A stretch of DNA of 64,000 nt from Monosiga brevicollis MX1 (lineage: Eukaryota > Opisthokonta > Choanoflagellata > Craspedida > Salpingoecidae), in NCBI RefSeq assembly GCF_000002865.3, contig NW_001865047.1:128584-192583 (forward strand), given 5' to 3'. This document shows positions 1 through 64,000 of this stretch, piece by piece; positions within the stretch are counted from its first letter, which is position 1, and each line of letters starts with the position of its first letter. The position numbers and the translations under genes are program-made. The notes beneath the pieces were generated by a model. The model saw only the letters and a list, made by a program, of their open reading frames with translations. It did no database searches and was not told the origin of the DNA.

Positions 1-62
1 TGGGTGACGCTCATTCACGTTGATTGCTGTTGCATTTGCACGCTCTTGGCACTCTTGAGCAG

Positions 63-399
63 ACGTTGGGCGTGGTGGGCTATAGCGTGTTGCCTTTGAT
101 TCTGACTGCAGCGCTGGTCACCTTGCTGCCGCTGCCGGAGACGCTGCACGTCATGCTCAAGGTAGGATGAGTTGTGTCCAGGCTTGTGTGGTCATTTCAG
201 AGCGTGCTGCATGCTGACCCGCTCGCTTGCGCGTGTGTGTGCATGACCATGTTGTTCTCAGGCCGCTGGGGTGGGTTGGGCAACTTTCAGTGCGGGCAGT
301 CTGCTTGCCACAGGCGAGCTGGAAGCCAAGCGTATCCTCTTGCTTTACCCGATCCTGCTACTATACGTGTATTTTTCTTCTCTCCACTCGGGTGCCTAG
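63..399 (+). CDS. YIPF4-like Yip1-domain membrane protein, 3' end only
   Basis: These are the last two coding exons of a Yip1-family protein; the 5' part lies left of the window. Exon A (63-161) encodes a hydrophobic stretch starting TLGVVGYSVLPL and ends at a GTAGGA donor. Exon B (262-399) follows an AG acceptor in phase 0 and ends at TAG with YPILLLYVYFSSLHSGA. Yip1-family proteins are multi-spanning Golgi/ER membrane proteins that bind Rab GTPases or organise early secretory membranes. The tail motif LLLYPILLLYVYF followed by a short S-x-x-x-G end closely recalls the C-terminus of animal YIPF4, so YIPF4 is the best guess among YIPF3/4/6. Only about 79 residues are visible, so the subfamily is inferred. 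Confidence 0.75.
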
Positions 400-778
400 C
401 TGGCCTTTTTTTTTGTGCTAGGCCCCACGCAGTCTGTTCGTTAGTGCCTCATTGCCTTAATCAACTCCCATTCTCCTTCCGCTGGCACCCTGCCAAGCAA
501 ATCTCAATGTCACCGTGACCCATCTTCTGTATGCCGCAACGCAATGTCTTTTACCCAGAGTGCCTCACCTCTGATGGTGCCTCCCTGTGATTATGAGAGA
601 GAGTGAAGGAGAAAGAGTTTGAGAGTTTGAGAGAGAGTTTGAGAGAGAGAGTTTGAGAGAGAGAGTTTGAGAGAGAGAGTTTGAGAGAGAGAGAGAGAAA
701 GAGAGAAATAAAGAGCAAGAAAAGCACAACTACCACTTGTAACAACAACAGGGAACGAGAGAGAGAGAGAGAGAGAGA

Positions 779-815
<37 letters not shown>

Positions 816-1010
816 TTTCAATTTTTTTTTTTTTTTTTCAGGACGACAGGCATATGGAGAAGCCGGGTGGGCCGGGGGGTCGCGTTCACTGGCTGGATCT
901 GATTTCCACTTGGCACGCGTGGATTGGATGTGCGTGGGGGGTTTGGTGTAGGTGTGGGATTGGGTGACTGCAACGGCCGTGAGCAGGACGGGGTTGGTTG
1001 CGAGTCAGTC
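400..1010. repeat. Intergenic spacer with (GA)n, GAGTTTGA units and (CA)n
   Basis: This spacer separates the YIPF4-like stop codon from the F-BAR start. From about 596 to 712 a run of GAGA blocks is punctuated by repeated GAGTTTGA units, followed by a pure (GA)n at 757-780, a (CA)n at 781-812 and a T-run ending in CAG at about 840. The T-run plus CAG could be a splice acceptor of an upstream noncoding exon of the next gene. No convincing coding exon is seen; open frames here are low-complexity readings of the microsatellites. Confidence 0.8.
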
Positions 1011-2926
1011 ATGGGCAAGGAGGAAGGACGAGAGCCCTCCGGGTCGGGGGCGGAGGAGGCGGTGTGGCGGTTACCCGAGACCACGGACGTGAAGCAGGTC
1101 ATGCCGCAGGTGCAGGCACAAGCACAGGCCGCCACCAAGCTACAGCAGCATCTGAATGGCCAGCAGAAGCAGTACGAGCACGACCTGGCCTTTTTGAGTA
1201 AGCTTTGCAAGCTCGAGCAGCAGCATGCCCAGGCCATGGCAGACTTGTGTCGCAATTACGAGCGCACTGCTCCAAGCATCAATGCCTTCTGGTCCATGGG
1301 CTCTTGGTCGCGATCCAGCGAGGTCGCTGCCGAGGGACGAGCCGGACGCAGTGGAAGCGATGCTGGTCGGAACAGTGGTGGTGGTGGTGGTGGTGGTGGA
1401 GAGGCTGGCAGCCCAGCACATTCGTCCGAGAGATCACACGTGACGCCCGTTCCAGGCGCTGCGGTGGATCGGCCAGCCATGAAGACGTTTGTGCAGGAGC
1501 TTCAGAGTCACGCCACGGTTCAGCTGGAGGCGATGCGTGAGTGGGAGGCCGGGTGCTTGGAGCCCCTGACGGCTGCTCTGGGGGACATGCGACAGACTCC
1601 CACGGCCATGCAACTGGTCAACAAGCGCCTCGGCGCTTTGCAAAAACTCCTGACCAAGCTCGAGGTGGAGACAGGCTTGTACCGATCCAAAATGATTGAA
1701 CTACAGGAGGACGAGCTGCTCGCGGCCAGCGCCTACTTGCCCACTAGTGCCGAGCATGCAATCATCATGTCGTCGCAAACTCCGTATCAAACGGAGGAGG
1801 GCGTCGGCACCCTCCCCGATTCTGTCGAGGACGACCTGGCCGAGCCTGATGCCACACCAGTGGTATCAGCAGCCGATTCTAAAGTCGCTGCCACGGCCAC
1901 CGCCACGGCCACTCAGCCTGCTCAGCCGCGTCGCTTGCCCGACACACTGACAATCCCAGGAGCCACGTCGTCGACCACGGCCCCGCCGCTTGTCCCTCTG
2001 ACACCCCCGCAACGTCGGCGCATTGCCAAGGTCTGCTCATGTTGCCCAAGTCTTATTTTATTCTGTTCCGACCCCAATCGGTTTCCATACATTCTTGCCT
2101 CGGTCGTTCGCGAGAGGAAGAGAAGGAGAGAGAAAGTGTGTGTGAGTGAGTGAGTGATCTTTTCTTGCTGCGTGTGTTCGCGAGCATGAACGCGTGAGGA
2201 AGCACAGCCGACTTTTTTTTTTTTTTTTTTTTTTTGTGAACTTGTGACTCCCAACAACAAATAATCATGGATGTGAATGGCACGGGTTGTTTAGATTCAA
2301 AGTCCAGCTGTCCAGGCCTCCACGCGCGAGCGCCACCTGCTCACCAAGACCTACCAGAAGCTGTTGGGTGATTACCAGCAAGTGCATGACGAGGTATGGT
2401 TCGTCCCCATGGGCCCTTGGATGTGAGCGTGCACCCGTTGAGCGAGATACCCCCCCACCTCCCCCTTTTTTTTTCACGTGAAAGCATGTTTGCTACCTGC
2501 AACCAGGTGTTCGGCCAACAGTTACCGGCAGTGTTGTTGCAATGCAAGGAAGCGGGCCGGCGATGCCACCGCACGCTGACGACGGCCGTCAGTACGTATG
2601 CACGAGCGACGGTGCATGCAAACAAGCTCCACAGCTTTGGTGCCACGCTGTCGCTCTTGGATGACACCACGGCACTCGTTGATGGCAGTACATCATCTGC
2701 CTCTGCCGAGGATGAGCCACCAACAGACCATTCCCTCGCTGCTGGCGAATCTTTGGCTGATGCCGCCACGGCCTCAGGCGCCCGGACCATGCCGGTCATG
2801 GACCCGCTCACTCGCATGCTGCGGCTGGCGCCGGCGCCTCGTCCCATCTTTTCACGAGCACTCTTTGCGCTTGCGCCGCAGCGCATGCATGAGCTCGAGT
2901 TTGACCACACTTCTTGGATCACTTAG
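1011..2926 (+). CDS. F-BAR/FCH-like protein
   Basis: Three exons can be joined in frame: 1011-2030, 2316-2393 and 2507-2926, giving about 505 residues. The start chosen is the first in-frame ATG (MGKEEGREPS). Exon 1 has a long helical segment with an FCH-like signature (QVQAQAQAATKLQQHL, then a run of charged and aromatic residues ending ERTAPSINAFWS). Exons 2 and 3 add further helix (ERHLLTKTYQKLLGDYQQV). F-BAR modules are dimeric membrane-curving coiled coils linking membranes to actin. A glycine/serine-rich insert (GGGGGGGG near 1375-1400) interrupts the module between its first helices. No SH3, RhoGAP or kinase domain follows; the tail is acidic and disordered. The F-BAR assignment rests on pattern and coiled-coil character, not on invariant residues. 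Confidence 0.6.
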
Positions 2927-4839
2927 CCCGCCAAGGGCCCGACGGACGGGCTTCCGATGTACGAATAACGACGGGTGGTTAATTGGCTCGGCGCCTTTTC
3001 TGCTGTGCAGCGGCTTGCTTGAGACGCCACCCTTTCGCCTTGTGTGTCGCTTGCTGCCCTTTCCCTGCCAAGACCGGGCCATCCAGAGAGCATGTCAATT
3101 GATGCCGCTAACCTTGCGAACAAACTGGCTGTTTCATGCATGATGAACGATCCGGCGCAGGTTCGGTTGTGGCCCTACTCCCCACGAGTCAGCCAGCGGC
3201 CTGCTGAAACTATCGCGGCCTGCTGAAACTATCGTGGCCGCTCATTTTCCACTTGCTCCTAAACGGGACCAGAGAGGAACGCAGGGTCACGCCAGCCTTA
3301 ATTTGTTACGGTTCAATCACAATGTCATCCCTCCGACACAAAGGCAGAGAGACAGAGAGAGAGAGAGAGAGCCGCAGACCTCAGAAGAGAGACGGCAGCG
3401 GTGAGATGGAGGAAGACATGAATAGAGGCATCAGGAACCTAGATATGAGACATGGAGATATTCTGATCGGGAGAGATCGTGACCAGGAGATCGAGAGCGG
3501 GACCGATGGGCAAAATAAAATTGCATGCATGTAGGCATGTCAAGCGACGAGCATCCCAGCTGCCGCCCACATCAAGGTAGGCGTGGGGCGGGTGGCGGAC
3601 GGAGGGTGGCCTGGTATGTGATGTGACGAACTACAACAGCATCAGCACCCCCTCAAAAAGTTTAAAACTTTCGGGACATGGGGGTGAAGGGGTTGCTGGC
3701 CCAGCTCGTGCGGGTCCTTGAACGTTAGACAAGCGATGTTGGCTCGGGTATGTGCCCGCCCAGTTTCTCGAGGCCTTGCCCCCCGCCTGCGTTGCTCGGC
3801 TTCCTCTTGCATGTGGCCTCTATTTCGTAAATTGCACCACAATCAAAGGGCCGGACATACCTCTGTCGTCCACAGATGCCACAGCCCCCTCAAGCGTGTT
3901 TGAACAAAACTTGATCTCTCGCTGCGGGATCGAGAATTTGTTTGCGTCTCCGCCCACGACTCGTGTTTTTCCACAGCCGTCCAGCAGTGGTGCCGCGCTG
4001 GAAGACAGTTTTGGGACAAGGGTGATCTACATACCAGGTGGCGGACGACTGCCTCCCCAGCCCCTCCTCCCTGCGCTCGAGCTCTGCTCCAACAGCAGCA
4101 ACACCAGAGACAGAGCCTGCCCACCTCCACACTTACCTTCAGCGACGGTGGCTCGCTCTCGTGGCAACACAGGGCAGCATCGCGAAACGGCTTTTGGCTG
4201 CCTTTTGTTGTTGTCCATCACCAGCATCAGGCACTGTGTGCAGCAGCTGACAACAATTTCATCCCACTCGCCCACTCAGTCCTGGCGGCAGATATCATCA
4301 CTCACTCGCCGGCTATCAAGAGGTGAGTTAACACCCGTTCAAACCATCTGTCTGTACTGCTGGCACGCTGCAATGAGCCAGACCACCGTATGGTCCAATC
4401 TTCTGCAGCCAGTCTCGCGAAACCGTGCATTCCACCCATGCTCTCAAGGCATGCACATACACACTCCCACACTGCCCCGCCTTCGGACCGGACCAAAGAG
4501 CAGCTCCTCTTCGGTAGCTAACCATTGTTGCCCGGGCCCTGGGCCATCACCGCAGGTCTCCCAAAAACGCTTTTCTCAGAGGCTGCCACTTACTCGAGCA
4601 CCGCGCGCAGCGACGGTGCGTTCACCATCGTTCAACTCGGATCCTGGTGTCGTTGTGTGTGGTGTGGTCCACCCGCATATCTCTGCTCAAGCCTTTTATT
4701 TTTCTGACCTCACCACTTCATCTCACCTTCCCCTTTCATCGCCGCTCGTCTCTGCTCCCTTGCTGCCAGGCACGCGTATACAGTTCCCCATTTGCTTTGG
4801 TTGTCAGCCTTGGTCCTGCCTGCAACCAGCCCCGTCGTC
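2927..4839. other. Intergenic region, no supported gene
   Basis: Between the F-BAR stop and the RasGRP-like start I find no exon with a recognisable domain. It contains a 20-base tandem duplication (about 3200-3240), a short (GA)n at 3352-3371 and a purine-rich stretch to about 3500. One frame is open on the plus strand from about 3752 to 4843 but has no ATG at its left end and encodes Ser/Pro/Cys-rich sequence without domain features. It may hold upstream noncoding exons or the promoter of the next gene. Confidence 0.6.
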
Positions 4840-7800
4840 ATGAATGGGAGCGCCACTCAACCTTTGCCAGCCCGGCAGACATTGACGCCTCCCTCTTCTC
4901 CACGGGCCAAGCCCAAGCGCAGTTCAACGGACATGACCATCTTTGATCAATTCCTTCCTTTGCTTGCTCGCGACCTCGACGACGATATTGAGCGTCGAGC
5001 CTCAGGGGACGAGTCTGGCCGCAACAGCGCCAAGACAGTCACCGATGACGTAGAGAAGCTGGGAGCCCAAGGCAATGACCAAACTTCAGCCCAAAACCAC
5101 GCTCAACCCCCAGCAAGCGAAAACGAGCACAACGAGCCCGTTGCCGACCAATCCGTCCTTGCTTCACCCACCTCGCCCACCTCGCCCACCTCACCGACAT
5201 CGCCTTCGGTGCCCACCTCCCCGACTTCGCCCACTGCTCGCCCACAATCCCCCGGCTCGCGTGGCTCTCGCAGCCCGCTCCCCGACGATAAGGTAAGGCC
5301 AGGTTGCCCAAAACTCGCCGTGGTTTTGCTGATCGTACTCTCCTAGCCCTCACGTCGTGGTCTGGATCCTGCTTGTTCTCAACGGTGGCTGGTCTCTCGG
5401 CTCGGCCAGCCACTGGATGATGTGCTCCGCCCTCGCTTTTCGTTGTCGCACAAGTCATCCATGACCACGCTGGAGGAAACTGATGATGAAGACGTTTTTG
5501 AAGAGGAAGACGAGGAAGAGGCAGCAGAGGCCCCTCCCAGCCCTACACAGCGTTGCGCGACAGACAGCGACGCTTCTACTCTCACGGCGTCGCCACTGCA
5601 CCGCCCTTCGCTGGGCCCTATGTTGAGCCTGAGTCAACATGCCAGCAGCTCTGAGCTGCAGACCGCCATGGACACCTCGGGGGCGTCGTCCGGCTCCATG
5701 GGCGTCTCGAGCAGCTCTGCCAGTCCTAGTGCCGACGGACGTCACCTACCCAAGTCACCGCTGAACCCGGCCAGGTCTCGCTTTCGGTCTTCTTCGCCCT
5801 TGCGCGCCTCGCAATCCGCCCCTCGCTCGGGCTCGGTCAGCGAACAGAGCAGCAGCACCTCGCTTCGCTCTGAGCAGTCGTACATCTCCTCAGCGACTTC
5901 GGCCACCTCCCGCCGGCGCAAGCCCTCGCAAGCTCAAACCGAGGGTGAAGACTTTCTCGAGGTTGGACATGACTCCTATAGGTGTTTCTCATTCATTTGC
6001 ATAGTCTTTTCTGAAAATCCTCTCTTTCTTTCTCTTGTCTCATATCAACACCTACACCTTGTTCGTGCCACCTGGCTTGCTCGCTGATTAGGTGACAACT
6101 GTGCGGGCGCTCAACTTTCTGAGCCGCGCCAAGGGACCCCAGCGCCAGGGCTTGCGCTACATCCGCACCGTTCTCCGCCATCATCAAAAGTGGATCACCT
6201 CCGATGCACTGCTGCGGGGCATGGTGCGCATCTATTGCAACGACGACCAAGACGAAGCTATTGGCGCCGATCGAGATAGCGTGCGGCTCAGTGTCGTCAC
6301 TTTTTGCACGTGGTGGGCCCGCGAGGCCAATCTAGCTCAGGCCACGCTGCGCCGCATTGAGCGCTTTCTCGAACAGGTGCGCACCAGTCTCATTCCATCT
6401 GCTCGGTTCAGGCCCTGGCCAGCCTCACGCGACTCTTTTAATTCTTTTCCCTCCCAATGTATCAGCTTCCCACCATGGCGGATCTGACCAAGCCAGAGGC
6501 GCCCAACTTGCATTTGGAGAGAAGCGACATTTCCATCGGTACGCTCATCGTTGTTCATTGGCGCCCCCGTTTGGTTCTGTTGACAACCAGCGATGAGCCA
6601 CCCACTCGCCTAGTGCAAGGATACTGACTTTGCGCTGTTGTGGTCAGTCCTTGAGACAGACTCTGAGGCCTTGGCCAAGCTGCTCTTCAGTCTGGATCTT
6701 GAGTACTACAAGCGTGTCACTGTGGACGATCTCTGGAGTGCCGAGCAGCCCAACGCAACGATCAGCGCTTGGCGCACGTTTCTCAACAACGTCTGCTCCT
6801 TTGCCGCGGCCTCCATCGTCCATCACCAGGATGCGCGCACGCGCGCCATGTTCTTCTCTCGGTTCGCCCGCCTTTTGCAAATGCGCGCATCTCCATCTTG
6901 CACCTCGCTTTGCCCTGGTCGTATCTTTACTCAGTCTGTTTGACACGCATCTGCGCGTACATCTTCTTAGCTGGATTCACACCTGCCAGCACCTCGTGCT
7001 CCAGGGTGACATCAACATGGCCCATCGCCTCATGTCCTGTTTTCACAGTCCCATCCTGGTGCGGCTCACAGCCACGCGCCATCACTTCTCCTCCGACACG
7101 ACCACGGCCCTCAACAACCTGGCGCAGCTCTTCTTCGACTCGGATGACGAGGTAGGTGTTTGAGGCATCTTGCTGGGTTGGTTTCGCCAGCATGACGAAT
7201 GCCAGCCTGCAGTTACTGGTGGCCAGGCTGCGGCTTCGTGGCCTTTGTTGGTTTGTGTGTGGTTCCCCTGATCCGGCCAATGTGTGGGCAGTTGTATCTG
7301 CAGCATCTGGAGAGAGCGGCTTGTGATGAAACGCTTTTGTGCATACCGACCCTGGAGCATCTGGTGGCTGATCTTCGAGCCCAGCGAGAGGCTGCTCAAT
7401 CATCCCAAAATCCTCACAAGGATCTCGAGGGGTTGATTGGTACGTGCGCAGTGTTGTCTCCCGTCATCTCACGGCGCCGCGTGCTCATGTTTCGCCGTCG
7501 ATGACCAACCCCATATTGTGTGACAGACGTCCAGACCGCGATTGACGACTTTCTCATGTTTCAAGTCCGCAGCACTGCCGCGCACAGGCAGCCTTCGCGC
7601 CTTCGAACGAAACTTATTCACATTCTTTCGTAAGCCAATCCTCCAACCCCTTTCTTTCTGCAGACACATGCACGGGTGCATGTCCGACTCACACGACTTT
7701 CTTGGCTCTGGCCATCCTTTTGGGGCTGTCGCTCTGGATTTGAATCCGCGGGTGAATGGGTTAGACATGCGCCATCTGAGGATGCCTTGATGGCCGCGTC

Positions 7801-9454
7801 CAACATGTGCGAGCCCAGCATTGTGCACAGCCTGCGCACCTACCGGGTAAGCTGCCGTGGGACCCGAGCGTTGCCGCCCATCCATGAACGGCAGGACTCG
7901 CGTGAATCAGATTATCAAGGCTCTACCCACTGACCTTGTGGATGCATTCAATGCTGGGATCGGTGATGGGACAGGTACAAGGGCGTGATGCCATGAAACG
8001 AGCTTGCTGTGGCTCGAGCAAGCCCGAACTATTTGCTCGATGGCTGGCCGATGGTCGTCGGCCCCTACTCTTTGACCAGCTTTCGCGCCAAGGTGAAGAG
8101 CGCATCGGATCCGAGCCAGGGGCTTGAGCGATCCGCACGGTGGCTCACAGCGGGTTCGTGTGGTCGTGATGGTGGGCAGGCTTGAATATGCCATCGATGG
8201 AATGTTCGCGGGTGGAGCTTGAGTTGCGCGTGCAAGATTTGGTCACGCAGCTGTGGTCGAGCCTGTGGACCAACCGCAAAGCGGTGTCGGAAGAGGATTG
8301 GGAGCTGTGCCAGCAGTTGGTCCCCTTGTTTCCGTCCTTTGCGGTCATGGCGTCCAGCGCTGATGCCGTGCGCCCCCATGATGTGGCACAGGTGCTATAC
8401 GAGGTAGGTTTGAACGGTTCACATCGAGCAGCGGTGATTGGTCGTGCCGTGATGCGGCTGCTTGTTCGGTGGGATAGGTTCACTTGTATGGCAGCCATCG
8501 TTGCATGCCGCATCTGTTTGATCTCAGTCCTGCTCCAGCGTCACTGCTGGCATGTGACCATTGCCAACAGCCCATCCAATCGTGAGTGGCATTACACTTT
8601 TGATGTCACCTCTGAGACAATCGCTTGGCGCACTCACTGACTTGGCGTGTGGGGGCAAACATGCAGGTTGTGTGCAACGTGCCAGGACTGCGAGCGCCAT
8701 GCCCATGCGGAATGCTCACTTTTCATCAGCCGAAACTGCTCCGTGCTTTTCAAAGCCAAGCCCATTTTGGCTGGTGCTGGTCGTCTCCAGCAAGCCGCTT
8801 CATCTGCCGCCTCGAGCGTTGAGCGGCGTTCGGCATCGAGTACTGTGGTACGTCCGCTTGTGTCATTGGGTCTTTGGGATCTATCGATGGCGGCCCTTGA
8901 CTGCGTTCTTATGGATACGGTGGCGGCTTGGGTAAATAGACTGGAGGCCCACGTGGGTCTTTTCAAGAGGATGGCGCTGCCTCTCAGTAGGTGTCGCTGC
9001 TGAATGGTGTCTGATGTGTGCGTCGTTGTGTGTGCTGACCGAGTGGCATGGTGGCGCATAGGTCGGGAAGCGTGTTTAGCCAAAGTTCTAGGCGTTGCAG
9101 TAGCGGCGTGAATTTGGGGGCGCTTCGACTTGAGGTTTGTGAGGAGCGCACCGGGGGCTTGTCTTCGTGTGCAGTACAGGCGCAGGCAGGGCCGACCGTT
9201 CATCGCACTCATGATCTTCAATGCTGCGTCTTGGTTGCTGATTGACTGTTGTTTTGTTGTTGTGTTGACAGCGCCACGATTCCATGGATTCAGATGGCTC
9301 AGCCATGTCCATGGATTCATCAACACCGCCGGCGCCCATGCCATCGCCCCTCACGATGCGGTCGCACGGCAGTGGGCCACGCCGCATGGTGAGCACGATT
9401 GGCGGACATCGCATGCTGGCACAAATGGAGGGGCAACGCCTCCGAGATGCCTAA
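4840..9454 (+). CDS. RasGRP-like Ras guanine nucleotide exchange factor
   Basis: Multi-exon gene. Exon 1 (4840-5292) and exon 2 (5347-5961) encode a disordered Ser/Pro-rich region with TSPTSPTSP repeats and an acidic run. Exon 3 (6092-6376) resembles the RasGEF N-terminal (REM) module (LRYIRTVLRHHQKW). Exons from 6466 to about 7850 match the RasGEF catalytic domain, including EALAKLLFSLDLEYYKRV and CEPSIVHSLRTYR. Exons 8478-8581 and 8667-8847 join to a C1 zinc finger: H-x12-C-x2-C, then C-x2-C-x4-H-x2-C. The spacing between the two Cys pairs (10 residues) is shorter than usual. The last exon (9271-9454) is a Ser/Pro tail. REM-GEF-C1 order is that of RasGRP, which activates Ras at diacylglycerol-containing membranes. 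Junctions near 6900-7010, 7565-7850 and 8848-9270 are uncertain; no clear EF-hand loop is visible between GEF and C1. Confidence 0.8.
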
Positions 9455-9920
9455 GCCTTCCAGGTCTTTGCTCCTTGCACTTTGCCCTTTGATACCGACG
9501 GGCCTTGTTGTTCATATGTATAACCGCCCGCCCGCGGGTGACCCCTCCCCCCCAGATCGCCTTGTTCATACGCAGTCCTAATTTTCTGACAATTACATCA
9601 TCACAAGACACACCATCGTTGTTGACCATGGAACAGTCAAAGGAAATGAACTCGAAAATAGAGGAAATTGCAGATTCAAACACCGTAACAGTGTTATAAA
9701 CTGCATTCAATATCCATGAAGACGCCGAACGCAAATCCCACCGACACACATGACATTTGGTTCCTTTGAATTGGATGTCGTCACACATGACAGAGAGAGA
9801 GAGTGTGTGAGAGAGTGTGTTACTGCAGTGAGGGAAAAGAACAAAAGAATCGAAAACAGAGAGAGAGAGAGAACAAAAGAAATGACGATAACAAAAGAAA
9901 AGAACAAAAGAAATAAAAAT

Positions 9921-9962
<42 letters not shown>

Positions 9963-10178
9963 TGTGTGGATGCAAACAGATGTTTTTTTTTTTTCACACG
10001 CACAAAGGGGGCTGTTGTGCGGTGAAACGGCAGCGTCGGGGGCGGGGTTTTAGCTGCTGAGAGATTGGGGACCGGGTGCGCGGGGGGCCAAGGGGTACTC
10101 CAGCGGATCATTGCATTTGTCTTCTCCCGTGGACTGGTCGTGAGATACTAGCGCCCCGGGCGATTGATCGCCGCCACC
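9455..10178. repeat. Spacer/promoter with (GA)n and (CT)n tracts
   Basis: No coding sequence is supported here. The spacer holds GAGA runs at about 9791-9872, a (CT)n at about 9924-9959 and a T10 run at about 9984. It leads into the SLC38A9-like start codon, whose context GCCGCCACCATGA (10170-10182) is close to an ideal eukaryotic initiation context. Confidence 0.7.
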
Positions 10179-10182
10179 ATGA
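10170..10182 (+). promoter_or_regulatory. Strong translation-initiation context of the SLC38A9-like gene
   Basis: GCCGCCACC directly precedes the ATG at 10179, matching the vertebrate-type optimal initiation context except for A instead of G at +4. Only 12 coding bases (MTSL) precede the first intron. The strong context and the in-phase joining to exon 2 support this start. Confidence 0.7.
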
Positions 10183-13100
10183 CCAGTCTGGTACGTGTGT
10201 GTCAAACCCTCGTGTGTGTGTGTGTGTGTGTGTGGTTTTGGAGGAAAAAAAAGCGAAAAACTTTGAGCGCGCACACACACACTCTCTCTCTTGGAAACAA
10301 ATGGCAGCCAGGGGGAGGGAGGGGAAGGGATCTTTGCGGTCCGTGTGTGTATGGGGGTGAATGGTTGGCAGGAGGGAGAGGGGAAGGGTGGGCTGCCAGG
10401 TGTTTGTTCGGCTGGTATTGCCAGCCTTTGCGTGCGAGCCGGGCTCGTCTTGTCACGGGTCTGGCTCGTTTCGCACCACACGGGCCTCTCTTCCCCCTTG
10501 TCCCCGTTCCCTTTCCCCCTCCCCCTGCATGCCTCGTTCTCTTCGCGTTCAATGGATCACCGCATCTTGTGCTCGCGCTTGATGGGGATCGCTCCTCACT
10601 GTTGTTTCTTACCTTCCCTGTGTCTTTCCTGTGCCCCCCTCGTGGCCATGTTTCACTGCGACAGGGTGATGGCGAGCGCCGCGCCTCGTCCGAGCTTTGG
10701 GGTCACGTTGACGTGGCCTCCCTTCCTCAGTGCGTTCCCCCTGCCTGATCGTCTTTTCTCACATTGCTGGCCATGCTGCCCTCTGTGTGCTCAAGGCGCT
10801 TCCGTGGCCTGATACCGTCCGTGACTTCTTGGCGCTTGTCTGCGCATCATCTTGCCAACGTCATAGATCTTTGGACGAGCGGCGCGCAGCAGCCCTGTCC
10901 AGCCGTGCGCCTGGCCGCTTCAGCGTCAATCCCGACGCTGGCAGCGCTGGACCTTCTCGCATGTCCGGATCCCGTGCTAGCAATCTTGATACCCTCCAGC
11001 AATTTTCCGATGACGAAGAAGGTCCGTTTCAATCAATTCCCCATCTCCCCGAACCTGCTCCATCCCCGTGCCCGTCCCGTCCCTGCCTTCAGCCCCTGCC
11101 CTTTGGGAGACACCACTCACATCATCAGCATCATCACTGGCATTATTGTTACAGACACACCGCTGCTGCTGAAGAGCTCTGGATCAGCCGACAGTCGCCG
11201 CCCTTTCACCTACCAGCCCATTCGCGATGCCTCTGCTGCCAAGGACCCCAACAACAGCAACTCCCATGCCTATCAACGCTACCGGTACGGCGTTTGGTTC
11301 CCATTCCTCGGGGATCAAGTAGCTCAACATTGGCATCCTCATGGACCTCATCGTGCTCGTTACTTGACAGTTACTACAACAAGCTAGCGCCTGCCAATCA
11401 GCCAAATAGCTTGGTATGTGCCCCGATTCAACAAGGTTGAGCGTCAAACGATGGATCACTGATGTGCAACTTGTAATCTTTCTGCTTGTATTTTTTTGCT
11501 TTCTTTCTGCAGATTATGCCCCACCACGCCCTGCCGTCGTCCGTCTTCGTTTTGGGCAAGGGTGGCGAGCAGAGCTCTGTGGTGACCATGTATGTGACTG
11601 CAACCCCGACGCCAACTTGTCCCTGATGATCCCGCTCCTCCACCTTTGAATCTGATCTCCATCTGCGTGTCATCGCAGCCTTTCCATGTGGAACACCATG
11701 ATGGGCTCCTCCGTGCTGACCATGCCCTGGGCCATCGATCAGGCTGGCTTTGGTCTTGGTCCGTCTTTTCTTCGACTGTTGACCCGCTGCACCTGTGCAT
11801 CGCCCAGCACTGGCACCTCACCGCTTGACCTGCGTTTATTGTATTGACTCCTTCTTTGACTCGTCTTACAGGCATCTTCGCCATGATTCTCATGGCCACC
11901 GTGTCCTACTACACCTGTACCATCGTCCTCTCTGCAGGCCAGGGCGGTCGCAGTACGTTTGAATGCTCCACTACCTGCCCGTTTTGCACGTGTGTGCTTG
12001 CTCACCCATCACCGTCTTTTTGTCTTGCCACCTGCAGTCAACGGCGAGGATGTCGAGTTTGCCGAGGTCGTGCTGCGCTTCCTGGGCAAGCGCTACTACG
12101 TGGTGGCCGTTATTTTCAGCGTTCTGACCATCGTGGGCGCTGCCATTGCCTATTGGGTGCTCATGTCGGGCTTTCTGTACACCGTGGTCGACTACTTCCA
12201 TGACCCCAGTGGTTCCATCCCAGCCAACTCAACCCATCCCAGTAATCACACTGCCGTCTTGGCGGACGCTCTCCTTGGCGCTAGCGATGGAACCGACTCC
12301 ACCTGGGGTCACTACTGGTCGCGCGAGCTCGTTCCCATCTACCTCATTGCCATCCTATTTCCCCTTATCAACTTTAAGAGTCTGACCTTCTTTACCAAGT
12401 TTAACTCCCTGGGTACGGGCCCGGGGCTTTTCTTTCCTGTTTGGATGTTGGAGGCAGCATCGCTACCGTCAAAGTCTCCAATCATCCTTCTCCCTTCCAC
12501 GCCTTTTCTTACTCACACCTTCCTGACCTGATTACAGGTGTTGTGTCCATCATCTACATCCTATTCTTCGTTTTGTTCACCTTTTTCGATGGCGAGCACT
12601 ATCAAAACAGCCCCGCGGGTGGCGTCCACTTTCACAACGTGGAAGAGTGCGTTGTCGGCCGCCATCCTTTTTGCCGCTTGTTGCCATGGCCTGTGTGCTT
12701 CCCTTCTCACCACCTCTTTCTGCCCACGCACCCGCCTCAGATGGCGCTCAGGCGTAATGGCTCTCTGCGGCGTCTCTTCCCTGGCGTTTTTCATCCACAA
12801 CGGCTGCTTGTCCATTATGCGTAATGCAGCCGAACCAAAGCACAATCAGCGTGATCTTTTGCTCGCCTACATCCTTGTGTGCTTGACCTACCTCCTCGTT
12901 GGTGCGTGCTTGCTTCCTCTTTCTCTCTCTGGACGGATGATTGGGCCCTAAGACGTCGTATTGGGAGCTTATGTTCTAGCGTTGACACCCCTGTCTCCGC
13001 ATGCCCGCCTGCCAGTTGATCGCCCAGCTCACTTGTTTGATGCACGTTCGTATCGCTGCTCTCGTAATATCAGGTGTACTGTACTACATCTCCTACGCGG

Positions 13101-13989
13101 GTAACAAGGACGGCATCAACAACAACTTCTTGCAAGACTTTCACAAGACGGACAAGAATTTCATTTTCTCCTTGATTGCACAGCTTTGTCTACTTTTGCA
13201 AATGATTACAGTGTATGTGCCGATTGGGCCCACATCGTCACCGACACACATGGCATCCCAATGCCTCTTCTTTGGTTTCACGTCTCACGTCCCACGCTCG
13301 GCTACTGCTTCCAGATTTCCACTGCTCATTTTCATCGTCCGCTTTCAAGTCATGTCCACCTTCTTCAATGGCAACGTTTGGCCCAGGTAGCGCGTTGCTT
13401 CTTGCCCAAATGTTGCGTGTTGTAGCAAGCCGCGTGCAGGCCTGTCAGAGGCTGTGGCCAAAACCTTGTTTTGCGTCGGCTCACCACAGCTTGCCCACGC
13501 CTTGCAAATTGCGGCCATAGCTTTGGTCACGTGCTGGGCTTGAACGTCATGATTACCACCGTCTGTGTGCTGGTGGCCATCTTCTATCCTCATATCGGCG
13601 ATATCCTGCGGTATGAACAGCGCCTGGCTTGCCAACTTGTTTTACACAAGCACAGACTCAATCTGAGGGGGTGGACAATGAGCTCTGCCGTGGGCGTTTT
13701 GTGTCAATTCATTCCTTCTCTCCATTTTCTCCTGCTTACAGCTACACGGGCGCCATCTGCGGTTGTGTGTACATCTTTGCGCTGCCCTGCCTGGTGCAAA
13801 TGGAAATTTTACGCCGCCAAAGTATGGGCCTTGCTGTTCCTTTTCTACTGGACGATTAGCCTCGTGTCCTTGTCTCACTTGGAACTTGTATTTGTTGTTG
13901 CAGATAAACTGACCGTGAGCAAACGGGTGATTCATTATCTCCTCATGCTTTTGGGTGTGGGCATTCTGGTCGGACAGTTCACGCCGTGA
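10179..13989 (+). CDS. SLC38A9: SLC38A9-like lysosomal amino-acid transporter
   Basis: Sixteen exons join in a continuous frame: 10179-10190, 10665-10729, 10867-11021, 11155-11284, 11371-11413, 11513-11589, 11679-11758, 11872-11952, 12038-12412, 12538-12646, 12741-12901, 13074-13212, 13315-13386, 13521-13610, 13742-13821 and 13904-13989, predicting 584 residues (human about 561). Every codon phase agrees. The first membrane helix carries SMWNTMMGSSVLTMPWAIDQ, near-identical to human SLC38A9. Later blocks (AYWVLMSGFLY, FPLINFKS, SSLAFFIHNG, YPHIGDILRY) also match. The luminal loop has NST and NHT glycosylation sites. In animals SLC38A9 exports amino acids from lysosomes and reports arginine to Rag-Ragulator/mTORC1. 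The N-terminal cytosolic tail keeps the YYxxL and P-x-H-x-x-P elements that bind Rag. Orthology is strong; sensing is inferred. Confidence 0.95.
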
Positions 13990-14392
13990 ACGGGTCTTGC
14001 CTGACTAGCATCCCTGACACACCACAGGGTCCCGTTCGAGCATATGATTGTGTATTTTCGTCTGCGTGGGCTTGTTTGGGTGGTGCTCTTTTTTGTGTTC
14101 TGTTTTCTGTCGGTGCATGACGTGCGCGACTGGGAGAGGCCAGAGATCGCTTGTTCGATTCTCAAGCGGTCAGCGAATTTTAGCCATTTATCCACGAGCC
14201 TTTACACATCCTCCATCACGACAGCTCGCCACTTCCGTTGGCTCTTTTTGACCCGAGTCATGATGCCTGTCATGACGTCACGCACAGCGTGTGACGGTTG
14301 TGGACGTCGGTGTCGTCGTTTGGAAGTCGTCGGGAACACACGCGTCTCGGTCCTTGCATGCCCAAAATATAGACCCCGAGCACGCCGCAAAA
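13990..14392. other. Convergent 3' spacer
   Basis: This spacer lies between the stop codons of the SLC38A9-like gene (plus) and the TFB-like gene (minus). It contains no recognisable exon; it presumably holds both 3' untranslated regions. Confidence 0.6.
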
Positions 14393-16650
14393 CTAAAGCT
14401 CATTGGCCAGGGCAAACTGTGCCACTTGCAGCAGCTCGTCGGTTGTCAAGTTGTTGCTGCGTTGCTCCAGCAGTGGCTCCAGCTCGGATGGAATTTCATC
14501 CATGTCCACATAAGGCCTATTATCCAGGCACCCGGCACGGCCGTGAACAAAGCATGGCGGACAGCATGCGGCCGCCGATGGGGATGCACACATACTCGAG
14601 CAGCTTGCGCACGGGCAATTGGTTAGGCGCAAATAGCTTCAGCAAAGTTTCATCATAGCGGGCCAAGCCGACTGGCGTGCTCACTGTGTGCGCAAGCCCC
14701 AATGGGCGCAGTGGGTGAGCGGGGCTCATAGAGACATGGCGGCAGGGCTGAGTGCATGTATGCACCGCAAAGGAAAGTGGCGGCACACCCACCACTGTCT
14801 GGTAAAGAGGCCTTGGGGGCAATTTCAAGCAAGTGCATGGTGTCGTCTTTCTGCAAGGTGCGTGTGGGCACGTGAAGGGAGGATGCGTCAGAGGCTATAG
14901 TTGCAACGTAGCTGAAACTTTAAAATCGACAATGCGCGCGTGCATGCATAGCATTCCGCGAGGCAAAAATCGTCGCCGTGCCCACCTTGTATACATCAAG
15001 GGGTGGCGAAAAGAGCTGGCGAGGAAACACGCGAAGCTCATGCACGTCGCACAACGTCTGCAAAGCAGAAGACAGTGGCACGGCAGTGAGACGCACCCAG
15101 CGGCATTTGAATAAGCCTGGGTTGTGTAAGCTGCACGGACCTTGGTGAGAGCGGTGATGCGAGTGAAGCGGCTTTGGCCCGGGTCAGCGACAAGGGTTTG
15201 GGCCCACTTGCGGTTTAATAGACAATAAAACTTGCACGATTGCCTGTAAGAGAAGGGCGAGTCGAAGGCTACCAGCTGACGATGCGGAGAGACACAACCA
15301 GAAGCGGCGTCAGTGAGATTGTTGGATCGGGCAGTGCGGCGATAAGACCAAAGTAGGAGGGCACTGATTGGCTGGACAAGCCGCGAGGCACTGCACGCAC
15401 CTGGTATAAAACATTGGTAATATAACCGAGACCGTTGTGGGTCGGGAGAAACAAGAAGAGCGTGCGCGGCAAGTCCTTTTGGCGTGCAGCTGGCGGGCGC
15501 GGGCGAGTGACAAGGACACGGAGAATGACAAGTCGTGGGTGCCGATGAGTTAGTATTGAGACCAGTTAGCCCGTGCGTTCCAACCCTGTACAACACATAC
15601 CAAGCACATTGTCTTCGTGTTCTTTCACGGCTTCCGGAGTTGCTATGTTATAATGTATTAAAAAAAAAAAAAAAAGGCCCACGCGTGGGAAGTTAGTGTG
15701 GCTGAATCCGGCGCAGTCCTGGTGTCAACACAACGTAGAACTTGGCAGGCACACACTTTGATGGTAGCCAAGCACTGAAAGATGGGCGTTGATGACGGAC
15801 AAGTGCTTGGGAAAGGCGTTTGTCAAACGTTCAAAGCAGTCTGGATCGATATTAAGGCGGCTGCTTGAGCTGTTACATCCCGTTACAAAGGCGGCACCGT
15901 GCTGCAAAAAAGCCTGAGTGAGCAGACCAGCTCCTGCGGCTTGCTCGTATACGTGGCGACCTTCCACATCACAGTGGGCAGCGATCAAGTCTGCCAAACA
16001 CAGTGGCCAGCCGACATGGTGCAGCTGAGGAATCGGAGTGTTGACACATTGAAGCTCGGGGCGGCTGGTCGCGGCTAAATTACCTGCAAGACGAGGGTCC
16101 ATGACGAAGAGAGGCTGACTGGCTGAGCTGCGGATGCGTGAGGATTTCTGAGGTGTGTCAACAACGAGAAAAGAGTGTGAGGTTGACCCGAGGCATCGTG
16201 GTGGCGCGGTGGCACGTCGGGAGCGCGCCTTGCCCGAATCACAACCAAAAGCATCGTACGCACGTGTGCAAGCATGTTGGCAAAGGGAGCCGCATCTTCG
16301 GCGGTGATGATGGTGGGTACGTTAGGCTTGCGCACAGATGGCTTTGATTCACGCGTTGGGCGCGTGAGTCGTTTGAGCCTCAAGCGCGGCGCCTTGTTTG
16401 GGCTCGCTTGAGCCTGGGCCTGGCCGTGTGCTTGTGCAGTGGCAGACTTGCGGGCGGCCTTGCTCGATCCAGTGGGCGGGCTGGGCTTGGCTTTCGTAGC
16501 AGTCGTACCCGCAGCTGCAAAGGACCCAGTATGTAGTGAAGAAGCCTGCAGCCAGACACGGCACCTGAGTTGCCGCGCCGTCGCTAGCCAGCTGCTCATC
16601 CGGCCGGTGCCTGTGGCAAGGAAGCAGCGCCGGGCTCTGCCTTGATGCAA
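14393..16650 (-). CDS. Mitochondrial transcription factor B / rRNA adenine dimethyltransferase family
   Basis: Multi-exon minus-strand gene. The first exon (16650 to about 16260; alternative Met at 16599) starts with an Arg-rich, acid-free leader typical of mitochondrial import, followed by a Ser/Ala/Lys-rich linker. The next exon (about 16085-15770) holds the SAM-binding motif I region, YEQAAGAGLLTQAFLQHGA, characteristic of the KsgA/Dim1/TFB family. Further exons encode LPRTLFLFLPTHNGLGYITN, CKFYCLLNRKWAQTLVADPG and DVHELRVFPRQLFSPPLDVY, which follow the order of TFB1M/TFB2M. The last exon ends ...LLQVAQFALANEL at a stop at 14393-14395. The usual catalytic N-L-P-Y block appears as F-L-P-T, so methyltransferase activity is doubtful and a TFB2M/Mtf1-like role in mitochondrial transcription initiation is likelier. 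Internal exon edges are approximate. Confidence 0.8.
15656..15675. repeat. Poly(A) run inside an intron of the TFB-like gene
   Basis: A homopolymeric A tract of about 15 bases, equal to a T run on the coding strand, lies between the motif I exon and the next exon. It probably serves as, or derives from, an intronic pyrimidine tract. Confidence 0.6.
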
Positions 16651-17178
16651 CGCAGTGGATAAGCCAGGTCTTGCCAGATCCCCCTGGTGCCTTTAGCCCT
16701 GTGAGTGGTTTTTCCTGGCAAATGATCCCCACTCAACCAGCGGTGTCATCAACCGCCTTCACCTCAATCTGCCCCTGCCACCGCTGTCCGTCCCCTGTCG
16801 TTGCGTCGCGAGAACCGCTTGCGGGTCTTTCGGGTCCGCAACTTTCTGCTCTTGCGCGCACGCTGTGAAACACAACCTCAAAGACAGCACCCTCGGAAAT
16901 AAAGTTATTCACCTGGGAAATCAATTATGGAACAGTTACCAAACAAGAAGCGAGGAGCATGCTATGAAGCGAACGAACACTGGTGGAGGAGCTCACAAAG
17001 CCAAGGGCGGAATCGAAGGACACGGTGCACCTGCGCCATCAACGCAAATAACAGAACAATTCGGAGTACCTTGGAGCAACACCGACCACGCAAACCAAAT
17101 GCTCACGAGGCACGAGAATGTCAACAGTAGTTCGGGTTAGCCTGCTGCCCATACACCGGTACCAAGGGTGTAGCTTGC
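16651..17178. other. Spacer between two minus-strand genes
   Basis: About 530 bases lie between the TFB-like start and the receptor-kinase stop. The right part, A-rich near 16870-17100, is presumably the 3' untranslated region of the kinase, and the left part the promoter of the TFB-like gene. No coding exon is supported. Confidence 0.6.
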
Positions 17179-20100
17179 TCACGACTCGGCAGGCACGGTC
17201 CAGTTTGAGACCAAGGCGTCCAACTGCTCAGCTATGGCAGGCAATATTGGGCGATGGGTGGGCTCACCCACCCAGCAGCTCGTCATGAGTGTGATCAACA
17301 AGTCTGGGGCATCTGGCCGCGCCGATGTCACGGCTGCTGGATCAAGGCGCTTGCCAGCATCCAAAAGGCGCCACAGTCCAGTGAGGAGGGGCCCCCTGTA
17401 CTTGTCTGGGCCGCCGTACTCTTGCGCCAGCAAATCAGGTGTTTGGCTGGTCAGGGCTTCCCACATCAGCACGCCAAAGGAAAAAACGTCTGCGGGAAGG
17501 CCACCGTTGCACGCCGTGGCCAGGACCTCGACAGCCATGTACAGAGGCGTGCCAGCCATTCCACTCTGCGTCAGACTTGCCTCCATGTTCTCAACCAGCA
17601 AATCACGTCCCACCGAGCCCAGAGATGCGTCGCTCGCAACATCGCTCCCTGGCTTGGTCAGACTGGCATTGACCCCAACCAGGCGCTCGCGCAGCTTGAC
17701 AGAGCCAAAATCTGTAACCTTGGCTCGATATTGCTCCGTCACCAGCACGTTGCCCGCCTTGATATCTCGGTGGGCGTGGCCCAATTGGTGGAGATACGCC
17801 AGCCCCGATGCCACATCGGCTAAAATCTGCACTCGTTGCTCCGTTGACAGGTCGCGGGGCTGGCTGCCGCGCAAAACAGAGCGCAGCGAACCTTGCTTCA
17901 CAAGCTCCAAGACCAGGAAGGGAATCTGGCGTTGGGCGCCAAAGTCCCCCTCGCCCGCTCCAAAGAACCGCACCAAATGCGGGTGGCGTGTACGCTGCAA
18001 AAAGTCGAGCTCCTTCTCAAAATCTTGCACGGCTGCAAAGTTGGCTGCAGCCGATGCATTGAGGATTTTGACACAGACCTCCAAGTCCTGCCAACGGGCA
18101 CCCCAGACCTCGCCAAAGGCACCAGGTGAGTCTCCGTCAATGCGCTTCAAGAGCTCAAGCTCACTGCGCTGGATTCGCCAGGCTTGCTTCAGCTCGGCAA
18201 TCTCGTCATGATACGTCTCAGCAAGCAGAAGCCGCTCTAGCTCATGGGCCTCGTGCAGGCGTCGCATGCGCCGGGCTTGCCACCTGTGCAAGCCCACCGT
18301 GCTCAGCATCAGGAGGCCTACGGCCACGAGTGTCATGAGGGCCACAAACCACGGGCGCTGAACCAAGGGCGTGTGGTGCGGTATAGGCAGGCAATGGGTG
18401 CCGTTGGGCGCTTGGTAGCCTGGTGAGCACTCGCAGAAAAACCGATGCCCGCCAAAGCCATCGGTGCTTTGCACAACCTGGCTGGTATCTGGCATGACAC
18501 CCTGCGAGCTAGTCGGCCGCAGCGCACACTGCAGCGGGCTGTTTTGCAGAAAGACGGAGGGCACATCGTTCAGGCTGCACACAATCTGACCCGTACTGTC
18601 TGTGGCAGCACAGCCATCGGCCCACGTGTTGCCGACATACAGGTGCTCGCCAAGGACCGACGTGACTGCCTGAAGACTGGTGATGGAATTGTTGGAGAGG
18701 TCGATAACCTTGGTGCCCGCGCGGATGCACTGCCGAAGCAAGTTGGCCCACGGCAGCGCATCCTCTTGATTGCTCGCCACACTGACCAGCGCGGTGCCGG
18801 TCCGGGCGCAGAGCAGCGGCGACAGGGGCAGTCTTGTGCGCGACAAGTCAAAGACGCTGGCGTTCAGCATGGTTGCCCGGGCCAGCACTGGGTTGCCTGA
18901 GACGTTGTAGCTCTCCAATGTGCCATGAAAACCATCGATTTGCAACGCGGTGAGGCGGGGCATGGCATGCACGTCCAGCTGTCTGAGCTCAGCTTCTGGA
19001 GTGGGCGCAAAGGCCAGAGCAAGGGTGGCGGCGTGTGGCCAACAGCTGATATCGAGTTGCGTGAGGTGAGGTAAAGCACTCAAGTTGAGGAGAGGGGTGG
19101 CGAGCGTTGAGCCCAGTAGGCCGGGAGCCAACAGGGTCAGACTGGGCCAGTCGGACCAGGTCAGCCCCGTGACAGCAGCACCGGTCAGCGTGAGCACGGT
19201 CAATGGTGCTGAAGCAGGCACCTGCACATCCACCTGGTAAGTAGCCGGGCAGTCATTGCGAGCCAGGTGCAGTTCTTGGAGCAGGGGGTACCCACGCAGG
19301 TCGAGCGCCAAGGTGGTCAGCAGCGTGTCGCTCAGATCGAGAGTGAGCAGTTCGGGGCTCTTCGGAAGGACAGAGCTGTTCAGCTGCTGAAGGGGGTTCT
19401 GAGCCAGGCTCAGCTTGTAAAGCCGGGTCAAGGGGGCAAGCGTGGCTGGGTCGAGCACACTAAGGCGATTCTCGGTGAGCTGGAGTCGGTACAATTGAGT
19501 GAGGCCAGCAAAAGTGTCCGGTGCAAGGGTGGTGAGCTGATTGCTGTTAAAGTCGAGGTCGTGAAGACTGGTAAGGGGGGCGAGGAGACCCGGAGGCAAG
19601 GTGGTGAGCTGGTTCGACATGAGGAAGAGGGTGTCCATTTGCGTGCACGCCTTGAAGAGGCCGGCTGGAAGAGCGGTGAGTTGGTTCTTCTGCAGGGATA
19701 GACTCATGATCGAGGGAGTTTTGTCGAATAGACCAGCAGGAAGGGTGGACAGCTGATTGCCTTGAAGGACGAGGCTGAAGACATTGGGGACGTGATCAAA
19801 GACGTGTGCAGGCAGGGTGGTGATTTGGTTCCAGGCGAGGCTGAGGCTGCCCAGGCTCGAGAGGCCAGCAAAAGAGTCGAGTGCGAGGGTGTTGAGCCAG
19901 TTGTTGCTGAGGTCGAGCGAGTTGAGTTGGGCCAGGTTGGACCACAGACCACTCGGGAGGGCGGATAGCAGGTTGGTCGAGAGGTCGAGGATGTTGAGCT
20001 CGGGGGTGTGGGCAAAGGTGTCGACCGACAGGGCTGTGAGTTGGTTCTGATGGAGGTAGAGCGTGACGAGCTGTGAGGTGGCGCGAAAGCATTGGTCGGG

Positions 20101-21819
20101 CAGGGCCGTGAGCGCGTTGTCGCTGAGGTAGAGGTTGTACAGTTGGCCCTGGGCGGCAAAGATGCCGTCTGCGAGGGCCGTGAGGCGATTGTCGCTCAGG
20201 GTGATTTGTGCCAGGGCAGGGTTGAGAGCCCAGAGATCCGCGGGGAGGCCCGTGAGTAGGTTGCCGGTGAGGTCGAGCGCGCTCAGCTGGGGCATGGCGG
20301 CGAAGGTATCTGAAGCAAGTGTGGTCAGGACATTGTGGGCCAGGGTGACAGATTGGAGGTTGGTGAGGTTTCGAAAGAGGGCGGGATCAAGGGCGGTAAG
20401 GCCATTGGAGTCGAGGGAGAGGGCGATGAGCTGGGAGAGGGAGGCAAAAATGGGGCCAGACAGGGCGACGAGCTCGTTCTTCTCCAGGCTCAGTTGTTGC
20501 AGTTGTGTTTGGTCGGCGAGGAGCATGGGGTGTAGGGCCGTGAGGGCGTTGGCGGCAAGGTCAAGGATGCCGAGCTGGGAGAGGCCGGCCAGGGCCTGGG
20601 GGCTGAGGGCGGCGAGGTCATTGTGGGCGAGACGCAGGGCAAGGAGATTGGTCAAGGGTTGAAAGAGGGTCTCGGGTAAGGGAGCGAGGAGGCGGTTGTG
20701 GGCAAGACCGAGGGCGGCAAGGGTGGAGAGATTTTGGAAGGTGCCATCGGGGAGGAAGGCAAGCTGATTGTGAGTGAGGTCGAGGAGCCAGAGGTGGGTT
20801 TGATGGGCAAAGAGGTTTGGGGGTAGGTTGGTGAGGTTGTTGTAGGCCAGGTCCAGGACGATGAGTTGAGAAAAGGCGTCCAGGGCGTGAGGGGGCAGGG
20901 TGGTGAGGGTGTTGCTCTGAAGGTCGAGGGCCGCAAGGGCAGGATGGTGGTTGGGGTCTGGGAGGACAAGGCGGCCATTCTGGGCACGAAGGCCAAAGGT
21001 AGTGAGGTTGGTGTGGGCCAGGAGCTGATGGATGGAAGAGTTGGTGGCAGATGGTGCACTGGAGGGGACGGTAATGTAGAGGGCATCGAGGTGGGCCAGG
21101 TGGTCCAGCAGGTCAAAGGCCACGAGGGCGGCGAGGAAGGTATCGGGATCGGCGTTGAGAATGAGCCAAGGGCTCTGGCCGGATTGCTCGAGGGCGAGCC
21201 AGGGTGCGGAAGCGTTGCAGTCGGCGGTCCAATTGGGGCCGATGACGAGGACAGTGGCGGGTTGGAGAGGGCCGGTGCCGTCGGGGTTGAGAGGCTCGCC
21301 ACCCTGGTCGTCGCTTTCGCCGTAGTCGAGCTCAAGGGCACCAGTACCTTGGGTCCAAGGAACCAAGGCCCATGTGCACTGTTGAGTGGGCGCTGGCGTG
21401 GCTTTGATCCCCGCATGGACGGACCGTGAGGCGCGATCCAAGGCCAAAGCGACAGGGTCCTGAGCCCCTACCTGGGCTGTCAATCCCTGGTTGGTCCAGA
21501 GCGACTCTGGCAAGGGTTGCCGCGGTGTGGGGGGTGGGGTGGCCACCGGTGGTGGCGGTGCGGGGGCTTCAAAGGAGGCCAAGGGCGATGGGGAGGCCCA
21601 GTCGGCACACAGCTCGGTGAGGGCCACATGCAGGGGATCGCTGGGATCAAGGGGAGCTTGAAGCTGACACACGCGTTCAACGTGTTGACTCAAGGGGTCA
21701 AGGTGCCCGCTACCCCGAGTCTGGGTGCCTGCACACCAGGTGCATTTCATGAGGCCCTCAAGGCAAACCCAAAACAGGCATAACCGAGCCACCGTGCTCT
21801 GGCGCGCCCCAACTGCCAT
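17179..21819 (-). CDS. LRR receptor kinase, TKL-like, intronless
   Basis: A single uninterrupted frame encodes 1546 residues. A hydrophobic signal peptide (LCLFWVCLEG) is followed by a Cys-containing N-cap and a long array of roughly two dozen 24-residue leucine-rich repeats (consensus L..L.L..N.LT.LP...F). A Cys-rich EGF-like remnant (FFCECSPGYQAPNGTHC) precedes one membrane helix near residues 1156-1178 (FVALMTLVAVGLLML). The cytoplasmic kinase spans about 1222-1535. It has a glycine loop (GAFGEVWG), Lys in VCVKIL, catalytic HRDIKAGN near 1348 and DFG near 1369. HRDIKxxN is the serine/threonine or TKL form, not the tyrosine-kinase form. The APE motif reads AVE. The design parallels plant LRR receptor kinases and choanoflagellate receptor TKL kinases. 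The ligand is unknown. The lack of introns is unusual here. Confidence 0.92.
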   Translation of the reverse strand: MAVGARQSTVARLCLFWVCLEGLMKCTWCAGTQTRGSGHLDPLSQHVERVCQLQAPLDPSDPLHVALTELCADWASPSPLASFEAPAPPPPVATPPPTPRQPLPESLWTNQGLTAQVGAQDPVALALDRASRSVHAGIKATPAPTQQCTWALVPWTQGTGALELDYGESDDQGGEPLNPDGTGPLQPATVLVIGPNWTADCNASAPWLALEQSGQSPWLILNADPDTFLAALVAFDLLDHLAHLDALYITVPSSAPSATNSSIHQLLAHTNLTTFGLRAQNGRLVLPDPNHHPALAALDLQSNTLTTLPPHALDAFSQLIVLDLAYNNLTNLPPNLFAHQTHLWLLDLTHNQLAFLPDGTFQNLSTLAALGLAHNRLLAPLPETLFQPLTNLLALRLAHNDLAALSPQALAGLSQLGILDLAANALTALHPMLLADQTQLQQLSLEKNELVALSGPIFASLSQLIALSLDSNGLTALDPALFRNLTNLQSVTLAHNVLTTLASDTFAAMPQLSALDLTGNLLTGLPADLWALNPALAQITLSDNRLTALADGIFAAQGQLYNLYLSDNALTALPDQCFRATSQLVTLYLHQNQLTALSVDTFAHTPELNILDLSTNLLSALPSGLWSNLAQLNSLDLSNNWLNTLALDSFAGLSSLGSLSLAWNQITTLPAHVFDHVPNVFSLVLQGNQLSTLPAGLFDKTPSIMSLSLQKNQLTALPAGLFKACTQMDTLFLMSNQLTTLPPGLLAPLTSLHDLDFNSNQLTTLAPDTFAGLTQLYRLQLTENRLSVLDPATLAPLTRLYKLSLAQNPLQQLNSSVLPKSPELLTLDLSDTLLTTLALDLRGYPLLQELHLARNDCPATYQVDVQVPASAPLTVLTLTGAAVTGLTWSDWPSLTLLAPGLLGSTLATPLLNLSALPHLTQLDISCWPHAATLALAFAPTPEAELRQLDVHAMPRLTALQIDGFHGTLESYNVSGNPVLARATMLNASVFDLSRTRLPLSPLLCARTGTALVSVASNQEDALPWANLLRQCIRAGTKVIDLSNNSITSLQAVTSVLGEHLYVGNTWADGCAATDSTGQIVCSLNDVPSVFLQNSPLQCALRPTSSQGVMPDTSQVVQSTDGFGGHRFFCECSPGYQAPNGTHCLPIPHHTPLVQRPWFVALMTLVAVGLLMLSTVGLHRWQARRMRRLHEAHELERLLLAETYHDEIAELKQAWRIQRSELELLKRIDGDSPGAFGEVWGARWQDLEVCVKILNASAAANFAAVQDFEKELDFLQRTRHPHLVRFFGAGEGDFGAQRQIPFLVLELVKQGSLRSVLRGSQPRDLSTEQRVQILADVASGLAYLHQLGHAHRDIKAGNVLVTEQYRAKVTDFGSVKLRERLVGVNASLTKPGSDVASDASLGSVGRDLLVENMEASLTQSGMAGTPLYMAVEVLATACNGGLPADVFSFGVLMWEALTSQTPDLLAQEYGGPDKYRGPLLTGLWRLLDAGKRLDPAAVTSARPDAPDLLITLMTSCWVGEPTHRPILPAIAEQLDALVSNWTVPAES

Positions 21820-22114
21820 ATTTTTTTATAACTCTGTCCGAAAAAAAAAAAAAAAACGAAGCAAGATACAAGCACGTGAGTCCCCCCAGTTTCCATCATC
21901 CTTGACCCAACGTTGGAAACGCATGCCGCCACACGACAGCACACCGCCGAGCACAAGCCACACGGCAGCTCGGGATACCGATCCGTACGTACACACCTCC
22001 AACGCCGCTCATGCTCTCACAACGCTCCGCTCCCCTGAGCACGGAAATGATGACAATTATATAATGATGACAACGCCGCTTGAAAGTGTAAAACAAGATC
22101 TTGTTCGTACGTCT

Positions 22115-22195
22115 CTCAGTCTCCCTTGGTCTCCGCCAGTTTCTCACGCGAGTGCTTTTGGTCTCCCTTGGTCTCCCTTGGTCTCCTTGAATCTC
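22115..22195. repeat. Tandem GGTCTCCCTT-type repeat
   Basis: Several imperfect copies of a decamer reading GGTCTCCCTT lie head to tail, with degenerate copies continuing to about 22290. No function is evident. Confidence 0.7.
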
Positions 22196-23681
22196 TGCCC
22201 GCGTCACAGTCCCTCAATCTCTGCCTTGGTCTCTCTTAATCCCCCTGAACTCTGAAACTTTGGGTCTCTCGGTCTCTCAATCTCTGTCGGGGTTTCCTCT
22301 TTATGCCTTTCAGTCTCCGCCGCCGCCCGCTCTTTGGCCCTTTGTTGGTCTTGATCATCAGCCCGCACACCACTGCTATGGAAGGGCATCGTCGTCGGGG
22401 TGAGCTCGACACACACATGCACACCACATCCCATGAGGACACAGTCCATTTGGGCGTCCTTGCGCGCCAGTGTGCTTCCGCGGAAGGCAAGGTTGTGTCC
22501 CAGCAAGGGACAGACGTGTGCTTGATGCAGAAGCAAACACCCCCCGAATCCCTGTCCCCGCTTTCTTCTGCTCCATCATGGCTGTCCCGTGCGGACATGG
22601 ATGGCGATCGTGATGGTATTAGCCATGGGACTGCCGGCAGCGCGTTTGGCAAGCCTCCCACATCTGCAACCGCGACCCATGTCCTCCTGGCCCGGATACC
22701 AAGTCGACTGACCCCAGAACCAGTCTCGCGTTTTCCAGGAGCCTAGGCTCAAGCTGAATCCAGCGGCAATCTTCCCACGCAGTTGCTCGACAAACCAGGA
22801 GGAATGTAGATGACGAGCTGTCAATCAATCACACAAACATTTTGGTCAGGGCCGCTCTAACCGTCGAACCGAACCGTCGAACCGTACCCACCAGAACTTC
22901 ACGCTTGCTCATGTTGATGCGTGGTCGGGTCGCACAATGCGCGAGCTCCTGCAACACGACGTTGTTTGATCTTATCACCTGCTACTGCGACATGCCTGTC
23001 ATTTCGCGCGCTCCAATTGCTGTGAGGCCCCAAGAGAGTAGGGGGCTTTAATCCGAACGTACCACAGCCGACGTTCAAATCAAGTCGCCATGGGACGTTG
23101 CTGGGGCGATCGGTTGGGTGTAGGAAAAGGGGCAACCGTGCAGGCTTTCGGATCACTCTGGCCAATCCACTTATCGTCGTACCTTGCCCGTCTTGAGCGC
23201 TGGCTTTCCCCTCCACCTTCAGCCAGAAAGTTAGAGCGGCAGGCCAGGCACGTGAGGGTCAAGGGACCAAGTCCACCCGTCCGTCGCGGGCCGTGTGTGC
23301 AGACCGGCCTTGCGATCTTTCTGCGGCCAACAAGCATCCGGATCCGATTGAACGTCATGTCATGGGGTTGTTGCGACTCCGAGCACGACCTTCACGAATC
23401 ATACTTGATGAACAAATCTTGCTCACTATCGACGCATGCATCGTTTCGTGGACGTGTCGAGTGGCATGGTTCAGGGTGTTTGGAGCGTGCTTTGGGCAAG
23501 CAGGAGGCACGAGCTCGGGAGCCTGTCACGTCGGACTGACGTTTGAATGGGTTTAGGACGTGACATCTGGCAAGTTTGGGGCTCGAATCTGCGCTTGGTA
23601 AACGCACACGATGCGCTGACATGTGAACATGGCGCACCTTCGATTGTAAGGTTTGCGAAGCCCTTCCAAATCTCATACACA

Positions 23682-23772
23682 CACTCACTCACTCACTCAC
23701 TCACTCACTCACTCACTCACTCACTCACTCACTCACTCACTCACTCACTCACTCACTCACTCACTCACTCAC
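23682..23772. repeat. (CTCA)n microsatellite
   Basis: About 22 perfect tetranucleotide units (ACTC/CTCA) are followed by a short CA-rich tail. Confidence 0.95.
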
Positions 23773-24894
23773 ACTCACACACACCCGATACCCGATCGTG
23801 TAGCACCATACTTGATGCTGCCATCAGGAGAGGTCACTTCGGCGGAACTGGAAAGAATCAAGCCACTGTGACCATCTGGTGAAGCGATCGCTCTGGCCGG
23901 TTGTGGCTCATCTGACGAATCAACCGGCCGCCGCACCTCGGGCCTTGCAACATGTTGAATTGGACCATGTCCCTGCTGCCGACATTCGATCTACCCATGC
24001 GTTCCTTCGTTCGCAGGAAAAAAACAAAAACAAGAAGCCAGAAGTAGCATGGCTGGCACAACGGCGCAATACATGTCGTCGGCTTCTGAAAAAGGGGGTG
24101 ATTGTGCTATTTGCAGTGTAATGGAGTAGCTGATACGACCTCGGGGACGACCCCCTTTTTGGCTTGAGCAGGCTGCTTTGATTTCTTCCTTGACCGCTCA
24201 TGCAGCATGAATAACGATGCTTTTCACCCATGCGGGGGTGCGCAGGTGCGCGGCTGCGACACCTGTATCATCTTGCCCAGTGAAACCTGCGACTGACGAC
24301 AAGCATCATGTGCTGCCACGACAGATCAGGACCATGAAGACGAGGATCGGATCGCATCCTCGTGGTGTCGACCGTCGAGCCGAGTGTGCTGCCAGTGTTC
24401 GTGCTGCGGAAGAAGAACGGCACGCAGCACGGCAGGCAAGAAAAGCGGGGGGGGCGGGGGCGAGGACGATTGTGAACCGGCGTGCCAAAAGGGGGCCCAC
24501 AAGCAACTGCAGTCGGGATTTCAAAAGCACATGGGTGCTTGTCAGCTTCCCTCCCACGACCCCTCTTGGGGCGTCAACCAAAACCCCATCACCAACCTTG
24601 ATCTGCTTCCCTCAAACACCGCACAAAACATCAGAGGCAAGTGCTGCTGGGAGATCGTCAGTCAACGTTATCATCGTCGCACCGTACCCATCAAGAGCCA
24701 TCACGAAGCACAAGGATTTCTTTTGATAAGCGCCGGAAGAAACCATTCATGATCTCTTGTTCAGAGTCGTTGGCGCGAGCGGCGTAATCCGTCATGAACG
24801 GGTTTGCACATACTCCGCTGCCGCCCCATCTCCTCAACCGCCCCGCCTCGCCCATCCATCCAACTCACTGACCCAGCCCCGCTGCCATATCATC

Positions 24895-25140
24895 CACACA
24901 CACTCTCTCACACACACACCCCTATAGCGAGCAATTCGAGCCGAAGAAAGAAAAGAAGGTAACGAAAGAAATCGAAGAAGCAACACAACACACATACAAC
25001 ACATACAACACATACAAATCCACTCTCTCACGAAGAAAACCCTTCCTCACCCTCTTTTGTGTTGAAGTGTGTAGTGTGTAATGATAATGTGTGTGTGCAG
25101 TGTGTGTGTGTGTGTGTGTGTGGTCTTCTCTCACACACAC
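24895..25140. repeat. CA/TG-rich microsatellite cluster
   Basis: The stretch contains CACA runs, three copies of an ACACATACA unit near 24985-25020, a (TG)n tract at about 25086-25125 and further CACA. The surrounding sequence has no supported gene. Confidence 0.8.
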
Positions 25141-26224
25141 TACAAAGAGTCGTTGAGTGTAACAGTGGTGTATGAGAGATGCTCATCACTGTAACATGAA
25201 ACCAGCGAGAGAACAAAAGCAAGAAAACAAAAGTTGTTTCGCGTGTGTTGGGTTTTAACGTTGCACGCATCATTTCTCTCTCTCTCTCTTTCTGTTTCTC
25301 AGTGGCTTATTTTCTTCCTTCGGCTCGTTGGCATCGTCATTGAGCTCCGCCGGTGCCCTTTTAGTGTTTTTCTTCTTCTTCTTCTGCTGCTGCTGCTCTC
25401 TCCCCCCCCTCTTCTTTCCTCTCTCTCGGTCTGGCAGATGGTCATTTGCCCGGGTCGCTGCCGTTGATTAGCTGTTTCTTCTTTGGATACGAAAAAGGCA
25501 GCGTTGAACTTGCTTGCAGATTGACTGACTGACTGACCAATGTGGATGAGCTTGTAGTTGCTCGCGCTCCCATTCAAGCTTCTCGTGTGATTGCGTTTGG
25601 CATCGCCCCCTCTTGGTCCTCTGGTTTCTCGTTTCTCGTTAAACCAGAACCGCTGCCCGTGATCACATCGCCGCGTGTCTGTATTATCAACACACCGCGT
25701 CGCTGAACCAAAAGTCGGTGCTGTTTATCCACTTCCCCACACACCAAGGGCCCTCTGCCCACATTTTCTTGATCTGCCGACGGCACAACCTCCTTCCCGG
25801 TTTCCACCTTTACCTGGCACACCTCACCGTCGTATACGGACTTTTACGTTTCCACTGTTGTTCATACACCCCACCGCAACACATTGGTTGTGGCTCTGGA
25901 TATGGCAACCGGGAGTATTGATTCATCGATTACTCCCTCTCTTCTGCTCTCTTGTTGGAAGCCCAACCCACTTCCCACCCGCCCGACCACGTCGTGGCGC
26001 GGTTCAGCTTGGGATAACACTGCTCAACGACACTAGCTCTCAGCCACACCCCTTGGCTGGCCAGCTGTTACAGCCGTGTCCCTCCCTGGAGCACTCTTTG
26101 CTCCGACAAGCATAGCCGCGCAATTTACATTGCCAGCCGACGCCCGCTCGCGTCTGCTTTAAAGACCAGCAGCATTTCTCCCTCGCCTTCTAAGTTTCGG
26201 CCACTCACGGCGCCAACAACAAGC

Positions 26225-27024
26225 ATGGACGTCGACCGCACCGAAGCCATCGAGGGCAAGTGCTGGACACCCCTCTCTCCCGCCCCACGCCCCAGCGTCG
26301 CGGGGACGAGCTCCCCGGCCCGCTCCACTTGGGCCTCTCTGGATGTTTATAACAAACAAGCCCGCAGCCTCACTGCCAGCCCCATCCTGGTATGCCTCCC
26401 GCTCCAAATGCCCTCCTACTCGTGCTCTCTTTCAGGGACGCGCGCACACCATGCGTGCGTCGTGTTTTGCATCGCCTCGCGCTGACTTGCGCTGATTCTC
26501 GATGCTGATAGGTCACTTTTGTGCCTCCCAAGGAAGTGGATTCAGTGCACCACGCACCACACATGCAAACCTTCGACTCACCTCTGCCCTCAGCCAGCTC
26601 GGTCGTGTCTTCAGAGGCACACAGCCCGACATCACCGCGCAGCCGCTCGGGGAGCAGACATCGCATGCGCAGCGCCAGTATCAACATTCCCCTCGAAAAC
26701 CCCGACCTCTACTCGCTACTGTCGTCGGGGCCCCTCGACCTACCCCCCGTACCTCCCCTCAATCTGACCGCCATCGCCCACGCGGGATCGGGGTCGGACA
26801 CGAGCGTCCCCACAGACTCGCCACCGGCGGCCATAGAAGCGCCCCCTTCGCACCCCAGCGTCGTGGATGAGGAGGACACCCGGGAGGTGCAATGGACCGA
26901 AGCTTCAATTGACCTCATGTTTGAGGTTGCCGTCCACCACGGCGCAGAGGTCGCCGCCGAGATCTTTGATCCCGCGATTGATCCGGCTCAAACTAACGAG
27001 AAGAAGCTTTCCCCGCCCATCTAA
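26225..27024 (+). CDS. Hypothetical disordered protein, two exons
   Basis: Exon 1 (26225-26389) begins MDVDRTEAIEGKCWTPLSP and ends in phase 0 at a GTATGC donor. Exon 2 (26512-27024) follows a GATAG acceptor and begins VTFVPPKEVDS. The product is 225 residues. It is rich in Ser, Pro and His, with an SR-rich patch (SPRSRSGSRHRMRSAS) in the middle that could be a phosphorylation site cluster. A more ordered, hydrophobic/acidic tail (IDLMFEVAVHHGAEVAAEIF) may be a short helix for partner binding. I do not recognise the family. The ATG lies downstream of a pyrimidine-rich leader, and the phase-consistent intron supports a real gene. It stands alone between two gene-poor stretches. Confidence 0.6.
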
Positions 27025-28451
27025 ATAATGGTCACCTGGCCTTGGCTCGCGTGATGCCTAGCCCTGCGTTGCTCACTGGATATAATCTGGTTGTCTGCCC
27101 TATACCTATCTAGCGAGCACGCATGGCTATAGTTGTTGCATCACAATCCTGGCACTGCGGCCAGCCCCTCTCCTTTGCACAGTCGCGAGACCATCCTGGT
27201 TTCGCTACAACCGTGCATATGCCCGATGCTCGAGTTTCCCCCTTGGCTTCTGTGGGACCATCTACCTTTCTTCTCTTGAGTTGCTCTTTGCATCGTGTCT
27301 TAGCGTCAGCCGCTGCCTACCTATTGTGTGTGTGCTGCCAAATGCCTGAGATCTATAAGCTTGATCCTGGCATGCTGGCCGACACATCAACAACGGCTAT
27401 CTGCTTGCTTGACGTGAAGACCCTGGCGTCTTGCGCTTTGGTGTTTCATTTTGGTTTTCTAATGGACGTTCTGCTAGTTTCTCTTATGTATTGACTGTCT
27501 CCTTTTCCGCCATTTTGCATTTTGTTTTTTCCTTTTTTTTTTTTTTTTCTCCCCCTTTGCTTCCTCCCTCTTTTCTGCTCGATCCTTGGATCGAGCTTTG
27601 CTTTTAAGGTGCTTCTTCAATATGTACTGATCCATCATGCCGACTCTGCTGTGCAGTTGGGCGTCGAGTCGATAATCTTTCGATTCGATTCGCTTCGTTT
27701 TTGTCTTCACCTGTTAATGTCTGCGACGCCCTCGCCTCTTGCCCCCTCTTCCTCTCCTCCTCTTCCTTTGTCGTGTGGTCGACAGCTCCGCACCGCGTGC
27801 GTGCGAGCGTGTCGACATAACCATCAATTGCTCTTGCCTACCTAATTCAGCACAAAAATTACTTTCCTCATAGCTCCTTCCATAGCGCCATCTGTTCATG
27901 CCGGGGCGTGCACAGGACAGGTGTCAGGTACGTCAAGCATATCCATGACCAAGAATGAAAAGTCGGAAGCGTCCTCAGGTCGTGCAGGCGGCGTCCCTTA
28001 ACATTCGCATCTTTCTTTGACCTTCGTGAATCCTTCTGGGACTCCTTCAGGACGTTTTGATCGACGAGACGACCCATGCTCATCTCAACCATCATGAAGG
28101 ACTGACGTGTCACATGTCGCCTTCGCGTCCCAGATGCGCTTGCCCTGGTACCCACAGACCCTGCACCATGTCCATCCGTACACCCCATTCGTCCCACGTC
28201 GAGCACGACCCATGGACGACTCAGCCAACCACAGTCATGAAGGAAACGCGCGCGGCAAGATTAACAACGCTTTTGTCAGAAATTTGTCAATCTGATCTGA
28301 CAATTCTACCATGAAAATCAAGGGGGGACACGTGAACACAACTGGTGTTCTGGCGACACGAATGTCAGAATGAGACGACTGACGGAATGTGACGTTTTGG
28401 CAAGCACGCCATTTTACTTGATTGAAGGAAAAACGGACACACAGAGAGAAG
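27025..28451. other. Intergenic region, no supported gene
   Basis: This region contains T-rich stretches (27525-27550), a CT-rich patch (27730-27775) and short open frames on both strands without domain features. It presumably includes the 3' untranslated region of the 26225 gene and the promoter of the nucleoside hydrolase. Confidence 0.55.
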
Positions 28452-28511
28452 ATGGCCAGTGGATCAAAGGGCGAATGGAGCGCTGTGGCGGCGACACTGG
28501 CTCGGTACGTG

Positions 28512-28553
<42 letters not shown>

Positions 28554-30159
28554 CGTGTGTCGGCGGCCTGGCTCGACTCGACGTGTGCACCATTGCTGTT
28601 CAGTTTATGGTTCTGGGTGTGCTTCTCTTCTTTTGCAAGCTCGCCCTGGCTCGGTAGCACTGGACCGCCTCCAGCCAGTGGCTCGCTCGTTGTTCGTCTT
28701 TCTTTGATGATCTGCGCTACTTTGCTCACCACGGCGATGGTGGTACGGCAGAGGCCAAAATGGCCAAAAACGCAAGTTTATCATTGACTGTGATGCCGGT
28801 GTGGATGATGCTGAAGCCCTGATGGTCATGCTTTCCAGCTCCATCGACGTCATTGGCATCACCTGCGTCAGTGGCAACGTGGCCTGCCCCCAAGTGGTAA
28901 AAAACGTCCAGCGCGTTCTTGCCAACTGCAAGCGCAGCGACATTCCCATCTTTGCCGGCGCCGAAGCCCCGCTCCTGGCAACTCGCAAAGATGCAACCTA
29001 CTTTCACGGCAAAGTGAGCCCCCCCCCCTACCTCCCCGACATGCTTCTTCGCACTTGCCCTTCCCTCGTGCTGCTCCGCTCCTCACTTGCCCTTTCTGAC
29101 CCTCCTTTCCCACTTTGACTTGGAATGCTCCATCCGACCTAGGACGGGCTGGGTGATGTGCCCGTCGACCCGAGCTTTGAGCCTGATCAAGCCTCCTACC
29201 GAGCCCCAGAGACCGAGTCGGCTGTTTCAGCTCTCCTGCGCCTCGCCAAGGAACACGTCGTCTCACCAGCTGAACCAGGCCAATCCTTTGGCGATCGTGC
29301 CAAGACCATCAAGCTGCAGCTTGAACCCTTGGAGGCCCGCCTGGCCGAAGCCGTCAAGGCAGGCGAATTGGCCCGCGCCCTGTTCCTGGAGCGCGAAGTG
29401 TATGCAGTCAGTGCACGCCTTCAGGCCGTCGAGGACGTCATTGTCGAGTTTGGCGCGGAAGCTGGGCCCGGGCTTGACATTCTGGCCCTTGGCCCGCTGA
29501 CCAACCTTGCGGTAGCCCCGCGTCTCTACCACCGCTTCCCGGCGCTCGTCCGCCACCTCATCATCATGGGTGGAACCTCTCGCGCCCGGGGCAACGTGCC
29601 CGGCTTTCCCAGTGCCGAGTTTAACCTCTTTGCAGACCCCCACAGTGCCCAGATTACGCTTCACAGCTACTTTCAGCCCATCCTTGTGACTTGGGAATGC
29701 TGGTTCGTCTTGGTGCCCCCATACCTGATGCACTGCTAGTGCTTGTATCAAGGTCTCACCTCCCCTCCCCTGGTCTTCCTTGTGGATAGCATGGACCATT
29801 CCTTTGAGTGGCACCGCGTCAATGAGTGGCTGCGCAAGGACACGGCCAAGGCCAAGTTCATCCGGCACATTTTCCATTTCGCCCAACAAGTCAGTCTCGA
29901 GAACAACTGGGACTACATTGCGTGTGATCCGCTCGCGGCCGCCGTCGCCGTCGAGCCCCGCGAAGTCGTGCCCGAGGATAAGATGGCCCAGCTCCACCAT
30001 TGCCAAGTCCAGACCGCCAGCATCGCCGACCCGGCCTACGCTCAGACCGTGGTAGACTACGACAACCTCTCTGGTTGCGTTCCCAACACGTGGCTCATCC
30101 ACGCCGTCCACGTCCCGGCAGTTGAAAAAATCTTTTTGCGCAAGATGGAAGATGCCTAA
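28452..30159 (+). CDS. Inosine/uridine-preferring nucleoside hydrolase family
   Basis: Four exons join in phase: 28452-28504, 28752-29013, 29143-29702 and 29790-30159, giving 414 residues. Exon 2 carries the family-defining calcium-binding motif DCDAGVDDAEA near residue 30 (D-x-D-x-x-x-D-D). Later blocks match the family: LDILALGPLTNLA, IIMGGTSRARGNV, AEFNLFADPHSAQ and VTWE. These enzymes hydrolyse the N-glycosidic bond of ribonucleosides to base and ribose in nucleoside salvage. An insert of about 60 residues (roughly 150-210, LEARLAEAVKAGELARALFL) splits the core before LDILALGPLTN and looks like a helical UVR-type hairpin. The intron in exon 1 contains a (TG)n tract at 28513-28545. Substrate preference cannot be told from sequence. 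Confidence 0.9.
28513..28558. repeat. (TG)n/(CG)n microsatellite in intron 1 of the nucleoside hydrolase
   Basis: A TG dinucleotide run grades into GCGCGCGC just downstream of the GTACGT donor of exon 1. Confidence 0.9.
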
Positions 30160-30423
30160 ACAACCCATGTCGCTTCTCCTGTGTTGCTCTGCACCCAGCG
30201 TGCGACAAACCAATTGAAACCAAAAGTGTCATATGGACGCGTGCACATCTTTTCCAAATCAATCAGATTGCCCAGAAGCCGTGGGACCAGCCTTGTCTAT
30301 AGCCATGGTTTCAATTGTTACAACATGATCACTTGCCGACAACATAGACCACACTACTCACGTGCTGGCTGTAAAAACAGCACATACTGCTCAATCCGTG
30401 CAATCAACAGCAGTGGACCAAAG

Positions 30424-31833
30424 TCATGAATTGGTCGTGGAAGTACCATCGGCACTTGAATCCTTGCTAGCTGCCGTCAAGCTCAAAACCTTGTGCGGCA
30501 CCCAGCTGCGCAAGTCTTCTGTCATGCTCGATCGAGACAGCTGGACAACAAAACCAGAGAACATGAACACCAATGGTGCCCCCCTCAGTGGATAATTGCA
30601 ACCGCCGCAGTTGACGAGTCGTACCTCTTTCCAAGTCGGCAAATCCATAAAGAGCCCCTCGGGTGAGGGAAGCCGTGCCAAGAGCTGCTCCCCCAGCAGC
30701 TTGTTACCCTACAAACCCCGAGCCGCCTCCCACGCATCGTCAGCACTCGGCTTCAAACCCCGCTTCGAGGGCTCGAAACCGTTTGAACATGAGGCACCGA
30801 CCCCCCGTACCGCGCCGTTGAGGTGCAGGCCATCTGCAAGATATGCTTTTTCCGGGGCGCTGGAAGTAGCCCGCATGACGCTGGCCAGGTCGAGAAAGAC
30901 GGCGCCACGACCGCGAGCCACCTCTCCCGCAATGCGGCTAAACTCCTACACGTGAGAAATCAGATGGCATCACCGAGGCCACATCGGCCGTGAGGGCATG
31001 CAGCACACGTCTACTGGCCAGAGGCATGGAGGGGCCCCGTAATAAGCTGACATCCACCCGCTCATTTGACCGCTCGGCTTGCAACTCGTGGTCGACGACG
31101 GGAGGCCCAATCACTACGACCAGCTGGATATCAGCAAATTGTGCATCAAGGTGGAATTCAGCTCAAACATGACAGGGAGGCAGCCAGGCAGACCGCGGCC
31201 CTCACCTCGGCCTGCGTGATGCAGTGGTCCACGATCGTGCTCAGGTGAGTGCGGTATTGTTGAGGCGTGAGCCCTTGGAGCTCCGATTCAGCCGCTATGC
31301 ACGGGGCCGGCGAGTGAGAGCAGTTTCTTCGGCGTGAGAGCCAGAGTGTCCAATTCGCAACGCCCCAAGCGACTTGCAACGACCTGGGATTGACAGCGGG
31401 TTGCGGTCGCCCACACACCATCATTCGCGCCAAAGAAGACGGTGGCAAAGACATATTGCTGCTCGGGGGTGGGCAGCGCCTCCTTGAGGATGGCCACGCC
31501 CTTCATGGTATCATATCCACTGTAGCCCCGATTTGTCACGTCCACCTTGCGCTGATACGCGTCGGCCAGCATGGCCACCCATCCGCGCTGTCCTGCCACG
31601 ACGGCCAAGATCAAGGTTGAGCGATAAATCATAATAACGGCCAGGGCGGACCGCGTGACACCCTTAAGATTCCAATTCAAGCAAACCCGAGAGCCGGAGA
31701 ACCAGAAATTCAGGAATCAAGAGCTCGTACCATCGGGGCTGGCCCAGCCATACTGCGTGATGCTGTCCCCAAAGCAGACCGCCCGCCGCCGCAGCGCCTG
31801 TCCAGTAACCGACGACGAACGAGCCGCCGCCAT
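30424..31833 (-). CDS. IAH1-like GDSL/SGNH esterase
   Basis: Six exons join in phase on the minus strand: 31833-31731, 31592-31419, 31294-31206, 31123-30974, 30945-30811 and 30708-30424, predicting about 311 residues. The SGNH blocks are present: block I FGDSITQYGW (nucleophile Ser), Gly in NRGYSGYDT, block III FFGANDG, and block V DGLHL (catalytic Asp and His). The order and spacing match isoamyl acetate-hydrolysing esterase 1 (IAH1). Members cleave short acyl esters in the cytosol. The exact C-terminus is uncertain: homologues end soon after the LPTWKEV segment, whereas this frame runs about 65 codons further, so a last small exon or early stop may have been missed. The gene is divergent from the TAF3-like gene, sharing a 463-base spacer. 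Confidence 0.85.
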
Positions 31834-32296
<463 letters not shown>

Positions 32297-35200
32297 ATGG
32301 CCGCCGTTGCCGGGGGTGCGGCCAGCAACAGTCAAGAGCATCAGTCCCAGAGCAAGCTTTCTTCCTCCTCAACACAGCCTGCGAGCAGTCAGTCGACCGC
32401 ACCGCCCGCCGCTTCCGGCGGGGCCACGGCCCGCAAGCCGTCTGCCTCGGCGGCGACCAAGCGCACCGGCGCCGGTGCTGGAACCAATTTCACCCTGCAA
32501 ACAGGTTCCAGCCCAGAGGAAGACGAAGCCTATCTTACCGCCCTCTACCGCTCGTCCGCCCAGTTGGCTCAGGTATGCCATAAACCATGCCCTGCCTCGT
32601 TACGCACAAAGCGTCTGTCGCTCATCATCCAGGGTTGGGGGGTTTTTTTTTCTTCCCCCTTCTTATTTTTTTTTCGGCTAGCGTGCGGGCTTTAGTGGAT
32701 TCGAACGTCAGGCGCTCACGACCCTTGCTGAAGCCGCTTGCAACTACACCCTCCTTCTTGGGCGTGTCTCCTTGCAATACGCTCACTTTGGTACGTCAAT
32801 ATCACTGTTCTGAGCCATGACGACCCCTCCCTCTCAAACATGACGACACTTTGTGCTCAAGACCCCAATCTGACTTGCCGCGACCACTATTGCCGGTGGA
32901 TCCTCCCGCCCTCGCTTCCTTTGTTGCGTTCTTAGAACATCGAAGCAACATCAATCTTGACGATCTTGGCCAGTGTTGCGACGATCTTCACCTCCCCGCT
33001 CAACAACTCGAGCTTCACCTGCGCAAGGCTTTGCAACACCAGCAGCAGCAACACCTGGATAGCTTGAGCCGTGCGTTGTTTGTTCCAAACCAGCGTTTGA
33101 TACCTGCGTGGCACATGCTCAACGTCCTTCTGCCACCTCCTTGGCTCTTGCCCGTCATTATCCTCCGCCGCCCTGGCTCTTGTCTTCTCTTCTTTCTACA
33201 TGCATCTATTTCCATTTCACTTCTTCTCTCTTTCCCTCTTTTTGTGATTAGATGGCGGCAACAACGGCGATACCCGGTAATCCGGCTCTTGCCCGGCCCA
33301 AAATTCGTCTCGTGCCTCCATCCAAACAGTCTCAACCCTCGGCAAGTCAAGCACAGGACCCGGCCTCGCCCGAACCCATCAAAACATTTCGGTACGTATG
33401 CACCTCATCATCACAATCGATGAATATGTTCGGAGCCCCTTATTTTACCCTGGGCCGCGCTGATGCTTTACCATAGCTTCGTCCCAGCCAGCGCAGTCGC
33501 AGGCGCCACTCTTCCCGCTGGCTGTAAGTCCTTGCTTCGCACCGCCGAGCACTTGTCCGATTCCCCTTGCTTCCGCGCCCCGTAGCTTTCTTCTTCGTCT
33601 CCTTGGACCGCAACCATCACCATCATCGTCGCCGTGGCTGCCATTTGGGTCCTGTCTTCATGCATTCTGCTTGCGTACGCTCTTGAACCGTTAGTTGCGC
33701 CCTTTCTTCCTCCTTTACCGCCACGCAAAACCTACGATGCCTCGGCCATGGACGAGGATGAGGAGGTCACGATTGAGGTTCCGATGAATGGAGACGCTAG
33801 TCTTGAACAAGGCATTGATTCTTCCCAAGACAGCAACCCGACGGCTGCAGCCGCTGGTCCAGAATCATCCTTGGTCGAGCCGGGCCGGGAGACAGCGCCT
33901 GGTCACATTTCTCCAAAAAGCCAAGGCGATGCAAGCGACCAACCACGATCACAAAGCCTCAACCTCAACCTCAACGATCTTGATGCCCTGATCGATGACG
34001 ATCTTTTGACCAAACCACTTGATGTCCCAAAATATGTTCAGCTGCGCAGTGACTTCTCGTCACTTCCACAACGCCTGGTCAGAACCCTCGCCCGGCCACG
34101 CTTTTGCGGCATGTTTCTGCAACTGACTCTGGCCATGTAAACTGCTTTTTAATGCTCTGGCATGACATCCACAGATCTCGCGAACGAGCACTGTTCTGTC
34201 GCAATCCACGGGCCGGGTGAGTGTCCGGCTTTTGCCTGGGCCTTGGGCTCTCAGATCCCCTGCAACAGATGCGCATCCTATGCCTTCCTTTGTGAGCTCA
34301 CCGTGGGTGTACCTTTTGGCGCCATGGCATGCTTGGACGTACAGATTTCTACCAAAACAACGACGAGCTTATCACATGCTACACCACAAGCGCGCTCCAC
34401 TTCACCAAAGGCCAAGCGGCCCAAGGTTGTCAATGGCACCTCAGGACCCGTAGCAGCTCGGCGCCCTCCATCCAGTTCGTGCCGACGCAGGTCCTCTTCG
34501 CCGCCCGGCAATGTGGTCCCCAAAAGTACACTCATCGGCCTCGTCTTGTGCGCAGGTGCCCGCGCCCTGAGCCCCAAAGCATCGATAACAAGCCCTCGCG
34601 TCAAAGCTCAGGACACCCCGGTCTCTGGTCCCGTGGGTAAGGGCGCCAGCTCCGCTCGTCTGACCTCGCCCGTGGCAACGCCCGTGGCAACGCCGGCGAG
34701 CAACAACACGCTGCTCGAGAAACGTGCTGTCCACGTTCCGCCCTTGTCCATTGATATTGGCAAAGTCAATGAGTTGGCAGCCCAGACGCCAGCCAAGGAT
34801 GAGCCCACCACCGCTGACATTCGAACACCATCTGCATCAACCCCAAAGGTATGCTCTCCGCTCGTGGCCCAAGCACTCGAGCTTTTCTACCTTGTTGCAG
34901 TGGGGTGTGTGATGGTCTTGGCTTAGACAATGACCCCAGAGCTTTTTTTGTTTTTTTGTTGTTCTTTCTTTTCTTTCTTTCTGCACATGTGCTCTTACAT
35001 TTCAAACTGCCACATCTGCGATAACGCAGCTCAAGATCAAGCTGACACCCACCGTTGTGAAGAAGGAAGGCTTCGACCCTGGAGCCACAGACGTCGCCAC
35101 GTCTGCTTCGACGCCTGCGTCGAGACCGCCATCACAATCTGCCTCGCGCACCACTTCGGCTGCCCCGTCGCCGCGTCTCGGTGCAGAGCCAACCCCGGCT

Positions 35201-37203
35201 ACTCCAACTTCAGCTAAACGACATCCCAAATTATTGTTCAAGCTCACCCCTGCATCGTCCAAGTCGGGAGCGGGGCCCGTGCAAAAGTCCAAATTGGCAG
35301 CATCTGCAAGTGTGGCAAAGCAAGAACCGTCGGCGAATGACGCGACCAGCGCTACGAGCATCCCGTCCACACAGGTGTCCCCGAACAATGCAGTGAGCCG
35401 GCCGCCGATGACTGCCAATGTCAAGCCCGAGCCACAGGCGTCCAATTCACCATCAACAGCCGACCCGAAGGCTGGTTTGAGGGTCAATCCTGCGGCACCG
35501 GCAGTGGCCAAGTCCTCAACCCCCCACAATGGAAAAGGTGTCGCACAGCGCAAGGCAGCCAACGCTGCTGAGCGCAAGGTTGCGTCCACCTCTGCTGCTG
35601 CCTCGAGCAAGCGCAGTTCCACGGGCTCTGGGAGCTCGACACCAGCACGCAAGAGCGAGGGTGGCAAGAGCAAAAGTCGTCGCGGCTCTCATGCCGTGAT
35701 CTCAGCCACGCCGAGTGGACCAGACTCTCTGCCTCCCTATCACCATGACCCCGCTGTGCGGATGGCGCCGGCTCGAACACGTATGCTGCCCAATGCCTGC
35801 TGCGTTATCTCATTTTTTCCAAAATACTTCCTTTCTCAAATCACATGGCCCGCCTGCATCGCCTTGGTTCATCCCATAGTTGAGATTGATAAAAACGGCT
35901 TTGCCGTAGGCTTGCCACGTAAGTTTGTCTTTGTTCATCTCAGCCTGTGGCCCAGCGCTAATTTCACGAACCCACCGTGAAGCGCTCTTTTCGTTGTCCA
36001 TCGCTCGATGAAGAAGGGGAGGCTACAAGACGATACTCGACCTCGCACCACCTGCTCATGCGGTCGGCCTGCTATCGTGCCTCGCAGACGATGTGTATTC
36101 CCAGCTGCCGGAGAAACCTTTAATCAACGACCCTCCATATTGCGTCTGTCGCCATTGGCGACAGAATGAGTGAGTGATACCCTGCACCTGCTACGCCTGG
36201 GCCTCAAAAGCTCATTGAAAATAGGGTTCGCGCCTCTCACAACCATCGTTGCCTCATGACAGGGAAGCAGAGCAATACGCATGCCTGGGCTGCGCCGACT
36301 GGTTTCACCCGGCGTGCCTGCACATGGAGCCCAGTAATGTCCGTCCAAACGTCTGCAGTTATCTGCTTTGCCGCTGTGCCTCATCTCACCCTCCCCGCAT
36401 GCCCTGCGGCGGCGTGCCCATTAGAACGTTTTGTTCTTCTGTCACTACTGCAACAAGCGCGTCAAGTTCGACAATCGCAAAGCACTCATGTGGCTCAACA
36501 CGATAGTGGTAAGACAGCGTGTCCAGTGGTGTGCCAGGATGACATGCATCACAAGGCTTGTTGCGCATAAGGCACTGCACCCTGTTTGCTGCCAAGGCAA
36601 GGAGCCTCATTCCATTTGATTGTACACCCCCAAAGCGTCAAGCTTTGCCTGCAGCAATCGTCGGCCCTGTGCAGCGGAGTATCTCAAGGAAGAAGAAAAT
36701 TACTTTGGACGACGTGTTTGGCACCGCGCCGCTCAACGCCGAGAACTACAACAAGATCATTGCCCGCCCAATGGGTATGAATCGCCCAGCTTGCAAAGCA
36801 GCGGCATCGAAAAGAGTTGGTGTGAAGGGCTCATGCATAACATGTCCTGCTCGACTTTGCCGCAGATTTCAACACCGTGCGCAGCCGCCTCGAGGCCAAT
36901 CTGTACCAGGATATTCAAAGCTTTGACCGTGATCTGACACTGATTGCCAACAATTGCAAAACATACACGGGCAAGTTGGACGCTGCAGTGACTAAAGAGT
37001 ACAAGGAATATGTGGCAGCTTTCGAAGGAGCTATTATCACAAATCTTCCGACTTTGACCAAGCAACTCGCCTTTGTGCCTCAAAAACCCTACCGCCGATA
37101 TTGGGGGCCTGGATGTCCTCCGGAGCCGTGGGACGGCGTAGAACATGACAATGCAGACGCTTCTGAGCGCCGTCATGTGGAGAGCAGTGACGATGAGCGC
37201 TAG
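32297..37203 (+). CDS. TAF3-like histone-fold protein with PHD finger and bromodomain
   Basis: Exons 32297-32572, 32682-32790 and 32936-33070 encode a Bromo_TP histone fold (GFERQALTTLAEAACNYTLLL, NINLDDLGQCC) as in TFIID subunits TAF3/TAF8. A later exon has a TAF8-like block (APFLPPLPPRKTYDA). Long disordered Ser/Ala/Lys-rich exons follow (34200-35790), with LKIKLTPTVVKK. The PHD finger comes from exons around 36130-36510: YCVCRHW, ACLGCADWFHPACLHM and FFCHYCNKR give the C4-H-C3 zinc ligands. The final exons (about 36690-37203) encode a bromodomain (YNKIIARPMDFNTVRSRLE, FDRDLTLIANNCKTYTG). Codon phase is consistent across the PHD and bromodomain junctions. The junction between the third exon and the one at 33252 is unresolved because the phases disagree. 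Animal TAF3 has histone fold plus PHD but no bromodomain. A role in promoter recognition through histone marks is inferred. Confidence 0.8.
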
Positions 37204-37444
37204 GCATTGCGTGAAAGGGAGGGGGATACCCATTGGGTATCTGCTGTTTGAATCCTCATGCGAATGGTGCGTGGTTCACATACACATCAATCAATTGAAG
37301 AAAAGAATTTTTGATTCGACGGCTCAGCAGTGTGGGGACACCTTGGAAACCTGTATAGCCAGTTGTCCACCTCAAGACTCGCCGACATGGCGTCACAGCG
37401 CCCCGCAAACAAAGGCGTGCGATGAGGATTGAGGAGAAGTGGCT
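37204..37444. other. Convergent 3' spacer
   Basis: About 240 bases separate the stops of the TAF3-like and lactate dehydrogenase genes. No feature is seen. Confidence 0.6.
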
Positions 37445-38315
37445 CTAAAACTTAATGTCCTTCTGGACGGCCCACAAGTTTTTGGCTGATGACTGAAGCG
37501 ACTGGAGCTCCTTGTCGTCGAGGGGCTGGTGAAGAATGCGTTCAACGCCACGGCTGCCCAGAACGCAGGGCAGGGAGAGGAAGACTGATTCGTCAATGCC
37601 ATGCACGCCCTTGACGTAGGTGCTGACAGGCACCACGCGCTGCTGATTCTGCAAGATGATGCCGCAGAGTGTGCTGACGGCCGAGCCAATGGCCCAGTTG
37701 GTGTACCCCTGGCGGTGCGGAAGAAAGCGGCTCTGGTAAGGACAGAGGTAACCCTTTTGCTTTATGTTATGTTGTAAGACAGTGTGGGCGTTGGTATGAA
37801 GCCTGCCCGCAGACAAACCTTGAGCTTGATGACGTCGTAGGCAGCGCTGACCACCCGTTCGTGAATCTTGTCAAAATTGGCGCTATGCGAGGTGTCGAGG
37901 TGGACACCGGCAATGTTGACGCTGCTCCACACAGGCACGCTCGAGTCGCCATGCTAACGGTGGGCGTCCGAACCATGGTAAGCGAGAGTGCATGCCATCT
38001 GGCAGAGGTCATTGGGACAGCTGGGCAAAAATTATTGAGCAAAGATCCGCTTCGCAGCAAGAGCTGTACACCAACCTCGCCGACGATCCAGGCATGAACA
38101 GACGACGCGTTGACATCCAACTCCTGGCCTGTATCAAGACAAAACGTTGGCAGCGGGATGATTGATGAGTCAAAACATTGACAGGGCTTTGAAATAATGT
38201 GCGGTATTGTGCACAACCGCTCCAAAATGCAGACGAACCGATGAGGGTACGGAAACGGGACGAGTCGAGGAAGGTACCGCTACCCAGCACACGGTTGGCT
38301 GGCAGGCCTAAACAT

Positions 38316-38348
<33 letters not shown>

Positions 38349-39569
38349 GTCCCCAGACAACCATCGAGCCCGGCGTGAGTGCGATGAGCTGAAACCAAAC
38401 TGAAGGCGTCAGGGAAGCGTCGAAAAGCTGAAAGTTGGGCGCATTGGATAGGAGCAGGGCGTTGTACCAGAGAGTTGCCAAGCAATGTAGGTCATGATGT
38501 CGACAGGGTTGGAGACCTAGGCGAGCACAGTGAATCGAAGTCATTTTCCCTTGGGAATGATGACCGGCCATGACCAGGTCAGAGCGAAAGAGGTGGAGGG
38601 GGGATGAGTTTACCATGAGAATGACCGTGTTAGGGCTCTTGGCAACCAAAGGAGGGATGATGTGCTTGAGGACGTCGCGGTTGCGGTCCGCGAGCTGAAG
38701 GCGAGTTTCGCCATCCTAATATTGTCCCACATCATGATTGAGCACAGGATGTAAGAAGCCGGAAATGGGTTGTCTCATGTTTGTTTGGTTTTTTAATTGA
38801 AGCACCGTGTGCCTGCTAGACAAGGTGGTGGAAGGCTGGCTGGTGAAGATTGAGGCAGCTGTGCGAGCAAAAAAAAGCGTACCTGCTGGCGCACACCAGC
38901 TGCGATAATGCAAATGTCAGAGTTGCGTGAGGCTTCATAGTCATCATCGCACTCGACGATGCGACCATGCTGGTAAGCACCGCCGTGCTGAAGATCCATC
39001 ACCTGAGAAGGGGCCCAAGAAAGAGAGAGAGAGAGGGAGAGACCGTGGTTTGTGAGACATGGCAGATGATTGCAGGCAACGCTTCTTCTTCGGCAATCTG
39101 AGCCCACCTCGCCCTTGAGCTTGTCCTTCATGACATCAGCCAAGACGAGCTCGCCAACGAGACCCTGAGAGATGGAAACAAGTTGGCAGCGGGTGTTAGT
39201 CTACGCGCTTCCTGAATCCGAGTGCTGTTTGCACCAGACAGGAATGCAAGGATGTTGGTGGCCAAGATGGGAGTAAAACCTGCCTTTTGCAGGAGGCTGT
39301 AGGCACAGGCCATGCCGACGGAGCCGATGCCGACGATTGTAATCTTGAAGCTAGAGCCGTGGCCCTCATCATCAGACACGGAGGCTATGGCGGCGCGCGG
39401 AAGGAATATGTTGCGGGTGAGACTCTACACGCAAGTGGCAAGCTTCAATCCGAAGGTGAAGGATAGAAACTGGCGGGGGCAACGCACCGGTGCGCACGGG
39501 AGCGGCAGCTTGACCGCGGTCTTTGGCGACCGGGTAAAAGAGTTGTTTAGGGGGAACCATTTCGGCCAT
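37445..39569 (-). CDS. LDH: L-lactate dehydrogenase
   Basis: Ten exons join in phase: 39569-39488, 39384-39284, 39164-39108, 39002-38883, 38715-38614, 38516-38468, 38307-38239, 38128-38076, 37953-37819 and 37708-37445, giving 343 residues from the Met at 39569. The NAD-binding loop is [12 protein letters not shown]. The substrate loop is [13 protein letters not shown], with Gln at the position that selects pyruvate rather than oxaloacetate. SSRFRTLI supplies the substrate-binding Arg, and WIVGEHGDSS the catalytic His. SNPVDIMTY and GSGTFLDS are further LDH blocks. The enzyme interconverts pyruvate and lactate with NADH. The frame is open upstream to a Met at 39833 encoding an 88-residue, Arg-rich, acid-free leader, so a mitochondrial form is possible. 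The second intron appears to start with GC. Confidence 0.95.
38317..38346. repeat. Poly(A)/poly(T) run in an LDH intron
   Basis: A homopolymer of about 29 A on the plus strand is a poly(T) just upstream of the TTTAG acceptor of LDH exon 7 on the coding strand. It acts as an extreme polypyrimidine tract. Confidence 0.9.
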
Positions 39570-40160
39570 GGTGGCGATTGTGGCGTGTAGGTGACGGACT
39601 TGAGGAGCGGTTTGGCACTGACAGGCTGCAAAAGTCGGAAGAAGCCGAATGGGCCGAGTCGAGAAACGAGAGCGACAGATGGCAAAGCCAACCCAGTGAC
39701 GAGCGGGAGTGGTGGTGGTGAGCAAGGAGCGAGATTGAACGGGACGTGAGCAAGCCAAGAGGGACAGGGGGCGCAACTGGGCCCAGCCTTGCGGCTTTGC
39801 AAGCAGTCGAGCGCCACTCAAGTACAACTTCATGTGTCGGTGTCTGTGTCTGTGAAGCTTGTGTGAAGGAGCCCAAAACGTGATTGCAGACACCCCCAGA
39901 CCCCAACCCATCAAATCATCACACACAAGAAAAGGCTCGAGTCAAAGTCAGGGGGAGAGAGAGAGACAGAGGGAGAGACCCGTGCGCGCACGTCTGCAGA
40001 TCAGAGCGCGGTCGTTGGCACAGCAAACGAGAGAGCAAGACGACACAGCCAAGGACTGACGCGAGGCGAGGCAGGCAGAAGGAGTCGGCTGGTTGGTTGG
40101 TTTTGAAAGGATGCAACGAGCGCGAAACCAAGGCAAGCAAGAGGTGACGTGGGAAGGCCC

Positions 40161-40220
40161 CAGTGCCAGTGCCAGTGCCAGTGCCAGTGCCAGTGCCAGT
40201 GCCAGTGCCAGTGCCAGTGC
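40161..40220. repeat. (GTGCCA)n hexanucleotide repeat
   Basis: About ten perfect hexamer units (CAGTGC/GTGCCA) lie in tandem. Confidence 0.95.
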
Positions 40221-40499
40221 CCGTGGTCAACAAGCAACGGGGTGTCCCTCTGGCCAGTGACCCGGCACCGTCTGTGTGTGTGTGTGTGATGTTATGTAAG
40301 TAAGAACAGCCACTGGTCTGCCATTCACACACACACACACACCGTGACACACAAGCTTAACAACCGCTTGATTCCGTCGCAACTCACTGTGGTAAAAAAC
40401 GTGCACCGTGGTAAGAGCCCTCTCTCTCTCTCTCCCCGTTGTGTGTGTGTGCGTGTGTGTGTGTGTGTGTGATTCTGTTCGCAAATTGTGTGAATTGTG

Positions 40500-40627
40500 T
40501 GTGTGTGCTCTATGTCTCTGTGTGTGTCTCTGTGTGTGTCTTTGTGTGTGTGTCTCTCTGTCTGGTGTGTCTCTCTGTGTGTCTCTCTGTGTGTCTCTCT
40601 GTGTGTCTCTCTGTGTGTCTCTCTGTG
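40500..40627. repeat. GTGTGTCTCTCT tandem repeat
   Basis: A 12-base unit GTGTGTCTCTCT repeats about five to six times (40560-40627), after shorter related TG/TCTC units. Confidence 0.9.
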
Positions 40628-41648
40628 AAGCAGCCAGACTTGCTGCTTCACACAGACCAAGGGGGCACCGCCGTTTGTGTGCAGGGGGATGTGGAGGGGC
40701 AGGGATGATGTGATAGCATGGGGGCAAGTGGCACACTTGACAACATCAAGGCAGAGAACAAATCAACAACCAGCCAGGCACCCAACTCCACGGGCTGTGG
40801 CAGCCGTTTGTTTGGAGGACACAGCAACGGCATCGCAGCCAGCAAGTGGCACGCGAGGACCCGCCAAGCGTGCGTGCGTGCCCAGCGAATCTGCGCTGGC
40901 CATGCATAAGAACCCCACCAAGCGATGGCTCACCGTTGCCCATGGAAGCTGCACACAAGCTCGCAATGGAAAATGAAATGATAAAAAAATGGGCCCACAC
41001 CAACTGGAGTTGTGCATGTGTGGCACAGCTGCGTCCTGGGCAGCAGGCCCCGCCTCACTGGCTGCTGCCACCTCATGGCTGCGCACACTGCTTACAGCTC
41101 CCTCCGCCCCTCCAGCACCTTTTCCCCATGCATCCCCTAAGCCGGACCAGCTTTTGATCGATACCCCGATGCGTCCAGCCCCATCTAGCAGCGCTGCCAT
41201 TTTCAACACCACAACTGGAACGGAGATCAACGATCCGTTAACGTTGTTAGCCCTTGAGTTGTGCAACAATATCGTCATCCTCCCTACCCAAGGTCGCTCA
41301 ACGCCTGACCAACACACGTCTTCATTCATCTCCGCTCACAAGCCTTGTCTTCAACGAGCCCATCGGGACGTCGCCCGTCTCCCACCAGCCTCACACACCC
41401 CTCTCAAACCACCAAGCCAGCCAGCCACCCCTCGCCGCCATCCCCGGCTGCCATTTCCGCCCCACAACAACAACAACAACAACAACAACACGTGAGACGT
41501 GTGGTGCACGACCCGCACAAGATGCGGTTTTTTCTGATTGATGAAAAAAAAACAGCACTTTTGGATGTTATTTTTAGCTTGGGAAAGTGTTCTAAAAAAA
41601 GGACACTTGTGTTGGATCGAGAGACATGCGCGAAGAAGACGATGAGGT

Positions 41649-44600
41649 CTACTGGAGAGGGGCAGCGGTCCAGAGATCGTGCAGCGTCGCTGGCACAAGG
41701 CTTTCAGGCTCCACAAAGGTCGTGGCCACGTCTTCGGGAACGGCATGACGCATCGCTGCCTTGATGGTCGTTGTGTAGGTCTTGCCAGCCATCTTGTCCA
41801 CCTGAGGATAATGCCCGGCAGTTGCCACGGTCAGATGAGTGACAAAGGACAGACAAAAGTATGTGATCCCGTCCTCGCTGCATCCTTACCGGGCCTGGCG
41901 GCTTGCGATAGGCCGGCGTCTTTAGCAAAGCCATCGCATCTTGAATTTCAGGCAAGTAATGCTCTTGCAGCATCTCCAGCTCCCACAGGCTGCTCTCCTG
42001 TAAACAGCCGTCCCCAGTCAAGCAAACACAAACCAAAAAAACGTGAATGACAACGGGCAAAGCATCTGCATTCCTTGACCTACATCCCTGCACACCCTCG
42101 CGACAAGCTCTTGATCTGAGCAGATGAACAGAAACCCCCGCCCGGCCCCTAAAGAATAGAAAAAATGCCGTACCGTGCCGTGTGCCTCGGCTGACAACTC
42201 GGCGTCCATGTCAAACGGATCCCCGTCCATTTGCACCCCCTCACCGTCACCTGCGAAAAGAAAAAGAAAAAAGAAAAAAGAAAAAAAGCACGACAACAAT
42301 GTGTGAATATGCGCCAAACTCCCGTGGCATGCAAAGCAAACCCTCGGGGCCCCATCGTACTTTGCAAATCGCGATGAGCCAGGATGCGCAGCTTGGGGTG
42401 GCGCTTGATGAGATTGTATACAAGCTGAGCCAACGCTGCTCCAGCACTGGGCGGCGCCATCAATGCCAATCGCGCCAATCGCTTGGCAAAGCAGGCCGCC
42501 ATATACAACGGCAAATGCCTACAAACCCAGAAATAATCCAGTCACAGAAAGGCCCAAGCACCCACCCACATGCCAGGCGAAAAGAAAAAATACGCACGTG
42601 GAGCTCAGAAACTTGTCAATCAGGGGCAGAAGCGTTCCTCGGTGACGCGCATACATGGCAGGCCCGTCCAACAGCCGGTAGAGCTGATGATAGAATCGTG
42701 GGTAGTCCCTGCACACGCGCCCGCCGCCCACCACGCACAATGAGCTCTTCAAGACATGCCTCGCCCGTAGAGACATGTGATACGCACAGATTATACTGAT
42801 ACATCAGGATGAAGAGCGCATCCAGGCTCAGAGCTGCCGGGACGCCACCCTGGTCGTACACATGCTGCAATGTCCATGCACACCCATTTGCTCCATGAGA
42901 CACAAAGCGCCCCCCATATGACGTCGCAGTACCACGTCGATTTGCCTCACAGAGGCCCAAAAGCCCGGACCCCTTCGTACCGTCAGAAAGTCGAGGAGCA
43001 GCTTGGGGTTGGTCATGTGGGGCATGACCGAGTCGGCGAGCCGGCTCAGTACATCCCGGAAGATATCACTAGGCAACTAAAGTCGCATACCACGCAACCA
43101 TGCACACGCTCCCGGCGCAGTGAGCTGGCCCTACTACAGCCCTCAATGGATGCATCCCATCTCTACCCCCTCTCCCCATGTTGAGGCAACATGAAAATTA
43201 GGCGACACTGACCTTGAACTGTAGGAAACGCACCCAGGCGTCCGTAAACGCCTTCTTCAGTTGCTTGATAGACTGCTGTGTGGCATCATCATATTCCACT
43301 GCGGGCGCTGCTCGCGGCGCTTCAGGGTTAGCACCAAGCGATGCCAGGATCTTTTGAGCCGCTGCATCAATGGCCTCTTGTGAAAACTCTTCGCCCTCTT
43401 CATCGCCATTCAGTTCATCCATGTCCTCCCCCTCCTCGGGCAAGCGCTAAAAGAAAGGAAAACATATCCATGAGGGGGAAAAGCAAGAAAGAGCTTGGCA
43501 GCAGGTCGTCCACTCGGTGCGCCGGCAGAAGCCAGCTGAGATACGGGCCAGCCTGAATCGGCCCTTGTACGTACAAGCTCCTGACGCTCGGCGTCAAAGG
43601 CATCGAGAAAGCTGACACGAAGCAGCAGTTGACCCTACACACAAAAACCGGCGCACATGACAGCAAGCACAGCCATCAGTGATGGCACACAGGCTCACCC
43701 TCATCCGTTCAATGACAAGTCGCAAGAGCGAAGAGCGAGCAGCGTGCGACTTGAAACAACGTACGTCGGACAAGGGTTCAAATTGATGCAGGACCATGTA
43801 CATGTTGGTCACCATGATCGTGTTCTCCGACGGCGCGTCTGACGCCTCGGACCCAGTTTGGGCCTTGGCACGCTTGGCCTTGGGCTTGCCCCGGGCGGAC
43901 AAGGAGCCTCTGCTCGGGTTGTAAGTCGATGGAATGCGTGAGCAAAACAGTCGTAGGCTTGTTTGCCAGCCTTTGTGCCGATCACCGGATGAAACACTCA
44001 CCGTTGCAGGACACGCAGAAACGCAAACTGGACATCATATTGGGTCATGTAGCGCTCGACAATATGGTTGAGCGTATCCTCCTACACAAGTACAGTCCAG
44101 AGGCACTGCCTGAGTATGCAGACATGTACACATATACATGTGCACTTGTAGAAGTGTGCTTGTGGGGTACGAGTCTTTAGATTTGGCGACTGGTCTGGAG
44201 CTTGGCAAAGACGTACGCGATCAACGTGACCATCCAGCACGTTTTGAAACAAAGCTTCGAGTGCTTGATACAAGAGCGTCTGGGTTTCCTTCTTGTTTGT
44301 GTTCAGTCGCAAGACCAAGCAGAGGGCTTGCATATACGTGTTGACGAGCTCCACCTACAAGTCCCGGGAAAAAAAAAAAAAAAAGAAAAGACACGAAGCA
44401 GACGTACCAACAAAGTCAGGCGCTCGGGCGGGTCCGCGCATGCGCAAACACAAGGCAAAAATGCACAGGGCGTCAAATCGTGCAATGCAGATGGCTGTCG
44501 AGAAACTCATGTCGCATAGGCGGACGCACGTGTGCTGGGTCGTCGCTCTTCCAAAGCCGCTTGAGGAGCTTGCTTTGCAGCTCGGCAACTTGAGCGAGCA

Positions 44601-45030
44601 GAAAGCTGGTGGCTTTCTCCGCTGCAGGGCTGCCCCGCGTGGCCTCCAACCGACGTACGTAGCTGCTCAACACGTTGTAGCATGCTATCAAAGGAACCAT
44701 CGATCATGAGCTTCGCTTTTGCTTGCATGCCTCGGATCATCGGGCCAAGCCGCGTGCTACCTCGGCATGCCGTGGCGCACGCTGTGGCGTGTGGTGTGTT
44801 CACATAGTCGATCAGTTTGGGCAGTTCCTCAATGTGTTCAAAGCCACCAATGAGCCGTTGCTCGGCCCTATCACAGTCCAACGGGCAAAATTCCACCAAC
44901 CGAGTGAGATGTTATTCAACTCAACACACACACACACATGCGCGGTACACCAGCGAGCGCGCATTAATCCGAGCCAGGTCTCGTGCACGCACCGCTCGAT
45001 CGACTGCAAAAGACTCTCGTGCACAGCCAT
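41649..45030 (-). CDS. NOC4: Nucleolar complex protein 4 (NOC4)
   Basis: Many-exon minus-strand gene starting MAVHESLLQSIERCVHETW at 45030 and ending ...TLHDLWTAAPLQ at the stop at 41649-41651. N-terminal exons are helical (EQRLIGGFEHIEELPKLIDY). The C-terminal half carries the CBF/MAK21-type NOC4 domain: LKKAFTDAWVRFLQFKV, MPHMTNPKLLLDFLT, GGVPAALSLDALFILMYQYN, DYPRFYHQLYRLLD, FAKRLARLALMAPPSAGAAL and SSLWELEMLQEHYLPEI. NOC4 with NOP14 supports small-subunit pre-rRNA processing and 40S export in the nucleolus. A basic SARGKPKAKRAKAQTG stretch near 43860-43910 may be a nuclear/nucleolar signal, and an acidic segment (GEDMDELNGDEEGEEF) lies near 43390-43440. The domain order agrees with animal and fungal NOC4. 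Exon edges were not all resolved. Confidence 0.9.
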
Positions 45031-45296
45031 GATGTTGCAACGATCAAAGACCCCGCACCGCAAGACAATGATTCACTCCCACCGCTAACCACCTGCTCCC
45101 TCTCCCTGAACAAACCCACACCCGCGTTCCAGATGGCGCGCGCTGCCGTTTCCACCCCCCAACAACACCGAACAGAAGCATCAAAAGTGCAAGTGTGTGT
45201 GTATGTGCGTGTGTGAACATGGTGGAACATGTGGGTGCTGACATGCTGACATTCTGACATTCAATTTTTTTTTTTTTTTCATCTCTCTTGTTGGAA

Positions 45297-46885
45297 TTAG
45301 GCGGTGATGCCCGTGTTGAGATGGTCTGATAGGGATATTGGGGGCACGGCCCGAATTTGGTCTCGCGGCCCCGTGAGGTGCTCTTTGTTGAAGCCATTGG
45401 GGCAGGTGGCCAGGGCTGGCTGTTCGTCAAAGCGGCAGCGAGGCCCATTCACTTGACAGTCTGCGGTCGGGCAATTCATCCAAAAGCCTAAGAAGTGTGC
45501 AAAGATGGTAAGCAGACCGAGACAAAATGAGTCAACAAGCACGGTCGCAGCGCACTTTGCACCACTTTCAAACTCCCTCCTCTGAGTGTATTTGAGGGGA
45601 GGTGCCATCAACGTACCGTCGCAAGGCCGATGGCATTTCTCGCACCAGGGCCAGACCATTGGCTCGCCCCGTTGTGAGCAATCAATGTTGTCCTCACTCT
45701 CAATGAAAGCCAGTTTGGGCGCCCGCAGCATCACACGGCGTGGCAGCATTTGTAAGTAGGCATAGAGATAGCCGTTGTATCGCATCATCTTTTTCCAAGG
45801 AGCCGTGCCCTCTGCTCTCTCGAGGTGAAAGGTGCGGCGTCGGCTGGGGGTGTGCGGCGAACTGCGCGATATCCGATAGCCGCCAATTTGGCCACAGCGC
45901 AGCGCAACAGCGTGGTCATACAGAATGTGGCGAAGCAAGGAGCCCCAGGGAGGAAAACCGACCACCAGACGCCGATCCTCACGGTAGCAATCTGGCAGTA
46001 CCTCACGCGCCATCACCCAGCAGTCGGCGCCGCGATGCACACGGCCCTTGGCATACAATGTCCGATTGTAGTCCTCAACGACCTCGTCCATGTTGAGTAG
46101 CACGCGCGTGGTCTCGACAACCAGTTGACCGGGTACCTGGAGAAACTCACACGACTGGACATAGAATTGCGGATAGAGGCCAATGTCGCGGTTGGTGAAC
46201 ACCACGGCCGGGTGGTCGTGGTGGGCCAATCCGGCATCTAGAATACCGCCAGGTGTGGGGAGGCTACGTTGGGACGCGGGATCCAGAAAGGCCTCTGTCA
46301 CGTAAACTGCATCAAGCAGGTCGGACCGCGGCACTGAAAGCTCATCGCCATCCTGCAAGACAAACACAAAGTCCACCTACGACACCAAACACCGGTCGGG
46401 GGTCGGCACGCAAGAGTCAAAATTTTGGTTCCTCATTCTGGCACCAGGTGCACTGCGGCGATGGAGGACGAGCAAGACTGTCGAGGCCCTCTTTGAGTCA
46501 TTGCCATCCAGAGCTTTGCTCGTGACGCTTTCCCATTTGCGCACCTGGATGCCTGCGGCCCGCGCCTGGGCCTGTGCGGTCTTCATGGACTGGAAGACAA
46601 TGTCAAATTCCAAGGTTGTGTTTGCATCGTGCGGCTTGAAGTCATTGATGATATGCAAAAAGCGGCACTCGCTCTGGGATCGAAAGACGGGCTCCTTATT
46701 ATAATCTTTGGCACCCGTGTCTGTCACGCGGCAGGACAACAACGACCACGTCAGCGCTCGAAAGAAAGGCTTAAACGACCACCCTTCCGCCGGCACAAAA
46801 CTCAAAAAACATAAATGCCCATACCTGATATCAAGCTGCAGCAGATCAGCCCTGCCAGGGCAACCGCCTGGGCATGGCGCAGCAT
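45297..46885 (-). CDS. Secretory-pathway protein of unknown function, tandem paralogue 1
   Basis: Four exons join in phase: 46885-46825, 46720-46545, 46376-45617 and 45487-45297, giving 395 residues. Exon 1 is a signal peptide (MLRHAQAVALAGLICCSLIS). The body has DTGAKDYNKEPVFRSQSECR, a long central part including VVFTNRDIGLYPQFYVQSCE and HRGADCWVMAREVLPDC, then VVGFPPWG. The Cys-rich tail (CHRPCDG, NCPTADC) ends NTGITA. The pattern TNxDIxLxPxFY...HxGxDCxV...GxPPWG resembles a little-characterised glycosyltransferase-like family, but I cannot confirm this. Signal peptide and paired cysteines suggest a lumenal or secreted protein. It lies head-to-tail with its paralogue at 47373-48794 and 266 bases upstream of the NOC4 start. 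Confidence 0.85.
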
Positions 46886-47372
46886 CGTGCCGTTGCCCAA
46901 TAGCATTCACTCGTCGTGCATTCACTCAACTCGCTACAATGTAAAACGGCTTCTTTTTTTTTTTTTTTTTTGCATGTGCTTGAGGGAGATGACATTTGGT
47001 GTGAAAACTGAAAAAGAATCAATCACACACACGTTTGGTCAAGCTTTCAGGTTTTTTTAAGGAAAAAAATTTAATGATTTGCTGTATGTCTATCAGGCCA
47101 GAGAGGGCAGAGGGGAAAGAAGGGAGGGAGAGGGGGAGGGAGCGAGAGGGGTTCAGTGAAATGGTGAACATCTCTCTCCTCCTTTTTTTTTGCTGATCAG
47201 GCCACGAGAAGATGTGTCCGAATATGCTATAGTTGCCGCTGGTGCTTTTGATGCCTTGGCTCGCAGAATAATTTAATTTATGTGGATCATGGTAGGATGA
47301 GAACGTGCCTTGGCCAACGGGACCGTCACTTTAAGGGGCTGTGAAAACCAGGTTACCGGGAGCCCGCTCTGC
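46886..47372. other. Spacer between the tandem paralogues
   Basis: About 490 bases. It contains a T18 run (46953-46970), a GGGA-rich stretch (47100-47150) and AT-rich sequence likely to include the 3' end of paralogue 2. No exon is supported. Confidence 0.6.
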
Positions 47373-48794
47373 TTATGCGGTAATGCCCTTGGTCTCATAA
47401 TCTGCAAATGTGATTGGATGCAAAGCACGCATGGGCGTTCGCTTGCCCACCAGCATTGTGTTGTTGAAGCTCTGGCATTCGGCAATGGCTGGTGCCTCGG
47501 GAAAGTGGCATTTAGGTCCTTCCATCTGGCAGTCTGGAGTGGGGCAGCTGGCCCAAAAGCCTGACGCACAAAGAAACATGAGGAGGGTCTCAAGTCATAC
47601 TGAGCGCACCTTTGCTGTTCACAATGTTCCCCAGGGGCTCCGCGTACCTTCACACGGCCGTTTGCAGCTATCGCACAAGGGCCATACCATGGGGCCATCA
47701 TCCTCGGTGCAATTGTACTTGCCCTTGGGATCGACGATGAAAGAAAGCTTGGGTGGACGCTCCATCACGCGCCCGGGCAGCACCTGTAGATAGCGATAGA
47801 GAAACCGGTCCTCCTGCAGCCAGTTGAGCCATTGCGCAGAGGCTCCATTCCGTTCGAGGTGGAAAGTTCGGCGGTAGTCGGGGTTCTGAGGTGAGCTGCG
47901 ATAAATGCGGTACCCTCCCTCTTGCCCGCAGCGCAGTGCCATGGCATGGTCATGCAGGATGTGCCGCAGGAGGGCGCCCCACGGCGGATAACCCACCACC
48001 AGCCGGCGATCTTCGCGAAAGCACGCAGGCATGACCTCTCGCGCCATGACCCAGCAGTCAGCGCCGCGATGCACAAAGCCACGCCCACGCAAGGTCGCCT
48101 CGTAATCGGTGAGTGCTTTTTCCAGCTTGAGAAGCACACGCGTCGTTTCGACCACCAGCTGGCCGGGTACCCGCAGCATGTCACACGACTCAACGTAAAA
48201 CTGCGGGTAAAGGCCAATGTCACGATTGGTGAAGACGATGGCCGGATGGTCCGTGCCTTCCATGCCGGCATCCAAGATGCCGCCCGGTGTCGGCAGATAG
48301 CGGCCGGTGGTTGGGTCCTTAAAGGCCTCGCTGATGTCTTTGACATCCAGAAGGTGTTCACGTTCCACCGAAAGCTGGTCGCCCTTTTGAAGAACGAAGC
48401 GAAAATCAACTTGAATCCCCTCTTGCTTGGCCACGCGCTGAGCCGTCCTCATGGACTCGAAAACAATGTCAAACTCTGTGGCAGTCAGCCCAGACGGCTT
48501 GTAGTCGTTGATAATATGCAAAAAGCGGCATTCTGCCCGTGACTTGAACACGGGCTCTCGATTATAGTCCTTGGCTGCCAACACTGCACAAGCAAACATG
48601 CGTGACAATGCAACGGCAGCGGTTCAAGCCCCGGTCGTGAGGTCGAAGCAACCGTGCGCAATGGCAAGGGAATGGGCTGGCTGGTGATGACCCGTGGTTT
48701 CGGAAAAAACAGTCTTGCGCCGTCACCAACCTGTTTGGATGAGGCCAAGCCCCAAGAGCAGCACCCAGCTCAGGCACGGACCAAGCGCACCCAT
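47373..48794 (-). CDS. Secretory-pathway protein of unknown function, tandem paralogue 2
   Basis: Three exons join in phase: 48794-48731, 48583-47648 and 47560-47373, again giving exactly 395 residues. Exon 1 encodes a signal peptide (MGALGPCLSWVLLLGLGLIQ). The body parallels paralogue 1 almost block for block: KDYNREPVFKSRAECRFLHI, AIVFTNRDIGLYPQFYVESC, HRGADCWVMAREVMPACF, VVGYPPWG and the Cys-rich end CKRPCEG, SCPTPDCQMEG, ...TKGITA. Introns 1 and last are shared in position and phase with paralogue 1, but the intron of paralogue 1 between ...GIQ and VDF... is absent. The function is unknown; a lumenal enzyme, perhaps a glycosyltransferase-like protein, is a guess from the conserved acidic, His and Cys positions. 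Confidence 0.85.
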
Positions 48795-49065
48795 GCCTGG
48801 TCGCGACGCTTGACACACCCAGCAAAGCGCCTCTCCCCCTTCCCACCTCGACAACGGTTGCAAGGCCCGAGCACTCTTGTTGCAAAGAGTCACAGTTGCC
48901 CAACACGCATGCCTTTCTCCTCTCCTCTCCACCCCTCCTCCTCACCAACATGAGACCTGCCCGCCGCGACAACAAAAATTAAATTGCGCTCAACGCTCAA
49001 AAAATCAAAAAAGATGTCATCAAAACGTGGTTGCCTTTCACTCTCAAACCGACCAAAGCAATTCA

Positions 49066-49096
<31 letters not shown>

Positions 49097-49101
49097 GTCT
49101 C

Positions 49102-49192
<91 letters not shown>

Positions 49193-49393
49193 CAAGCTGT
49201 TGAAAACATTTCAACGGCGAAGATTGAGGCAACCCACGTCCGATGCTGGGAATCTCGGGACGTAGGCATCATGACCATATGATAAATTTCTGAACGCGTG
49301 AACGGCGGTTGGTCAGAGGGCAAAAAAACAAAAAAAAAAAAAAAAATAAAAAAAAATAAAAGGCGACCGAGCTCAGCAAAGGCCCCCAAAATC
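48795..49393. promoter_or_regulatory. Spacer upstream of paralogue 2 with a (TC)n tract
   Basis: The promoter region of paralogue 2 and the 3' untranslated region of the ING gene lie here. It holds a (TC)n array at 49065-49187 interrupted by three regularly spaced GTCTCTCTCTCT units, and A-rich runs at 49321-49361. Confidence 0.6.
49065..49187. repeat. (TC)n microsatellite with TG interruptions
   Basis: About 120 bases of CT dinucleotides; the left third contains regularly spaced G substitutions. Confidence 0.97.
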
Positions 49394-50876
49394 CTAGCTT
49401 GTGGGCAACCCCTCCTTTTGGCGTCGGGCCGTGCAGACGGAGCAATACCACTTGCCCTCGGGTGCAGCCGAAAGGCCTACGCAAGCATAGTGGTACCACT
49501 CGACCGGACACTGCGCCACCGCCGCGCGGTTTGAGCGTGAGAACGGAAGGAGCAAGACATGGATAGGGGGACCCGTAGCAAAGGCTTATTTGTACTGCCG
49601 GGCATGGCCTCACCTTGTCGTCATCGCAGGCAATCATTTCGCCAAACGAAACCTGGCGGCAGACGCAGTAGAGCTCGGAATCGCCTTCAAGGCCAACTTG
49701 TGCTGTGACGGGCGCGACGGGCTGTGGGCTGTTGGCAACCGGTGTCCCTTCGTCTACATGTGACGCAAGATCCAAAGAGCGTGAGACTTGTAAAATCAGT
49801 CGATGGGACGACCGGAGCAGTGTCAGAGTCGCACCAAGGTGGGCACGCTTGCGACTCCGACCACGAGGCCCTGTCGAGTCTTTGCTGATTTGCCTGACAA
49901 TGCGAGACGAGAGAGCACAAAGGGTTTGAGTTGGTCAGTGAGCTTGGCTGCTAGGAAATGCTCAGGGCAGGAAGTGCGGGGCGGCCGAGGAACAAGTCTA
50001 CCGCTTATTGTTTTTGGCGGTTGGGGTGGCAAACTGGGTATACTGCTCGTCGTAGTCATCTTGTTCCTCTTCATAGGCCACATCCAGATTCATCGAGCCT
50101 ATCGGCGCCAAAAACAAGCCAAGCGAGCGGTGGGGACGTGGGCTGTGGGTTGTGGGCATGCGCGCACCAACAGCAAAATCGGCCAGAGAATCATACGTTG
50201 TTGGAGTTTACGAATGAGACCAGGGGTCTGTTCGAGATATCGCTGGTACTCGGCAAGCTGTCGGTCTAGGTACTTGATAGCACGATCCATCTGGCCCGGT
50301 GGACGCGCGGTCAGGTGATGCTTGCAACAAAAGAGGTAAGCGGCACGGGAAATCAGGTTGGGGCGCCAACCTTTTTCACCAAGTCGCCGCTCTGTTGTAC
50401 TTTCTCGTTGGCCGTTTTGATGGCGCGATCATAATCCTGCAACAAAACGAAAAGCGTGGTGGCGGGGAGGTTGATGATGCGTGAGTGATGCTGATCCAGA
50501 GCCGGGATGACCTGGAAGCAGCTTTTCCTTCGACACACGGGGTTGAGCAATGACAGACCAAGTGCATTTCATGAATCCGATCACGCCGCTGCGTTTCTGA
50601 CATGTTGAGAAACTCGGGGAAATGGCGTTTTTTCTTTCGCTCGACGGCATCCAGTGACTCTACATTGGAAGCACACGGGGGCAATGTGCATATCAATGAT
50701 CCGGCCGCGGCGTGCGGGTCGCACGTTGCTCGTTGCGGGCGGGATGTTGGCTCGGGAAAGAAACACTACGTACTTTGCACCATGGTGTCCATGCGTTGCA
50801 AGCCCTCGAGTGCTTGCTTAAATTCGCTCGGCAGCGAGTTGGCACGCTGAATAAAGTCTTGTAGATAACGCTCCAT
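49394..50876 (-). CDS. ING-family PHD-finger chromatin protein
   Basis: Minus-strand multi-exon gene. It starts MERYLQDFIQRANSLPSEFK, like the N-terminal ING coiled-coil domain that binds acetyltransferase or deacetylase scaffolds. Middle exons encode helical stretches (ERKKKRHFPEFLNMSETQRR, DYDRAIKTANEKVQQSGDLV, RAIKYLDRQLAEYQRYLEQT) and an acidic linker. The C-terminal PHD finger is split by an intron: ELYCVCRQVSFGEMIACDDDK joins CPVEWYHYACVGLSAAPEGK and WYCSVCTARR, giving all eight zinc ligands and the YCxC, SFGEM and WYH residues used by ING proteins to bind H3K4me3. The stop is at 49394-49396 after ...KEGLPTS. ING proteins recruit histone acetyltransferase or deacetylase complexes to active promoters. 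The ING1-5 subtype cannot be assigned. The gene is divergent from ALG2. Confidence 0.9.
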
Positions 50877-51103
50877 GGTAACCCGTCGCTGATGCTGGAT
50901 TGTCGTCAATGGCCGACCGGTCCGACCAGGCAGCCAGACGAGAAAGACAGGGAATGGCCGTGCAAAAGGGGGTGCTCTAGCCCATATCCCACCGCTTCTG
51001 CCCCAGAACAAGGACCGAAAAAGAAAACTCTGCTTCTCAACAATCCCCCTAGAACCTTGAACCGGCCACGTCCCGTGCTGACCCTTCCCTATACGCCAAA
51101 AAC

Positions 51104-51104
<1 letters not shown>

Positions 51105-51138
<34 letters not shown>
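51105..51138. repeat. (CAG)n trinucleotide repeat
   Basis: About eleven CAG units. It lies upstream of both flanking start codons, so it is probably noncoding. Confidence 0.95.
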
Positions 51139-51139
<1 letters not shown>

Positions 51140-51253
51140 GACCGGTCAAACGAGCAGCAACAGGAGGTGATGATCTTGAAAAAATACGGCAGATGAAGAT
51201 CAGAGGCACTTCCGCCACAACTGTAGTTGTGACTGGTTGTCTGACATCTCAGA

Positions 51254-51483
51254 GGTTTTTCTCTCTCTCTCATCGCTCTCATCGCGAACCAATTTATTCT
51301 CTCTCTCTCTCTTCCCCCCCTTATCTCTGTCTTTCTCTCTCTAATCATCTCTCATCTCTCTCTTGCTCATCTCTCTCTTGCTCATCTCTCATCTCTCATC
51401 TCTCTCTTGCTCATCTCTCTCTTGCTCATCTCTCATCTCTCATCTCGCTCATCTCTCTCTCATTTCTCTCTCAATTCTCTCAT
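51254..51483. repeat. CTCATCTCTCTCTTG tandem repeat region
   Basis: A CT-rich region has a higher-order 15-base period (CTCATCTCTCTCTTG and shortened versions), ending about 70 bases before the ALG2 ATG. Confidence 0.85.
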
Positions 51484-51552
51484 GAGGATGGCAGGGGGTG
51501 ATCGGAAGCGGTACGAGCTTGATCTGTCAAAGGGTCGCCTGTCTTCCTGACC

Positions 51553-53919
51553 ATGGCAGCAGCAGGTACAGGGGTGGGGGGTGATTGCGCACTGTCGCAA
51601 TGTCTGATCATGCATCGGTGGATATCTGGGGTGTGTAGGGTGGCGTTTCTCCATCCGGACCTCGGGCTGGGGGGTGCCGAGCGGCTGGTTGTGGATGCCG
51701 CGTTGGCCTTGCAGGAGCGTGGCTACGATGTGACCGTCTTCACCTCCCACCACGAGCCCGACCGCTGTTTCCAGGAGACCTGCAGTGGCACCCTCAAAGT
51801 CAAGACTTATGGCGATTGGTGCGTGGCCGTGACACCACCGCCTCGATCGTGACTGCAACAGTCACTGGTGCCAGGCTCACGTTGTTGTGTCTGCCACCAG
51901 GATGCCCCGTCACATTGCCGGGCGCCTCCATGCCCTCTTTGCCTACTTGCGCATGATCTACCTCGCGCTGGTTGTCACCATGACTTCCAGCTTTGACGTT
52001 ATTATCTGTGATCAGGTACCTGTGTCCATAAAGTGTGTGCGCGCGCGCATGCAGTGACCAACCCACCCACGCCCTTCTGATGAGCGTCCTCCCCGTTCGT
52101 GTGCCGCAGGTCTCGGCGTGCATCCCTTTTATCCGCCTCTTTTCGTCGGCCCGCATCATCTTCTACTGCCACTTCCCAGATCTGGTGCGCCACCGCTGCT
52201 CGCATCGACATTGGCCCCCGCACCACCCACAAATCACGAATAGCCTAAACTGTGACCAAACAATGTACTCCTCTCACGCCCTGGCATTTTGCACCACCAC
52301 TGTCCTCAATGACTCAGCTTCTGACCAAGCGCCAGAGCACGCTGAAGCGCCTCTATCGCTATCCTCTGGACAAGCTAGAAGAACACACGACTGGCATGGC
52401 CGACGTCGTGCTCGTGCGTCTCATCAACCTCCGCCCGGGGTGCCACTTTCGTCCCTTTCGAAGCTGATCACCCCTCACCACATGCGACAGGTCAACAGCA
52501 AGTTTACTGCCGGCGTCTTTCGCGACACCTTTACCTCACTGCGCCACCTGCAACCAGGCGTCTTATACCCAAGCCTGCATACGGCCAGCTTTGACAAGGT
52601 TGTGTCTCTGCTCGATTTGGCCAAGGCCGCCCCTGATACGACGCATCTTTAGACTTATCAGGATGACACTTCGACCTGACCAAGTAGAAAGTGGACGATA
52701 GCCAGGCCGATCGCCTGGTTGGCACGAGTAGCCCCCACGTCTTCCTCTCCATCAATCGCTACGAGCGCAAGAAAAACCTGGCGCTCGCCCTCGAGGTATG
52801 GGGAGGACCCGCGACCCGTTGGTCCACACCGCACATATTTCCCCTCAGTCCCCCCCGTTGATGAGATAGGCCATGTTGGAACTCAAGCAACTGGTTACCC
52901 CGGCTCAGTGGGAAGCCTGTCACCTCGTCATGGCGGGCGGGTCCGTGCCGCGTTTTAAAATGTGCCGGCGATCGGATCGATTCTCTTGATAGTATCAGCA
53001 CTCATGACGCGCTACGCTGCGAACACGCTTACCCTTGCACACAGTTACGACCCACGACTGCCAGAAAATGTCGAATATTTTGCCGAGTTGAGTGCATTTG
53101 CAAACAGTCGCTTGCCAGGCAAGGTCACCTTTCTTCGGTCGTTTAGGTACGACGATACCTGAACGAGTCACGTTTGGCCAACGATCCACGCTCATGCCGC
53201 CGTGCAACCACCCTGACCTCACCCCGGCCTTTGGACATGATCTTGTGCAGTGATGAAGAGAAACTGATTCTGCTGCGGCGCTGTTGTGCTCTCGTTTATA
53301 CCCCGGAGAACGAGCACTTTGGAATCTGCCCCGTGGAAGCCATGTATATGAGCAAACCCGTTGTGGCGGTCAGTCTTCCGCCTTTCCCACTCATGTTTAG
53401 CGCTCCCCACCAGCCATTCTGAATTCTGGTCTGGCCAAAACGCACGATAGGTGAACAGTGGTGGCCCCATGGAAAGCGTGGCCGCTGTGCCTTTGGAGCA
53501 TGCTGCAGAGCTGCCTGGTCGCTCGGGCTTCCTTTGCGCCTCGGACCCCAAAAACCTGGCACAGGTTGGATCCGTTTCTTGCGTGCTCGATGAGTCAACA
53601 CCCTGCCCGCCACTTGTGCGTGTCTTGCGCCATCTCACGCCTGCCTTGGTCTTTCTTTTTTTTTCCTTCCCCTCCGACCTTGAATCATAGGCCATGATCC
53701 GCTTGGTGCAGGAGCCCAATCTCAGCTCCGACCTAGGACGGAACGGCAAGCAACGCGTCGCTGAAAAGTATGCTCTGGCTGCTCGGCATTGTCGCTCAAG
53801 CTTTTTCTCTCGCCCTCAGCTGACCTGCGCTTGACTCCCGCCACCGTCTTTCGTGTGTGCACAGGTTTTCCTTCGCGGCGTTTGGTGAAAGCCTCCAGCA
53901 AGCCGTGCGCACTGCATAA
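51553..53919 (+). CDS. ALG2: ALG2, alpha-1,3/1,6-mannosyltransferase
   Basis: Twelve exons join in phase: 51553-51818, 51901-52015, 52110-52184, 52318-52413, 52491-52598, 52688-52795, 52870-52940, 53045-53146, 53251-53368, 53451-53564, 53691-53767 and 53865-53919, giving 434 residues (human 416). Signature blocks are [87 protein letters not shown], the GT-B catalytic stretch [18 protein letters not shown], and [13 protein letters not shown]2 adds the second and third mannoses to the lipid-linked oligosaccharide on the cytosolic ER face for N-glycosylation. The first exon adds about 28 residues ahead of the conserved start, with a weak hydrophobic character. Confidence 0.97.
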
Positions 53920-54505
53920 GCCATGATCTTGTTATTAATCAACATACGAATTCGAATCAATACAACCCTCTAACCCTAAACAATCTCTAACCCCCCACCC
54001 CAACCCCCCCCCCTTACCCAAGCCACAAGTATCAATCCTGCACACTGCACCACCCAGATGTGAACGCACCCCGGCAGACTCGTCCGACCATCGCTCCACA
54101 TCGTGATGGCTGCCTCCCCGTCTTTTTATTTTGGAGTAGCTTTGTGGTTACACAACTTATCACGGAGTAAATGAAGATTTTTTAAAACTTATCGGTGGTC
54201 TGTTAATACTTAATCCATGAGTTTGTGAAGATGATAATCGAGTTAATGTCGAATATTTCATTCTCATTTATTGGCTTGAGGTAAGTGCGCGCCACGACAG
54301 AACGGCAGTCAGTGGGTGGGTGTGGCTGAACGCACGACGCACCTGCTCTGGTACGAGGAGGGGGCACTGCTGCAGCATGTTTAGAGAAGGAAGCTTGCTT
54401 AAAACATTGAACGTCGCGGGATGCGTGTGAGGCACACGGAAGACAGACCAAGCTCGTGTGCTCACTGGCAATGTGCGACATCGACACAGGAGCACCAACA
54501 GCAGA
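53920..54505. other. Intergenic spacer
   Basis: About 590 bases lie between the ALG2 stop and the VPS51 start. The left part is C-rich with CTAACCCTAA-like words (53965-54010); the middle (54120-54260) is AT-rich, presumably 3' untranslated sequence of ALG2. No exon is supported. Confidence 0.6.
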
Positions 54506-57500
54506 ATGGCAGACGACGAGGAGCGGCCGGTGCGCCGCCGCCGTGGCCTGCTGAAGATGTTTTATGGCACCGAGGATAAGGAGGCCCCTGCCGGCAACCC
54601 ACTAGACATTAATTCGACTGCGTACGCCCTGCCCTGCCCTCGTCTCACAGACACAAACAAGCTCGGAATCGCAGGGCGCCTCTGGCACCCTTCCTCACGG
54701 CATCCTTGCACCACCTGTGCAGCTTCGATTCTCAAAAGTATTTGGACAAGCTCTATGCAGCGTCCAATCTTCAGCAGCTCATCGCGCGCGAGGACGAGCT
54801 TGATCATGAGGTCAAGGGTCTGGACTCGGACATGCAAACGCTCGTCTACGAAAACTACAACAAATTCATCAGGTGCTGTGCCAGTCCCAGTCGTTCAGAC
54901 TAGAGTGCGGTGACTCCCAAGGCCCTGTACCTGCGACCATCACCTGCTCACCTTTGACTCCTCTCAACACATTGCCTGCGCAGCGCCACGGATACCATTC
55001 GCGATATGAAAAACCAGGTAGAATCCATGTCCGATCAAATGACCCGGCTCTCCGAGACCATGGCCAAAACGCAAACTTTGAGGTACGCTCGCACTCGAGT
55101 GGATGGTTCCGAGTCTCTTGATATTTTCACGCACGCACGCACGCACGCACGCACGCACTCCTTGGTGCTTCTTCTTTGAGACCGCAAGCGAACTACGACC
55201 TCTGTCGATCTTGCTCATGCGCATCGCCATGCTCCAATGCCACCACCTTGGCCGCGTTGGTTTTTCTTCTTCACGTAGCACCCAGATTGATGACACTCTC
55301 AAGCCCCGCCGTGACCGCATCAACAAGCTGGCCGGGGGCCATCTGATGCTGCGCCGCCTGCAATTTCTCTTTGAGCTGCCCGCCCGGCTCCGCCAGTGCC
55401 TTGAAATGGACCTTTTGGCTCAAGCTGTCCAGTATTATGCCAAGGCTCGACATGTTCTTGAGCGCTACAAAGACATGGAAAGCTTCAAAGGTCCGCTCGT
55501 GTCGGGCCACCTCTGAAAGCCTACAACGGAGCTCATGCGCCCTCTATTTTGCACCCCGCAGCCATCCATGCCGAGTGCCAGGAGATTGTTCAGGCTGTGA
55601 CAGAGTCCCTTCTCAAGAAACTTGAAGATGCCACACTGAGTCGCCGGGTATACTTTGGCGCACGCGTTCTTGAGTCAACTTTAAGTTTTTGCCAGTCGAG
55701 CTCAAACACAACGTGAGCCTCACGTGTGCTGCACCTTGCACGGTTGTCTGCAACTTTCACAGGATGTGGGCGAGACCATGAGCTTGTTGGTCAAACTCAA
55801 CCCGGACAACATGGGCCTTGCTGATCACCTTCTGGACTTGGCGCGACGCCAGTGGGAGGATGATCTCCAAGCTCTCCGCGAGGTCTATGATAATTGGCAG
55901 CCAGCCCCAGGTCTGTGGCATGTTCACTTGTTGGATAGACAAGGCTCGCCCCTTCCTTCCTTGACAGCTGATGTTTTGATTGTGTGCATTGGCCACTGTA
56001 CAGACGTGGCAACGTCACCGGTCGCCAACTCAGAGGCCTTGAAGAGCGATGAGGTGGCGACTGAGGAGGCTGTCGATGCTGCTGCGGCCGCGAACGAGAA
56101 CGTTGATGTCCAAGCCGATGACCCAACCAACGCACAGCAAGAGACATCTGAGGTCATCGCTGAAGCAGAGGCCGATGCTGCAAGCCTATCAGACGATTTT
56201 GACATCAACCTGGATCCCCAAACGACCTCAGCCCAGCCCGGTTCCCAAAACAACGGCGGCACCGGTGATCTGCCCGACGACACCTCGCGCTCCGCCACCC
56301 CCGAGGAGGAAGCATGGGATGATCACCGCCAAGTCGAGGGCCATCGGCTGGGTGCATATGTCGCCGCCATGGGCAAGCAAGCTCTTCTCAATCATGCCGA
56401 GTGGATTATCAGCTTCCAAGACGCCTTTCTCAACGGCGAAGGTTTGTTTCAACTCTCATCACGCAGACATCCGGATGGAGTCAGAATTTGCAACTTCCAC
56501 TCACACTTACGCGAGCGAGCCACCTCTGCGTACGACCCGGTCGGCCTATGCTCATCGCTCTCACCCGTGTGCTGCAGAAGCCACCACACTTGTGCAGGCC
56601 CATGAGGAAGACGCCGGCGAGGTCCCGGTTCTTGAGCAATACCGCATTAAACTCGTCTCCTTTGTTCAAGAAACCATTGAGGACACTTTGCTGGTGCAGA
56701 TTGAGCGCATGTACGACCCAGGCGGCCCTGGATTAGCGCGCCGTGACGTTTGTTTTTGTTTTTTCAATCCGTGCTTTTACTGACTAATCTGTTGTTGCTC
56801 TCTATAGCTGTCATGACGAAATTCAAAACAACTCGCCCACGGCTGCTGTTGTGGGGTTTCTCGGCGCAATCTCACTCGGTAGGTGAGAGAGAACTTTGCT
56901 TGCATGGCTCCATGTTCATCAAAGTTTTGTTTTTGCGCAGCAGATGATGCTCACATTAGTCATTTCCGTGCAGATCTCTCCAAGACGCATCGTCTCGTTC
57001 CTGCCGCCAAACTCGACGAAATTTGTGCCAGCATGGCGATTCGCGTCACTAAGGAATTGTCACGCCACCGAGCAGCGGCACTCAAGCGGTGAGGACTTAG
57101 GCGCTTGATCGGCCTTGCTTGCCCGCATTCGCCGTGCCTCTGGTGCTGTATCTAATCACGAGCTCTCTCGCGCCGTGCATTCGAAAGGCAACTTCAAGAG
57201 CAAGTGCTTGAGTTTGTGACCACGATTCAACCCGAGCAAGTCCGCTCACAAACCAAGACACTGGCAAATGAAGTCAAGGCTGCAATGATCGACACCATCG
57301 AAGACGTAGGCCAAGCTGCACCCAGCCTCTTGCCCAAATCCTGTTTCCTTGCCGCTTCACTCACGACGCACTTTGCCGCTTCATTCACGACACACTTTGC
57401 TGGGACCTGCCCTTCAGCTTGCTGTTGTTTTACGATCAACCGTTGCCAATCTCGCCTCCTTCTTTGAGGAGCAGTTCCGCCAGCGGTATGTGCTGTCGTT

Positions 57501-59501
57501 GTGAAAGTCTGTGGAAAGGGGCGTTGATGGCTGTTTCTCACTGCAGCACACGCACAACTTTTTATAGAACCATCCGCATTGGAGTTTTGCGATTCGCCTT
57601 TCAGCAGCTGGCATTGCTTTGTGGGGTGGCCGTGAACCTAGCGGGCAACAGTGATCATGCCGTTCGAGTCAGCGACGAAGACACGGAGCAAGTCTTGGAG
57701 CGCCTTCGTCAATCACTTGCAACACCGTAAGCCTATGAGGCCTGAACAAGTCGATCATCTCTCGTCTTGACCCACTCTCAAGTTTGGCTCTTTTTTTTTT
57801 TTTTCTCGCGTGTGCCAGGAGCCGTTTGGCTTTGGTCAACTGCACCTTGGCCATGGCCACGAGTGTCATCGAGCCCGCCTATGCTGCTGCTAGCAAGGCT
57901 TTTCCTCTGCCGCAGGGAAAGCATGGTGGGTTTGCACGCGGACTGCTTGTCGTGCCTCTCTTCTACACTTCCTCAGTCATGCGGAAGCGGCAACAACTAT
58001 TTTCTTACATGAAAGAACACGTTTTGCATGACCACTCGGCTGTCTTGCAGACTCTCAATCACTGGATGATTTGACAGTTCGCGACACCAAGCACTCGTTT
58101 GAGGCCTTGGCGCAGGTGCGTGCCCGGCACCTTTGAATAGCTAATGTACCTTGCTCAACTGCCTCACCTCTTCTGCTGCTCTGCGCCCTTCCTCTGCGGG
58201 TCACAGGAAATGCTGACCACCATTGCCGTGGAGCATGCCAACCATCTGGCAACGGTATGTTGATCCAACTCTTGATCTGATTATCCGCCTTTTATATCGT
58301 CGACCGCCTGCGCTGCCGACTGACGCTTGCCTGTGACCCTAGCCTCTATTGCTGTTTTACAGCTCGTCCAGGTTTTGGACCTTGGACTCGAGTGTTAAAA
58401 CCCCATCAGAGGCTGTCCAGGTGAGTTTGGACCCAGTCTTGTCAGAATCAAATGTTTTTTGTTTTTTTTGTTTTTGTGGTATTCTCATACGCTCATTTTA
58501 TTTATTGCTTTTTGCCCTGGCTTCCCTCTTCCACTGAATCAGGCCTTTGCCACCTCCCTGCTTCAAGCCGATGCCATGCTTCAGCAATTGTTTCCGAAAG
58601 GTTGGCACCCAACGCGATCTCGACGACTGGCTCACCAGGCCAAGGCATGCTCATTGGATGATGTTTGTAGGTCGAACCAAAGACAAGCTACAATCGTTTG
58701 CCCGCAAGATTCAAGTCGATGTAATCTCCTCGGCCCTCAAGCTCTTCACTGACACTATTGAAGTGTTTGTGGTATGTCTTTGCCAGTCCGCTCATCTGTC
58801 TTCTGTGAAAGAGGGCCGTTGACTGCTTGCCCGACATCAGCCTACCCTTGCCTGCTCATCACTTGTGCTTGCGACCTCTAAACCCTTTGGCTGGATCCTG
58901 TGCAGTCGTTTGCCCCAGCCTACGGGCCATACGCCCGGTGCCTACTCCTGACTGCGCTAAAGGGCATTGGTGAACTCATTCGGGACAGCGTGCTCACCCG
59001 TGGTGCACTGCATCAGCTGCAGGTCCGAGTCCAATTGAACTTGCCCGGCTGCTCGTGCTCGACCTTGGTGACCCATGTCGAATTGGAGGCATCTCATGCG
59101 TTCCATTGATGGCTTTCTTTGCTGCAGCTTGATCTTTACTTTCTGCATCAACACATTCATGTAATGGTGTGTGATGAAGCCACAGAAAAGTGCGTTGATG
59201 CTCTGACTGCACACCCAACAATTGGTTGTGTGGCACGTAATAACTCGCTGCTGTACTTTTTTTTAGCCATGTCAACACGCTTCTTGCGCAAGCCATCTCC
59301 ACTGCCATTCAGCGCTGCCCCTCCGGTGCTGAGGGTATTCTTACTCCTGAAGTAAGTCTCACCAGCTTTCCCGGAAGAAGATGAAGATATGCAGAGCCAA
59401 AAGCGAACGATGGACAGTGTATGCACCACTCACTCACGTGGACATTCATCTAGGAATTGGCTGATTTACACAATGCGTTTGCTGCAACCCCAAGTGCTTG
59501 A
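54506..59501 (+). CDS. VPS51: VPS51, GARP/EARP tethering complex subunit
   Basis: Many short exons. Exon 1 (54506-54621) begins MADDEERPVRRRRGLLKMFY; exon 2 starts at 54723. Joined exons give [40 protein letters not shown], then a coiled coil (TIRDMKNQVESMSDQMTRLS) and RDRINKLAGGHLMLRRLQFL, all diagnostic of VPS51. Later exons carry helical-rod segments (DDLQALREVYDNWQPAPG, LKGIGELIRDSVLTRGALHQ, LDLYFLHQHIHVMV). The last exons end at TGA 59499-59501 (...AFAATPSA). VPS51 links VPS52/53/54 (GARP) or VPS52/53/50 (EARP) and binds SNAREs in endosome-to-Golgi traffic. A disordered acidic insert of roughly 120 residues (about 55985-56330) interrupts the rod. Some C-terminal exon edges are approximate. 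Confidence 0.92.
55129..55159. repeat. (CACG)n repeat in a VPS51 intron
   Basis: About seven ACGC/CACG tetramers lie between the third and fourth coding exons. Confidence 0.9.
57350..57402. repeat. Tandem duplication in VPS51
   Basis: Two nearly identical copies of about 24 bases (GCCGCTTCACTCACGACGCA and its neighbour) lie between supported VPS51 exon segments, probably in an intron. Confidence 0.8.
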
Positions 59502-59799
59502 TGAGTGTTGAAACTCTCGCACGCCAAGCTCATCGTGATTGTTGTTACTCTCAAACTGTGCGGGTTGGCCACGGCTGGGACCCATTGGCGTCCAAACTTG
59601 AAGAAAAATTGAATTCTGAAAAGTCAATTTCGTTCCATTAGATGACGGCAAGATGGGATACAACACAATTGGGGAAATCAGACGACGTGCACGCCATGGC
59701 AAGTGCAGTCAAAGTAAGCAGCGTCACCGGCACAGCCAGGCATGACATGCGGCACTGATGGGCAAGCTTGGTGTCTGCAAATGGGATTCTGACTGCGGG

Positions 59800-62700
59800 C
59801 TAGCGACTAGGCCGTAAATTGGCGAGGTAGATGCGGACTGTGCCCTCATTGGGTTGCGAGGTTGTCAGGTTCTGGCGCCGAGCCAAACGCTCCACGGCTG
59901 GTTTGAGTAAAGGCTAAGAATAGACGATATGTGATATACGTGAAGATGTGCGAGGGTAGGCACCACAAAACATCTCTCCTCTCCTTCTCTCTTGTGTTTG
60001 ATCACGGGCCCCACGAGCAACCAGCGCTTCGAACCTTGCCATGGCGACTATGACGGCCAACTCCGGTAATGATGTCAATGGAGCGCACTGTGTAGGCCGT
60101 GCCCAACGACCGAAACTGCTGCCGATGATGGTCCAGCAGCATTTGCACAGCATGCTCGGCCTCGGCCACGTGCAAGCCATGGACATCCAGAACCAAGTTG
60201 GTGTTCGAGCCCGTGTTGTGACTGGCAAGAATACCTCGGGCTGCAGCTTCATTTGCTGAGTTGATCTCGCCGTCCAAAGCGCGAACACGCTCACGCAGGA
60301 CCTCCAGCTCCTCTACAACACCATACAACCCCCACACAAGACACGGCAGAGCACAGCTGATGAGGAGACCATCTTTCAGGGCAATGCCAGTTGAGGTGGA
60401 AGCCACGTGGATGTGAAGAAATGCGGAAGTTTGACAGACCTGGACGACTCAACCTTGCGGCATCACTCATGCGTTGTATCAGCTCGCGGCGTTGATCGCG
60501 AAGTTGCTCGACGCGATCGCGGTTGCGAGGCGCCGTCACATCCATCAGCCGGTCCAAGGGGCTGGGTTGGGCGGTCCGGCTGTCATACTGGGAGGTCAGG
60601 GCGTAGGTGGGGCCGGCTGCGTCCACCGCAGATTGGCGAGGCGCATATTGACTTGAAAGAGTCTCGATGGTCTCTGTCACATTGTGAACGCTCAGGCGCA
60701 GTTGCTCCAACAACACGTCATCAGCCACGCCAGGAAAGACTGCGCGCAAGCGTTCCATTTGCAACTGTTCCTGGAGAAAGTTGCCGCCGGCTTGTGCAGC
60801 CTCTGCCTCACGCTGCGCCTTGCGCTCCAACTCTTCGGCCTCGATCTGAGAAGGAAGCAAACGACGCGAGGATGTGCATTCTGGAGTGAGCGGGGGCCAG
60901 GCCGCGGCGTTGTTCACACAGACAAAAAAGCTCCGACACGGGCGAGAAAGGTGCAAAACAATTTGGTACGAGCGCAAACCTGCTGGAGGGAAGGGTTGGC
61001 CAGGCCTTCCACGCCCCACGCATTGACGGTCTCGACGGGGCGATAGCCCGTGCGAGCCAATCGCACATGTGGCACGCCCATGCCGGCCTGGGCCAAGGCG
61101 CCCTCGTGGGTGTAGCGCGCCAAGGTTTGCGCCTCTTCAAAAGTTGAGCTGACCGCCATGATTCGGGCAATGGTTGATTTGGACAAATTGGGGAACATTT
61201 GATGCAACCGCTGCTTCCGACTGCCATCCTTGCGCTTGGTTCGTGGCGATGACGTAGTCGGCTCCGCTGCATGTGAGGCTGCAGCGCTCGTGGTTGTCTC
61301 AGGACCTGAAGCGGGATGCCCACGTTGCTGCCAGGCCTGCTCCATGCTAATGCCCTCCGCCTCCTATTCAAATTGCCAACGTAAGCCACGCGGATTGTCG
61401 CACGGACTGTCATAACTGTTGGTCGGGGATATCATTTAGCACAGGCTTACCGCTTGCGCTGCCAAAGCCAAAGCCGTGTTGCATGCATCTTCGGAATCCT
61501 CTACAAGAATAGCAACACAGGAGAGAAGAAGTTGCTCACATGAGGCCTCGAGAGCAACTCGACTCAGGTGTTGAGACCGGCTGGCTGCCAGCGCAACAAC
61601 AACGTACCAGAGTAGCGGCACACGTCGCGAAGCACATAAACAGGGCAGGCAGGGAACATATCGGCCAGCATGGCATATTCAGAGTCTGCCTGCACCTCAT
61701 TGGCTAGTTGGTCTTCGTCCTCGTCGGCTTCAGCATCGGCAGCTTCAAACGAGAAAAAATGGTCTGATAACGTGGCCAAAGCATGATCGAAGACTTCTTG
61801 TTGTGACCTGTCTCGCGCACGGAGGCATGCAAGAGTAGCAATGTTAGACCAGCACGTCAAACCTTCCTGCTCGTAAACACACGGCGCACAACACGCAGCA
61901 AAATGTGTGGACCCAACAAACACATGATGTTCAGGGTGTTCTTCCGAAACCGAGCATCAAAGGATTTGGGTGCACAGGTGGAACAGCACAAGCCAAAACA
62001 TGACGTACGCCGACAGGTCATCGACTTCGACGTCATCGAGGATGGTTTGGATGCTGCGCACCCAGGAGTCGTCGCGAGAGGCGCGCTCCTGCTTTATGAG
62101 CGTTTCCAGACGCGCCATAGCCTGGGCAAGCGAATTTGCATCGAGCACAGGCGATGCTTCGTCATTGTCGTCTGGGGCTGGTGAGTCTATGGGTGCCTCC
62201 TGTACGCTTGTGCCCGTATGGGCCGAATCCAATTCGCCTGCTGCGTCCAACGACTCGCCGCTTGAGGGCGGCTCAATCTCCCACCCGTCAGAGGAGCCTG
62301 AAGGCAACGGTGCTGTAGAACTGTCGTGGCTAGCAGCTAAGTTCAGGCAGTGTTTTGCGCGTGAGAAGTGGGGAAGCGGGAGATGAGACGAGCAGAGCGC
62401 ACATTCATCAAAAATGTGTACAAAGGCGTGCAACGTCGAGGCAAAGGGCCGTGAGCACCTACGAGAGGATAAAGACAGCATTTGCGTGCGCAAAGCCTCA
62501 CGCTCCGCATGAAACCTTTGGCGCAAGGTTTGCCCTGAGCAAGACAGGTGGGTGCAGCCAAGCAAATCAGATGTTGTTTGAAATAAGATGTTGTTTGACG
62601 TGACTTTACACCGCTCAGGTGTCGATCCTCACCCTGCGCCTCGTAGGCAGCCCATTGCTGTTGCTGGCGTTGTTCCATGGCATTCCAGTCGGCTAGGAAG

Positions 62701-63660
62701 GCTTGGCGCTGACTTTCTGGGAGGTTGTCAAAGCCTTTGAGGGAGGCGAGTGCTTGTGGTGGCGGGGCAACCTTGGGAGGCTCGTCTGTTGTTGCACGCG
62801 GCGCCGCTGCTGTTGGCTGCTGCTTTGAGTGGGTGCTTTTAACCAAGGGGCGAGTTGTCTTGGCCACCAAGCCAAGCAGGCTCTCGGCTGTCACATTGTG
62901 CTCGAAGCGCTCTAGCATCGCTGCAATCTGATGGAAAGAGAAACGGCCCCGGCAAATCGAAACGTCAGGATGAGGGCAGGTCAGGGAGGACCACTTTTTA
63001 AAAAATGCAATGTGATGTTAAACTGTATGCTCCAGGCCATCCTGCTGGGGGTGGACGCGTACTGTTTGCAATGGAACGCCATGTTTGTTACGACGCGCAA
63101 GCTCTTCGGCATCAAAGGCCCATGGCGTGTCGGGCTGACGCAGCGAGACCGTATACCCATGCTTGACTGCCTAGGCTCGGTCGATGCAGGGTGTCGCGAT
63201 GAGGGTGCCACGGCAAGGACCCGAGGTTTAGCGAGGCTCGGGGCATCAAGAGGGGCACCTACGATGCGAACGTATGGCTTCATCTGCCAAACTTCGGCAT
63301 TGGTATTGTCGATAATCACGAGAGGGACGTGACGGCAGCAATGCTCCTCGGCACGTCGTTGATTCCACTGCGAGTCCAGTAAAAGGGCGGTTAGAACGAT
63401 CAAGCAGCCATGCAAACGTGGCGGTTCGGCAGCAGCGCGCGACAGCGGACGGTCGAGCTGTACCAGCACGGTGCACCAACCTCATGTGCATCGCCCAGGC
63501 GACTAGGATCAAAAGCATACCGACCATTCTTCAGGGTGAAGAAATCATCAGTCGAGAGGATGACCCCGTCTGGGACAGCTTGTAGAAGCTCCTGGGCCAA
63601 CGTACTCTTACCAGACCCGGCAAGCCCTCGCATAAGGACAAGCTCGCGCTTGTCGGCCAT
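59800..63660 (-). CDS. N4BP2-like protein: P-loop kinase, CUE-like domains, SMR
   Basis: Multi-exon minus-strand gene. Exons 63660-63481, 63367-63263 and 63170-63063 encode an N-terminal AAA-type kinase with Walker A GLAGSGKST, STDDFF, DNTNAEVWQMKPY and PDTPWAFDAEELARRNKHGV, the N4BP2 polynucleotide-kinase signature. A disordered, acidic middle follows. Three UBA/CUE-like segments can be read: YAMLADMFPACPVYVLRDVC (near 61620-61660), LHQMFPNLSKSTIARIMAVS (near 61150-61200) and LRAVFPGVADDVLLEQLRLS (near 60690-60750). The C-terminus has the end of a DUF1771 helix (NEAAARGILASHN) leading into an SMR domain (LDVHGLHVAEAEHAVQML, ITGVGRHSRHGK, GTVRIYLANL); the stop is at 59800. N4BP2 relatives bind ubiquitin, and SMR domains cleave RNA in no-go decay. 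Function here is inferred from architecture. Confidence 0.88.
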
Positions 63661-64000
63661 GATTCACCCCGTCAAGGCCTCTCCAGTGGTCGATGCAAGC
63701 AGAAGATGGCGATGAAGACACAGAGAGAGAGAGAGAGAGAAGCAGCGACAGGAACAGAGAGACCAGTCCAAAGCCCGGCGTCCAGTGTCCAGTGTCTACT
63801 GTCCAGCGTCCAGCGTCCAGCGCCTAGTGTCTAGTGGTCCAACGTGTGTGCTCGACAGAGAGAGACAGAGAGAGAGAGAGATCACAAGCGCGACCCAAAA
63901 AAAAAAAAAAAAAACGAGAGATATGAGAGAGACAGAGAGAGAGAGAGAGCAAAGGCACAGAGGAAGTGAATTGGTTTGGTTTTTGAAGGCACAGAGAGAG
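63661..64000. repeat. Upstream repeats: (GA)n and TCCAGYG heptamers
   Basis: The promoter side of the N4BP2-like gene contains (GA)n at 63721-63740, 63857-63881 and 63925-63949, and a heptamer array TCCAGTG/TCCAGCG at 63778-63832. No coding sequence is seen to the window end. Confidence 0.8.

Follow-up and report, generated by a model that had tools for sequence, protein, structure and literature searches.

A candidate SLC38A9 orthologue in Monosiga brevicollis with most of the reported Rag-contact residues in its tail and a shortened counterpart of the pore plug

The gene model and its family

The window, by which we mean the whole stretch of 64,000 nucleotides analysed here, carries a gene on its forward strand at 10961-13989, for which we built a 14-exon model with splice sites read by hand and exons spliced by script. 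The encoded protein has 527 residues; the 584-residue product given in the earlier note was not reproduced. The frame is open to the stop codon, which ends at 13989, and 13 of the 13 introns (82-172 bases) are GT-AG and in phase, in a splicing pattern deduced from the DNA alone. The earlier note had read an N-terminal tail from exons 11155-11284, 11371-11413 and 11513-11589, and this reading is real: the three join in phase (...AYQRYRYYNKLAPANQPNSL followed by IMPHHALPSSVFVLG...), with GT...AG introns on either side. Exon 11155-11284 contains a stop when read from its own first base, its phase being set by the first exon, 10961-11021. The exons of the model, all on the forward strand, are listed below.

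10961..11021, + strand: exon 1 with the predicted start codon, the first ATG in the open frame 10712-11440; MSGSRASNLDTLQQFSDDEE
11155..11284, + strand: exon 2, tail, contains TPLLL and RRPF
11371..11413, + strand: exon 3, tail
11513..11589, + strand: exon 4, with PHHALP, the shortened plug and linker, and the start of the first membrane helix (TM1)
11679..11758, + strand: exon 5, TM1
11872..11952, + strand: exon 6
12038..12412, + strand: exon 7
12538..12646, + strand: exon 8
12741..12901, + strand: exon 9
13074..13212, + strand: exon 10
13315..13386, + strand: exon 11
13521..13610, + strand: exon 12
13742..13821, + strand: exon 13
13904..13989, + strand: exon 14 with the stop codon

Further along the window, on the reverse strand, positions 17182-21825 hold an uninterrupted frame of 1548 residues in which twelve LRR_8 stretches precede a Tyr/Ser-Thr kinase domain, an architecture resembling that of LRR receptor kinases.

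The predicted protein is a member of the Aa_trans family (PF01490, 118.7 bits against a cut-off of 25.6, residues 102-516). Its best match among PDB sequences was zebrafish SLC38A9 (7kgv_A, E 4.9e-87, residues 34-525), and the second, 6c08_C (E 2.5e-84), is also zebrafish SLC38A9; the remaining two of the four matches found up to E 10 were unrelated and weak (E 0.12 and 2.1). SLC36A1 (PAT1), which we take to be another Aa_trans member, was not matched up to E 10, though present in the PDB sequences searched. It is a proton-coupled amino acid transporter, and a Monosiga paralogue on contig C49 with PF01490 matches it weakly (E 1.3e-5). A tblastn search with zebrafish SLC38A9 covered the window and six paralogue loci, defined as the assembly loci matching PF01490 in a search that undercounts large families; the window gene came first (best piece E 1.5e-16) and the six loci followed at E 0.011 or worse. 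From residue 100 of the zebrafish protein onward, the two proteins share 176 of 420 aligned residues. Used as a query against the assembly, the window protein matched its own gene as the sole match up to E 10. Pattern searches for its relatives gave 29 matches in viral_contigs and 77 in genome_contigs, with 0 confirmed in either set, and an NCBIfam search returned no match.

At the start of the membrane domain, in TM1, the two proteins align as follows:

11689..11712, + strand: WNTMMGSS, residues 108-115, aligned to zebrafish WNTMMGTS, with Ser114 at the position of human Thr133

WNTMM is identical to the zebrafish sequence, and the GTS motif named for TM1 of SLC38A9 (PMC7981857) reads GSS here. 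A Ser at human Thr133, as the earlier note had it, holds up: Ser114 is the counterpart of zebrafish Thr121, which we equate with human Thr133 by the numbering shift of 12 residues seen at human His544 and zebrafish His532 rather than through a direct human alignment.

By best-match tests among the sequences compared, which outside Monosiga were human (tail only) and zebrafish, the window gene qualifies as the Monosiga brevicollis orthologue of SLC38A9. The earlier identification of an SLC38A9 homologue is supported, by the PDB matches, the zebrafish tblastn search and the comparison with SLC36A1, and its placement outside animals is correct, the host being a choanoflagellate. In the same assembly, a 57-residue stretch of a Munc18 gene on contig C47 agrees at 57/57 residues with PDB 2xhe_A (UNC18), which identifies the genome as that of Monosiga brevicollis; another Sec1-family gene is Vps45-like. 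Since planarian and aphid homologues have already been named (PMC7981857, PMC6118303), the SLC38A9 family was known beyond vertebrates.

Tail motifs and Rag-contact residues

The Rag-binding stretch of SLC38A9 is reported to span residues 39-97 (PMC9499541), with 85PDH87, P85 and P90 involved in binding (PMC9994763), and the I68A variant is described as losing Rag-Ragulator binding with arginine transport similar to wild type (PMC9025135). In the structure entry 6wj2_H, the human tail reads KRPF...RIHYYSRL...APDHVVP, and the numbering given in the earlier note (I68, Y71, L74, P85 and P90) fits this row with its K as residue 37. Y71 and L74 are presumably Rag-binding residues as well. Three stretches of the predicted tail align with this region:

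11196..11207, + strand: RRPF, residues 35-38, matching human KRPF 37-40 and zebrafish RRPF 27-30
11372..11386, + strand: YYNKL, residues 65-69, aligned to human Y70, Y71, S72, R73 and L74
11519..11536, + strand: PHHALP, residues 81-86, aligned to human P85, D86, H87, V88, V89 and P90

The counterparts of human I68, Y71, L74, P85 and P90 are Y63, Y66, L69, P81 and P86. Four of the five Rag residues singled out earlier are thus identical (Y71, L74, P85 and P90), and the fifth, Ile68, is replaced by Tyr63, at a position that is occupied by Val in zebrafish. Human H87 is kept as H83, and human D86 is replaced by His. YYxxL and PxHxxP are separated as previously described, with one extra residue (a gap from L to P of 12 against 11 in human 6wj2_H), and RPF is kept as well, upstream and close to where the reported Rag-binding stretch begins. 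The features shared with zebrafish SLC38A9 (7KGV and 6C08) and the human tail (6WJ2) are WNTMM, the counterpart of His544, RPF, YYxxL and PxHxxP.

Elsewhere in the tail, residues 20-26 (EDTPLLL; window 11018-11021 and 11155-11171, spanning the first intron) resemble an acidic dileucine sorting signal, a kind of short motif that is frequent by chance.

It is highly improbable that the protein is an ordinary SLC38-like transporter whose tail resembles that of SLC38A9 by accident or through an artefact of splicing. Such an origin would be compatible with splicing read from DNA only and with a phmmer search of PDB sequences in which a 65-residue tail piece alone retrieved zero SLC38A9 chains up to E 10, the matches being seed-storage proteins alone (E 0.43 to 1). 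The shuffle tests argue otherwise: when residues 1-98 were aligned locally, 0 of 5000 shuffles scored as high as the true sequence against the human tail and 15 of 5000 did so against the zebrafish tail, and YYxxL-x(8-14)-PxHxxP arose in 1 of 200,000. The uniformly GT-AG, in-phase introns, the presence of PHHALP and the TM1 start within one exon, and the additional alignment of RPF point the same way. Identity to zebrafish SLC38A9 across the tail is 16/62 aligned positions. A PDB profile search with alignment A1 reached the human tail at E 2.8e-18, a value that is not independent, as A1 contains the zebrafish sequence.

Single matches to YYxxL, PxHxxP or RPFxxxP occur in the six paralogue loci, which were scanned unspliced in six frames. 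RPFxxxP and YYxxL share a frame once, at locus L037 (+), where they lie 233 residues apart; YYxxL followed by PxHxxP is absent from the six loci in this unspliced scan, in which intron-split or outlying motifs are missed. A comparable segment has been reported from budding yeast, in Ait1, a GPCR-like, non-SLC38A9 membrane protein that is restricted to Saccharomycetaceae/codaceae and acts on Gtr1/2 through its C3 loop; this loop is described as similar to the part of SLC38A9 that binds Rags (PMC9499541), and the window tail is likened to it here by description.

Judged by these residues, Rag docking by the Monosiga tail is plausible. The chief alternative is that Rag docking by this tail was lost or had not yet arisen: the orthologue would then be a transporter only, its tail residues being kept for some other purpose, such as sorting or another partner. 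The replacements of Ile68 by Tyr and Asp86 by His, the one-residue insertion and the acidic dileucine-like EDTPLLL are what such a protein might display. On the other hand, residues reported for Rag binding are among those kept, at near-equal spacing, while the rest of the tail diverges, and we consider this rival somewhat unlikely.

Pore plug, sockets and pH sensor

In zebrafish SLC38A9, the segment Asp75-Leu90 has a further role: folded into a hairpin, it occupies the vacant arginine site (PMC9994763). Two features of the window protein relate to this plug and to the reported pH sensor:

11537..11572, + strand: residues 87-98, corresponding to the N-plug return strand and linker in shortened form, from the zebrafish alignments
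13933..13935, + strand: His510, aligned to human His544 and zebrafish His532, the reported pH sensor

From P86 to the TM1 Trp (W108) there are 22 residues, compared with 36 in zebrafish. Because PHHALP and SSVVT, which aligns with the TM1 start, share one exon, this shortening is independent of splice choice. The plug residues themselves, in an alignment that may be off by one or two residues, are identical at two of the seven zebrafish positions named for side-chain or tip contacts (S80 as S87, H76 as H83); E82 is missing, Y85 is replaced by Phe, Y87 by Leu and S88 by Gly, and H81 has no His counterpart in either alignment. Among the plug-partner side chains, 0/5 are identical, with T121 replaced by Ser, S297 by Thr, T303 by Asn, C363 by Gly and Y448 by Phe, of which the first two are conservative Ser/Thr swaps. 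The main-chain partners T117, M118 and M119, within WNTMM, are identical (3/3). At the pH sensor, His510 and Tyr144 are kept, and their partners differ (R155 to Ile, S511 to Cys and S528 to Lys). The N-plug hairpin and sockets that characterise the zebrafish ball-and-chain transceptor are therefore not found in this form in the window protein.

This evidence bears on a second rival, a full vertebrate-type transceptor whose tail would both bind Rags and plug the pore, to be released by arginine. The identical main-chain partners, the kept Ser80 and His76 counterparts and the kept His510 and Tyr144 are consistent with such a protein. The losses and replacements at the other plug positions and at the sockets, even with T121 and S297 counted as conservative changes, argue against it, as do the 14 residues missing between P86 and W108, both ends of the shortened stretch lying in a single exon, and the altered pH-sensor partners. 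We regard a full transceptor as improbable, and vertebrate-style arginine gating in Monosiga SLC38A9 as unsupported by the sequence comparisons.

The loops also differ from those of zebrafish SLC38A9, in which a disulphide joins loop 3-4 to loop 7-8 (PMC7981857), whereas the window protein has no Cys between residues 146 and 328 or between 366 and 411, the regions in which such a bond would require them. Exon 7 (12038-12412) encodes two N-glycosylation sequons, NST and NHT, at residues 221 and 227, in the presumed luminal TM3-TM4 loop.

Rag pathway genes and the proposed role of the tail

The assembly searched comprises 39.5 Mb in 57 contigs. A PF04670 profile search found one Rag gene, RagC (contig C56, 1161313-1162573, reverse strand, locus L005), confirmed by comparison with human RagC and by a search from a human RagC query. 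The assembly also holds Folliculin-family matches on contigs C54 (E 7.3e-23) and C50, an NPRL2-like match (E 8.1e-6) and a LAMTOR3-like match (E 2.8e-4, 25.5 bits against a cut-off of 25). The last two were assigned provisionally, by the resemblance of their translations to the human proteins.

RagA was not found in the assembly by PF04670 at E 0.001 or at E 10. A human RagA query against the assembly gave no match, an empty answer that would be uninformative without a control; in the same mode, a 75-residue RagC query matched two exons. An assembly-wide search for the pattern WDCGGQD returned one unrelated match. LAMTOR1 was likewise not found in the assembly, by a search that retrieved none of its controls.

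Three RagA candidates were set aside on the motifs in their translations. Two were the weaker matches of the PF04670 search: the one on contig C24 (E 0.0011; 22.6 bits, the cut-off being 22) looks Arf-like and the one on C23 (E 0.0113) looks Rab-like. The third, the WDCGGQ-like pattern match on C50, has no RagA context in its translation.

Since assembly loci hold runs of N, the missing RagA may reflect an assembly gap. A search of the same genome for Rag and Ragulator genes, which the earlier note had proposed as a check, gave the following: RagC and a LAMTOR3-like match are there, and RagA and LAMTOR1 were not found, in an assembly interrupted by N gaps. A transporter without Rag docking gains from the missing RagA given the positive RagC control, but RagC and the NPRL2-like, LAMTOR3-like and Folliculin-family matches suggest that the Rag pathway is present in Monosiga.

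We favour, with a probability of about 0.6, an SLC38A9 orthologue whose tail docks on the Rag dimer and which probably lacks the fish-type plug or has it in another form. The protein would be an Aa_trans amino-acid transporter, probably located in the lysosomal or endosomal membrane. RPF, YYxxL and PxHxxP would probably hold its cytosolic tail of ~98 residues on the Rag GTPase dimer, in a manner close to that of the human tail, and, to judge from the identity of these residues, the docked tail could tether or tune TORC1 activation. Arginine or other amino acids would be transported via the substrate backbone site at WNTMM, which is kept. A switch of the fish type, with arginine driving the hairpin plug out of the pore, probably either has no counterpart in Monosiga or works differently there.

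The earlier note had suggested that the lysosomal arginine-sensing arm of mTORC1 predates animals. Much of what led to it stands, namely the orthologue, its presence outside animals, four of the five Rag residues, RPF and H87. The arginine-sensing arm itself is unsupported as stated, given that plug and sockets are shortened or replaced, that Tyr stands in place of Ile68 and that the assembly yielded no RagA; the missing RagA counts against the claim without refuting it. In a more speculative scenario, which we hold to be unlikely, the Rag-docking half (RPF, YYxxL and PxHxxP) would be ancestral to choanoflagellates and animals, and the plug half would have been added or completed in animals or lost in Monosiga, whose protein would be a Rag tether without fish-type plug gating, possibly with a diverged RagA.

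The window gene has likely been recorded before, for example as an unreviewed database entry, and its tail may have been described. A 2025 survey of TORC1 components includes M. brevicollis among its outgroups, and 'SLC38' is absent from its main text (PMC11836306); the main text of a 2017 survey is without SLC38A9 (PMC5745459). Among the matches listed in the open-licence literature, 'SLC38A9' and 'choanoflagellate' occurred together only in a review of two-pore channels.

As a variant of a known family, Monosiga SLC38A9 is possibly informative. If our reading is true, a choanoflagellate SLC38A9 with most of the Rag-contact residues would date the docking segment to before animals, and this natural variant might allow docking to be distinguished from pore-plugging.
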